Assembly (NCBI GenBank): GCA_026392845.1
Contig: JAPLBJ010000036.1
Coordinates: 1 to 50,141 of the forward strand
DNA from: Actinomycetota bacterium
GTDB taxonomy: Bacteria > Actinomycetota > Actinomycetes > Nanopelagicales > Nanopelagicaceae
Reading direction: 5' to 3'
Length of the DNA stretch: 50,141 nt
Both the position numbers and the translations under genes were made by a program. The notes beneath the pieces were generated by a model. It was not told the origin of the DNA. It did not search any database and saw only the letters and a list, made by a program, of their open reading frames with translations. Shown piece by piece: positions 1 to 50,141 of the stretch; within the stretch, counting starts at the first letter, position 1; each line of letters starts with the position of its first letter.

Positions 1-1090
1 GATTGTTCCAGTAAAGAAAGTTGCTGGAGATACAGGCATCTTGCAAATAAGTGATACTGCAACTGATTATGCAAGCATCGATATGATTTCAGGAGATGGT
101 CGTAATTCAGGAACTGTGAAATGTGACTATTTCAAAGATGGAAAAAATTGTTTTGTTACACAGGCTTTCCCAGCCGGAATATCTTTTGGAATGAAACTAC
201 GCCTTAGTCAATCTGTTTATGGTTGGTTGCACGGCCGCTTGAGAAATCCTGATGTAAGTGTTGCTGCAAATCCTGCCGCCAAAGATGGAGTGGACCTAAC
301 AATCGTTGCAGAACCATTGAGAGTTCCAGTTCTCTTTGGTTGGACCGAGAGCGCTAAAGCCCCAGCAGCCTTAGTTGCACGCTATAACGATGTCCCACGA
401 CTTGGTACTTATTTTGGAAATGGTGGAGATCGCAATGGGCCTTTACCTGAAATAAGTATGTTGCATGAGCAGTTAGATGCAAGTGAAAAAAACTTGGCAG
501 AAGTGCGCGATTGGCTCAATATTTTGGGGGATAAAGCAACAGTAGAGCCATATAACTGGTCAGTTCAGACCATGATCGGTGGAAACTCTGAAGAGATCAA
601 TAAGTGTACAAAGGATTCCAAAGCGCTCGCCGGCATAGTTTCTACAAATGCAACTATGTATTCACCAGGAGCACCTGCATTCAATAAGGAATCTCAATCA
701 CTTGATTACCAAGTTGTTGCACCGCACTTCACACACAATGGCGATGTATTCCTTGGAACCTACGATTTGTTGATGAGTTCTGAAGTTGCACGTTGTGTTT
801 ATAACTTCAGTAAAGCACCTATAAGCGCCACTATTTCAATCGTTAGCTCTGATGGAAATACACGTGTCGCTACAACATCTATGACAGAAAAGAATGGCTT
901 CCTACATCTTGGTGCTTATGGTTTCGAATTCTCATCCCCAACTGTTAAAGTTACGTTGAAGCAAGAGCCCGTCAAGGAAGAAGTAAAGCCAGTCGAGGTC
1001 ACGCCAGTACGCAACTCTGCCAAGCGTACAATTACATGCACGATGGGGAAGACCACAAAGAAAATAACTGCCGTCAAACCTCTCAGTTGA
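1..1090 (+). CDS. secreted/surface protein of unknown function, 3' part only
   Basis: The frame is open back to base 2, so the 5' end lies outside the window; the visible part is about 362 residues. I recognise no named domain. It is paralogous to the partial gene at 48333: both share a stretch ending in GWL-GRL, a Cys-containing stretch with a (S/T)NA-x-(M/V)Y-x-PG-(A/S)P motif, a CVY motif, and a PTVKV segment near the end. The C-terminus has one copy of a short repeat, ITCTMGKTTKKITAVKP, which in the paralogue continues with a CP-GYK motif. Here it stops abruptly at KPLS. The last 158 bases overlap tldE on the other strand. I infer that the natural C-terminus has been lost (see findings). 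Cell-surface location is inferred from the paralogue's signal peptide. Confidence 0.75.
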   Translation, partial: IVPVKKVAGDTGILQISDTATDYASIDMISGDGRNSGTVKCDYFKDGKNCFVTQAFPAGISFGMKLRLSQSVYGWLHGRLRNPDVSVAANPAAKDGVDLTIVAEPLRVPVLFGWTESAKAPAALVARYNDVPRLGTYFGNGGDRNGPLPEISMLHEQLDASEKNLAEVRDWLNILGDKATVEPYNWSVQTMIGGNSEEINKCTKDSKALAGIVSTNATMYSPGAPAFNKESQSLDYQVVAPHFTHNGDVFLGTYDLLMSSEVARCVYNFSKAPISATISIVSSDGNTRVATTSMTEKNGFLHLGAYGFEFSSPTVKVTLKQEPVKEEVKPVEVTPVRNSAKRTITCTMGKTTKKITAVKPLS

Positions 1091-2362
1091 TGAAACGTGA
1101 GAAATTCTAGAAAGCATTGCGATAGGAGACTCATTCCATCGGAAGTTATTGACTGCGCCAATTACTTCGCCATCCTTGACACGATAAACACCATCGCGAG
1201 TAAGGCCAGTAAGAAGTAGTGAACTCGGATCTACTTCGCGGATGTACCACATAGTTGTCAGTAGCAGCCCGTCATCGACTTTCTTGACGAGGTCTTCCAT
1301 AGAACCTGATGCACCATCAACTCTGACAACGAGATTATCGCCAACAGGTGTGTATGGAAGTGAAGTAATTTTTGCCGATGATTGTGTTTGTGCAAGTGAA
1401 CTAAGTTTTCCACCCTTGATGAAATCATTTCGTTTTAGGCTTTGTCCGTTATCAAATACAGAGCTCAGTGAACTACTTGCCGCATTTGCAACAAAAGGAA
1501 TTGATTCCAAGCCCTTATAAGCACTATCGGAGTAGATCTGTAGTGGTAGCGAGGAAAGAAGATCTCCGATGCGAGTACCTCCACCTTTCTTGCTAAAGGC
1601 AGAGCGACCTTCAAAGGCGTCACGGGCACCTGCACTCCAGAGCATGTAGAGAACAAGGTCGCCGACTGCATTCGCTGGTAAAACAGTGTCATATTTTCCT
1701 GCTGGAATATCAATTTTATTTGCTTGCCACTGCAAACGCTCGCGAATCTTTGCATCTACTTTTGCAATAGAAACATTGGAGAAATCTCTCGTTGCGACGC
1801 CTTCAAAAGTTGACCTGCTTCGATTGTGAGATTTTCCAGTCATCTCTACACGACCTGCAGGTTGGTCGTAGCGTGCGCGGATCCCACCTTTAGAACCAAC
1901 CCACGTTGACTTGTGTGTGTGTTCTGCATAGCCAAAAAGTTCTATACCGTCGGCAACAGAGCGCTTGAACATGTCACCAAGATCAGGTGCAACCTTTGCA
2001 AATACATCGGGACCTGTTGGATTATGCGCATCGCTCCAATTACCAAATGAAACGTTTTTAGCAATCTCGGCGGCATCATCAGCTGTTCCTGCCGAGCGAG
2101 CAGAAGCAATTGCTTCCTTGAGAACCGCATCAACTTGATCTGCAGAAATATCAGTTCGCGTTACTGCTCCTGCAGACATTCCGCCATCGACAGCAACAAA
2201 TGCAATAACGGTAATACTTCTTTGAAGAATGACTCCATTGGTGGTGAGAGTGCTATTAGCCCACCGTAGGTTTGCTTGGCTAGTTTCAGTAACAATGACA
2301 ATACAATCATCACTGGTAGCAGCAGAAGTAATTCGCTCGATTAGATCTTGTGCAGAAATCAT
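932..2362 (-). CDS. tldE: TldE/PmbA-family metalloprotease subunit, C-terminus apparently replaced
   Basis: TldE is the partner of TldD in a heteromeric peptidase that trims modified or small peptides in the cytoplasm. The family signature is clear through NNFRWNESPIAMLSRIS and the STER motif (about residue 428). After STER, family members normally have roughly 30 more residues, with a PREW-like motif and a MP-LR-PDF-like end. Here the frame instead runs 48 residues through the antisense of the neighbouring surface-protein gene, and those residues look like noise (Cys/Trp/Leu-rich). The start ATG overlaps the tldD stop by 4 bases, so the two are translationally coupled. TldE lacks the zinc ligands of TldD, as is usual. 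The gene may be non-functional or the junction may be an assembly artefact. Confidence 0.85.
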   Translation of the reverse strand: MISAQDLIERITSAATSDDCIVIVTETSQANLRWANSTLTTNGVILQRSITVIAFVAVDGGMSAGAVTRTDISADQVDAVLKEAIASARSAGTADDAAEIAKNVSFGNWSDAHNPTGPDVFAKVAPDLGDMFKRSVADGIELFGYAEHTHKSTWVGSKGGIRARYDQPAGRVEMTGKSHNRSRSTFEGVATRDFSNVSIAKVDAKIRERLQWQANKIDIPAGKYDTVLPANAVGDLVLYMLWSAGARDAFEGRSAFSKKGGGTRIGDLLSSLPLQIYSDSAYKGLESIPFVANAASSSLSSVFDNGQSLKRNDFIKGGKLSSLAQTQSSAKITSLPYTPVGDNLVVRVDGASGSMEDLVKKVDDGLLLTTMWYIREVDPSSLLLTGLTRDGVYRVKDGEVIGAVNNFRWNESPIAMLSRISHVSSTERFDGSYFLCGLPHRACNCTLGRVAYWRDLDWLYFFLDGLLLQRNFNSWG

Positions 2363-3867
2363 TCGCCTGCCTCCTCTACTGTGTTGAGAACATTTACTTT
2401 TTCAAATATCGCAGCAGGACATCCATGGCTAACAGGTGCAACTTGTCCTGGTTGCCCCTTTCCACAATTGAAGGCACCACCTAATACATAGGTCGATGGC
2501 CCTCCAACGACTTTCATGGAGCGCCAAAAGTCTGTTGTTGTTGCTTGATAAGCCATATCTTTTACTTGGCCAACAATTTTTCCATTCTTAACACGATGAA
2601 ATTGCTGACCAGTAAATTGGAAGTTATATCGCTGCATATCGATAGACCACGATTTATCGCCGCGAATATAAATTCCATCTTCCATTGAAGAGATCATTGC
2701 TTCAAGAGTTGGCCCTTGTGGATCTGGTTGCAATGAAACATTGGGCATGCGCTGAATTGGAACGTGCGATGGCGAATCTGCAAACGCACATCCAAAGCTT
2801 CGTTCCTGATTTACGCGCGCTGCAATGCGGCGATCTGTTTGATATCCAACGAGCACGCCATCTTTGATGATGTCCCAGCGCTGAGCTGCAACACCTTCAT
2901 CATCCCAGCCCACAGTGCTCAAACCATTTTCAGTATTGCGATCTCCGGTTACATGCATTTTTGCTGATCCGTATTGCAATTTATTGAGATTATCGACAGT
3001 TGCAAATGAAGTACCTGCATAGTTTGCTTCATAACCAATTGCACGATCGAGTTCTGTTGCATGGCCAATTGATTCGTGAATTGTTAGAAAGAGATTTGAT
3101 GGATGGATAAGTAAGTCGTACTTTCCTGGTGTTACAGAAGGAGCAGCAACTTTTTCAGCAAGCAAGGTCGGAAGTTCATTAATTTCTGCGTCCCAGTCAT
3201 AAACGTTATTGCTCATCCATTCCCAACCAAATCCTGCAGGTTGAGCAAGTGTGCGCATGGATTCAAAACCATGATCTCCAACAGAGATGCCCTCTATTTG
3301 AGTATGTACTCGAACTCTTTGCTGCGTAGTACTTGTACCTAATGAATCTGCATAGTGCTTCTGCTCTTTTACATACATTGTGTAAGCACTTGCGTGATTG
3401 ACTGACTTTGATGCCAGCAACTTGCTGCTCAATGAAGCAAGGCGATCCAACTTTTCAGAATCAGGAATCTCAAAAGGATCAATTTCATAACTCGATACCC
3501 ATTGCTTCTTTGCATAAATAGGTTCTGGAGCAAGTGCCACTTCTTCCGTTGCAAGTGGCTTGCTTGTCTTAGCCATCGCAACTGCAATTGCGGCTAGCTC
3601 TTGCGCTTTTGCAACAGAGATAACTGGCGATGATGCAAATCCCCAAGCACCATTGACAATAACGCGAACACCAAGACCGACAACCGAGTCATCACTTTGC
3701 GATTCAGGCTTTGCATCACGCAGTTGCAACAAACCGGTACGTGTCTTCTCGATTCGAACATCAACATGTGATGCCCCAAGTGATTGCGCAGAAGCGATTG
3801 CTGCATCTGATGTGGCCTCTAATGGAAGCGCTAGAAAGTCTGCATCAACGCTTGAATGTTTACTCAT
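2359..3867 (-). CDS. tldD: TldD-family zinc metalloprotease
   Basis: This is the catalytic subunit of the TldD/TldE peptidase, 502 residues. It shows the family zinc site HESIGH at residues 264-269, and the later conserved Cys in VSHGCPAAIF near the C-terminus. The central GYQTDRR and SMEDGIYIRG-like segments also match the family. It is first in a two-gene operon with tldE (ATGA overlap). The start ATG at 3867 has no Shine-Dalgarno, but a TAAGAT hexamer ends 6 bases upstream, so a leaderless transcript is likely. The family processes RiPP precursors and protein fragments; no RiPP cluster is visible nearby, so a general peptide-degradation role is the safer guess. Confidence 0.93.
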   Translation of the reverse strand: MSKHSSVDADFLALPLEATSDAAIASAQSLGASHVDVRIEKTRTGLLQLRDAKPESQSDDSVVGLGVRVIVNGAWGFASSPVISVAKAQELAAIAVAMAKTSKPLATEEVALAPEPIYAKKQWVSSYEIDPFEIPDSEKLDRLASLSSKLLASKSVNHASAYTMYVKEQKHYADSLGTSTTQQRVRVHTQIEGISVGDHGFESMRTLAQPAGFGWEWMSNNVYDWDAEINELPTLLAEKVAAPSVTPGKYDLLIHPSNLFLTIHESIGHATELDRAIGYEANYAGTSFATVDNLNKLQYGSAKMHVTGDRNTENGLSTVGWDDEGVAAQRWDIIKDGVLVGYQTDRRIAARVNQERSFGCAFADSPSHVPIQRMPNVSLQPDPQGPTLEAMISSMEDGIYIRGDKSWSIDMQRYNFQFTGQQFHRVKNGKIVGQVKDMAYQATTTDFWRSMKVVGGPSTYVLGGAFNCGKGQPGQVAPVSHGCPAAIFEKVNVLNTVEEAGE

Positions 3868-3873
3868 CCGAAA

Positions 3874-3879
3874 ATCTTA
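3874..3879 (-). promoter_or_regulatory. -10 element for leaderless tldD
   Basis: TAAGAT on the minus strand, 6 bases before the tldD ATG, with no ribosome binding site between them. It matches the recurring TANNNT pattern of this window. Confidence 0.55.
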
Positions 3880-3906
3880 GGGTATACATACGGATTGGAG
3901 GTAGCG

Positions 3907-5058
3907 ATGAGAAAAAAGCTCGGTAGTTCATATTGGAAACTCTGGAGCGCTACCGCCATTTCAAATCTGGGTGATGGAATTTCTACAGTTGCATACCCTT
4001 GGCTTGCATCTGCTATTACTCGCGAACCATTTCTGATTGCTTTGGCAGCAGTTGCATCTCGCCTTCCTTGGCTTATATTCACTCTTCCGGCAGGTGTTAT
4101 TACTGACCGAATAGATCGCCGAAAGATCATTGTTGCCATGGATTTTTTCCGCGGCATCCTCACATTAGTTGTTGCCGCCTTTGTATATAAGCACAGGGAT
4201 TCACTGCCTTCTCTCAATGAGCTGACAAGCATGAGCGATATGAAGACAAATTGGACTCTCTATGTCGTCACTCTTATCTCCGCTCTGCTCTTCGGTTTTG
4301 CTGAAGTTTTGCGCGATAACGCGGCACAAACATTTTTGCCATCTGTCGTAGAGACAGAAAATTTAGAAAAAGCCAATGGACGCATGTGGTCAGCGGAGGC
4401 ACTAACAAATTCTTTTATTGGACCACCACTGGGGAGCCTTCTAGTTGGAATCGCAATTTTCTTACCCTTCTTTATAGATGCAGCATCATTCTTTCTCGCT
4501 GCTGCACTCATTGCCCTCATCTCGGGGTCATTTAGATCAAAGCCAGTAAGTGACGTAAAAGAGAAAACAAATTTTCGCTCTGAACTCAAAGAGGGATTTT
4601 CTTGGCTCTGGGGTCATACCTTGCTGCGCCCCATGGCAATTATTTTGGGAGTAATGAATGGCATCGGCTCCTTTGTTGGCGCTGTCTATATTCTCTTCGC
4701 TCAAGAAATCCTGAACACAAGTGTTTTCGTCTTTGCAATTCTTGGAACTGCAGGGGCGATTGGCGGAATACTCGGTGGTTCATTTGGTCCACGAGTTTCA
4801 AAGAAGATTGGAAGCGGAACATCTCTAGCCCTTGTTCTCGTTACATCTCCCATCTTTCTTCTCATCATTGGTACAACAAATTCATGGCAAGTAGTTTGGA
4901 TTGTTACTGCGATTGAAACTTTTTTCGCAGTCTTATGGAATGTCATCACTGTCTCGCTTCGACAGAGCATCATTCCAACTCAGTTACTAGGCAGAGTAAA
5001 TAGCGTCTATCCCTCCTTTGACCACTTCCCGCCTGGAGGCTGTTCGTTCATAGGCTGA
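3907..5058 (+). CDS. MFS transporter (MFS_3-like exporter), C-terminally truncated
   Basis: Membrane transporter of the major facilitator superfamily, enterobactin-exporter-like. Start chosen at the ATG preceded by GGAGG five bases upstream (3897-3901); an ATG further upstream at 3856 would overlap tldD and lacks a site. Seen: N-terminal SATAISNLGDGI, the DRIDRRK loop between helices 2 and 3, and the late LLGRVNSVY motif. Family members continue about 50-60 residues beyond that motif with the last two helices. Here the frame ends 13 residues later in PPGGCSFIG and a stop, giving 383 residues and about ten helices. Neither alternative frame downstream restores an obvious match. The substrate is unknown and function is doubtful. 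Confidence 0.7.
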   Translation: MRKKLGSSYWKLWSATAISNLGDGISTVAYPWLASAITREPFLIALAAVASRLPWLIFTLPAGVITDRIDRRKIIVAMDFFRGILTLVVAAFVYKHRDSLPSLNELTSMSDMKTNWTLYVVTLISALLFGFAEVLRDNAAQTFLPSVVETENLEKANGRMWSAEALTNSFIGPPLGSLLVGIAIFLPFFIDAASFFLAAALIALISGSFRSKPVSDVKEKTNFRSELKEGFSWLWGHTLLRPMAIILGVMNGIGSFVGAVYILFAQEILNTSVFVFAILGTAGAIGGILGGSFGPRVSKKIGSGTSLALVLVTSPIFLLIIGTTNSWQVVWIVTAIETFFAVLWNVITVSLRQSIIPTQLLGRVNSVYPSFDHFPPGGCSFIG

Positions 5059-5075
5059 TTTCACCCCTCTTTACC

Positions 5076-5107
5076 TGCAAACGATGGGTGAATTTCTTGC
5101 AAACGAT
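5076..5107 (+). repeat. two direct copies of TGCAAACGAT, candidate operator
   Basis: Identical 10-mers at 5076-5085 and 5098-5107, 22 bases apart start to start (two helical turns), upstream of the peptide-binding protein gene. The GCAAACG core resembles half-sites of LacI-family operators. No regulator gene is adjacent. Confidence 0.4.
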
Positions 5108-5139
5108 TAGGGTAATAAGGCAGACTCGCGGGTAACAAA

Positions 5140-5178
5140 AAGGGCTCTATGGAGTGGTCGACTCTCCGCAGCGCCCTT
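5140..5178 (+). promoter_or_regulatory. 5'-leader hairpin before the peptide-binding protein gene
   Basis: AAGGGC at 5140-5145 can pair with GCCCTT at 5173-5178, with a nested GGAG/CTCC pairing at 5151-5154 and 5164-5167. It sits about 10 bases before a strong GAGGAGG ribosome binding site, so it could stabilise the mRNA or affect initiation. No known riboswitch class is recognised. Confidence 0.35.
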
Positions 5179-5198
5179 CTCACCCTCGAGGAGGAAAT

Positions 5199-7046
5199 AT
5201 GAAGAAATGGAACCGCGGCGCCAAAGTAGCGCTCGCAGTTGCAGCGACTGCTGGATTGGTTATCGGTGCTCTTTCGCCGGCTACTGCAGCAACTCGTACA
5301 ACTGTTGTGATCGTAGACAGTAACGTCTTCACATCACTGAACTCATCAACACCAGATACCAACCTTGTACTCAACGGAAACGTTGCTTACCTCAGTGGTG
5401 CTGGCTTCAATTATTACGATGAAAAGCCAGAACTTGTACGCAATACAACTTTTGGTACTTACAAAATCATGAGTAAGACTCCTACATTTAAGGTCAAGTA
5501 CACAGTCAACAAGGGACGTCTATGGTCAGATGGCACACCAATTACTGGTGTGGATCTTCTGCTAAGTAACGTCATCAGTTCAGATGCATATTCAATCGCT
5601 GCAGGTCTTGGCGATCCAGCATCAGAGGATAAGAAGCCAGCATTCGATTCACTCGGATACGGTGGCTCTTACTCGAAGTTGATCAAGGATGTATCTATTG
5701 CGCCAGATCGTATGTCAGTTGTTTTGACTTACAGCAAGTACTTCCCAGATTGGGAGATTGCAGGTCCAGGACCAAGTCCAGTTCACGCACTTGTTGCAAT
5801 GGCAATGGGCGAGAAGAAGCTAGGAACTTCTGCGCACAACGTTGCTCTCAAGAGCAAGTTCCTCAATGCTTATATCGCAAAAGACAAAGACCTTTTAAGC
5901 AAAATTGGAAAGGTTTGGTCAAATGATTACAACGTAACAAGCGTTGATGCAAAGACAAATCCTTTGCTTCTTGTTTGTAACGGTGCTTATATCGTTGATA
6001 ATATCGTCAAGGATCAGCGCGTAACAATGAAGCTCAATTCAAATTACAACTCAGGACTGCCAACTAGCGGAATTGAAAAAGTTGTATTTACAACTATTCC
6101 AGATCCAACAGCTGCTGCCCAAGCACTTGCTAACAAGGAAGTTGACTTCTACGAAGCAATTGCAACTGCAGATTCTGTTGCTGCGCTAAAGAAAATAGGC
6201 GCTGCAGTAACAGTTGAAGGTGTAACACTTGCGACATATGAGCATGCTGAAGTTCGTTCAGGAAAAGAACAAGGCACAAAGGTTGATTACACAGGCCCAT
6301 TCGATGGAATGTCACAGAAGGCTAAGGATCTACGCACAGCGTGGTTACTTGCTTATCCACGTCAAGAAATCATCGACAAGATTGTAAAGCCTGTAAATGC
6401 TAAGGCTGTTGTGATGAACTCACATCAGTACTTCCCATCAGAGCCAAATTACTCAAAGATGGTTGCAGCGTCAGGAATGGCAAAGTTCACAGCTGGAACA
6501 CAAGCAGATCGTACAGCGGATGCTCTTGCTCTAGTGAAGAAGTACTATCCAAGTGCTGCAGCAGGTTCAGCAAGCGTCAAGTTAACAATGTTGTGGGGCT
6601 CACCAAGCAACACACGTCGTTCTGCAGAGGCGGCTCTAGTAAAGGCTGAAGTTGCTAAGGCTGGATTTGATGTAACAACAACTCCAACATCGGGCTGGTC
6701 TTCATTCTTAGGTGATCCTAAGTTTGATGTTCAATTCTATGCATGGTCGAAGACAGCGCTAACACAGGCTGGTAACTTCGGAAGCTTCAAGTCAACTGAT
6801 AGCCAAACTGGATATAACAATCTAGAAATGGACAAAATTATTACTCGACTTGAAACTGAAGTTCTCACTCCAACAGAAATCTATAATCTCTACCTAGCAG
6901 CAGAGAAGATTCTTGTTGAAGATGCAGTAACGATTCCTTTATTCCAATGGCCAGGAGTTATTGCTTATAACTCTGCACTCAAGGGTGTAAATCCATCACC
7001 ATTGAGTCCATCGTTCCTATGGAACTTCTGGGATTGGCACTTCTAA
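5199..7046 (+). CDS. ABC transporter substrate-binding protein, family 5 (peptide type)
   Basis: Extracytoplasmic binding protein of an oligopeptide/dipeptide-type importer, 615 residues. Start chosen at the ATG behind GAGGAGGAAAT; the longer frame adds 15 residues without a site. The N-terminus is a signal peptide: KKWNRGAK, a hydrophobic core, then a probable cut after ATAA. There is no lipobox Cys, so it is not an obvious lipoprotein. The family-5 pattern is visible in the KGRLWSDGTPITGVDLL segment, the internal IPDPTAAAQALANKEVDF segment and the C-terminal AAEKILVEDAVTIPLFQWP. A hairpin terminator separates it from the permease genes, so the binding protein is probably made in excess over the membrane parts. 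Peptide specificity is inferred from the family. Confidence 0.9.
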   Translation: MKKWNRGAKVALAVAATAGLVIGALSPATAATRTTVVIVDSNVFTSLNSSTPDTNLVLNGNVAYLSGAGFNYYDEKPELVRNTTFGTYKIMSKTPTFKVKYTVNKGRLWSDGTPITGVDLLLSNVISSDAYSIAAGLGDPASEDKKPAFDSLGYGGSYSKLIKDVSIAPDRMSVVLTYSKYFPDWEIAGPGPSPVHALVAMAMGEKKLGTSAHNVALKSKFLNAYIAKDKDLLSKIGKVWSNDYNVTSVDAKTNPLLLVCNGAYIVDNIVKDQRVTMKLNSNYNSGLPTSGIEKVVFTTIPDPTAAAQALANKEVDFYEAIATADSVAALKKIGAAVTVEGVTLATYEHAEVRSGKEQGTKVDYTGPFDGMSQKAKDLRTAWLLAYPRQEIIDKIVKPVNAKAVVMNSHQYFPSEPNYSKMVAASGMAKFTAGTQADRTADALALVKKYYPSAAAGSASVKLTMLWGSPSNTRRSAEAALVKAEVAKAGFDVTTTPTSGWSSFLGDPKFDVQFYAWSKTALTQAGNFGSFKSTDSQTGYNNLEMDKIITRLETEVLTPTEIYNLYLAAEKILVEDAVTIPLFQWPGVIAYNSALKGVNPSPLSPSFLWNFWDWHF

Positions 7047-7074
7047 GGAGTAATCCTTAGTTACACTCTCAAAA

Positions 7075-7108
7075 CGAAATGGCACCCGGTTCACCGGGTG
7101 CCATTTCG
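7075..7108. terminator. strong hairpin terminator between binding-protein and permease genes
   Basis: A perfect 15-bp inverted repeat (CGAAATGGCACCCGG, 7075-7089, with its complement at 7094-7108) around a TTCA-type loop. A T-rich stretch follows on the plus strand. It probably reduces read-through from the binding-protein gene into the permeases. Confidence 0.85.
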
Positions 7109-7180
7109 CGAGTTTATTCATTTTTCTAATTATTTCTTTATACTTTCTTAGATTGTCGATTACAGAAAAGAGGAGAAGTG

Positions 7181-8725
7181 ATGTTTGCATTCATTATGCG
7201 ACGCCTGGGCACTCTTGCTGTAATCCTTTTTGGTTCTAGTTTTCTGCTCTATAACTTAGCTGCTCTCTCAGGGGATCCACTGGCTGACTTGCGCACAAGT
7301 CGTGAACCCAATGCTGCTCAGCAGATAATTGCTCTGACTCGAAAGTTGCAGCTAGATATCCCTCCACCACTTCGTTATTTCTATTGGTTGCGTGGACTCT
7401 TTGGAGTCTTTATTGGAAAGTTCGATTTAGGTCAAACACGTGGAGGCGAATCTGTAGCCTCAGCTATTGGTTCGGCAGTCCCAACAACAGTTCGCTTAGT
7501 AACAACTGCAACATTGACTGCAATTATTTTAGGTATTTCTATAGGAATTGTTACGGCGCTTCGCCAATACAGCAAATTTGATTATTCAATGACATTCGTA
7601 TCTTTTTTGCTTTTCTCCTTACCAATATTTTGGGTAGCGGTACTTCTCAAACAATTTATGGCGATTGGTTTCAATAACTGGTTAGGTGAGCCAAGTATTC
7701 CTATAAAGACGGTTGTTCTAATAGGAATAATCCTCGGCCTGATAATTTCATCCGTAGTTGGTGGAGATCGAGCTAAATCGTGGAAAATTTTTGGAGTTAG
7801 CGCTATCGCCACAATGTTAGTTCTACAAGTTTTAGTCAAAATCAATTGGTTCTTACAACCTGGCCTAGGACCTATTTTCTATCTACTTGGCTCTGTGGGA
7901 ATTGCATTTGGTGTAACACAACTTTCGATGGGTATTTCTAATCGAGTTGCCCTCAAATCTTCTCTCACCGTCGCTGGCATCGCTTTTGTTCTCTACTTCC
8001 CAATGCAAAAAGTATTTGAAATGCAAAAGCAGGGCCTTCTTCTAGCCGCTGCAGCAACTCTTACAATCTTGATTGCTGTAGGAGTGGCACTTTATTTTGC
8101 AAAGATTGATCGCGCAGCCGTTGTTCGAACAACGGTCTTGACCGCAGTTCTTCTTGGAATTCTTATGATTGTTGATCAGTTGATGGGCACATGGGAGCGA
8201 TATATGGGAAGTGATGCCATAAATTATCGTCCGGTTCCAACAGTTGGACAAACAAATCCTTTGCTAGAACCTGGTGATTATTGGGTTTCTACCTTAGATT
8301 TATTGATGCACCTTGTTTTACCAACGATTGCACTGACAGCAATTTCCTTTGCGGGATATATTCGTTTTTCACGCGGAACAATGCTTGAAGTTCTCAACCA
8401 AGATTATATTCGCACCGCTCGCGCAAAAGGGTTGACAGAGCGCACCGTCATTATGCGCCATGCATTTAGAAACACAATGATTCCAATGACAACAATCATT
8501 GTTGTTGACTTTGCTTCCATTATCGGTGGAGCAATTATTACTGAACGCGTATTTGGATGGACAGGAATGGGAACTCTCTTCAATAAAGCGGTTGGCTCAT
8601 TCGACTTGAACTTACTCATGGGTGTTTTCTTCCTAACAGGCACCCTTGCACTCGTCGCTAATTTAGTTGCCGATCTTCTATATTCAGCCCTTGACCCTCG
8701 CATTAGAGTGGGGAGCGGCAAATGA
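7181..8725 (+). CDS. ABC transporter permease, DppB/OppB-like, with large extra membrane insert
   Basis: Inner-membrane permease of the peptide importer, 514 residues; most DppB/OppB proteins are about 310-340. Start taken as the ATG five bases after AGGAG; a GTG three bases earlier is possible. The N-terminal FIMRRLGTLAVILFGSSF and the C-terminal EAA loop (DYIRTARAKGLTERTVIMRHAFRN, quoted here as one motif, contacting the ATPase) are standard. Between roughly residues 165 and 350 there is an insert with about six additional hydrophobic segments. Downstream parts DLLMHLVLPTIALT and ITERVFGWTGMG are canonical. The stop overlaps the next permease start (ATGA). Confidence 0.9.
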   Translation: MFAFIMRRLGTLAVILFGSSFLLYNLAALSGDPLADLRTSREPNAAQQIIALTRKLQLDIPPPLRYFYWLRGLFGVFIGKFDLGQTRGGESVASAIGSAVPTTVRLVTTATLTAIILGISIGIVTALRQYSKFDYSMTFVSFLLFSLPIFWVAVLLKQFMAIGFNNWLGEPSIPIKTVVLIGIILGLIISSVVGGDRAKSWKIFGVSAIATMLVLQVLVKINWFLQPGLGPIFYLLGSVGIAFGVTQLSMGISNRVALKSSLTVAGIAFVLYFPMQKVFEMQKQGLLLAAAATLTILIAVGVALYFAKIDRAAVVRTTVLTAVLLGILMIVDQLMGTWERYMGSDAINYRPVPTVGQTNPLLEPGDYWVSTLDLLMHLVLPTIALTAISFAGYIRFSRGTMLEVLNQDYIRTARAKGLTERTVIMRHAFRNTMIPMTTIIVVDFASIIGGAIITERVFGWTGMGTLFNKAVGSFDLNLLMGVFFLTGTLALVANLVADLLYSALDPRIRVGSGK

Positions 8726-9792
8726 TTTTTAGCAAAAAGAAAAACGTTGAAGCACTCGAAGAGACTTCAATAATCAATAAGGAAATAGAAGGCCTGAGCC
8801 AAGGTCAAATTGTCAGACGTCGCTTTTTCCGCCATAAGGGTGCCATGATTTCAATCATTTTCCTTGCATCAATTATTGTTTTTGTTTATTCATCACTGAA
8901 AATGAAAATTTTTAGTTTTACGTATCCAGGCTGGTGGAAATACACCATTGAAGATCTTCCACCTCTTGAACTTGGTGCCTGTAAAGATGGACTAGTTGGG
9001 TGTCCGACTCTGAGTCTTCGTCCTGAATTTTTGGGTGGAAATGGGATATCACTAGGAGAGCACCCTTTTGGCCAAGACGATATCGGCCGCGACTATTTCG
9101 CACTCGTGATGCGCGGCGCACAACGTTCACTTATGGTCACATTTGTGATTGGATTTATTGGCGGAACAATCGGCACAGTTGTTGGTGCAATCTCAGGTTT
9201 CTATCGCGGAATAGTTGATTCAGTATTGATGCGTTTTACAGATTTCATCATCACAATTCCAACGATTATTATTGGCTCAGTTATCGGTTTCCACTTTGGA
9301 AACCTTGGCGTCGGATTCTTAGCTTTTTACTTAGGCCTCTTTGCTTGGACGGGCCTTTCGCGCCTAGTTCGTGGTGAATTTTTGACACTTCGCGAGCGTG
9401 AATTTGTTGATGCTGCGCGTGTTGCAGGTGCTACAAATCGGCGCATTATTTTCAAACATATATTGCCTAACGCAGTAGGAATCATCATCGTTTCAGTGAC
9501 GCTTTTGATGTCTGGTGCAATTCTTCTAGAAACAGCACTTTCATACCTAGGCTTTGGTGTTGTTTCACCTGACGTTTCACTTGGATCCCTTATTAGCCAA
9601 TATCAAGAATCATTTACAACACGACCATGGCTTTTCTGGTATCCAGGTTTATTTATTATTTCGATTGCGCTGAGCATTAACTTTATTGGTGATGGTCTTC
9701 GCGATGCTTTCGATCCACGTCAGCGCCGTCGCATTACTAAAAAAGATAGAGAGCGCGCTGTACGCCTCAAGAGAGAGGCGGCTCAAAAGTGA
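8722..9792 (+). CDS. ABC transporter permease, DppC/OppC-like
   Basis: Second membrane subunit of the peptide importer, 356 residues, translationally coupled to the first permease by a 4-base overlap. Visible features are a cytoplasmic N-terminus, a first helix near residues 38-58, the HPFGQDDIGRDYFALVMRGA segment typical of DppC, and the EAA loop EREFVDAARVAGATNRRIIF. The end is basic (RQRRRITKKDRERAVRLKRE). Its last 10 bases overlap the end of the antisense PH-domain gene, which separates it from the ATPase gene. Confidence 0.93.
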   Translation: MIFSKKKNVEALEETSIINKEIEGLSQGQIVRRRFFRHKGAMISIIFLASIIVFVYSSLKMKIFSFTYPGWWKYTIEDLPPLELGACKDGLVGCPTLSLRPEFLGGNGISLGEHPFGQDDIGRDYFALVMRGAQRSLMVTFVIGFIGGTIGTVVGAISGFYRGIVDSVLMRFTDFIITIPTIIIGSVIGFHFGNLGVGFLAFYLGLFAWTGLSRLVRGEFLTLREREFVDAARVAGATNRRIIFKHILPNAVGIIIVSVTLLMSGAILLETALSYLGFGVVSPDVSLGSLISQYQESFTTRPWLFWYPGLFIISIALSINFIGDGLRDAFDPRQRRRITKKDRERAVRLKREAAQK

Positions 9793-10376
9793 TAGATGTA
9801 AAGAATGATGCAACTGAGCGCGGCGAATCCAATCGTGGCGATGCCACTTCTGTTGAAAGCGATGGAAGTAGCAATATCAGTATTACCACTGAGGGTAAGA
9901 AAATTCTCATAACGCATACGCGCACGGTAGATAGCAGCACCAGAATCAGAACGAGGAGAGTGGGCGGCAGCGACGCTTCCGTTGTGCTCGATTCCCAGGC
10001 CTTTGACATCACTAGCGTGAAGCGCACGCGAACTGTAACGACCAGACGCTGGAGCGGCCCAGGCATTGATAGTGCGATTATCGACGGTAATAGCGAGAGT
10101 GTATTTGGCGCCAAGATTTTCGACTTTATTCCAACCGATAGTGAAAGTGTGAAGTGGATTGACGATAGTAATTCCTTCATCGAAGAGAATGATTTTGGGG
10201 CGATGCATAACCAAGTAGATGCCCATACCAACGAGCACACCCCAAGAAATAGCAGTGAGTCCCTGGTGCAAGGTTCCGATGAGAACACTTTGGATAACCA
10301 TGATCGCAATCAACGTGTAAGCGATGTAAGCGCTAATCACTCCACTGGTGGGGCGAAAACTTTCACTATTACTCAT
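9783..10376 (-). CDS. PH-domain membrane protein (bPH_6-like)
   Basis: 197 residues from the ATG at 10376 (MSNSESFRP); the longer frame upstream is the antisense of the ATPase gene. Two N-terminal membrane helices (about residues 12-30 and 36-50, the second with MGIYLVMHRP) are followed by a PH-like domain: LFDEGITIVNPLHTFTIGWNKV, then YTLAITVDNRTINAWAAPASG, as in small actinobacterial low-complexity PH proteins. A final hydrophobic helix (about residues 178-195) ends the protein. It lies antisense within the peptide-importer locus, overlapping the permease end by 10 bases, its start 31 bases from the ATPase start. A plus-strand frame over the same DNA is Arg/Ser/Thr-rich with no family resemblance. 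Function unknown. Confidence 0.8.
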   Translation of the reverse strand: MSNSESFRPTSGVISAYIAYTLIAIMVIQSVLIGTLHQGLTAISWGVLVGMGIYLVMHRPKIILFDEGITIVNPLHTFTIGWNKVENLGAKYTLAITVDNRTINAWAAPASGRYSSRALHASDVKGLGIEHNGSVAAAHSPRSDSGAAIYRARMRYENFLTLSGNTDIATSIAFNRSGIATIGFAALSCIILYIYHF

Positions 10377-10407
10377 GCACCAATCTTTACACAGGATGAG
10401 GTGGACG

Positions 10408-15252
<4,845 letters not shown>

Positions 15253-15258
15253 CCTTAT

Positions 15259-15293
15259 AAAGTAGTTGAAGATTCAACAAGTAGAGGTAGAAT
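15259..15293. promoter_or_regulatory. marR/pepO divergent promoters with a shared operator palindrome
   Basis: The palindrome GTTGAA-GA-TTCAAC (15265-15278) lies between TACTTT for pepO (15259-15264, minus strand, 6 bases before its ATG) and TAGAAT for marR (15288-15293, 6 bases before its ATG). GTTGA/TCAAC arms are typical of MarR-family operators. Occupancy would cover the promoter spacer region of both genes, so MarR probably represses itself and pepO-tgt. Confidence 0.7.
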
Positions 15294-15299
15294 CATCGT

Positions 15300-15791
15300 A
15301 TGGCGCAGCGCAAGATTACAACCTCGGCTCCGAAGTGGCTTACCCCATCTGAAATGCAAGCCTGGCGCAGATATATCGTTGCAAGCAGGCGCTTATTAGA
15401 GGCTCTCGATGCAGATCTTGCCGCCCATGATTTATCAATGCCTGACTATGAAATTTTGGCCCAACTCAGCGATGCCCCAGAGCGACGAATGCGTATGAGC
15501 GAATTAGCCGATATCGCCATGCTCTCTCGCTCGCGCCTTTCGCATCGCATGAAAGTGATGGAGAAAGAGGGCTGGGTAAAACGCGAGGCATGCCCTGTCG
15601 ATAAGAGAGGTTACTTTGCAGTGATGACACCTAAGGGATGGAAAGCGATTGTTGCTGCCGCCCCTGATCATGTTGAAAGTGTTCGTTCTAGATTTGTTGA
15701 TCTTCTCTCCATGCAAGATCACATTGCCATTGCAAATATCTTTGAAAAAGTGGAAGAGGGTCTTCGGATAAATCCAATCGATGAAAAATAA
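15300..15791 (+). CDS. MarR-family transcriptional regulator
   Basis: Winged-helix regulator of 163 residues, normal for the family. Visible are a helical N-terminus (WRRYIVASRRLLEALDADL), SMPDYEILAQLSDAPERRMRMSELAD, the recognition helix LSRSRLSHRMKVMEKEGWVKRE and the wing with DKRGYFAVMTPKG. These closely follow the common actinobacterial MarR pattern. It is divergent from pepO and probably acts on the palindrome between them. No effector can be inferred. A bidirectional terminator follows. Confidence 0.92.
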   Translation: MAQRKITTSAPKWLTPSEMQAWRRYIVASRRLLEALDADLAAHDLSMPDYEILAQLSDAPERRMRMSELADIAMLSRSRLSHRMKVMEKEGWVKREACPVDKRGYFAVMTPKGWKAIVAAAPDHVESVRSRFVDLLSMQDHIAIANIFEKVEEGLRINPIDEK

Positions 15792-15800
15792 ATTGATATA

Positions 15801-15835
15801 AAAAAAGCCCGCCACATAAAGTGGCGGGCTTTTTT
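15801..15835. terminator. bidirectional intrinsic terminator
   Basis: Stem GCCCGCCAC (15807-15815) and GTGGCGGGC (15821-15829) around ATAAA, flanked by six A before and six T after. It can terminate marR on the plus strand and the H1-like gene on the minus strand. Confidence 0.93.
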
Positions 15836-15845
15836 ATTTAATATA

Positions 15846-16151
15846 TTACTTAGCTGCTGCCTTCTTGCGGCGGCGCTTCTTTGGAGCAGCTGCTGCTGCT
15901 GCCTTCTTCTTGCGACGCTTTGGAGCTGCCTTCTTAGCTGCTGCCTTCTTGCGGCGGCGCTTTGGAGCTGCCTTCTTAGCTGCTGCCTTCTTGCGACGCT
16001 TTGGAGCTGCCTTCTTAGCTGCTGCCTTCTTGCGACGCTTCTTTGGAGCTGCTGCCTTTACGGCTGCCTTCTTGCGACGCTTTGGAGCTGCTGATTTAGC
16101 AGCTGCCTTCTTGCGACGCTTCTTTGGTGCTGCTTTTTTTGCTGCGGCCAC
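15846..16151 (-). CDS. Lys/Ala-rich histone H1-like DNA-binding protein
   Basis: 101 residues made almost only of Ala, Lys, Arg and Pro, in repeats of the type KKAAPKRRKKAAA. This composition resembles the C-terminal tail of eukaryotic H1 and the tails of actinobacterial HU/Lsr2-type nucleoid proteins. There is no folded N-terminal domain, so it may be intrinsically disordered and bind or condense DNA or RNA by charge. Start is a GTG with AGGAG seven bases upstream. The opposite-strand frame over this region is Phe/Ala-rich and is a shadow. It stands alone: a terminator follows and a 180-base AT-rich gap precedes it. Confidence 0.85.
   Translation of the reverse strand: MAAAKKAAPKKRRKKAAAKSAAPKRRKKAAVKAAAPKKRRKKAAAKKAAPKRRKKAAAKKAAPKRRRKKAAAKKAAPKRRKKKAAAAAAPKKRRRKKAAAK
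15850..16145 (-). repeat. tandem repeats inside the H1-like gene
   Basis: GCTGCCTTCTTGCGACGC(T) and TTTGGAGCTGCCTTCTTA blocks recur about seven times (plus-strand reading), coding for KKAAPKRR-type units. The near-identity at DNA level suggests expansion and contraction by slippage or recombination. Confidence 0.8.
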
Positions 16152-16333
16152 GTACTTCTCCTATCGGAATGGTTCGGATCCGTCACCCAAACCTGTTCGT
16201 GGATAAGCGTGACACAAAAGTGCAATAAAAGACACCATTGTGAGCAAAAAAATTGAGTGCGTGTCGCATATTTATTTTTATTTTTTTTTGTGCATTTTCG
16301 GAAGATATTTACTTGTTAGTAAAAATAATTTGG
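16152..16333. other. AT-rich intergenic gap
   Basis: 182 bases between the H1-like and MFS genes. It has a run of T at about 16270-16287, and a weak AAAATAA/TTATTTT inverted repeat at about 16322-16340 that could end MFS transcription. I find no coding sequence or RNA gene. Confidence 0.5.
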
Positions 16334-17608
16334 TTATTTTCCCGAATTTTCATTTTTTTCCCGCAAAATTCGTTTTGTAACGGCATATTCGTTCGTTTCA
16401 ACGTCGAATTTTCGGAATTTGGGTAAGAAAATCATCAAAATAAGGACGGCAGCCACGCACATGATGCCACCGAAAGTTACCGAGAAGGTCAAGCTAGTAG
16501 CAGAGGCCATTGATGCGGCGCGAATTTGTCCAGCCATCGGACCAATTGAATATGAAAGTAATTCGATGCCGGCAAGACGTCCACGAAAATCATCGGGGAT
16601 CGATTGATTCCACATCGCACTTCGAAAGAGTGCACTGACCATGTCTGATGCCCCAGCCAATGCCAAAAAGATCAGGACCAAGATGAGTGAATGTGAAATT
16701 CCGGCAAGGGAAATGGCAGCGCCCCATCCCAGGGCAGCGATTGCGATAGCCCGCCCGTAATAGCGATAATGTTTTGTCCAACCGCTAGTCAAGGTGACTA
16801 GAACTGAGCCGACAGTTCCGGCGGCATACAACATTCCTAGCGCCCATGGTGTCCCAAGTTGGTCTGCCCAGAATGGAAAGAGCGCTGTTGGCATAGCAAA
16901 AAACATTGCAGAGAGATCTACCAGGTAACTTCCAAAAATATCTTTACGATTATATGAATATCGCACACCCTCTAATAAGCCTACCAGGGATGGTTTTTTA
17001 GCCTCATGAGAAGGCGGGATATTTCGAACTCGACTCAAGAATGCAAGGGAAACTACAAATGTAAATAGATCAACCATGTAACCAACAGGAATTGAATATG
17101 TCGAAATAAGAATTCCACCAATGGATGGTCCAATGATGACTCCTGCTTGCCAACGCAGACTCATGAGAGCACTCGCTGCCGGCAAATCTCGATAGTCCAC
17201 CAATTGGGGTAGTGCTGCATCAGCACTTGGTCGCTGCAATCCATTGACTGCAGCGAATAGTCCGATAACGATGTAAATAAGTAGCAGGTTTGGGTTTGGC
17301 ATGAGGGCATTGATGAGCAAAATGGAGACCAGAATCATTGAGAGAGCCTCGGTTACCCACACCATCTTCTTTCGATCAACAGCATCGGCTAATACACCAC
17401 CGTAGAGACCAAAAATAATGAGTGGAAGGATTTCAACAAGGCCACTGATGCCTACAGCTAGATACGAATTGGTCATCTCTTTGATCTGAAATGGAACTGC
17501 AACGTAGGTAATCATCGAACCTAAGTTGGTGATGAGCCCAGATGACCAAAGATTTCGAAAATCTCGAGATTTTCGCAGTGGCGCTAGGTCAATGGTGAAC
17601 TTTTTCAA
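16334..17608 (-). CDS. MFS transporter
   Basis: Major facilitator protein of 424 residues with twelve plausible helices. Seen: KSRDFRNLWSSGLITNLGSM at the N-terminus, the ADAVDRKK loop between helices 2 and 3, the central LQRPSADAALPQLV segment, and the FRGRLAGIELLSYSIGPMAGQIRA loop typical of actinobacterial EntS-like exporters. Start is a TTG that overlaps the panB stop (TTGA), so the two are translationally coupled; the next Met is 31 residues inside and would lose helix 1. Substrate unknown; the coupling to panB makes a pantothenate-related role conceivable but unproven. Confidence 0.87.
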   Translation of the reverse strand: MKKFTIDLAPLRKSRDFRNLWSSGLITNLGSMITYVAVPFQIKEMTNSYLAVGISGLVEILPLIIFGLYGGVLADAVDRKKMVWVTEALSMILVSILLINALMPNPNLLLIYIVIGLFAAVNGLQRPSADAALPQLVDYRDLPAASALMSLRWQAGVIIGPSIGGILISTYSIPVGYMVDLFTFVVSLAFLSRVRNIPPSHEAKKPSLVGLLEGVRYSYNRKDIFGSYLVDLSAMFFAMPTALFPFWADQLGTPWALGMLYAAGTVGSVLVTLTSGWTKHYRYYGRAIAIAALGWGAAISLAGISHSLILVLIFLALAGASDMVSALFRSAMWNQSIPDDFRGRLAGIELLSYSIGPMAGQIRAASMASATSLTFSVTFGGIMCVAAVLILMIFLPKFRKFDVETNEYAVTKRILREKNENSGK

Positions 17609-18417
17609 TGAAAAGTCTGCTCGTCTCCGGGAAATGTGCCACTTCGGACATCGTCTGCATATTCAGTGACTGCTGCAAGCATTTCTACCCGCAAATTTCG
17701 ATATGCCTTTGCAAGTTTAGGGGGATTCTGAGTAATACCCATCAAATCTGTCCATACCAATACCTGCGCATCGCAACTATTTCCAGCCCCAATTCCAATC
17801 GTTGGAATGGATAGTGCGCCAGTAATTTTCTGGGCTAATTCACTTGGGATGAGTTCGAGAACGATGGCAAATGCCCCTGCTTTTTCAAGGGCCAATGCAG
17901 CCTCAAGAATCGAATCTCCATCGGCGCGACCCTGAACGCGATATCCACCTAATTGATGGAGGGCTTGAGGCGTCAGGCCGAGGTGGCCCATCACTGGAAT
18001 TCCACTTGCGACTAATTTTTCAACGGTAACGATGTGAGCACCTTCTAGCTTTACGCCCATCGCACCAGACTCTTTGAAAAAGCGAGTTGATGTTGCAAGT
18101 GCTTGTTCGGGCGATGATTCATATGAACCGAAGGGAAGGTCTGCAATTACAAGGGCCCTCTTTGAACCACGAACCACGGCGCGAGTTAGGGGAATTAGTT
18201 CATCGACAGTGACGGCGATTGTATTTTCCCCGCCAAGGAAATTATTTCCCGCGCTATCTCCAACGAGGAGTACTGGAATTCCTGCCTCATCAAATATTTG
18301 CGCAGTCATGGATTCATAGGAAGTGAGCATCGCCCACTTTTCGCTACGTTTTTTTGCTGCAGCGAGATCAAGGATGGTGACGCGGCGATGCGTGGCTCCG
18401 CCATAGAGGGATTCCAT
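17605..18417 (-). CDS. panB: 3-methyl-2-oxobutanoate hydroxymethyltransferase
   Basis: First committed step of pantothenate (coenzyme A) synthesis: transfers a hydroxymethyl group from methylene-tetrahydrofolate to ketoisovalerate. 270 residues, normal length. Motifs: MLTSYESMTAQIFDEAGIPVLLVGDSAGN with the metal-binding Asp, VIADLPFGSYE, GAMGVKLEGA, MGHLGLTPQ, and GIGAGNSCDAQVLVWTDLMG near the C-terminus. Start ATG is preceded by AAAGGA. It is divergent from nadE, and the rest of the pathway is not in the window. Confidence 0.96.
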   Translation of the reverse strand: MESLYGGATHRRVTILDLAAAKKRSEKWAMLTSYESMTAQIFDEAGIPVLLVGDSAGNNFLGGENTIAVTVDELIPLTRAVVRGSKRALVIADLPFGSYESSPEQALATSTRFFKESGAMGVKLEGAHIVTVEKLVASGIPVMGHLGLTPQALHQLGGYRVQGRADGDSILEAALALEKAGAFAIVLELIPSELAQKITGALSIPTIGIGAGNSCDAQVLVWTDLMGITQNPPKLAKAYRNLRVEMLAAVTEYADDVRSGTFPGDEQTFH

Positions 18418-18493
18418 AATGTCCTTTCGGCCTCGAAGCTTCGAAGTGAAGTCCCCGGGAGTTATGTAGGTACGTCGCCAAGGGTACCCCCGT

Positions 18494-18499
18494 TACACT
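18494..18499 (+). promoter_or_regulatory. -10 element for leaderless nadE
   Basis: TACACT, ending 6 bases before the nadE ATG; no ribosome binding site is present. Confidence 0.6.
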
Positions 18500-18505
18500 T
18501 GAAAT

Positions 18506-20185
18506 ATGAAGTTGCGTGTAGCGCTGGCGCAGATCAACCCCACTGTGGGCGATCTCGCGGGCAATAGCGCGCTCATTCGCGCCAACCTCAAAGAGGGTAA
18601 AAAAGCTGGCGCACATGTCATAGTTTTTCCAGAAATGATCCTTACTGGATATCCTGTTGAAGATTTAGCGACGAGGCCATCATTTCAAAGCGCCAGCATC
18701 AAGGCCGTTGAACAACTTGCCAAAGATATTGAATCCGATGGATGTGGCGACTTAGTTGGCGTTGTTGGCTATCTGGATCGAAATAATGGCGCCCCTCAAA
18801 ATGCCATTGCCTTGATACATGGCGGGCAAATAAAAGCCCGTTATGCAAAGCGCCACTTACCTAACTATGGCGTCTTTGATGAATACCGAAATTTTGTTTC
18901 CGGTGAAGGAACATTGGTTGCCCGGGTCCATGGAATCGATATTGGTTTTGCAATTTGTGAAGATATTTGGCAAGAGGCCGGGATGCTTGCCGACTTAGCT
19001 AAACGCACCCCTGGATTAGTTCTTGTTCCCAATGGCTCTCCCTTTGAACGAAAGAAAGATGGAGTCCGACTATCTCTAGTGCAAAAGCGCGCTAAAGAGG
19101 TTGGCGCTCCATTTGCATATGTAAATATGACGGGCGGACAAGATGATCTTGTCTTCGATGGCGACACCATCGTTGTCGATGCAAACGGAAAATTACTTGC
19201 CCGCGCTGCTCAATTCGATGACCAATTATTAGTTCTCGATATTGAAGCCAAGGGTGCTACTAGCAAGCCAGATGTAACTATTAGTGAAGATGAAGCGGTT
19301 ATTGCATCGCCTATCGCCGGCCTTATCGCACCAGAGATTTCAGAAGTCGAACAAATGTGGAAAGTGCTAGTTCTTGGTTTGCGCGACTACATTGAAAAGA
19401 ATGGATTCCGCTCTGTTGTACTGGGACTTTCAGGCGGCATTGATTCAGCACTTGTTGCAGCAATTGCAGTAGATGCCTTGGGAGCAAAGCGCATCAATGG
19501 TGTTGCGATGCCAAGTAAATATTCATCCGATCACTCCATAGATGATGCCAAAGAGTTTGCGGCAAATACGGGTATTCATTTCCGCACTGTTGCAATATCA
19601 CCGATGGTTGATTCTTATATGGCCAATCTGACGCTCAAAGGTTTAGCGGAGGAAAATCTGCAAGCCCGCGTGCGTGGTACGACGCTTATGGGCATTTCAA
19701 ATCAAGAGGGTCACTTAGTTTTAGCCACTGGAAATAAGAGTGAGCTCGCAGTTGGATATTCAACTCTCTACGGTGATGCTGTTGGCGGCTATGCCCCAAT
19801 CAAGGATATTTATAAAACAGATGTATGGGCACTTGCACGATGGCGCAATGCACAAGCGATTGCGGCTGGCGGAGTTGCACCTATTCCAGTGCGCTCCATT
19901 ACTAAAGAGCCAAGCGCTGAACTTCGGCCAGATCAAAAAGATTCTGATTCATTGCCAGATTACGAATTACTCGACAAGGTTTTAATGCGTTATGTCGATG
20001 GAGACGAAGGTTTTGATTCACTACTTGCAGCAGGTTTTGATAGTGCCCTTGTTACTCGCATTATTGGCTTAGTTGATAAGGCTGAATATAAGAGGCGCCA
20101 GTACCCACCAGGAGCCAAAGTGAGCGCTCGAGCATTTGGAAAAGATCGCCGTTTGCCTATGACTTCACGCTGGAGCGAAGAGTAG
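18506..20185 (+). CDS. nadE: glutamine-dependent NAD+ synthetase
   Basis: Last step of NAD synthesis, amidating deamido-NAD with ammonia from glutamine. 559 residues in two domains. The N-terminal nitrilase-type glutaminase has catalytic Glu43 (FPEM), Lys115 in YAKRHLPNYGVFDEYR and Cys151 in FAICEDIW. The C-terminal synthetase has the P-loop LGLSGGIDSALVAA, then ATGNKSELAVGYSTLYGD, and KDIYKTDVW. At 559 residues it is shorter than the roughly 680-residue mycobacterial form and matches the compact bacterial form. The start is leaderless. It is divergent from panB, so two cofactor pathways meet here. Confidence 0.96.
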   Translation: MKLRVALAQINPTVGDLAGNSALIRANLKEGKKAGAHVIVFPEMILTGYPVEDLATRPSFQSASIKAVEQLAKDIESDGCGDLVGVVGYLDRNNGAPQNAIALIHGGQIKARYAKRHLPNYGVFDEYRNFVSGEGTLVARVHGIDIGFAICEDIWQEAGMLADLAKRTPGLVLVPNGSPFERKKDGVRLSLVQKRAKEVGAPFAYVNMTGGQDDLVFDGDTIVVDANGKLLARAAQFDDQLLVLDIEAKGATSKPDVTISEDEAVIASPIAGLIAPEISEVEQMWKVLVLGLRDYIEKNGFRSVVLGLSGGIDSALVAAIAVDALGAKRINGVAMPSKYSSDHSIDDAKEFAANTGIHFRTVAISPMVDSYMANLTLKGLAEENLQARVRGTTLMGISNQEGHLVLATGNKSELAVGYSTLYGDAVGGYAPIKDIYKTDVWALARWRNAQAIAAGGVAPIPVRSITKEPSAELRPDQKDSDSLPDYELLDKVLMRYVDGDEGFDSLLAAGFDSALVTRIIGLVDKAEYKRRQYPPGAKVSARAFGKDRRLPMTSRWSEE

Positions 20186-20235
20186 GCCCGCTTTTCGTAA
20201 CACAGTCGTAACGAGGCATTGGCACAATGCCCTTC

Positions 20236-21552
20236 ATGTCCCCAAATGATTCAGAACATATGAGCAAGCAAGAAGATTTCGTCCTGCGCACATTAGAAGA
20301 GCGCAATATTCGATTTGTGCGATTGTGGTTTACCGATGTTCTTGGTTTTCTCAAATCAGTAGCGATTGCACCGGCAGAACTCCAGAGTGCATTTAGCGAA
20401 GGAATCGGATTTGATGGCTCTGCGATTGAGGGCTTTGCTCGAATAACTGAATCAGATATGTTGGCAAAACCAGATCCAACATCTTTTTCAATCTTGCCTT
20501 GGCGCACTGAAGCACCAGGGGCTGCGCGCATGTTCTGCGATATCACTATGCCAGATGGCTCGCCATCACCATCTGATCCACGCAATGTATTGCGTCGTAC
20601 TCTCAATAAAGCTGCGGAGATGGGTTACACCTGTTACACACACCCAGAGATTGAATTTTTCTTATTCAATGAAAAACCTGAAATTGGAAAAGCACCCGTT
20701 CCTGTAGATCAGGGTGGATATTTCGATCACACACCAGCGGTTGTAGGTCATGATTTCCGCCGTCAGGCAATCACGATGCTTGAAGCCATGGGTATTAGCG
20801 TTGAATTTAGTCATCATGAAGGTGCACCTGGACAACAAGAAATTGATTTGCGTTATGCAGATGCACTGAGTACCGCCGATAACATCATGACTTTTAGACA
20901 TGTCATCAAAGAAGTTGCGCTAGAGCAAGGCTTCTACGCATCCTTTATGCCCAAGCCATTTACAGAACACCCTGGAAGTGGAATGCATACTCACGTCTCA
21001 TTATTCAAAGGTGAAGAGAATGCATTTTATGATCCGAGTGCGGAGTTCAATCTTTCAGCGACAGGGCGCTCATTTATTGCAGGCATCTTGAAGCACGCAC
21101 CAGAAATTACTGCGATTACTAATCAGTGGGTGAATTCGTATAAGCGTTTACATGGCGGGGGCGAAGCACCTGCATTTGTGAACTGGGGTCCAAGTGATAG
21201 AGGCGCACTTGTTCGCGTTCCGATGTATAAACCAAAGAAAGAAAACTCAACACGTATTGAATTTCGCTCACCTGATTCTGCATGCAATCCATACCTTGCC
21301 TACGCCGTGATGTTGGCTGCTGGTCTTGCAGGAGTAGAGGGTCAATATGAACTCACTAACAATTCCGAACCAGATTCATTGCCAGCTAATCTTGATGAGG
21401 CAATTGCCGCGATGGAGAAGAGCACCCTTGTTCGCGAGACACTGGGTGAGCATGTATTCGAATTTGTGTTGCGAAATAAGCGTGCTGAATGGCAGGACTA
21501 TCGCCGCCAAGTAAGCGCTTACGAATTGGATCGCTACTTACCTGTTTTGTAA
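20236..21552 (+). CDS. glutamine synthetase, GlnA2-like (GSI-alpha type)
   Basis: Type I glutamine synthetase closely matching the actinobacterial GlnA2 group through EEGIGFDGS-like, MFCDITMPDGSPS, YTHPEIEFFL, EFSHHEGAPGQQEIDLRYADAL, MHTHVSLF and RSPDSACNPYLA (metal, glutamate and ATP sites). The NLY-type adenylylation tyrosine loop of GSI-beta is absent, so control by adenylylation is unlikely. Start is uncertain: ATGs at 20227, 20236 and 20263 are in frame. 20236 has a CACAAT hexamer 7 bases upstream; 20263 gives the N-terminus most like homologues. In Streptomyces, GlnA2-group proteins can act as gamma-glutamylpolyamine synthetases, so the substrate is not certain. Heliorhodopsin follows 24 bases downstream. 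Confidence 0.93.
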   Translation: MSPNDSEHMSKQEDFVLRTLEERNIRFVRLWFTDVLGFLKSVAIAPAELQSAFSEGIGFDGSAIEGFARITESDMLAKPDPTSFSILPWRTEAPGAARMFCDITMPDGSPSPSDPRNVLRRTLNKAAEMGYTCYTHPEIEFFLFNEKPEIGKAPVPVDQGGYFDHTPAVVGHDFRRQAITMLEAMGISVEFSHHEGAPGQQEIDLRYADALSTADNIMTFRHVIKEVALEQGFYASFMPKPFTEHPGSGMHTHVSLFKGEENAFYDPSAEFNLSATGRSFIAGILKHAPEITAITNQWVNSYKRLHGGGEAPAFVNWGPSDRGALVRVPMYKPKKENSTRIEFRSPDSACNPYLAYAVMLAAGLAGVEGQYELTNNSEPDSLPANLDEAIAAMEKSTLVRETLGEHVFEFVLRNKRAEWQDYRRQVSAYELDRYLPVL

Positions 21553-21564
21553 TCAATCCTGCAG

Positions 21565-21570
21565 TAACCT
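21565..21570 (+). promoter_or_regulatory. -10 element for leaderless heliorhodopsin gene
   Basis: TAACCT, ending 6 bases before the ATG, inside the 24-base gap after glnA. The heliorhodopsin gene may therefore be expressed independently as well as by read-through. Confidence 0.55.
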
Positions 21571-21576
21571 TTTTTC

Positions 21577-22338
21577 ATGACTAAAGAGACCAACGCCGGA
21601 AGTATTCGCAACTACAACCTTATTGCTGGGTTTTTTCACCTAGCTCAAATGGTTGTGGTTCTAGTACTAGCAAATGATTTCACACTTCCTATTGTTGCTC
21701 GTTATATGGCAGGGCCTCCAGGAAGTACTTTTGCAGAGCCAATCACATTACTTGATACTCCTATTGGTCTCGTCGTTGCAATCTTCCTTGGGCTCTCTGC
21801 CTTCTTTCATTTTCTAGTAGCTAGTCCAGCATTTTTCTCTCGATATAGTGCAGGCCTTGCATCGAATCGTAATTATTTCCGCTGGGTTGAATATTCAATT
21901 AGTTCATCAGTGATGATTGTTTTGATTGCCCAAATTTGTGGTGTTTCTGATGTTGCAGCAATTATTTCGATTTTTGGTGTTAATGCTTCAATGATTCTCT
22001 TTGGATGGCTACAAGAAAAATATGAAGAGCCAGGCAATGGTGGTTGGTTGCCATTTATTTTTGGCTGCATCGCAGGCATAGTTCCTTGGCTTTCACTTCT
22101 CTTTTATGTATTTGCAATCGGTGGCCCAGGAGATACAAAAGCACCAGCATTTGTCTATGGAGTAGTTATCTCCATCTTTGTCCTCTTCAATACTTTTGCA
22201 ATCGTTCAATATCTTCAATACAAGAAAGTTGGAAAGTGGTCGCAGTATCTGCGCGGGGAGAAGACATATATAACGCTCTCACTTATCGCTAAATCTGCTC
22301 TCGCATGGCAGATATTTGCCTCCACCTTGATTCAGTAG
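21577..22338 (+). CDS. heliorhodopsin
   Basis: Retinal-binding seven-helix membrane protein of 253 residues, closely resembling the founding actinobacterial heliorhodopsin 48C12. The Schiff-base lysine is Lys239 in SLIAKSALAWQIF. The counterion is Glu105 in FRWVEYSISSSVMIVLIAQ. The conserved retinal-pocket histidines correspond to His21 and His78. The stretch FGVNASMILFGWLQEKY is a family hallmark. Heliorhodopsins are inserted with the N-terminus inside and do not pump ions; a signalling or regulatory role is proposed. No carotenoid or retinal synthesis gene is in the window. The gene sits behind glutamine synthetase, which fits published work, as I recall it, in which an actinobacterial heliorhodopsin bound and modulated that enzyme. 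Confidence 0.97.
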   Translation: MTKETNAGSIRNYNLIAGFFHLAQMVVVLVLANDFTLPIVARYMAGPPGSTFAEPITLLDTPIGLVVAIFLGLSAFFHFLVASPAFFSRYSAGLASNRNYFRWVEYSISSSVMIVLIAQICGVSDVAAIISIFGVNASMILFGWLQEKYEEPGNGGWLPFIFGCIAGIVPWLSLLFYVFAIGGPGDTKAPAFVYGVVISIFVLFNTFAIVQYLQYKKVGKWSQYLRGEKTYITLSLIAKSALAWQIFASTLIQ

Positions 22339-22353
22339 CGCCCTTCGCGCTAC
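22335..22353 (+). terminator. short hairpin at the end of the heliorhodopsin gene
   Basis: GTAGCGC (22335-22341) pairs with GCGCTAC (22347-22353). There is no proper T-run after it, so it may be a weak terminator or part of the leuA leader. Confidence 0.35.
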
Positions 22354-22365
22354 TCTTTGAACCTT

Positions 22366-22410
22366 ATGAAGCTCCGCGGACTACTCCTTATCCGCCGTAG
22401 CGAGGCCTAA
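22366..22410 (+). CDS. leuL: leuA leader peptide
   Basis: A 14-codon frame reading MKLRGLLLIRRSEA, with three consecutive Leu codons plus one more, 78 bases upstream of leuA. Its 3' half overlaps the first arm of the pseudoknot at 22399-22449. Ribosome stalling at the Leu codons when leucyl-tRNA is scarce would change folding of the downstream RNA. There is no strong ribosome binding site in front of it. Confidence 0.75.
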   Translation: MKLRGLLLIRRSEA

Positions 22411-22470
22411 CAACCGGTCTCCTCGCTGCGGAGTTTGGTGTTGCCGGTTAACACATCCGGCCAACCAAAC
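22372..22470 (+). promoter_or_regulatory. leuA leader RNA (actinobacterial LEU-element pseudoknot)
   Basis: AGCGAGG (22399-22405) pairs with CCTCGCT (22421-22427). The loop of that stem contains AACCGG (22412-22417), which pairs with CCGGTT (22444-22449), giving an H-type pseudoknot. Competing or added helices are CTCCGC (22372-22377, inside the leader peptide) with GCGGAG (22428-22433), and GTTTGGT (22433-22439) with ACCAAAC (22464-22470), which ends just before the leuA ribosome binding site. A conserved pseudoknot called the LEU element is known upstream of leuA in many actinobacteria. Confidence 0.8.
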
Positions 22471-22474
22471 ATTT

Positions 22475-24204
<1,730 letters not shown>

Positions 24205-24214
24205 CGCTCGGCAC

Positions 24215-24220
24215 TACCTT
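24215..24220 (+). promoter_or_regulatory. -10 element for leaderless recO
   Basis: TACCTT, ending 7 bases before the recO ATG, with no ribosome binding site. Confidence 0.5.
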
Positions 24221-24227
24221 TGCCCGT

Positions 24228-24959
24228 ATGACTTTGTATCGGGATGAGGCAGTTATTTTGCGCACCCAAAAGTTGGGTGAAGCAGATCGCATCATCACGA
24301 TGCTCACTCGCGAACATGGTCGAGTTCGTGGTGTTGCAAAGGGGGTTCGTCGTACTAAATCAAAATTTGGCGCACGCCTAGAGCCCGGTAGCCATGTTGA
24401 TATTCAGCTCTTCGTTGGAAAAACTTTTCACACTGTTACTCAAGTAGAAGCAATCATGAATTACGGCGAAGCACTTACCGATGATTATCAACGCTGGACA
24501 GTTGCTGCAGCAATCATGGAAGCAGCAGAGCGCTTCACTACTCAAGAGCATGAACCAGCTCTACAAGAATTCCAACTAGTTGTTGGCGGGTTGAAAGTAC
24601 TTTCTGAAAATAGATACGACCCGCTACTCATCCTTGATGCATTCTTACTTCGCTCTCTTGCCATTGGTGGTTACGCGCCATCAATGACTATTTGCTCTCG
24701 CTGTGAAGCACCTGGCCCGCATCGCTACTTCTCTTTAGTTGGTGGGGGATCCGTGTGTAACGATTGCAGACCATCAGCATCGGCAACGCCTGCGCCAGAG
24801 ACACTCACGTTGATGGGTGCGCTACTCAGTAGTGATTGGGATGTTGCACAAAATAGTGAAGCACGTTATCGCCGCGAGGCTAGTGGTTTGATTGCTGCTT
24901 ATTTACAATGGCACTTAGAGCGAGGACTTCGATCTTTACCCATGGTGGAGCGAGTATGA
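24228..24959 (+). CDS. recO: DNA repair protein RecO
   Basis: RecFOR-pathway mediator that anneals single strands and helps load RecA on SSB-coated DNA. 243 residues. The N-terminal OB-fold starts [28 protein letters not shown], and the helical part carries a zinc site: Cys156, Cys159, Cys177 and Cys180. Its stop overlaps the uppS start (ATGA), the usual actinobacterial recO-uppS pairing. Confidence 0.95.
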
Positions 24960-25654
24960 ATATTCCAAATCACGTTGCAATTGTTATGGATGGCAATGGT
25001 CGCTGGGCGAAAGAGCGTGGCCTACCGCGCACAGCAGGACATGAAGCGGGAGAAGCAGCGCTCTTTGATGTTGTTCAAGGCGCAATTGAATTTGGCGTAA
25101 AAGAGATAAGTGCATATGCATTCTCAACAGAGAACTGGCGTCGCTCTCCAGAAGAAGTGAAATTTTTGATGGGGTTCAATCGTGATGTATTACGTCGCCG
25201 TCGCGATGAGATGAATCAAATGGGAGTGCGTATCCGTTGGGTTGGTCGACCAAAGCGTTTATGGGGCAGCGTTATTACTGAGTTAGAAGAGGCTGAGGAA
25301 CTAACGAAGAAGAACAAAGTTCTTACGCTCAATATGTGCGTGAACTATGGAGGTCGATCAGAAATTATTGATGCAGCCGCAGAGCTTGCTCGTGATGTAA
25401 AACGTGGCAAAGTAAAAGCAGATTCAATTACCGAGAAGACCTTCCAAAAGTATTTAGATTCACCCACTATGAGTGATGTTGACTTGTTCTTGAGAACATC
25501 AGGAGAGCAGCGCACAAGTAATTTCTTGCCATGGCAAAGCGTTTATGCAGAGTTTGTATTTATGGATGTCTTATGGCCAGATGTCACACGTAAAACTCTA
25601 TGGAAAGCGATAGAGGAATACTCACAACGAGATAGAAGATTCGGTAAGGCGTAG
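24956..25654 (+). CDS. uppS: isoprenyl (undecaprenyl) diphosphate synthase
   Basis: Cis-prenyltransferase that makes the long-chain lipid carrier for peptidoglycan and other glycans. 232 residues from the ATG overlapping the recO stop. Motifs: [13 protein letters not shown] with catalytic Asp12, [20 protein letters not shown], and [16 protein letters not shown] near the C-terminus. The chain length of the product (decaprenyl or undecaprenyl) cannot be read from the sequence. Confidence 0.96.
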
Positions 25655-25665
25655 CCTTACCGAAT
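25639..25665. terminator. hairpin at the end of uppS
   Basis: A perfect 12-bp inverted repeat (ATTCGGTAAGGC with its complement) around GTA, overlapping the uppS stop. It lies between convergent genes but has no T-run, so termination strength is uncertain. Confidence 0.6.
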
Positions 25666-25686
25666 TGAAAGCGTTAGCGGAAAAGC

Positions 25687-25872
25687 CTAAGCAGCTGGAT
25701 AATCGGTTGGAGTCGGGGCGGTTAGCTGAGCCTGGCACATCGCACAACGGGCATTATCTAGTAGGTACATTTCAATCTCATATGTGTCTGGACTAAATGA
25801 AGCAGTTATCTCCAATAGGTGCGAGCCGCATGCAGGACATGCGCAGGTTGGGATACCCCTGTAGTCGCCCAT
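25687..25872 (-). CDS. small zinc-ribbon-like protein
   Basis: 61 residues with cysteines spaced as CACPAC (Cys10, 12, 15) and CAMC (Cys43, 46), a likely zinc ribbon. The middle (EITASFSPDTYEIEMYLLD) would form the hairpin between the two knuckles. The end is Pro/Thr-rich. Its ATG is 3 bases after the zur stop, so it is probably co-translated with the zinc-uptake operon. It might be a zinc-binding or storage accessory, or an unrelated small actinobacterial protein. No family name is recognised. Confidence 0.65.
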   Translation of the reverse strand: MGDYRGIPTCACPACGSHLLEITASFSPDTYEIEMYLLDNARCAMCQAQLTAPTPTDYPAA

Positions 25873-25875
25873 GAT

Positions 25876-26241
25876 TTAACACTTTGAACAGATTCCGAAG
25901 ATCTCGGCTGTGTGTCCAACCTCGCGGAATCCAAACTCTTCAGCCATAGTCTTGGCCCACTTTTCAATCGCACCGCCTTCAATTTCCACGGTATTTCCGC
26001 AGCCTTTACACACTAAGTGATGATGGTGAGTATCACCGCAAAGACGATAAATAGCTTCCCCATCTTCACGGCGCAGAAGATCAACAATTTTGTCATCAAC
26101 GAGTGATTGCAATGCCCGATACACCGTAGTTAAACCGATTCCATCGCCTTCTCTGCGCAGAATTTGATGAAGTTCTTGAGCGCTGGCAAAGCCACCAGTT
26201 CGCTCAAGAACTGCAATCAATTTTAGATCAGATTTATTCAT
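25876..26241 (-). CDS. zur: Fur-family regulator, probably Zur
   Basis: Metal-responsive repressor of 121 residues. Start chosen at the ATG at 26241 (MNKSDLKLIAVLERTG), which overlaps the stop of the zinc transporter gene by 8 bases; the longer frame is antisense-free but unlike the family. The winged helix has GIGLTTVYRALQSLVDDKIVD. The metal region has HHHH at 72-75, with two structural-zinc CxxC pairs (Cys78/81 and Cys118/121). Context decides for zinc: it is in one operon with a ZIP transporter and a Zur-type operator precedes the operon. Confidence 0.9.
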   Translation of the reverse strand: MNKSDLKLIAVLERTGGFASAQELHQILRREGDGIGLTTVYRALQSLVDDKIVDLLRREDGEAIYRLCGDTHHHHLVCKGCGNTVEIEGGAIEKWAKTMAEEFGFREVGHTAEIFGICSKC

Positions 26242-27073
26242 TGTCGGTGTGGGCGTGATCCTCATCTGAATGTTCATCGTGGACATCTTCCATGTGAACA
26301 TCCTTGCCAGTTGAATGCGCATGTGCATCACCTGAATGTAGATAAGCCACGAGAGCCCACATAATCAAGACACCTGAAATCGTCGCAACCATGGTCCAAC
26401 GTGATGAGTGACGAGAATGTGCTTCGGGCAGGATATGAGAAGTTGCAAGGTAAATGACGATTCCAGAAAATGCCGCTAGATAGGCAGCGATTAAGTCATC
26501 ACTTAAAACAAGTGTGCTACCAAGTACCGCTCCAGAAATGCGAGCTAATGCATCAACACCAAGCAAGCCAATACTCTTCTTTCCCCACAATCCAGATTTG
26601 ATCAAGAAGGAAACGGTGTTGAGACCATCACTGAATGCGTGAACAAGAAGAGCAATAAAGACTGCAAGACCTAAGTCAGAGCTGACCTTGAAGGCAACAC
26701 CAAGTGCCAAGCCATCGAGAAACACATGGCCACCCATTGCAATTGCACCAAAAGCACCAGTGAAGTTATGTGAGTGCTCGTGGTCGTGACTGTATTGTGA
26801 GCCAGCTGGCTCATGTGAACCAAAAATACGTTCATAGAAATGTAAAAGCAGAAAGCCAGCAATCAGCGCGATAGAGACAACTGGTGCATGGAGAAACTCT
26901 TGGGTTCCTAACTCAAAGACCTCAGGAAGAAGATCAAATGCAACAAGGCCAAGGAGAAGGCCGGCAGATAAACCGAGAACTAGGTGAAGGCGATTCTTCG
27001 CTTTTAGTGCGAGTGCGCCTCCTGCAAGAGTTGAGATGGCAGTTAGGGCGGCAAGGATGATGGCTATTGTCAT
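26234..27073 (-). CDS. ZIP-family zinc transporter
   Basis: Membrane metal importer of 279 residues with about eight helices. The metal path motifs are HVFLDGLALGVAF (helix 4) and HAFSDGLNTVSFL (helix 5). His-rich segments occur in the loop before helix 4 (HDHEHSHNF, near residue 98) and in the C-terminal tail (many His/Asp/Glu, from about residue 246), probably collecting or sensing zinc. It is the first gene of the operon with zur and the small zinc-ribbon gene. TACTCT ends 6 bases before the ATG, so it is leaderless and under the Zur box. Confidence 0.92.
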   Translation of the reverse strand: MTIAIILAALTAISTLAGGALALKAKNRLHLVLGLSAGLLLGLVAFDLLPEVFELGTQEFLHAPVVSIALIAGFLLLHFYERIFGSHEPAGSQYSHDHEHSHNFTGAFGAIAMGGHVFLDGLALGVAFKVSSDLGLAVFIALLVHAFSDGLNTVSFLIKSGLWGKKSIGLLGVDALARISGAVLGSTLVLSDDLIAAYLAAFSGIVIYLATSHILPEAHSRHSSRWTMVATISGVLIMWALVAYLHSGDAHAHSTGKDVHMEDVHDEHSDEDHAHTDNE

Positions 27074-27079
27074 GTCGGG

Positions 27080-27132
27080 AGAGTATCACAAAATGGAAAT
27101 GATTATCATTTCCAAAATCGAGCCGATACGCT
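27080..27132. promoter_or_regulatory. Zur box between two divergent leaderless promoters
   Basis: A 10-1-10 palindrome at 27094-27114: TGGAAATGAT, one T, ATCATTTCCA. It closely matches the known actinobacterial Zur operator. It is flanked by TACTCT on the minus strand (27080-27085, for the ZIP gene) and TACGCT on the plus strand (27127-27132, for the monooxygenase-fold gene). It would cover the -35 region of both, so both genes may be Zur-repressed. Confidence 0.9.
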
Positions 27133-27138
27133 CAACCT

Positions 27139-27408
27139 ATGTTCGCAATTGCCAGATTCTCCATTCCTTTGGGTGAGGCGACCCAATTTAGGGCCGAACT
27201 TGAGCAAGCCAAGGAGGTCTTGTCTGGCGCACCCGGTTTTATTAGCGCTTTCATCGGACAAAATCTCGATGAACCAGAGTTGTGGGCACTGACAACCCAA
27301 TGGGAAAACGTTGGTTCGTATCGCCGCGCACTCAGCAGCACTCGCGCGAAGTTAGAAGCAATTCCCGTACTGGCACGTGCGATCGATGAAGCCGGTGCGT
27401 ACGAGTAA
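27139..27408 (+). CDS. antibiotic biosynthesis monooxygenase-fold protein
   Basis: 89-residue ferredoxin-like ABM-domain protein: [51 protein letters not shown] and [13 protein letters not shown] follow the family pattern. Such small dimers act as cofactor-free oxygenases, haem-related enzymes or have no known activity. The start is leaderless (TACGCT 6 bases upstream). Its promoter contains the Zur box, so zinc control is possible but unproven. Confidence 0.8.
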
Positions 27409-27470
27409 ACTTATGCCACGGGAGTAACACCAGTTGCTCTTCGCCGACAGCCAGCCGGATGGAGATTATT

Positions 27471-28850
27471 GTGGCAACGGACCGTTTAGAAAATATTGTT
27501 GGACTCGCAAAGCGTCGAGGATTTGTATTTCCCTCATCTGAAATTTATGGCGGATTACGTGCATCGTGGGATTACGGCCCACTTGGAGTAGAACTCAAGA
27601 ACAATGTAAAGCGCCAATGGTGGAAAGCCATGGTTATGGGACGCGAAGATATTGTCGGGCTTGATTCATGTGTGATCTTAGCGCGCGAAGTGTGGGAAGC
27701 ATCAGGACACGTTGCAACATTTAGTGATCCACTTACCGAGTGCACTGCCTGTCATAAGCGATACCGCGCAGATCATTTAGAAGAAGCATATGAAGCAAAG
27801 CATAAGAAGAAGCCAGAATCACTTACTGATATCAATTGCCCAGCATGTGGAAATAAGGGCCAGTTCACAACTCCAAAACAATTTAGTGGTTTGCTAAAAA
27901 CATATCTTGGGCCAGTAGAAGATGAATCTGGTCTTGCTTATTTGCGTCCAGAGACTGCACAAGGAATTTTTATCAACTTTGATCAAGTAATGACAACATC
28001 TCGAAAGAAGCCACCTTTTGGTATCGGCCAAATTGGAAAATCATTCCGCAATGAAATTACGCCAGGAAACTTCATTTTCCGTACTCGTGAATTCGAGCAG
28101 ATGGAGATGGAATTCTTCGTTGTTCCAGGAACTGATGAGGATTGGCACCAATACTGGATTGATACTCGTCTTGCTTGGTATAAAGATTTAGGTATCAACC
28201 CTGAGCGCCTTCGTATCTTTGATCATCCAAAAGAGAAGTTGTCGCACTATTCAAAGCGCACTGCAGATATTGAATATAAGTTTGAATTTGCGGGTACTGA
28301 ATGGGGCGAGCTTGAAGGTATTGCAAACCGCACTGACTTTGATCTCAAAGCACACTCTTCTGCATCAGGTAAAGATTTATCTTATTTTGATCAAGAAAAG
28401 GGTGAACGCTGGACTCCATTCGTGATTGAACCTGCCGCAGGTGTTGATCGATGTGCGCTGACATTTTTGATGGATGCATATACAGAAGATGAAGCACCAA
28501 ATAGCAAGGGCGAGATGGAGAAGCGAGTTGTACTCAAGCTCGATCACCGCCTTGCGCCAATCAAGGTTGCTGTATTGCCACTATCTCGTAATGCAGATCT
28601 CTCACCGATGGCTCGCGATCTTGCAACACAACTTCGAAAGAATTGGAATATCGATTTCGATGATGCAGGAGCAATCGGACGTCGCTATCGTCGCCAAGAT
28701 GAAATCGGAACTCCATATTGCATCACGATAGATTTCGATACCCTCGAAGATCGCGCTGTGACAATTCGTGATCGTGACACGATGGCACAGGAACGTATTG
28801 CACTCGATCAGGTTGAAGCATGGCTAGCGCCGCGACTCCTCGGCTGCTAG
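27471..28850 (+). CDS. glyS: glycyl-tRNA synthetase (homodimeric class II)
   Basis: Charges tRNA-Gly. 459 residues from a GTG placed six bases after GGAG, giving [28 protein letters not shown] (start segment typical of this type). Seen: zinc-ribbon cysteines CTACHKRY and CPACGNKG in the insertion, motif 2 [22 protein letters not shown], motif 3-like [15 protein letters not shown], and a C-terminal anticodon-binding domain from about residue 365 ([19 protein letters not shown]). It overlaps dus by 31 bases. Confidence 0.97.
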
Positions 28851-29986
28851 AACCACTTCGTTTACCACTGGCAAGTGGTGATCACTTCATAGATCCATCA
28901 GTAGTTCTCGCACCGATGGCTGGAATAACTAATGCTCCATTTCGAACACTCTGTCGTGAACAAGGTGCAGGTTTATTTGTTTCCGAGATGGTGACAGCGC
29001 GCGCACTCATTGAACGTCGCCCTGAAACGCTACGTATGATCGTTCCAGGCCCAGGTGAGCGTCCACGTTCCGTGCAGTTATATAGCGTGGATCCACACAC
29101 TATGCGCGCTGCAGTAACAATGATCGGTAAAGAAAATCTTGCAGATCACATTGATATGAATTTTGGTTGTCCTGTTCCAAAAGTAACTCGCAAAGGCGGG
29201 GGAGCGGCCCTTCCCTATAAAAGAAAATTATTTAGTGCAATTGTCGGCGCGGCAGTTGAAGCAGCAAAACCTTTCGGAATTCCAGTAACTGTAAAGATGC
29301 GAATTGGAATCGATACTGACCATCACACATTTTTGGAAGCAGCAAAGTCTGCTGCCGATATTGGCGTTGCGTGGGTTGCGCTACATGCGCGTACAGCTGA
29401 GCAGATGTATGAAGGAAAATCTGATTGGTCTGCAATTACTCAATTAGTTCAACATTTAGCACCCACTGGAGTCCCAGTACTTGGTAACGGTGATATTTGG
29501 AGCGGTGCCGACGGCGTTGCAATGGTGAAGGAAACAGGCTGCGCTGGAGTCGTAGTTGGACGCGGTTGTTTGGGGCGCCCGTGGTTATTTACTGATTTAG
29601 TTGCAGCCTTTGCAGGGCAAGAAAAGCGTATTACGCCAACTCTTTTTGAAGTTCGAGAAATTATGTTTCGTCATGCCCAGCTCATTGTTGAATATTTCGA
29701 ATCAGAAGATCGTGGAATGCGCGACCTGCGCAAACATATGGCCTGGTATCTCAAGGGATTTCGCGTACATAGTGAATTGCGCAGGCAATTTGGAATGGTT
29801 TCAACACTTACTGAAATGCGCGCCTTGCTTGATCAACTCATCGATCAGCCATACCCAATTGAAGTTGGTGAAAAACCACGTGGTCGCACAAGTCATGGTC
29901 GTCCGCCAACGCTTCCAGATGGTTGGCTCAACGACCCTGATGAGATGGTTTCCATTGAATTAGAAGATGCATTTTCGGGCGGGTAG
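28820..29986 (+). CDS. dus: tRNA-dihydrouridine synthase
   Basis: Flavin enzyme that reduces uridines in tRNA D-loops. 388 residues, slightly longer than usual because of a C-terminal tail ([13 protein letters not shown] onward). TIM-barrel motifs: [44 protein letters not shown] with catalytic Cys117, [32 protein letters not shown] and [15 protein letters not shown] for FMN phosphate. The start ATG lies inside the end of glyS. Confidence 0.95.
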
Positions 29987-29989
29987 CTA

Positions 29990-30643
29990 ATGTTTTTATT
30001 TCGCTGGATTCGTCGCCTGATTACATCGATGATTCTTATTGCATTGATTCTGCCTTCATATGGTGTCTATAAGGTTTACCAAAGTGCGCATAATCCCATT
30101 GTTCGAAATGCTGATGTCATTGTTGTTTTAGGCACGGCGCAACTTGATGGCCGTCCAGGTGAAGCACTTGAATCACGTTTAGAAGAGGCGAAGAGAATTT
30201 TTGATCTTGGATACGCGCCAACGATTATCACTGTTGGTGCAGGAGCACCAGGGGATCGCACAACGGAGGCTGCATCAGGAAAAAGATGGCTACGTACCAA
30301 TGGAATCTCATCTAAGAAAATTATCGCAGTAGAAGTTGGTCGAGATACATTGACAAGCACAAAAGCATATGTAGAAGTTATGAAAAAGAAGATGGTCAGT
30401 GACGTAATTATTGTGACTGATCCTTATCATTGCGCCAGGGCAATGGTGATGGCTAATGACGAAGGCGTTATTAGTACATGTTCACCTGTTAGCAGTGGGC
30501 CTAATTCACTAGCAAAATCATCATATAAATACTTATTACGTGAAGCAGGCGCTTACATCGTCTACATAACAGTGGGGCGTCGAGGAATTCAAGTAAGTGA
30601 TCATTTACCGAATGCCGATATTGTCACTAAGGTATTGCAATGA
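29990..30643 (+). CDS. DUF218/YdcF-SanA-like membrane-anchored protein
   Basis: 217 residues: a basic N-terminus (RWIRRLI), one membrane helix (about residues 10-28), then a DUF218 domain facing outward. Motifs: ADVIVVLGTAQLDGRPGEALESRLEEA, GAPGDRTTEAASGKRWL, and VIIVTDPYHCARAMVMANDEG. Family members (SanA, YdcF, ElyC) influence envelope permeability or lipid-carrier metabolism; the biochemistry is not settled. It is tightly packed between dus (3-base gap) and dgt (ATGA overlap). Confidence 0.88.
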   Translation: MFLFRWIRRLITSMILIALILPSYGVYKVYQSAHNPIVRNADVIVVLGTAQLDGRPGEALESRLEEAKRIFDLGYAPTIITVGAGAPGDRTTEAASGKRWLRTNGISSKKIIAVEVGRDTLTSTKAYVEVMKKKMVSDVIIVTDPYHCARAMVMANDEGVISTCSPVSSGPNSLAKSSYKYLLREAGAYIVYITVGRRGIQVSDHLPNADIVTKVLQ

Positions 30644-31869
30644 TGAATGCAGGAAATTATTCGGAGAGCGATAAAGAGCGCTTTCTAGACGAGCCTGCAA
30701 AGCGTGTTGGACGTACTGAATTCATGCGCGATCGCGCACGAGTTATTCATTCTGCAGCTCTTCGTCGATTAGCCGCAAAAACTCAAGTTGCTGTTCCTTG
30801 GGAAAATGATTTTCAACGCACTCGTTTATCGCACTCACTTGAATGCGCGCAGATTGGTCGCGAACTAGGTGAATCACTTGGCGCTGATCCAGATTTACAA
30901 GATACCGCTTGCCTTGCACACGATTTAGGTCACCCACCTTTTGGTCATAATGGAGAGGAAGCATTAGCGATTGTTGCTAAAGATTGTGGTGGCTTTGAAG
31001 GCAATGCACAATCACTTCGACTGCTCATTCGTCTAGAAGCAAAAACAGTTGATGCACAAGGAAAAAGTGTTGGCCTAAACCTAACTCGAGCATCACTCGA
31101 CGCTGCAACTAAATACCCTTGGCCGAGTTCGCAAAATCCTCGCAAGTTTGGTGTGTATGACGATGATCTAGAGATTTTTACTTGGATGCGCAAAGGCGCT
31201 CCAGTTGATAAAAAATGTATTGAAGCCCAAATTATGGATTGGTCAGATGATTGTGCATATTCAGTACACGATCTAGAAGATGCAATATTTGCCAATCAGG
31301 TTAGCGTGAAGAATTTCCGAGATGATTTGCCAACGCTTCATAAAGTAATGGTTGAACAATATGGAAGCTCTGCAACGGAGCAAGAGGCGCGTGAAGCACT
31401 CGATCGCTTATCGGCGCTATCTGCTTGGCCGCATTATTACGATGGAAGTCATCGCAGCCTTGCTCGATTGAAAGATTCAACAAGCCAATTGATAGGTCGA
31501 TTTGTTCTCGCTGCTGAGATGCAGACTCGCGAGATTCATGGGACTGGGAAACTTTCACGCTATGGAGCAAATCTAGAAGTACCACATGAGCAAATAATTG
31601 AAGTAGATTTCCTCAAAGCAGTTGCAGGTCATTACCTCATCAACGCTGCACATTCGCAAGAACGTTATGCCAAACAGCAAGTAATCATTATCGAATTAGT
31701 AGAGATGCTCTATGCCAATGCGCCACATGAACTTGATTCCTTCTTTAGGAAGCCATGGGATGAAGCAAAGGATGATCCAGCTCGATTGCGCGTAGTCATC
31801 GATCAAATCGCAGCCCTTACCGACCCAGGCGCTTACGCCTTACATGCACGCCTGCTTGCTACTAGATAA
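30640..31869 (+). CDS. dgt: dGTPase-like deoxynucleotide triphosphohydrolase
   Basis: HD-domain hydrolase splitting dNTPs to nucleoside and triphosphate, 409 residues. The metal site is visible as His65 (TRLSHSLECAQIGREL) and His94-Asp95 (ACLAHDLGHPPFGHNGE), and further on DWSDDCAYSVHDLEDA. The N-terminal RTEFMRDRARVIHSAALRRLAAKTQV is highly typical. It precedes dnaG, the usual actinobacterial dgt-dnaG order, which links nucleotide-pool control with replication. Confidence 0.95.
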   Translation: MMNAGNYSESDKERFLDEPAKRVGRTEFMRDRARVIHSAALRRLAAKTQVAVPWENDFQRTRLSHSLECAQIGRELGESLGADPDLQDTACLAHDLGHPPFGHNGEEALAIVAKDCGGFEGNAQSLRLLIRLEAKTVDAQGKSVGLNLTRASLDAATKYPWPSSQNPRKFGVYDDDLEIFTWMRKGAPVDKKCIEAQIMDWSDDCAYSVHDLEDAIFANQVSVKNFRDDLPTLHKVMVEQYGSSATEQEAREALDRLSALSAWPHYYDGSHRSLARLKDSTSQLIGRFVLAAEMQTREIHGTGKLSRYGANLEVPHEQIIEVDFLKAVAGHYLINAAHSQERYAKQQVIIIELVEMLYANAPHELDSFFRKPWDEAKDDPARLRVVIDQIAALTDPGAYALHARLLATR

Positions 31870-31872
31870 GGT
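31867..31872 (+). promoter_or_regulatory. -10 element for leaderless dnaG
   Basis: TAAGGT, ending 6 bases before the dnaG ATG. The same bases contain AAGG, so it could also serve as a weak ribosome binding site on a dgt-dnaG read-through transcript. Confidence 0.4.
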
Positions 31873-31878
31873 GCACTC

Positions 31879-33735
31879 ATGAGTGGGCGTATCAAGGATG
31901 AAGATGTTGCATACATCCGCGAGCGCGCGCCAATTGATGAAGTTGTTGGTGATTATGTTCAACTCAAGAGCGCCGGTGGGGGACAGAAAAAAGGTTTATG
32001 TCCCTTCCACGATGAAAAGTCTCCATCTTTTCACGTAACGCCAAGCAAAGGTTATTTTCATTGTTTCGGTTGCCAAACTGGTGGTGATGTCATTGCATTC
32101 CTTATGAAAATTGATCACCTTTCCTTCTCTGAAACTGTTGAGCGATTAGCAGATCGCATTGGTTACGCACTTCGTTATGAAGAGGGATCAAGTGGAGTTT
32201 CAGCTCCCGCTGGACAGAGATCACGACTCATTTCTGCACACGCAGAGGCTGCAAAGTTTTATCAAGAACAACTCAACACTTCACCAGGAGCGGCGCACGG
32301 TCGCGAACTTTTGACGAAGCGTGGCTTTGATAAAGCTGCTTGCCAACAATTTGGTGTGGGATACGCACCAGATGAATGGGATGGACTTACGAAACATTTG
32401 CGCGAATTTGGTTACACGATTGAAGAATTAGAAGTAGGTGGCCTTTCAAAGATGGGCCAACGCGGACCTATCGATAAATTCCGTAACCGTTTGATGTGGC
32501 CTATTCGAGATATCTCAGGAGATGTTGTTGGATTTGGTGCTCGCAAATTAGCCTCTGATGAAGAAGATCAAGGGCCAAAGTATCTCAACACTTCAGAGAC
32601 TCCGATTTATAAGAAGAGCCAAGTTCTCTACGGTTTAGATGTTGCGAAGAAAGAGATTGCAAAGAAGCGCCAGGCAGTAATCGTTGAAGGTTACACAGAT
32701 GTGATGGCCGCTCATTTGGCAGGAATAACAACGGCTGTTGCAACATGCGGAACTGCATTTGGAGCCGACCATATTCGAATCTTGCGCAGATTACTTATGG
32801 ATGATGATTCTTTCCGCGGAGAAGTTATTTTTACTTTCGATGGTGATGCAGCGGGACAAAAAGCTGCCCTTCGTGCATTCGGTGAAGATCAAAAATTTGT
32901 GACCCAAACCTTCGTAGCAGTGGAGCCTGATGGACTTGATCCATGCGAACTCCGTCAAGAAAAGGGTGATTTAGCGCTGCGTGATTTGATTGCACGTCGA
33001 GTTCCACTTTTTGAATTCGCAATTCGTGCAGAGCTCAAGCATCACAAATTAGATACTGCTGAAGGGCGTATCAATGCACTCAATGCAACAGCCCCACTCG
33101 TTGCTCAAATTCGCGACAAATCATTGCGTCCTGAATACACCCGCTTACTTGCAGGTTGGCTCGGTGTTGAAGTCGAAATCGTTTCATCTGCTGTTGCGCA
33201 AGGTGCAAGGAATCGTCCGGCAACAAACACAGTCGAACACACAGACGCTCCTGCCGATAATGCATGGCGACCAGATCCAAATGAGGCACGACTTATTTTG
33301 GAGCGAGAAGTTCTCAAAACAAGAATTCAAGAACCTTCATTATTTGGCGCTTCTAGTATTTTATGGAAAGAGATTGAAGCAACTGGATTTACTCATCCTG
33401 CATATCGTGAGATGCGCACACTCATTGATATAAAGGCACCTGATTCAGCGTTGACAATTGATCTCATTGAGAATGAAAATATGAAAGCGCTTTATACAGA
33501 ATTAGCAGTAGAGCCGATTCGTTCCGATGGAAAAGTTCCAGATCATTATGTTGCAAGTATTGTTGCTCGATTGCGTGAAGTCGCGATCTCTCGCGCAATC
33601 GCAGAATTGAAATCGAGCCTTCAGCGACTCAATCCCGTTGAAAATGAGATTGAATACAATGCCGCTTTCGCCTCATTAGTAGCGCTAGAAAGTGCCCGAC
33701 GAACACTCCATGAAGTTGCCCTGGGTGGCTTGTAG
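31879..33735 (+). CDS. dnaG: DNA primase
   Basis: Makes RNA primers at the replication fork. 618 residues. The CHC2 zinc domain has Cys41, His44, Cys62 and Cys65 (GLCPFHDEKSPSFHVTP and YFHCFGCQTGGD). The catalytic core has the TOPRIM motifs VIVEGYTDVMAAHLAG (Glu270) and FTFDGDAAGQKA (DGD at 321-323). The C-terminal helicase-binding region covers about residues 470-618. It follows dgt after 9 bases. Confidence 0.97.
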   Translation: MSGRIKDEDVAYIRERAPIDEVVGDYVQLKSAGGGQKKGLCPFHDEKSPSFHVTPSKGYFHCFGCQTGGDVIAFLMKIDHLSFSETVERLADRIGYALRYEEGSSGVSAPAGQRSRLISAHAEAAKFYQEQLNTSPGAAHGRELLTKRGFDKAACQQFGVGYAPDEWDGLTKHLREFGYTIEELEVGGLSKMGQRGPIDKFRNRLMWPIRDISGDVVGFGARKLASDEEDQGPKYLNTSETPIYKKSQVLYGLDVAKKEIAKKRQAVIVEGYTDVMAAHLAGITTAVATCGTAFGADHIRILRRLLMDDDSFRGEVIFTFDGDAAGQKAALRAFGEDQKFVTQTFVAVEPDGLDPCELRQEKGDLALRDLIARRVPLFEFAIRAELKHHKLDTAEGRINALNATAPLVAQIRDKSLRPEYTRLLAGWLGVEVEIVSSAVAQGARNRPATNTVEHTDAPADNAWRPDPNEARLILEREVLKTRIQEPSLFGASSILWKEIEATGFTHPAYREMRTLIDIKAPDSALTIDLIENENMKALYTELAVEPIRSDGKVPDHYVASIVARLREVAISRAIAELKSSLQRLNPVENEIEYNAAFASLVALESARRTLHEVALGGL

Positions 33736-33740
33736 CTGAT

Positions 33741-33770
33741 TTCGACCCAACGCCACTCGTGCGCTAGAGT
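33741..33770 (+). promoter_or_regulatory. promoter of tRNA-Asn
   Basis: TTCGAC (33741-33746) and TAGAGT (33765-33770) with an 18-base spacer, ending 26 bases before the mature tRNA. This is the clearest -35/-10 pair in the window. Confidence 0.7.
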
Positions 33771-33796
33771 GTGCGTTCGCAGGACACATGCACTAT

Positions 33797-33871
33797 TCCC
33801 TGATAGCTCAATGGCAGAGCAGCCGGCTGTTAACCGGCAGGTTCTTGGTTCGAATCCAAGTCAGGGAGCCA
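33797..33871 (+). tRNA. tRNA-Asn (GTT), CCA encoded
   Basis: Full cloverleaf: acceptor TCCCTGA/TCAGGGA, D-arm with AGCTC, anticodon stem GCCGG/CCGGC with loop CTGTTAA (anticodon GTT at 33829-33831), and T-arm GGTTCGAATCC. Discriminator G at 33868 is followed by an encoded CCA. Confidence 0.97.
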
Positions 33872-33920
33872 TATAAGGCACTTCCCAGTCACTAGACAGG
33901 AACTTCTCAGCCAAAAGATT

Positions 33921-33926
33921 TAGTAT
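33921..33926 (+). promoter_or_regulatory. -10 element for leaderless DoxX-Rieske gene
   Basis: TAGTAT, ending 6 bases before the ATG; no ribosome binding site. Confidence 0.6.
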
Positions 33927-33932
33927 CTACGC

Positions 33933-34826
33933 ATGAGTTCATTGCAATTATCACTGAAAAAAACAATGGGTTCGTGGCGAAGCCAAGCAATCTACATTCG
34001 AGTGATTCGCCTATGGCTTGGCATAACTTGGATATACGCAGGGTGGGATAAGGCAAGTGATCCAGGATTTCTTACTCGCGGATCATCGACATTTATAGGT
34101 TCACAACTTACTGGCTATGCATCGCAATCTCCCGTGGGATTTATATTCAATAAGTTGATTGAGCATTCACAATATGTTGGAATAATTGTACTTCTCAGTG
34201 AGTTTGCAATTGGAATCGCAACGCTTTTATGGATTGCACCAACATCTGCTGCCTTTGGTGGTTTTGCAATGTCAGTTGGCCTTTGGCTCGCAAGTAGTTT
34301 CCATGTGAAACCATATTTCTTGGCAAGTGATTCAGTGTATGCAGTTTTATGGCTTACTTATTTTCTTTACCTAACAGGAGGACGAACTAAAGTGAAATTT
34401 TCTATAAACCGACGCGGATTCATGAGAGTTGGAACTGTTGGCGCACTCGCTGTACTTGCTAGTGGAGCCGGAAAGCTATTCCCGTCTTCAGCAACGGCGG
34501 CTACATCGTCAACCGCAGCAAGTGCTGGAAAGAAGTTAGTCAAACTTGCGAGCCTTCCTGTCGGAGGAAATTATCCTTTTGCCCTTGCATCAGGTGAGCA
34601 AGCAATGCTCTTTAGAACTAAAAAAGGTGTCTTTGCATATTCAAGAACGTGCACACATCAAGGCTGCGCGGTTAATTACACACCGGCAGATAAAAAACTG
34701 GTTTGCCCATGTCACGGCGCAACATTTGATCCACTTGATGGAGCAAAAGTTATAGTCGGTCCTGCAAATATGCCACTCCCTAAGGTCAAAGTGGTAATCC
34801 AGGGAAATTGGGTAGTGCTTGCGTGA
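33933..34826 (+). CDS. DoxX-type membrane domain fused to a Rieske 2Fe-2S domain
   Basis: 297 residues. The first about 150 form a DoxX/DoxD-like four-helix membrane domain (IRLWLGITWIYAGWDKASDPGFL is the family start). An NRRGFMRVGTVGALAV stretch (159-174) resembles a Tat signal or signal-anchor, followed by a Ser/Ala-rich linker. The C-terminal Rieske domain has CTHQGC (Cys240, His242) and CPCHG (Cys258, His261) as cluster ligands. Cys245 and Cys260 form the likely disulfide of the high-potential Rieske type. DoxD relatives are subunits of thiosulfate:quinone oxidoreductase, so quinone-linked electron transfer at the membrane is the best guess. It is coupled to the HtrA gene by a GTGA overlap. 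Confidence 0.88.
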   Translation: MSSLQLSLKKTMGSWRSQAIYIRVIRLWLGITWIYAGWDKASDPGFLTRGSSTFIGSQLTGYASQSPVGFIFNKLIEHSQYVGIIVLLSEFAIGIATLLWIAPTSAAFGGFAMSVGLWLASSFHVKPYFLASDSVYAVLWLTYFLYLTGGRTKVKFSINRRGFMRVGTVGALAVLASGAGKLFPSSATAATSSTAASAGKKLVKLASLPVGGNYPFALASGEQAMLFRTKKGVFAYSRTCTHQGCAVNYTPADKKLVCPCHGATFDPLDGAKVIVGPANMPLPKVKVVIQGNWVVLA

Positions 34827-35929
34827 GAAATACATTTACAAAAGTTGGCGTTGGATTCTTACTAGGCGCAACTGTGGTTGGTGGGATTGCAACCGCCGCA
34901 ACAAATAGTTCCCTATCTCTCAAAGCCTGCGTGGATAATCGTACGCAGGCACTTTATTTATCAAAAGATGGCACCTGTTCAAAAACTCGAACATTAGTAG
35001 ATCTTAGTTCTGGTGGACTCGATGCAAAGAGTGTTGCTGCAGCAGTTACACCTTCAGTAGTTTCCATTCAAGTCACAGCCACTTCGGGTAGCGGAACTGG
35101 TTCTGGCTCGATATATCAGACCAGTGCAACATCTAGTTACATCATTACAAATAATCACGTCGTTGAGGCAGCAGCAACATCAGGCAAGATTTCAGTTGAA
35201 TTACTCAATGGCGATATCATCGACGCCAAAATTGTTGGACGAGATGCAAATTATGATCTTGCAGTAATTCAAGTGCAGCGTGGAAATCTTCCGATAATTG
35301 CAATAGGCGATTCCTCCAAGGTAAGCGTCGGCGATCCTGTTATTGCTATTGGTTCACCACTTGGCCTTGCAAGTACTGTTACGAGCGGAATTATCTCTGC
35401 ACTCAATCGCCCTGTTACAACAGGTTCAGTTGGAGCAGAATCCTACGTTGATGCTATTCAAACAGATGCAGCAATCAACCCGGGTAATTCAGGTGGAGCA
35501 TTAGTAGATTCATTTGGGCGAATCATCGGCGTGAACTCTGCAATAGCAACGCTTTCCAGTGGTGGAACAACAGGCAGTATTGGACTGGGTTTCTCCATTC
35601 CAATCAATGAAGCAAAGCGCGTTATCGATGAAATAATCGCAACAGGAAAATCAACACGACCAGTATTAGGAGTAAATCTTGATGCAACATATACAGGTGT
35701 TGGTGCAAAGATTCTCAAACTAGTTCCAGGTGAAGGTGCAGAGAAGGCAGGCATTCCTGCTGGCTCAGTTATTCGCTCTATTGATGGCGTGAAAACTAAT
35801 GATCAAGTAAGTGCCATTGTGCGAATCCGTTCGTATGCACCAGGAGCCGTGGTCACGGTTCTTGTCGATCTACCTACAGGTGGGCAGAAGAGTTTTAAAG
35901 TTACTTTGGGATCTACGCCATCTAGCTGA
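34823..35929 (+). CDS. HtrA/DegP-like trypsin-type serine protease with PDZ domain
   Basis: 368 residues from a GTG overlapping the previous stop. An N-terminal signal anchor (KVGVGFLLGATVVGGIATAA) is followed by a short two-Cys segment (ACVDNRTQALYLSKDGTC, Cys36 and Cys52). The protease domain has His112 (ITNNHVVEA), Asp145 (NYDLAVIQV) and Ser223 (NPGNSGGALVD). A C-terminal PDZ domain follows from about residue 285 (RPVLGVNLDAT, GAEKAGIPAGSVIRSIDG). It acts in the cell envelope on misfolded or specific proteins. Coupling to the DoxX-Rieske gene suggests a role tied to that membrane complex or to envelope redox stress; this is inference. Confidence 0.93.
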   Translation: MRNTFTKVGVGFLLGATVVGGIATAATNSSLSLKACVDNRTQALYLSKDGTCSKTRTLVDLSSGGLDAKSVAAAVTPSVVSIQVTATSGSGTGSGSIYQTSATSSYIITNNHVVEAAATSGKISVELLNGDIIDAKIVGRDANYDLAVIQVQRGNLPIIAIGDSSKVSVGDPVIAIGSPLGLASTVTSGIISALNRPVTTGSVGAESYVDAIQTDAAINPGNSGGALVDSFGRIIGVNSAIATLSSGGTTGSIGLGFSIPINEAKRVIDEIIATGKSTRPVLGVNLDATYTGVGAKILKLVPGEGAEKAGIPAGSVIRSIDGVKTNDQVSAIVRIRSYAPGAVVTVLVDLPTGGQKSFKVTLGSTPSS

Positions 35930-35960
35930 TTGGCCTAACACAATTGAAATAGGAAGCAGG

Positions 35961-35966
35961 TAAGGT
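35961..35966 (+). promoter_or_regulatory. -10 element for leaderless ACT-domain gene
   Basis: TAAGGT, ending 7 bases before the ATG. Confidence 0.5.
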
Positions 35967-35973
35967 TTTACCT

Positions 35974-36213
35974 ATGGCACTCTTTCGACTCAAGATCGCA
36001 CTACCTGATCGTCCCGGCTCCCTTGGCACAATTGCTTCAGCAATTGGTGCTGCGGGTGGAGATATCCGTGGGCTCGTAGTGATGAAGTCCGAAGATGGTC
36101 GCGGGTATGACGACATCACCGTTGCGATTCCAGGAAGTGATCCAACTGATTTACTCGAAGTTTTGGGTTCTATTGGTGGCGTTGAAATTATTTCTGTAAC
36201 ACCTGTTGCTTAG
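35974..36213 (+). CDS. small stand-alone ACT-domain protein
   Basis: 79 residues forming a single ACT fold: ALFRLKIALPDRPGSLGTIASAIGAAGGDI is the ligand-binding first half (the Gly-Ser turn binds amino acids in relatives), and the rest ends in GGVEIISVTPVA. ACT domains sense amino acids; free-standing ones usually act as dimers controlling a partner. No partner gene is evident. Its stop lies directly against the galK stop on the other strand, with no base between. Confidence 0.85.
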   Translation: MALFRLKIALPDRPGSLGTIASAIGAAGGDIRGLVVMKSEDGRGYDDITVAIPGSDPTDLLEVLGSIGGVEIISVTPVA

Positions 36214-37341
36214 TTAGTGAATTCTTGCACCTTGACTAGGTAGCGAAGTAAAAAATCGTGGCGCTTTATAGCTATTTTCTTTGAATGCTTTTTCAATAGC
36301 TAATTTTGTTTTCTCTACATTCTCAGCTCTTACTAGTGCAATTGCACTTCCACCAAAACCTCCACCGACCATACGTGCACCCAGCGCTCCTGCAGCAAGT
36401 GAGGCATCTACTGCGCAATCTAATTCTGGGCAGGAAACTGTGTAATCATCTCGAAGCGAGATATGGGAAGCGTTTATAAGCTTCCCTAGTTCTACAAAAT
36501 CACTCTTCTCAAGTGCAATGACTGCATCTAAAACTCTTTTGATTTCAGTGACAGCATGGTGGGCGCGAATGAATTCGGTCTCTGTAATCTCTGATCTTTT
36601 CGAGACTAATTGGTCCATAGAAAGATGACGCATCGAGACTATGTTTAACTTCGCAACAACAGAATCACACGAAGCGCGTCGCTCGGCATAGCCCCCATCA
36701 ACTAATTCGTGATGTACCTGTGTATCAATAATGAGTAGTTCAAGGCCATGAGTTGCAACATGGAATGAAATGTTCTTTGTTGTGAGGTCGCGGCAATCCA
36801 GCAGTAGAGCGCTTCCTTTTTCTGCCATTAAGGAAACAGATTGATCCATAATTCCGCATGGCATTCCAACATAATCGTTCTCGGCTTTTTGGCATAAGCG
36901 AGCAAGTGTTGGAAGGTCGTGCCCTAGAGAAAAGAGAGAATTCAGCGCAGTTGCAACACTAGCTTCAAGGGCAGCAGAAGATGAGAGACCAGCACCAACT
37001 GGAACTTTCCCGTCAATGAAGATTTCAAGTCCAGTCTTTATGCCAAGTGACCAGATAACACCAAGTACATAGCGCTCCCAATCACCCTTGAGAGCAGGGG
37101 ATACATTAGAAATTGCCACAGATATAATTTTACTATTTCGTTGGACTGAAGCAATTTTTATTACATTCTCATCAGTTCTAGCGATAGCCACATCGGTGCA
37201 GTCATTGATGGCAAAAGGAAGAACAAAGCCTTCACTAAAATCAATATGTTCTCCAATGAGATTTACTCGACCAGGTGCACTTGCACAAATATCAGGGGAG
37301 TGGCCAAACACTTTTTCGAAGTTTGAGGAAATGGAACTCAT
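36214..37341 (-). CDS. galK: galactokinase
   Basis: GHMP-family kinase phosphorylating galactose at C1, first enzyme of the Leloir pathway. 375 residues. Galactokinase signature [21 protein letters not shown] (residues 22-42), ATP-binding [17 protein letters not shown] (114-130), catalytic-Asp segment [15 protein letters not shown], and [14 protein letters not shown] near the end. Last gene of the galT-galE-galK operon, 3 bases after galE. Confidence 0.96.
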
Positions 37342-37344
37342 TTA

Positions 37345-38298
37345 TTATCCAAAAGACGCGAGGGTATCTGAAACCATTGCTTCAAGATTTCTAGTGGGTT
37401 TCCATCGAAGAACGTGATTTGCTTTAGTTATATCAGCGATGAGAACAGCAGGATCTCCTGCGCGCCGCGGAGAATCAATAAATGGGATTTGAGAACCAGT
37501 TGCTTGCGATGCTGCCGCTATTACTTCACGAACTGAATAGCCACCGCCTGAACCCAAATTGAAAATCTCATGACCAGGATTTCCGAGAGTATTTTGCGCT
37601 TTGATATGTGCATCAATAAGGTCTACAACGTGCACATAGTCACGAACGCATGTGCCATCTTTTGTTGGCCAATCGCCACCAAATATCTTTACAGGATTTT
37701 CTGAAGAACTACGTAAAACATTTGGAATCAGGTGAGTTTCAGGATTATGGCGCTCTGTTAGCCAACCCCGAGAAGACTTATGCGCACCCGCTACATTGAA
37801 ATAGCGAAGTGATGCAGCAGATAATCCATGACCTCTAGCCTCATCTGTAATCATTGCATCGACAGCTAACTTAGATGCACCGTAAGCATTCGTGGGTCTA
37901 TTTGAAGCAGTTTCAAGTATTGGTAATACTTCTGGCTCACCATAGGTTGCAGCAGATGAAGAAAAGATCAGTTTCGAAATTTTGGCGGCGCGCATCTCAT
38001 CTAATAAGTTTCGGGTACCACCTACGTTGACGCTCCAATAGAGTTCAGGTTTTTCAACTGATTCGCCAACGAGTGATTTACCTGCAAAGTGCATAACTGC
38101 ATCACAACCCTTGAGGGCTTCTGCTATTTCACTGCGATTGAGTAACGAGCCCTTAACAAAAGTGACTCCGGTAGCAACATTAACGGCATGGCCTGTGCTG
38201 CAATCATCAAAAACACTGACTTCATAGCCTTGCGATATAAGAATATCTACAGCGGTTGAACCAATATAACCTGCGCCACCTGTAACTAATACTCGCAC
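37345..38298 (-). CDS. galE: UDP-glucose 4-epimerase
   Basis: Interconverts UDP-galactose and UDP-glucose. 317 residues, short-chain dehydrogenase fold. NAD-binding [10 protein letters not shown] (residues 5-14), active-site Ser region [12 protein letters not shown], catalytic pair Tyr139 and Lys143 (YGASK), and [18 protein letters not shown]. It sits between galT and galK with gaps of 2 and 3 bases. Confidence 0.96.
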
Positions 38299-38300
38299 TT

Positions 38301-39413
38301 TTATAACTTCACATCACGTAATTGACCGGCGGATTGCTCTGGGCGCATATCCATAATAAAGGCACCCATTGCAGATTCTGAACCAGCTAGATATTTCAAT
38401 TTTCCAGGAGCGCGTCGCACACTTGTTATTTGCCAATGAAGGCGCAATAAATCACGGCCCACGCGCACCGGTGCTTGGTGCCAAGCAGCAATGTACGCCA
38501 TCTCAATTCCAAATACTCCGTCTAAGCGTTTCATGACTTCAAGTGCAACCTCAGGGAATGCGTCACTTTGTTCTGATGTCAGTGAGGCCAAGTCTGCAAC
38601 AGGCTGTAGTGGTGCAACATGAATTTCAAATGGATAACGCGCTGCATAGGGAACAAATGCGATCCAATGAGCATTCCGAGCAATAACGCGCTTATCATCG
38701 CGAATTTCGCGAGCAACGACATCATCAAATAGAACACGTCCAGTCGATTCTTTGTAATCACGTGCAGCTTTGAGCATTTTTTCTACGCGAGGAGGCAAAT
38801 ATGAATATGCATAAATTTGTCCATGAGGATGAGCAAGGGTTACGCCAATTTCTTCACCGCGATTTTCAAATGGGGCGATGTGTTCTATGAATTTTTCTTG
38901 TGATAATTCACGAACACGGTCAGCCCATGCCTCAAGAAGAATGCGAACACGTGTTGGTGATAAATCTTTGAATGATTGTCCGTGATCTGCGGTAAAACAA
39001 ATCACTTCACACTTTCCAGCAGAAGTTCCTGTATCAGTTTCTGGTCCAACTAGATCAGGAAGTGCCCAATCACCTTGAGGTGGGCGAAGTGATGGGGAGC
39101 GATTATCAAAGACAACGACTTCATAATCACTTTCGGGAATTTCTGTAAGCAAATCTGCGCGAGTGGCACACAATGGACATAATTCTTTTGGAGGCAAGAA
39201 GATTCGTCCCTGACGATGTGCAGCCATTGCTACCCATTCGTTTACCAATGGATCAAGACGCAATTCGCCAATACCTGGTTGCTCTTCAACTGGGCGTTGA
39301 TCTTGTGCATTTCGGGCTTGGCCGGAAGTGTCGTAGTAGCGAATCGTGCGTCCATCGGCCATTACGCGATCCTGACGCGTAATTCCTGCACCTAAACTTT
39401 TACTCACACCCAT
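38301..39413 (-). CDS. galT: galactose-1-phosphate uridylyltransferase
   Basis: Leloir pathway transferase exchanging UMP between UDP-glucose and galactose-1-phosphate. 370 residues. Zinc site CPLC (79-82), FDNRSPSLR, FENRGEEIGVTLAHPHGQIYAY with nucleophile His197, and a C-terminal HWQITSVRR. Start: the ATG at 39413 has TAGAGT 9 bases upstream; the Met at 39362 (MADGRTIRYYD) is an alternative. First gene of galT-galE-galK, divergent from the alpha-galactosidase with only about 20 bases between start codons. Confidence 0.95.
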   Translation of the reverse strand: MGVSKSLGAGITRQDRVMADGRTIRYYDTSGQARNAQDQRPVEEQPGIGELRLDPLVNEWVAMAAHRQGRIFLPPKELCPLCATRADLLTEIPESDYEVVVFDNRSPSLRPPQGDWALPDLVGPETDTGTSAGKCEVICFTADHGQSFKDLSPTRVRILLEAWADRVRELSQEKFIEHIAPFENRGEEIGVTLAHPHGQIYAYSYLPPRVEKMLKAARDYKESTGRVLFDDVVAREIRDDKRVIARNAHWIAFVPYAARYPFEIHVAPLQPVADLASLTSEQSDAFPEVALEVMKRLDGVFGIEMAYIAAWHQAPVRVGRDLLRLHWQITSVRRAPGKLKYLAGSESAMGAFIMDMRPEQSAGQLRDVKL

Positions 39414-39421
39414 AGTGTCGT

Positions 39422-39428
39422 TACTCTA
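39422..39428. promoter_or_regulatory. symmetric -10 shared by galT and the alpha-galactosidase gene
   Basis: TACTCTA reads TACTCT on the plus strand (6 bases before the GTG of the alpha-galactosidase) and TAGAGT on the minus strand (9 bases before galT). One overlapping hexamer pair can serve both directions. Confidence 0.6.
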
Positions 39429-39433
39429 CCTTT

Positions 39434-41536
39434 GTGACCAAGCAAAGAGCACTTTTAGGCACGCTACATAGCTCATTGCTCTGCGAAGTTGTCGATGGTG
39501 CACTGGTTATTAGGCATTGGGGCGCACCACTTACAGGCGATATCACCCACATCGAAACCGCTCAACGACCAGCGATTGCAAACAGTGCATTTGATCAAAG
39601 TCAGAGTGGTGGAATCATGCGCGAGAGTTCTCGCGGATTTCTTGGTCGTCCAACACTCAGTGGCCATCGCAATGGAAGCGCATGGTCAACAAAATTTGAA
39701 GTAACAGATTTTCATCATGTCGGCGAAAAAGTAGTTGTCACGTTGCGTGATCTACACGTACAGCTTGAAGTAATTATTTCAATAGAGATGGATTCATTTG
39801 GAGTACTTACTCAAAATGCATCTATAAAGAATTTGGGGGATTCCCCGTATTCACTCGATGAGTTTATTCATTGGTTACCACTTCCACAGGAAGCGAATCA
39901 GACATTAGATTTTGCAGGTCGCTGGGCAAATGAGCGAAATCCTCAACGTCGCGATATTGCAACAGGTACATGGATTCGAGATTCACGAGAGGGACGAAGC
40001 GGGCACAATTTTTCGATTGCAGATATTGCATTGACCGCACAGACAACTTTCCAACATGGCCAAGCTTGGGCAACAAGTATTGCTTGGAGTGGAAACTCAC
40101 AATATTTGGTCGAACGAATTTGGAATGGTGAACAATCAATAGGTGCAGGAGAACTTCTATTGCCAGGTGAGGTTCAACTCGCACCGAATGAAACTTATGT
40201 TGCTCCAACTCTTATATCTGTATATTCCAGCGCTGGGTTGGATGGAATCGCTTCTGCATATCATCAACACATACGTGCGCGATCTATGCATCCTGCGCGC
40301 CCACGACCACTGACACTTAATATGTGGGAAGCAATTTATTTTGACCATAATGAGGAGAAAATCAAGAAACTCATTGATGTTGCCTCAGAAATTGGTATCG
40401 AGCGAGTTGTACTAGATGATGGATGGTTTCATAGTCGACGAAACGATAAATCTGGCCTAGGAGATTGGGTTATTGATCCTGCTGTTTGGCCAGAAGGTCT
40501 CTCGCCAATTATCAAATATATAAACGATAAAGGCATCGAATTTGGGCTCTGGTTCGAAGGCGAAATGGTCAATCCTGATTCAGATCTTTACCGCGCACAT
40601 CCAGAATGGATTTTGCATGAAGGCGATCGTGTTCCACCACTATGGCGCAATCAATTAGTTCTAGACCTTGGTCATGAAGGTGCATATAACCATGTGCTGG
40701 AGCAGACAAGTGCGATTCTTGGTGCGCATTCAATTGCATATATAAAGTGGGATCACAATCGAGTTTTAGTCGATGCGGGGCACCTTGGTAAAGCGGGTGT
40801 GCGCAGACAAACTCAAGCTATTTATCGCCTATTTGCAGAACTCAAGAAACGTCATAAAGGTCTTGAAATCGAATCATGCGCATCTGGTGGTGCACGTATT
40901 GACCTTGGAGTAATTGATTACGTCGATCGATTCTGGACAAGTGATAATAATGATGCACTTGCTCGCCAGAATATTCAGCGTTGGACATCACAAGTTATTC
41001 CACCTGAAATGCTTGGTACTCATATTGGTCCAACACATGGACATCAAACAGGTCGCACACTCGAACTCTCCATGCGAGCGACAACAGCGCTATTTGGTCA
41101 TGCTGGCATTGAATGGGACATCACGCAAACAACTCCAGCTGAACGTGAGCTCCTAAAATCGTGGGCCAACTATTACAAGTCAAAGCGCGCTCTGCTCCAT
41201 TCTTCAACAATGGTGCGCGTTGATTATCCTGATGATCATGGCTTATTACACGGTGTAATTTCAAAGAATAAAACTGAAGCAATTTTTGCTTATGTACAAA
41301 TCACTCCAACAGTTGCAGTAAATCCTTCACCCCTCAAATTTCCTGGCTTAGATGCAAGCGCGACATATGAAATTAGAGCGGCATTTCCAGCAGGAGAACC
41401 TAGATATATGTCAGTAAAAAAACCGGATTGGATGAGCGGAATAACTCTGTCAGGTTCTGCGCTATCTGCAATTGGAGTAAGCGCGCCAATACTCGCACCA
41501 GCAAATGCTTTCTTGATCGAAATTACAAAACGCTAG
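39434..41536 (+). CDS. alpha-galactosidase, GH36
   Basis: Hydrolyses alpha-linked galactose; 700 residues, standard GH36 size and domain order (N-terminal beta-sandwich, catalytic barrel from about residue 295, C-terminal sheet). Barrel motifs: [47 protein letters not shown], nucleophile Asp440 in [21 protein letters not shown], acid/base Asp504 in WTSDNND. No signal peptide, so it acts on imported galactosides. Start is a leaderless GTG. It supplies galactose to the divergent gal operon. Its stop overlaps glpK tail-to-tail. Confidence 0.95.
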
Positions 41537-43032
41537 TCAACCCAATTCAAAGTACGCTCAATTGCCTTTTTCCACCCTGTATATCCAAGTGCACGTGTTT
41601 CCTCAGTAGATGTAGAACTCCAACGACGTGATTGTTTCCATTGAGTTCGAACTTCATCAGTTGATGACCAGAAACCAACCGCAATTCCAGCAGCATATGC
41701 TGCGCCAAGTGCCGTTGTTTCAGTAATCAATGGACGAGTGATATCAATTCCCATAATGTCTGCTTGCATCTGCATACATAGTGCATTGCCAGTTATTCCA
41801 CCATCAACGCGCATCTCAGTCATAGGAACACCAGAGTCAGCAACCATTGCATCCATTATTTCTTTTGTTTGATAACAAATTGCTTCAAGTGCCGCGCGTG
41901 CAAGGTGTGCCTTTGTAGTCGCTCGGGTTAGACCAACAATGACGCCGCGTGCATCAGAGCGCCAGTACGGCGCAAAGAGTCCTGAGAATGCAGGAACGAA
42001 ATAGACGCCTTCAGTAGTCGCGACAGAGGATGCGAGATGTTCAGTCTCTGCAGCACTACTAATTATTCCTAGTTGATCACGCAACCATTGAATTGCAGAA
42101 CCTGTAACCGCCACGGAACCTTCAAGTGCATATCTTGCTGGTTGATCTCCAAATTTGTAACACAGTGTTGTCAATAGTCCATTTTTTGATCTAACAATTT
42201 CTGTCCCAGTATTGAGCAGTGCAAAATTTCCTGTGCCATATGTTGTCTTTGATTCACCTCGGTCAAAACAGACTTGACCAACCATCGCAGCTTGTTGGTC
42301 TCCAAGAATTCCCGCAATAGGAATGGCACTTCCAAATGGTCCATGAGGATCAGTGAGTCCATATTGTTCAGAGGATGACTTGATTTGCGGTAGAACGCTG
42401 CGAGGAATTTCAAAAATATCGAGTAACTCTTGATCCCAATCTAAAGTTTCTAGGTTCATCAAAAGCGTACGACTCGCATTTGTTACATCAGTGAAGTGAA
42501 CACCACCTCTTACGCCACCGGATAAGTTCCACAATATCCACGAATCAATTGTTCCAAAGCGCGCGTTACCTACTGCTATTGCATCGCGGACTGCAGGTAC
42601 TTCACTGATGAGCCAGTGCATCTTGCTGCCTGAAAAATATGGAGCAATAGTGAGTCCGCTGCGGTGAGTAATGAGCTTCTTGTGAGCATCACTCAAAGTT
42701 TCTAGAAAACCTGCTGTTCGTGTATCTTGCCAAACAATTGCATTTGCTAAAGGCAAACCTGACTTTACATCCCATGCAACTGTAGTTTCACGTTGATTCG
42801 TAATCCCGATACCCACTAAATCGGATGCAAGAATATTTGCTTGTTTGAGCGCCCCAATGATTACTTCTTGTGTACGTTCCCAAATCTCATGTGCATCATG
42901 TTCGACCCAACCGGCGTGAGGCATTATTTGGCGATGTTCTAATTGATGTTGCCCAACGACGCTTCCGCTATGGTCAAAGATCATAAAACGGGTACTACTC
43001 GTACCTTGATCAAGACTTCCGATGTAGGACAT
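41533..43032 (-). CDS. glpK: glycerol kinase
   Basis: Phosphorylates glycerol to glycerol-3-phosphate. 499 residues, normal. FGGY motifs: [16 protein letters not shown] (N-terminal phosphate loop), [43 protein letters not shown], and [22 protein letters not shown]. Divergent from glpD with 65 bases between start codons that hold promoters for both. Confidence 0.97.
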
Positions 43033-43064
43033 GATGAGAAATACTTTCTAGGTTGAGTTAGTCT

Positions 43065-43071
43065 TACTCTA
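43065..43071. promoter_or_regulatory. symmetric -10 between glpK and glpD
   Basis: TACTCTA again: TACTCT on plus for glpD (5' leader about 25 bases) and TAGAGT on minus for glpK (leader about 25 bases). A GGAG (43084-43087) before glpD fits a leadered mRNA. Confidence 0.5.
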
Positions 43072-43097
43072 CTCAGTCAGAATGGAGATTTCCCGTA

Positions 43098-44753
43098 ATG
43101 TTTACCTCAGTCTTATCGCCCCAGCAGCGAGATGAGGCAATGCGCCAATTGGCAGATGAAACTTTCGATATTCTCGTTATTGGCGGGGGAGTCACAGGTG
43201 TCGGCGCTGCATTAGATGCGGTATCTCGTGGACTCAGAGTTGCTCTTATTGAGGCTAACGACTTTGCATCAGGTACTTCTAGTCGATCTAGCAAACTAAT
43301 TCACGGTGGTCTTCGATATTTAGAACAATACGATTTTAAATTAGTTCGTGAAGCGTTGCACGAGCGAGAATTATTAGTCTCAACTCTTGCGCCACATTTA
43401 GTAAAGCCTGTTGGATTTCTATTTCCGCTGACTGAAAAATTCAAAGAGCGCACTTATGTTGGTGCGGGCCTTGCCCTCTACGACGCACTTCGAGGGTTTC
43501 AACGTGCGCTTCCTTGGCATAAACACATTAGCCAGTCAAAAATTGCCGAGATTGCTCCATCACTTCGCACAGATATTGTCACTGGTGCCATCAAATATTT
43601 CGATGCTCAGGTAGATGATGCACGTCATACGATGTCAATTGCGCGCACTGCCGCAAGACATGGTGCGCTCATCGCTACGGGTGTTCGTGCAGAGTCATTG
43701 ATTCGTGATGGCAAGAGAGTCGTTGGGGTATCTGCGCGCAATACAGAAACTAACGAGAAAATCACTATTAGAGCTACTGCAACAGTTATGTGTGCTGGCG
43801 TATGGAGTGATGAACTTCAATCAAAATTTGATCTCAAGGCTGGATACAAAGTAACAATGAGCAAAGGCGCTCACATTATTCTTCCGCGCACAGCGATTAC
43901 ATCTGAGGCTGGAATCATAATCAAGACACAAATATCTGTTTTGTTCATCATTCCATGGGCAGATAAATGGATTGTCGGCACAACTGATACTCCATATACC
44001 GGCGATAAAGCAGAGCCAGTAGCAAGTAGCGACGATGTTGAGTACATTCTCAATGAAGCAAATAGAGTACTCAAACCAAAGATAAGACGCGAAGATATTA
44101 TTGGTGTCTATGCAGGACTTCGTCCCCTAATCTCGAATAACAAGAACTCTGCAACCACAAAACTTTCTCGTGAACATACAGTAGATCGCCCAGCTCCAGG
44201 TTTTCTCAGTGTTGCTGGTGGCAAGTACACCACTTATCGAATTATGGGAAAAGATGTTATTGATTTAGCTGTAAATGAATTACGTCGTATCACTTTAGAT
44301 TCCGTAACCGACAAACTCCCAATGGTTGGAGCAGATGGTTATTCGGCACTTGTCCAACAAAGCGCTCAGATAGCCGAGTTGTATGGGGTTAGCGAAGAGA
44401 GTGTTATTCATTTACTCAATCGCCATGGTTCGCTTATCAGCGAAGTATTAGAGATTATTTCCCAGAATCCAAAGATGTCAGAGCGAATTGATCCAGCATT
44501 GCCATACCTCAAGGCAGAAATTGAATATGCCGCAAGTCATGAAGGTGCTCGAAGTGTTGATGATGTTATCTCTCGTCGCACCCGAATTGCATTTGAATCG
44601 CAAGATCATGGAGTTGGAATAGCAACAGAAGTAGCAGCAATTATTGGTTCAGTACTTGGGTGGGGCGCGAAGGAGCGCAAAGCATCAATCAATAGTTATA
44701 GCGAACTTGTGGAGCGCGAGAATGTCGCCCTTGGAGAACTAATCAATTCTTGA
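43098..44753 (+). CDS. glpD: aerobic glycerol-3-phosphate dehydrogenase
   Basis: FAD enzyme oxidising glycerol-3-phosphate to dihydroxyacetone phosphate and reducing quinone at the membrane. 551 residues. FAD motif FDILVIGGGVTGVGAALDAVSRG (Gly29-31, Gly34), then DFASGTSSRSSKLIHGGLRYLEQYDF, the signature TDTPYTG, and YAGLRPLIS and LSVAGGKYTTYR. Together with glpK it completes glycerol use. Its end overlaps the GH25 gene tail-to-tail by 11 bases. Confidence 0.97.
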   Translation: MFTSVLSPQQRDEAMRQLADETFDILVIGGGVTGVGAALDAVSRGLRVALIEANDFASGTSSRSSKLIHGGLRYLEQYDFKLVREALHERELLVSTLAPHLVKPVGFLFPLTEKFKERTYVGAGLALYDALRGFQRALPWHKHISQSKIAEIAPSLRTDIVTGAIKYFDAQVDDARHTMSIARTAARHGALIATGVRAESLIRDGKRVVGVSARNTETNEKITIRATATVMCAGVWSDELQSKFDLKAGYKVTMSKGAHIILPRTAITSEAGIIIKTQISVLFIIPWADKWIVGTTDTPYTGDKAEPVASSDDVEYILNEANRVLKPKIRREDIIGVYAGLRPLISNNKNSATTKLSREHTVDRPAPGFLSVAGGKYTTYRIMGKDVIDLAVNELRRITLDSVTDKLPMVGADGYSALVQQSAQIAELYGVSEESVIHLLNRHGSLISEVLEIISQNPKMSERIDPALPYLKAEIEYAASHEGARSVDDVISRRTRIAFESQDHGVGIATEVAAIIGSVLGWGAKERKASINSYSELVERENVALGELINS

Positions 44754-46368
44754 TTTGTTTTGCGCAACCATCAGTTGTTGGCTTTTTTGTAGGTGCCGGT
44801 GATGGTTTGACAGGTGCCGGTGATGGTTCAACACCTTGCACAACACTAAATATTGCGGGTGTGCTACTTGTTGCATGAGTATTTGAAACATCTACATATG
44901 TAACCAAACCTTGGTAATTACCTGCTGGAACACCTTTGAGGGCAAGTGTCCAAACACCGCTAGAGGCTCTAACAACAGTTTGTGTTGGTTTAGGGCTAAC
45001 TGGAGTGAGTGGATCAAAAACAAATTTCACACTGCCTGTAACAACAGGATTGAGATTTGGTCGAATAACGCTGACATTGAAAGTAACTAATTTGTCGGTC
45101 GTACTCGCCGACATCTTATTCACCGTTACTTGAGTTGGTTCATTGAGTGGCATGAAGTCAATTACTTCAGGAACCCAACTACCTTTAGTAAGGTCAAGAA
45201 ATATATTTGGAGATCCACGAAATACATTGAGATCTAAACGACTACCTGGCACTCCATACTTTGGAGCAACTCCACATGATGTGTACTGCCAGATTATCCA
45301 TTGAGATGAGCAGTTAGAAGTTGTCCAGGAGTGGACATAACACCCACCACTTTTCAGTCCGGGTTGTGCCAAAGGATCTGCAGGGTCTATTGCATATTGC
45401 GCTAACCACAGTGGATATTGCGCAAGCTCGGCACTTCGCGTCATGGCACTTTCAAGGAAATTGGGATAGGAATATATGAATGGAGTGCGACCTGTTTTTT
45501 CTTTGAGGAGTGCTAAAAATGAAGTTGCCCATAAAGTTACGGCGCTACGGGAGGCATACTTTGCGCAGGTCTTATTTGAATTTAGGCGAACACAGTTGTT
45601 CTCAAGATCAAGTGCATACGGCAAATCCTTTTCGCCATATCCTCCAATAGATGCAAGACGCCACACTACTTTTTGTGCTTGAGCTTGCGCATCTTTGATT
45701 ATTTCTGCTGGCATATTTGTATCAGGCAATATTGCATAGTGATAAAAGCCGGTATATATCCCCGCAGCTTGCGCAGCTGAATGATCCATAGATAAATACT
45801 TCAATGAAAGCGCATCTGCGTCATCGCGTGTGTCAGAAGCCTTTATTATTACGAATCTAAGTCCTGCACTGTACATAGTTGCAAAATCAATTTGTTTATC
45901 ATTGGGATGTTGCCACCTACTGATATCTGCTCCATGTATTCTTGAGCCTGGCCCCATAGCATCGATAAAAGCTTCTTGATTTTCTGATGATATTTCAGGT
46001 AGTTGTTGAATAGTTATTGAGCGAATATTTGAGTAAATACGTTTCTTTCCTACATAGGCAGTAGCTCTATATTTAACTTGCGCATCAAGGGCGGTTGCGA
46101 GAGCAACTACCTTGAACGTTCCTACGCGAGTACTTTTGGTCTTGAATCGAGTGGCTTTCCAACTGCCATCAGTATTGATTTGAATCTTGATTTCAGTGCC
46201 AGATTTAGCGGGCTTGAGGTTGCCATATAAAGTCACCAACGACTCACTTGCACTTGGAGTTTGGCTTATTGCAAGCTTGAAAGAACTAGTTGCTGCATTG
46301 GATGGTTGAGTATAAATAAATAGAGTGATAAGTGAAATAATCGAGATCCACGAGAACAATTTCTTCAT
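44743..46368 (-). CDS. secreted GH25 lysozyme-like muramidase
   Basis: 541 residues. Signal peptide (KKLFSWISIISLITLFIYTQPSNA), an Ig-like N-terminal domain (about 30-120), then a GH25 barrel: GADISRWQHPN with Asp148, RFVIIKASD, YTGFYHYAIL, and the catalytic pair Asp254/Glu256 in YALDLENN. An Ig-like/bacterial repeat domain follows (about 415-515), then a Pro-rich PSPAPVKPSPAPTKKP tail. It should cut peptidoglycan outside the membrane, for growth or recycling. Translation is coupled to the small gene upstream (ATGA overlap). Confidence 0.93.
   Translation of the reverse strand: MKKLFSWISIISLITLFIYTQPSNAATSSFKLAISQTPSASESLVTLYGNLKPAKSGTEIKIQINTDGSWKATRFKTKSTRVGTFKVVALATALDAQVKYRATAYVGKKRIYSNIRSITIQQLPEISSENQEAFIDAMGPGSRIHGADISRWQHPNDKQIDFATMYSAGLRFVIIKASDTRDDADALSLKYLSMDHSAAQAAGIYTGFYHYAILPDTNMPAEIIKDAQAQAQKVVWRLASIGGYGEKDLPYALDLENNCVRLNSNKTCAKYASRSAVTLWATSFLALLKEKTGRTPFIYSYPNFLESAMTRSAELAQYPLWLAQYAIDPADPLAQPGLKSGGCYVHSWTTSNCSSQWIIWQYTSCGVAPKYGVPGSRLDLNVFRGSPNIFLDLTKGSWVPEVIDFMPLNEPTQVTVNKMSASTTDKLVTFNVSVIRPNLNPVVTGSVKFVFDPLTPVSPKPTQTVVRASSGVWTLALKGVPAGNYQGLVTYVDVSNTHATSSTPAIFSVVQGVEPSPAPVKPSPAPTKKPTTDGCAKQIKN
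44791..44829 (-). repeat. 21-base direct repeat coding the Pro-rich tail
   Basis: AGGTGCCGGTGATGGTT occurs twice, 21 bases apart, coding the two PSPAP units of the GH25 C-terminus. Confidence 0.75.
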
Positions 46369-46628
46369 AATTCGGCAATCGTTACATCTAATTGTGCAAC
46401 ATGGGCTATGGCTTCAACAAGAATCTTCTTATGACGTTCTCGAGATTCACTATATTCATGGGCAGCACCAAATTTGCGGCTATCTGAAAAATCTAGAGTT
46501 AGAACGTTTCCCTCAAGGGAGGCTAAGCGAGCATCAAAAAATGCGAGCCATACAACTCTGTCTTCTCTCTCAACGTAGTCAAGGACATCGTTCCATCGCG
46601 AACGAAGGTCGCTGAGTTCTGATGTCAT
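46365..46628 (-). CDS. small protein resembling the C-terminal domain of DnaX (gamma/tau)
   Basis: 87 residues. The pattern RWNDVLDYVEREDRVVWLAFFDARLASLEGNVLTLDFSD (given as pattern, residues 10-48) closely recalls a domain near the C-terminus of actinobacterial DNA polymerase III gamma/tau: W-x-D-V-L-x-x-V, basic/Trp helix, then L-x-G-x-x-L-T-L-x-F. There is no ATPase domain. It may be a stand-alone copy or a protein of the same small fold. The start is leaderless (TATCGT 7 bases upstream) and the stop overlaps the GH25 start. The link to a lysozyme is unexplained. Confidence 0.6.
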   Translation of the reverse strand: MTSELSDLRSRWNDVLDYVEREDRVVWLAFFDARLASLEGNVLTLDFSDSRKFGAAHEYSESRERHKKILVEAIAHVAQLDVTIAEL

Positions 46629-46635
46629 GGGGTAA

Positions 46636-46641
46636 ACGATA
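46636..46641 (-). promoter_or_regulatory. -10 element for the DnaX-tail-like gene
   Basis: TATCGT on the minus strand, ending 7 bases before the ATG. Confidence 0.5.
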
Positions 46642-46678
46642 CCTTTTTAACTTTAATTCCTGAGGTAAGCCACCGCTA

Positions 46679-47371
46679 TTAGTGACGAGGAGCCCCTAGC
46701 CATTTGAAGTATTCGCCAGTGAGTAGAACTCTCAGATTCCTTGTGCGATCTGGAAGAAAACCAAAATGTTGTGCAATTCTGGCAACAATTTGTTCAACAG
46801 ATTTTTCACTCACAAATCGAGTACGTCCGATCTCTGCATTGCTGAGACCTGTTGCTAATAATCGAAGAGTTTCAATTTGAATATCTGTGAAATCACTGAG
46901 GACCGAAGTAAAGGCATTCTCGTGCAATGATCCATGTGAATCAACCCACGCCATCTTTTCTTTATTGATAGCGGATTTAGTTGAAAGTGCAATTGAATCC
47001 TTGATGACCAAAAGGTCTGCAATAGATTTTTTCAGAATGATTTTGCTACCGAGAGGAATGTCTTTTTCTTTTAGTCCAAGAAGGCGTAAATCGGGACATG
47101 AAGTCATAAGAATAATCCCTAAATCTGGTTTTGACTTTCGTAAGGAGCGGGCAAGCGAAACGCCTTCTTCACCACAAAACTGAATATCAATAATTATTAC
47201 GTCTGGCTGTAAGGATTTAAATAAATTTTGTGCAATTGGGATTGTGTGTGCTTCACCAATAACATCAACAGTGTGAAGTCTGAGTGATGCGGAAAGAGTG
47301 GCGAGCTCGAAAGCGTCGTCATTTACAATCAATACTCTTTGGGGCACATTTCTCAGTATCGCAGTTAACAC
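46679..47371 (-). CDS. orphan response regulator, receiver plus LuxR-type HTH
   Basis: 230 residues from a GTG; a second GTG at 47347 gives a start closer to the fold (MPQRVLIVNDD). The receiver domain has VLIVNDDAFE (acidic pair), phospho-acceptor Asp62 in VIIIDIQFCGEEG, Thr in ILMTS, and Lys in IILKKS. The C-terminal HTH is LuxR/FixJ-like: FTDIQIETLRLLATGLSNAEIGRTRFVSEKSVEQIVARI. No histidine kinase gene is nearby. Targets are unknown. Confidence 0.88.
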   Translation of the reverse strand: MLTAILRNVPQRVLIVNDDAFELATLSASLRLHTVDVIGEAHTIPIAQNLFKSLQPDVIIIDIQFCGEEGVSLARSLRKSKPDLGIILMTSCPDLRLLGLKEKDIPLGSKIILKKSIADLLVIKDSIALSTKSAINKEKMAWVDSHGSLHENAFTSVLSDFTDIQIETLRLLATGLSNAEIGRTRFVSEKSVEQIVARIAQHFGFLPDRTRNLRVLLTGEYFKWLGAPRH

Positions 47372-47414
47372 TCGTAAGTGAGCCGAAAAGTTTCTGGGGA
47401 ATACCCCAGATATA

Positions 47415-48257
47415 TTAAATTATTTTTGCAATAACTTCTGAAATTTTATTAATGATTTGTTGCGCAGAAATTGGACCACCGTTGGAAGCTTTATCAGCTG
47501 CAAGTAAATGAATTAGTGCACCTGTTGCTGCAACTTCTGCTAATCGATTTACATCGTTGAGTATCTCGATTGTATTTGTTGCCACTATAGACCCGATGAT
47601 TCCAGCAAGTACATCCCCACTTCCTGCAGTTGCTAGCCATGGAGTTGATCGTGGGAGTTCATAGAGAACATTTTCATTTGCAACGAGCGTGCGGCTTCCT
47701 TTGAGGAGAATAGTCACGCCTAATTTATCTACAGCAATACGAATCCATTTTTTTGGATCACCTTCAATTGCTTCGGTGCTAGCACTCATTCCTCTTGAAA
47801 TCAGCAGCTTTGCCAACTCCGCATAATGCGGAGTGATGAGAGTTGGTTGCTTTAAGGTGCCAGCAAGATATAGCGCACCAGCATCTAAAATAGTAGGAAC
47901 GCTCTGTCGTTTTGCTAATACAAACCAACGATGTCGTAGCCACGTTGAAAAATGTTTGTATTTTGCACTCTCGACTCCACTACCCAATAACCATGCATTT
48001 ACTTTGCCTGGCTGCACAACAACTTCAGGAGTTGTGTGTAACACCAAGTGGGCGAGCCCAGATGAACTATTGAAACGCACCATTCCAACGCCAGTAGCGG
48101 CAGCGGCTGCTGTAGTGAGAACAGCTGCTCCCGGATATTGCGCAGAACCAGTAATGACACCTAGTACTCCACGCGAATATTTATGGTCTAGTTCGCTAGG
48201 AGTAATGATGCATCGTTTTGCATCACGAATTGTGAATTTCTTGGCTACTACACTCAT
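47415..48257 (-). CDS. nnrD: ADP-dependent NAD(P)H-hydrate dehydratase
   Basis: Repairs hydrated NADH/NADPH by ADP-driven dehydration (YjeF C-terminal, ribokinase-like fold). 280 residues. Motifs: RGVLGVITGSAQYPGAAVLTTAAAAATGVGMV, TLITPHYAELAKLL, LLKGSRTLVAN and the active-site ATAGSGDVLAGIIGS. The YjeF N-terminal epimerase domain is absent here and not in the window. The start is leaderless: TAGAGT 6 bases upstream. Confidence 0.93.
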   Translation of the reverse strand: MSVVAKKFTIRDAKRCIITPSELDHKYSRGVLGVITGSAQYPGAAVLTTAAAAATGVGMVRFNSSSGLAHLVLHTTPEVVVQPGKVNAWLLGSGVESAKYKHFSTWLRHRWFVLAKRQSVPTILDAGALYLAGTLKQPTLITPHYAELAKLLISRGMSASTEAIEGDPKKWIRIAVDKLGVTILLKGSRTLVANENVLYELPRSTPWLATAGSGDVLAGIIGSIVATNTIEILNDVNRLAEVAATGALIHLLAADKASNGGPISAQQIINKISEVIAKII

Positions 48258-48263
48258 GCCATA

Positions 48264-48269
48264 ACTCTA
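48264..48269 (-). promoter_or_regulatory. -10 element for leaderless nnrD
   Basis: TAGAGT on the minus strand, ending 6 bases before the ATG. Confidence 0.6.
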
Positions 48270-48319
48270 ACTCTTTCAAAATTCACTTCAAACCTATGGG
48301 TTTCCTTGCACCTTTCTTT

Positions 48320-48325
48320 TAGAAT
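48320..48325 (+). promoter_or_regulatory. -10 element for the terminal secreted-protein gene
   Basis: TAGAAT, ending 7 bases before the ATG at 48333. Confidence 0.55.
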
Positions 48326-48332
48326 AGAGCGC

Positions 48333-50141
48333 ATGAATCGTGGAATCAGAGCTTCATTGCTCTCTTTACTATCGCTCGTCCTTATTTTTACCTCATTTAT
48401 GACATATTCATATGCAGCAGATGCTCCTGCCCCAAATGGGCAAGGTGCACCCGGTTCTCAGCCAATCTCTATGACTCCACCCGAGGATCCCAATGTCATC
48501 AAAGATGCTCGCTCGATTTTGCGCGGGATTGAACCTTCATCATCTAATAATGCAATGGTTTATTTCGATCAGAACCAAGTCAACTTCAAATCTTTTATTT
48601 CTCTAGAACAGCATGGTGCTGGTCAATCTGGAGGCGAAAAAATTATTTGCTTGACTCCCCAAGATTCAAAGTGCATTTCTGCTTTAGCCGATTCCTCCTA
48701 TCAACAGATTAAATACGACGTCGCTATGGGCTCTTGTGATGCAAGGCAAGTTGCGGCATGTATTAAGACTTTATCTTTAGTAAAAGAAGATGGTACAAAA
48801 GTCAAAGCACAAGCAGTTCAAAGAATTTATAGCAAGACAAGCCCTGGTTGGGATTCAACTTTCAATGCAAAAACAAACACTGGGTATCCTGGGGCCGATG
48901 GGCCATGGTTGTGGAGAATTACTGATGGTGGCAAGAGTACTGATTATCTAATTCTTGGATTAGTAAGTGCGCTTTTCAATCGCCCCACTGGCACATCGAC
49001 ATGGGATGCTTCAGAGAAAAGTTTAAGACTTTCAATCTATCCCGTGAAGAAATTTGAAAATTCTGCATATGTTGATGGTGGTTCAGAGACTGCTTGCTTG
49101 GCAGTAGATACGGGAGTTTGCTACCAGCGCATTGCATTTGCCCCTAATCTTCGATTCGCACTCGATATTAGAATTCCAAAAGTAATTACGGGTTGGCTCA
49201 ATGGGCGCCTTGATAAACCATCTGCATATACAGAAAATTATGACGATAACTATTCCGAGCTCATCGTGGAAGCCGATCCACTAGAAGAGATCATGACGGG
49301 AAAATGGTTAGCAAATACCGGTGCAGTAGCTCAATATCTCAACGAGTCTAGAAAAAGTTCGACTGCAGCGCCTGGGAGTAAGAATCTAGATATCGCTGGA
49401 ACTGATCCAGATGATCAAAATGCTGTTAGGTACTACACCTCTTTATCATCACAATTTAGTAATGCAGCGCTTACAAATACATTAGCGTGGCGCCTCAATA
49501 CGACTTCAAGTGGTGCGCAAACATTTGCTTCCAACTGTGCAAAATTTGAAGGAGTCCAAGGCATAGTCACAAGTAACGCCTCTGTCTATGAGCCAGGATC
49601 GCCTCAGTGGGATAGCAATGAGGGCGCTCTTGGATACAAAATTGCAGCTCCTGTATATAAATCTGATGGTAAAACTGAAAATGTTGGCCGTTATGCATTC
49701 ACAATGCGTGCTGATTTGATCAAATGTGTTTATGGCATGACAAAGCTTCCTGCCTACGCGAAGATTGAAATTACATATGACGGGAGCGGTGAAAAGAAGA
49801 CAGCTTCTGTGGTTTTAGGACAATTCAAAGACTGGGTCAATCTTCACGCAGATAATTTTGTATTTGAGAGTACTCCACCAACTGTGAAAGTAAAACTTGA
49901 AGGTTGGACTAAATCAGCAGGTGCTGGCACAAGTACTTTGCCAGCAAGTCCACCAAATAAATCTTCACCAGGCAAAGTTGCAGCACCCACCTCTGGGCAA
50001 GCGACAATTACATGTATAAAGGGAACAACTAAGAAAACAGTCACTGGAACAAAACCCGTCTGTCCAACTGGTTACAAAATTCAAGCAGCTCCAGGACAGG
50101 TAGGCCCACAAGTAACTATTACTTGCACAAAGGGAATAACA
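48333..50141 (+). CDS. secreted/surface protein of unknown function, 5' part (paralogue of the first gene)
   Basis: An uninterrupted frame of 603 codons runs to the window edge. Residues 1-28 are a signal peptide (MNRGIRASLLSLLSLVLIFT start, cut near YAADA). The middle contains several Cys and segments shared with the protein at 1-1090 (GWLNGRLDKP, SNASVYEPGSP, CVYGMTKLPA, PPTVKVKLEG). The C-terminus begins a series of short repeats: ATITCIKGTTKKTVTGTKPV followed by CPTGYK, then, about 36 residues on, VTITCTKGIT. It may be a wall-exposed or secreted protein with C-terminal attachment or interaction repeats. No named family is recognised. Confidence 0.85.
   Translation, partial: MNRGIRASLLSLLSLVLIFTSFMTYSYAADAPAPNGQGAPGSQPISMTPPEDPNVIKDARSILRGIEPSSSNNAMVYFDQNQVNFKSFISLEQHGAGQSGGEKIICLTPQDSKCISALADSSYQQIKYDVAMGSCDARQVAACIKTLSLVKEDGTKVKAQAVQRIYSKTSPGWDSTFNAKTNTGYPGADGPWLWRITDGGKSTDYLILGLVSALFNRPTGTSTWDASEKSLRLSIYPVKKFENSAYVDGGSETACLAVDTGVCYQRIAFAPNLRFALDIRIPKVITGWLNGRLDKPSAYTENYDDNYSELIVEADPLEEIMTGKWLANTGAVAQYLNESRKSSTAAPGSKNLDIAGTDPDDQNAVRYYTSLSSQFSNAALTNTLAWRLNTTSSGAQTFASNCAKFEGVQGIVTSNASVYEPGSPQWDSNEGALGYKIAAPVYKSDGKTENVGRYAFTMRADLIKCVYGMTKLPAYAKIEITYDGSGEKKTASVVLGQFKDWVNLHADNFVFESTPPTVKVKLEGWTKSAGAGTSTLPASPPNKSSPGKVAAPTSGQATITCIKGTTKKTVTGTKPVCPTGYKIQAAPGQVGPQVTITCTKGIT
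50002..50141 (+). repeat. start of TITCxKG-type C-terminal repeats
   Basis: Two copies begin at about 50002 and 50110, each coding a T-I-T-C-x-K-G core; the first continues to CPTGYK. The array probably continues past the window. Confidence 0.7.

Follow-up and report, generated by a model that had tools for sequence, protein, structure and literature searches.

The analyzed window, a stretch of 50,141 nucleotides, is one contig of a 1.36-Mb draft genome (94.5% complete) of a freshwater lake bacterium, a Planktophila of the acI lineage. At the locus studied, panB on the reverse strand is followed on the forward strand by nadE, a gene for a glutamine synthetase-like enzyme (herein GS), a gene for heliorhodopsin (HeR), and leuA. 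The features of this locus are as follows:

17605..18417 (-), panB, ketopantoate hydroxymethyltransferase, conserved flank (Pfam PF02548, E 1.5e-100; NCBIfam panB)
18506..20185 (+), nadE, glutamine-dependent-type NAD+ synthetase with amidase and synthetase domains (Pfam, NCBIfam)
20260..21552 (+), glnA2, GSI-type gamma-glutamyl ligase, 430 aa (Pfam, NCBIfam, orthology, tree)
21577..22338 (+), heliorhodopsin, 253 aa (Pfam Heliorhodopsin, NCBIfam HeR, nearest solved structures)
22335..22353 (+), perfect 7-bp hairpin spanning the HeR stop codon (fold -11.4 kcal/mol, z -4.8; weak U tract)
22366..22488 (+), leuA leader with a leucine-rich leader peptide ORF beginning at ATG 22366, MKLRGLLLIRRSEA and a stop codon (from sequence; intact in G006, a sister genome lacking HeR)
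22489..24204 (+), leuA, 2-isopropylmalate synthase, conserved flank (Pfam, NCBIfam)

The ORF for the GS extends over 20227-21552 (+) and offers three candidate ATG codons (20227, 20236, and 20260). The best start is 20260, which is conserved across actinomycete orthologues (M-D/K-KQ-EFVLRTL). The protein matches both Gln-synt_N (E 7e-29) and Gln-synt_C (E 1.9e-115). The HeR gene is co-directional with glnA2, lies behind it in the nadE cluster, and begins 24 bases after its stop codon; both genes are present and intact. The initial annotation, which described a GSI-alpha-type enzyme followed at this distance by a heliorhodopsin with Lys239 and Glu105, was thus confirmed by sequence, Pfam, and NCBIfam. 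Elsewhere in the window, an ORF at 15846-16151 (-) consists of nearly nothing but Ala/Lys/Arg/Pro repeats, resembles a histone H1-type tail, and has no Pfam match. A galactose cluster at 36214-41536 includes genes for galactokinase, epimerase, GalT, and a GH36 alpha-galactosidase.

The nadE gene is presumed to be the first in a nadE-glnA2-HeR transcript, and the hairpin at 22335..22353 is a possible 3' end of this transcript. In G006, the HeR gene and this hairpin are both absent. A separate promoter for HeR, proposed in the initial annotation, was rejected: two promoter-like sites were found in 4.2 kb against 6.7 expected by chance from shuffles, and the site nearest to HeR lies more than 500 bp upstream, within the GS gene. 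The leuA gene is probably regulated separately, because its leader peptide ORF is located within a strongly folded leader (22339-22488, z -4.4); this arrangement suggests transcription attenuation. No Rfam riboswitch or leader was found at the locus, the sole Rfam match being a tRNA at 33.8 kb.

The gene pair has already been published and is not a discovery of this work. The orthologous pair AbGS-AbHeR was described in a panB/nadE/GS/HeR/leuA locus of Actinobacteria bacterium IMCC26103 (Cho et al., 2022; PMC9529153), and this is the report of HeR binding to glutamine synthetase to which the initial annotation referred. By calorimetry, the two proteins bind with a Kd of 100 uM in detergent and 6 uM in vesicles (PMC9529153). 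For AbGS alone, kcat/Km was 5.4; HeR raised it to 8.0 in the dark and to 12.2 in the light, a light gain of about 1.5-fold, and most of the effect was lost with K216Q HeR (PMC9529153). With ammonium, AbGS had a kcat of 0.15 per s and a Km for glutamate of 27 mM; in the light assay, ammonium (an 80 mM solution, about 50 mM in the reaction) was the sole nitrogen substrate and phosphate the sole readout (PMC9529153). AbGS gave partial complementation of an E. coli glnA mutant, and the authors noted both Ala55 and Pro238 and that the enzyme might catalyse another reaction (PMC9529153). Transcripts joining GS, NAD+ synthetase, and HeR were reported from freshwater Planktophila/Nanopelagicus (Bulzu et al., 2021; PMC8612252), although this evidence, the Class 1 co-transcripts, is metatranscriptomic and comes from outside the window genome. 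A later survey placed glutamine synthetase among ten HeR neighbour groups (PMC11109279). In our literature search, no paper naming heliorhodopsin together with GlnA2 was found, and the papers pairing heliorhodopsin with polyamine were, going by their titles, broad genome surveys.

The IMCC26103 operon is like that of the window in its gene order, its acI lineage, the Ala55 and Pro238 of the enzyme, and the HeR residues E105, S235, and K216/K217/K220. In contrast to the window, where HeR is directly followed by the leuA leader, a Gfo/Idh/MocA gene separates HeR from leuA in IMCC26103. The IMCC26103 genome also encodes blh, which was not found in the window genome, and its HeR has Asp at residue 223, where the window HeR has Gln.

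The enzyme encoded beside HeR is, with near certainty, an orthologue of the actinomycete GlnA2, the group to which it had been assigned initially. Matches to it were found in 118 of the 118 class genomes searched (64-98% identity), the next GS relatives reaching at most 45%. In the maximum-likelihood tree, it belongs to a 19-row GlnA2 clade (support 100/99) that is distinct from GlnA1 and from the remaining GS-like types. Its ammonium site is altered, Ser53 being replaced by Ala55 and Asn264 by Pro238. The adenylylation Tyr is also absent, as stated in the initial annotation, a 15-residue stretch having been deleted, so that none of these three GlnA1 (adenylylated GSI-beta) residues is retained. 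The deletion is common to all three Nanopelagicaceae genera compared, whereas other GlnA2s carry Trp there; it is unrelated to HeR, since genomes with no HeR behind glnA2 have it as well. A search for GlnE that was positive in three control genomes found none in the window genome.

Two other GS-like proteins are encoded in the same genome. One is a conventional GlnA1 with both Ser53 and Asn264, split over two contigs. The other, L002 (1177-2526), is closest to gamma-glutamylputrescine synthetase (421 bits, below the curated cut-off) and nearer to it than GlnA2 is. The neighbours of L002 encode an APC permease and a Gfo/Idh oxidoreductase. Peptidase_C26 was tried as a marker of the glutamylated-polyamine pathway and proved uninformative, with matches in 14 of 14 controls.

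In Streptomyces coelicolor, GlnA2 (SCO2241) is a polyamine ligase that makes gamma-glutamylputrescine and has no GS activity in vivo (PMC8998196). Its Km is 0.55 mM for putrescine and 1.06 mM for glutamate, it acts on ammonium only at a non-physiological concentration, its deletion results in a polyamine phenotype, and the losses of Ser53 and Asn264 have been reported for it. The Streptomyces-type orthologue in our set, L331 (9.7-Mb genome, family f19), is 72% identical to the window enzyme and also has Ala55 and Pro238. Its Asp150, Pro238, and Glu310, as well as its identity of 32.3% with the GlnA1 from the same genome, equal the published values for SCO2241; judging from these matches and the genome size, its source is probably Streptomyces-like, and the residue published as Glu55 in SCO2241, at the place of Ser53, reads Ala55 in L331. 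Unlike the window enzyme, L331 has no HeR beside it and retains the 15-residue loop with its Trp. The substrate was assayed for the S. coelicolor enzyme, whereas for the window enzyme it would be assigned by analogy. A different product has been described for Mycobacterium tuberculosis GlnA2, namely D-glutamine and D-isoglutamine (PMC1913930). Transporters for spermidine/putrescine are encoded in acI genomes.

The window HeR matches Pfam PF18761 over positions 1-242 of 242 (E 3.5e-98) and NCBIfam NF038020 with 342 bits (cut-off 100). The nearest solved structures are those of the 48C12 heliorhodopsin (6su3, 6uh3, 9ljj), which can be aligned to it over 245 residues; AbHeR and 48C12 were assigned to one subfamily (PMC9529153). 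By analogy with the 48C12 homologues, the window protein would have the inverted topology and bind retinal. The counterion Glu105, Ser235 at the second counterion place, and the Schiff-base (retinal) lysine Lys239 are present and invariant in the set of HeRs linked to GlnA2. The gene is under purifying selection (dN/dS 0.05-0.07 against the nearest linked relatives). Differences from 48C12 include a Gly where the window HeR has K217, and the GS near 48C12 is only about 37% similar to AbGS (PMC9529153). Several Nanopelagicaceae (L113, L141, L157, L180, and L182-L184) carry a further, highly divergent type of HeR with about 37-40% identity, in some genomes together with the usual one. In L185 (G007 contig 3, 84355-85079), the HeR frame is broken near the 3' end, which may reflect a pseudogene or an assembly error.

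The intracellular-loop lysines K216, K217, and K220, reported to contact GS, are present in the window HeR. Their respective counts are 41, 42, and 40 among the 42 linked HeRs; 27, 24, and 26 among the 27 Planktophila HeRs that belong to the same subfamily but are unlinked; and 54, 43, and 52 among 58 HeRs from other genera of the family. Being equally conserved in unlinked HeRs, these lysines are no signature of a partnership with GS. Position 151, which is Glu or Gln in linked HeRs and mostly Thr or Asn in the unlinked ones, and a few other positions do differ; a linked-specific interface is not claimed, because with just three supported independent pairs no significance is possible. The retinal-forming gene blh, present in 52 of 86 Planktophila genomes, was not found in the window genome, in the linked relatives G035 and G315, or in the single-contig G013. 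A similarly patchy distribution of blh in acI was reported by Kang et al. (PMC5301498). Since no blh was found, light control in the window organism would require another source of retinal. A type-1 rhodopsin is also encoded in the window genome.

HeR was found in 157 of 251 genomes of the order and, patchily, in 77 of 395 genomes of the class. The surroundings were examined for 186 distinct HeR sequences, 42 of which adjoin GlnA2, and all 42 belong to Planktophila. No GS neighbour was found among 109 HeR loci outside this genus, and no GlnA1-type neighbour was seen among the 186 sequences. Thus, the count called for initially, of GlnA2 against GlnA1 neighbours, came out wholly on the side of GlnA2, but inside one genus only. 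Within Planktophila, no other single gene adjoins HeR nearly as often as glnA2 does (42 of the 77 HeRs included in the tree). At this site HeR is always co-directional with GS and mostly within 20-70 bases of it. HeR is located behind GlnA2 in approximately 43 of the 97 Planktophila genomes with a GlnA2 match (41 counted, G627, whose locus was read, and G626, whose contig has the same coordinates as L387); 32 of the 97 have HeR only elsewhere, and none was found in the rest. As some loci are cut by contig ends, these linkage counts are lower bounds. Planktophila-like glnA2 loci also occur in public MAG records whose titles name Bifidobacterium breve or Streptomyces griseus (L370, L372, L373, L374, and L403), and these titles look mislabelled.

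The pairing of nadE with glnA2 is much older than the HeR at this site: nadE lies beside glnA2, without HeR, in many other families of the class, and panB is also present at one such locus. In a large Planktophila clade, an insertion of cysK and cysE separates nadE from glnA2 (for instance at L242, 2315-4000), and most of these loci have no HeR behind glnA2. HeR is dispensable, as G006, with a GS 98% and a LeuA 97% identical to those of the window, lacks it; there, GS runs directly into the intact leuA leader, a clean HeR-less site. Another clean loss was observed at L265 (G081), where glnA2 is directly followed by the Gfo/Idh oxidoreductase gene that in this clade usually comes after HeR. In the HeR tree, the linked HeRs form six groups interleaved with unlinked ones; six changes of linkage are needed, three of them forced by well-supported branches. 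The family-only HeR tree requires four changes and the GlnA2 tree seven, some apparent absences in the latter being contig ends. Compared with the window, G299 has a HeR 88%, a GS 83%, and a NadE 68% identical, and G157 has a more distant HeR (75%) against a GS of 87%. Judging from these sequence relationships, in-place exchange or repeated insertion of HeR must have occurred. Repeated independent insertion behind glnA2 is not claimed as proof of function, since in-place exchange accounts for the conflict between the trees. Recurrence alone is likewise no proof, because the interval between GS and leuA elsewhere holds a reverse-strand DinB-like ORF, other hypothetical ORFs, or a Gfo/Idh oxidoreductase, and because other HeR neighbours also recur across HeR lineages.

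Several explanations can be set against these data. The two genes may be neutral neighbours, the glnA2-leuA interval being a variable slot and HeR moving among sites with no action on glnA2. The other occupants of the slot, the many other HeR loci and recurring neighbours in the family, the loss or swapping of HeR in place, and the lack of specificity of the putative binding lysines all agree with this possibility; the predominance of glnA2 among HeR neighbours in the genus, the constant orientation and mostly short spacing, and the published co-transcription (PMC8612252) and in vitro binding (PMC9529153) speak against it, and we regard it as possible but doubtful. The initial annotation had taken the linkage as support for light-modulated nitrogen metabolism. 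As evidence for light control, the linkage is weaker than was claimed there: in Planktophila it occurs in under half of the genomes, it is absent elsewhere, it is cleanly lost in a near-identical sister, and it is not mirrored in the lysines reported to bind GS.

If the two proteins do interact, the reaction affected has to be considered. Cho et al. read the enzyme as a true glutamine synthetase, with HeR stimulating the assimilation of ammonium in the light. Phosphate release with glutamate, ATP, and ammonium, the partial restoration of growth of the E. coli glnA mutant (PMC9529153), and the general GlnA model, just passed with 430.9 bits against a cut-off of 429.15, are in line with this reading. 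Nevertheless, the enzyme has neither Ser53 nor Asn264, like the Streptomyces GlnA2 devoid of in vivo GS activity, the assay used about 50 mM ammonium and measured phosphate only, and a standard GlnA1 with both residues is encoded in the same genome; this reading is considered unlikely. Least probable of all is a light-tuned GlnA2 that supplies the cell wall with D-glutamine or D-isoglutamine. The description of the M. tuberculosis enzyme (PMC1913930) points in this direction, and a function in the cell wall or in housekeeping would suit an enzyme found almost throughout the class; however, the Streptomyces enzyme glutamylates polyamines, its deletion gives a polyamine phenotype, and the locus contains no pointer to peptidoglycan.

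On balance, we lean slightly towards the explanation that the locus is a copy of the published GS-HeR operon in which the enzyme is GlnA2, likely an amine ligase, and HeR a non-essential light modulator. GlnA2 is an ancient, near-universal actinomycete gamma-glutamyl ligase with an altered ammonium site, and it most likely joins glutamate to an amine; by analogy, putrescine-like polyamines fit the known member best. HeR would have been inserted behind the old nadE-glnA2 cluster within Planktophila and be transcribed together with it, and would probably act as a modest, light-dependent modulator contacting GlnA2 from the membrane. The gene identities, the GlnA2 membership, the distribution, the dispensability of HeR, and the selection on it are established directly here. 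Others demonstrated binding, together with a slight effect of light on the release of phosphate, for the IMCC26103 orthologue only; for the window organism, we infer the amine substrate and the light control.

Poor activity of AbGS with ammonium, set beside good activity of Streptomyces GlnA2 with putrescine, fits the assignment to GlnA2 well. The gene order shared with IMCC26103, the published co-transcripts, binding, and light gain, the orthology and tree position of GlnA2, the separate GlnA1, the acI polyamine transporters, the co-directional HeRs, and the purifying selection on HeR are also in favor of the preferred explanation. Against it are the restriction of the linkage to fewer than half of the genomes of a single genus, the 98%-identical sister without HeR, the equal conservation of the reported GS-binding lysines in unlinked HeRs, and the absence of blh from the finds in this genome, G035, and G315, as well as the partial complementation of E. 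coli glnA by AbGS and the closer relation of L002 to gamma-glutamylputrescine synthetase. A functional HeR-GlnA2 partnership is likely, though not proven by linkage, and a polyamine as the GlnA2 substrate, suggested in the initial annotation, is plausible, as it agrees with the residues and with the weak kinetics on ammonium. The full proposal, that the partnership of HeR with 'glutamine synthetase' is light control of a gamma-glutamyl amine ligase tuning polyamine use, not ammonium assimilation, is put forward tentatively, as an idea that may well not hold.

The only fresh element here is this re-reading of the substrate, from ammonia to an amine, on the grounds that the partner is GlnA2. The GS pair is among the few HeR pairs with biochemical evidence. 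The GlnA2 identity of the partner explains the poor published kinetics with ammonium, and because the enzyme is of this type, the published light effect on 'ammonia assimilation' merits a re-test with amines. Sister genomes with and without HeR behind a near-identical GlnA2 provide natural controls. The lysines proposed as the GS-binding site should be treated with caution, as they are not specific to GS-linked HeRs. If the proposal is true, a photoreceptor would tune the use of polyamines in a bacterium that ranks among the most abundant in fresh water.
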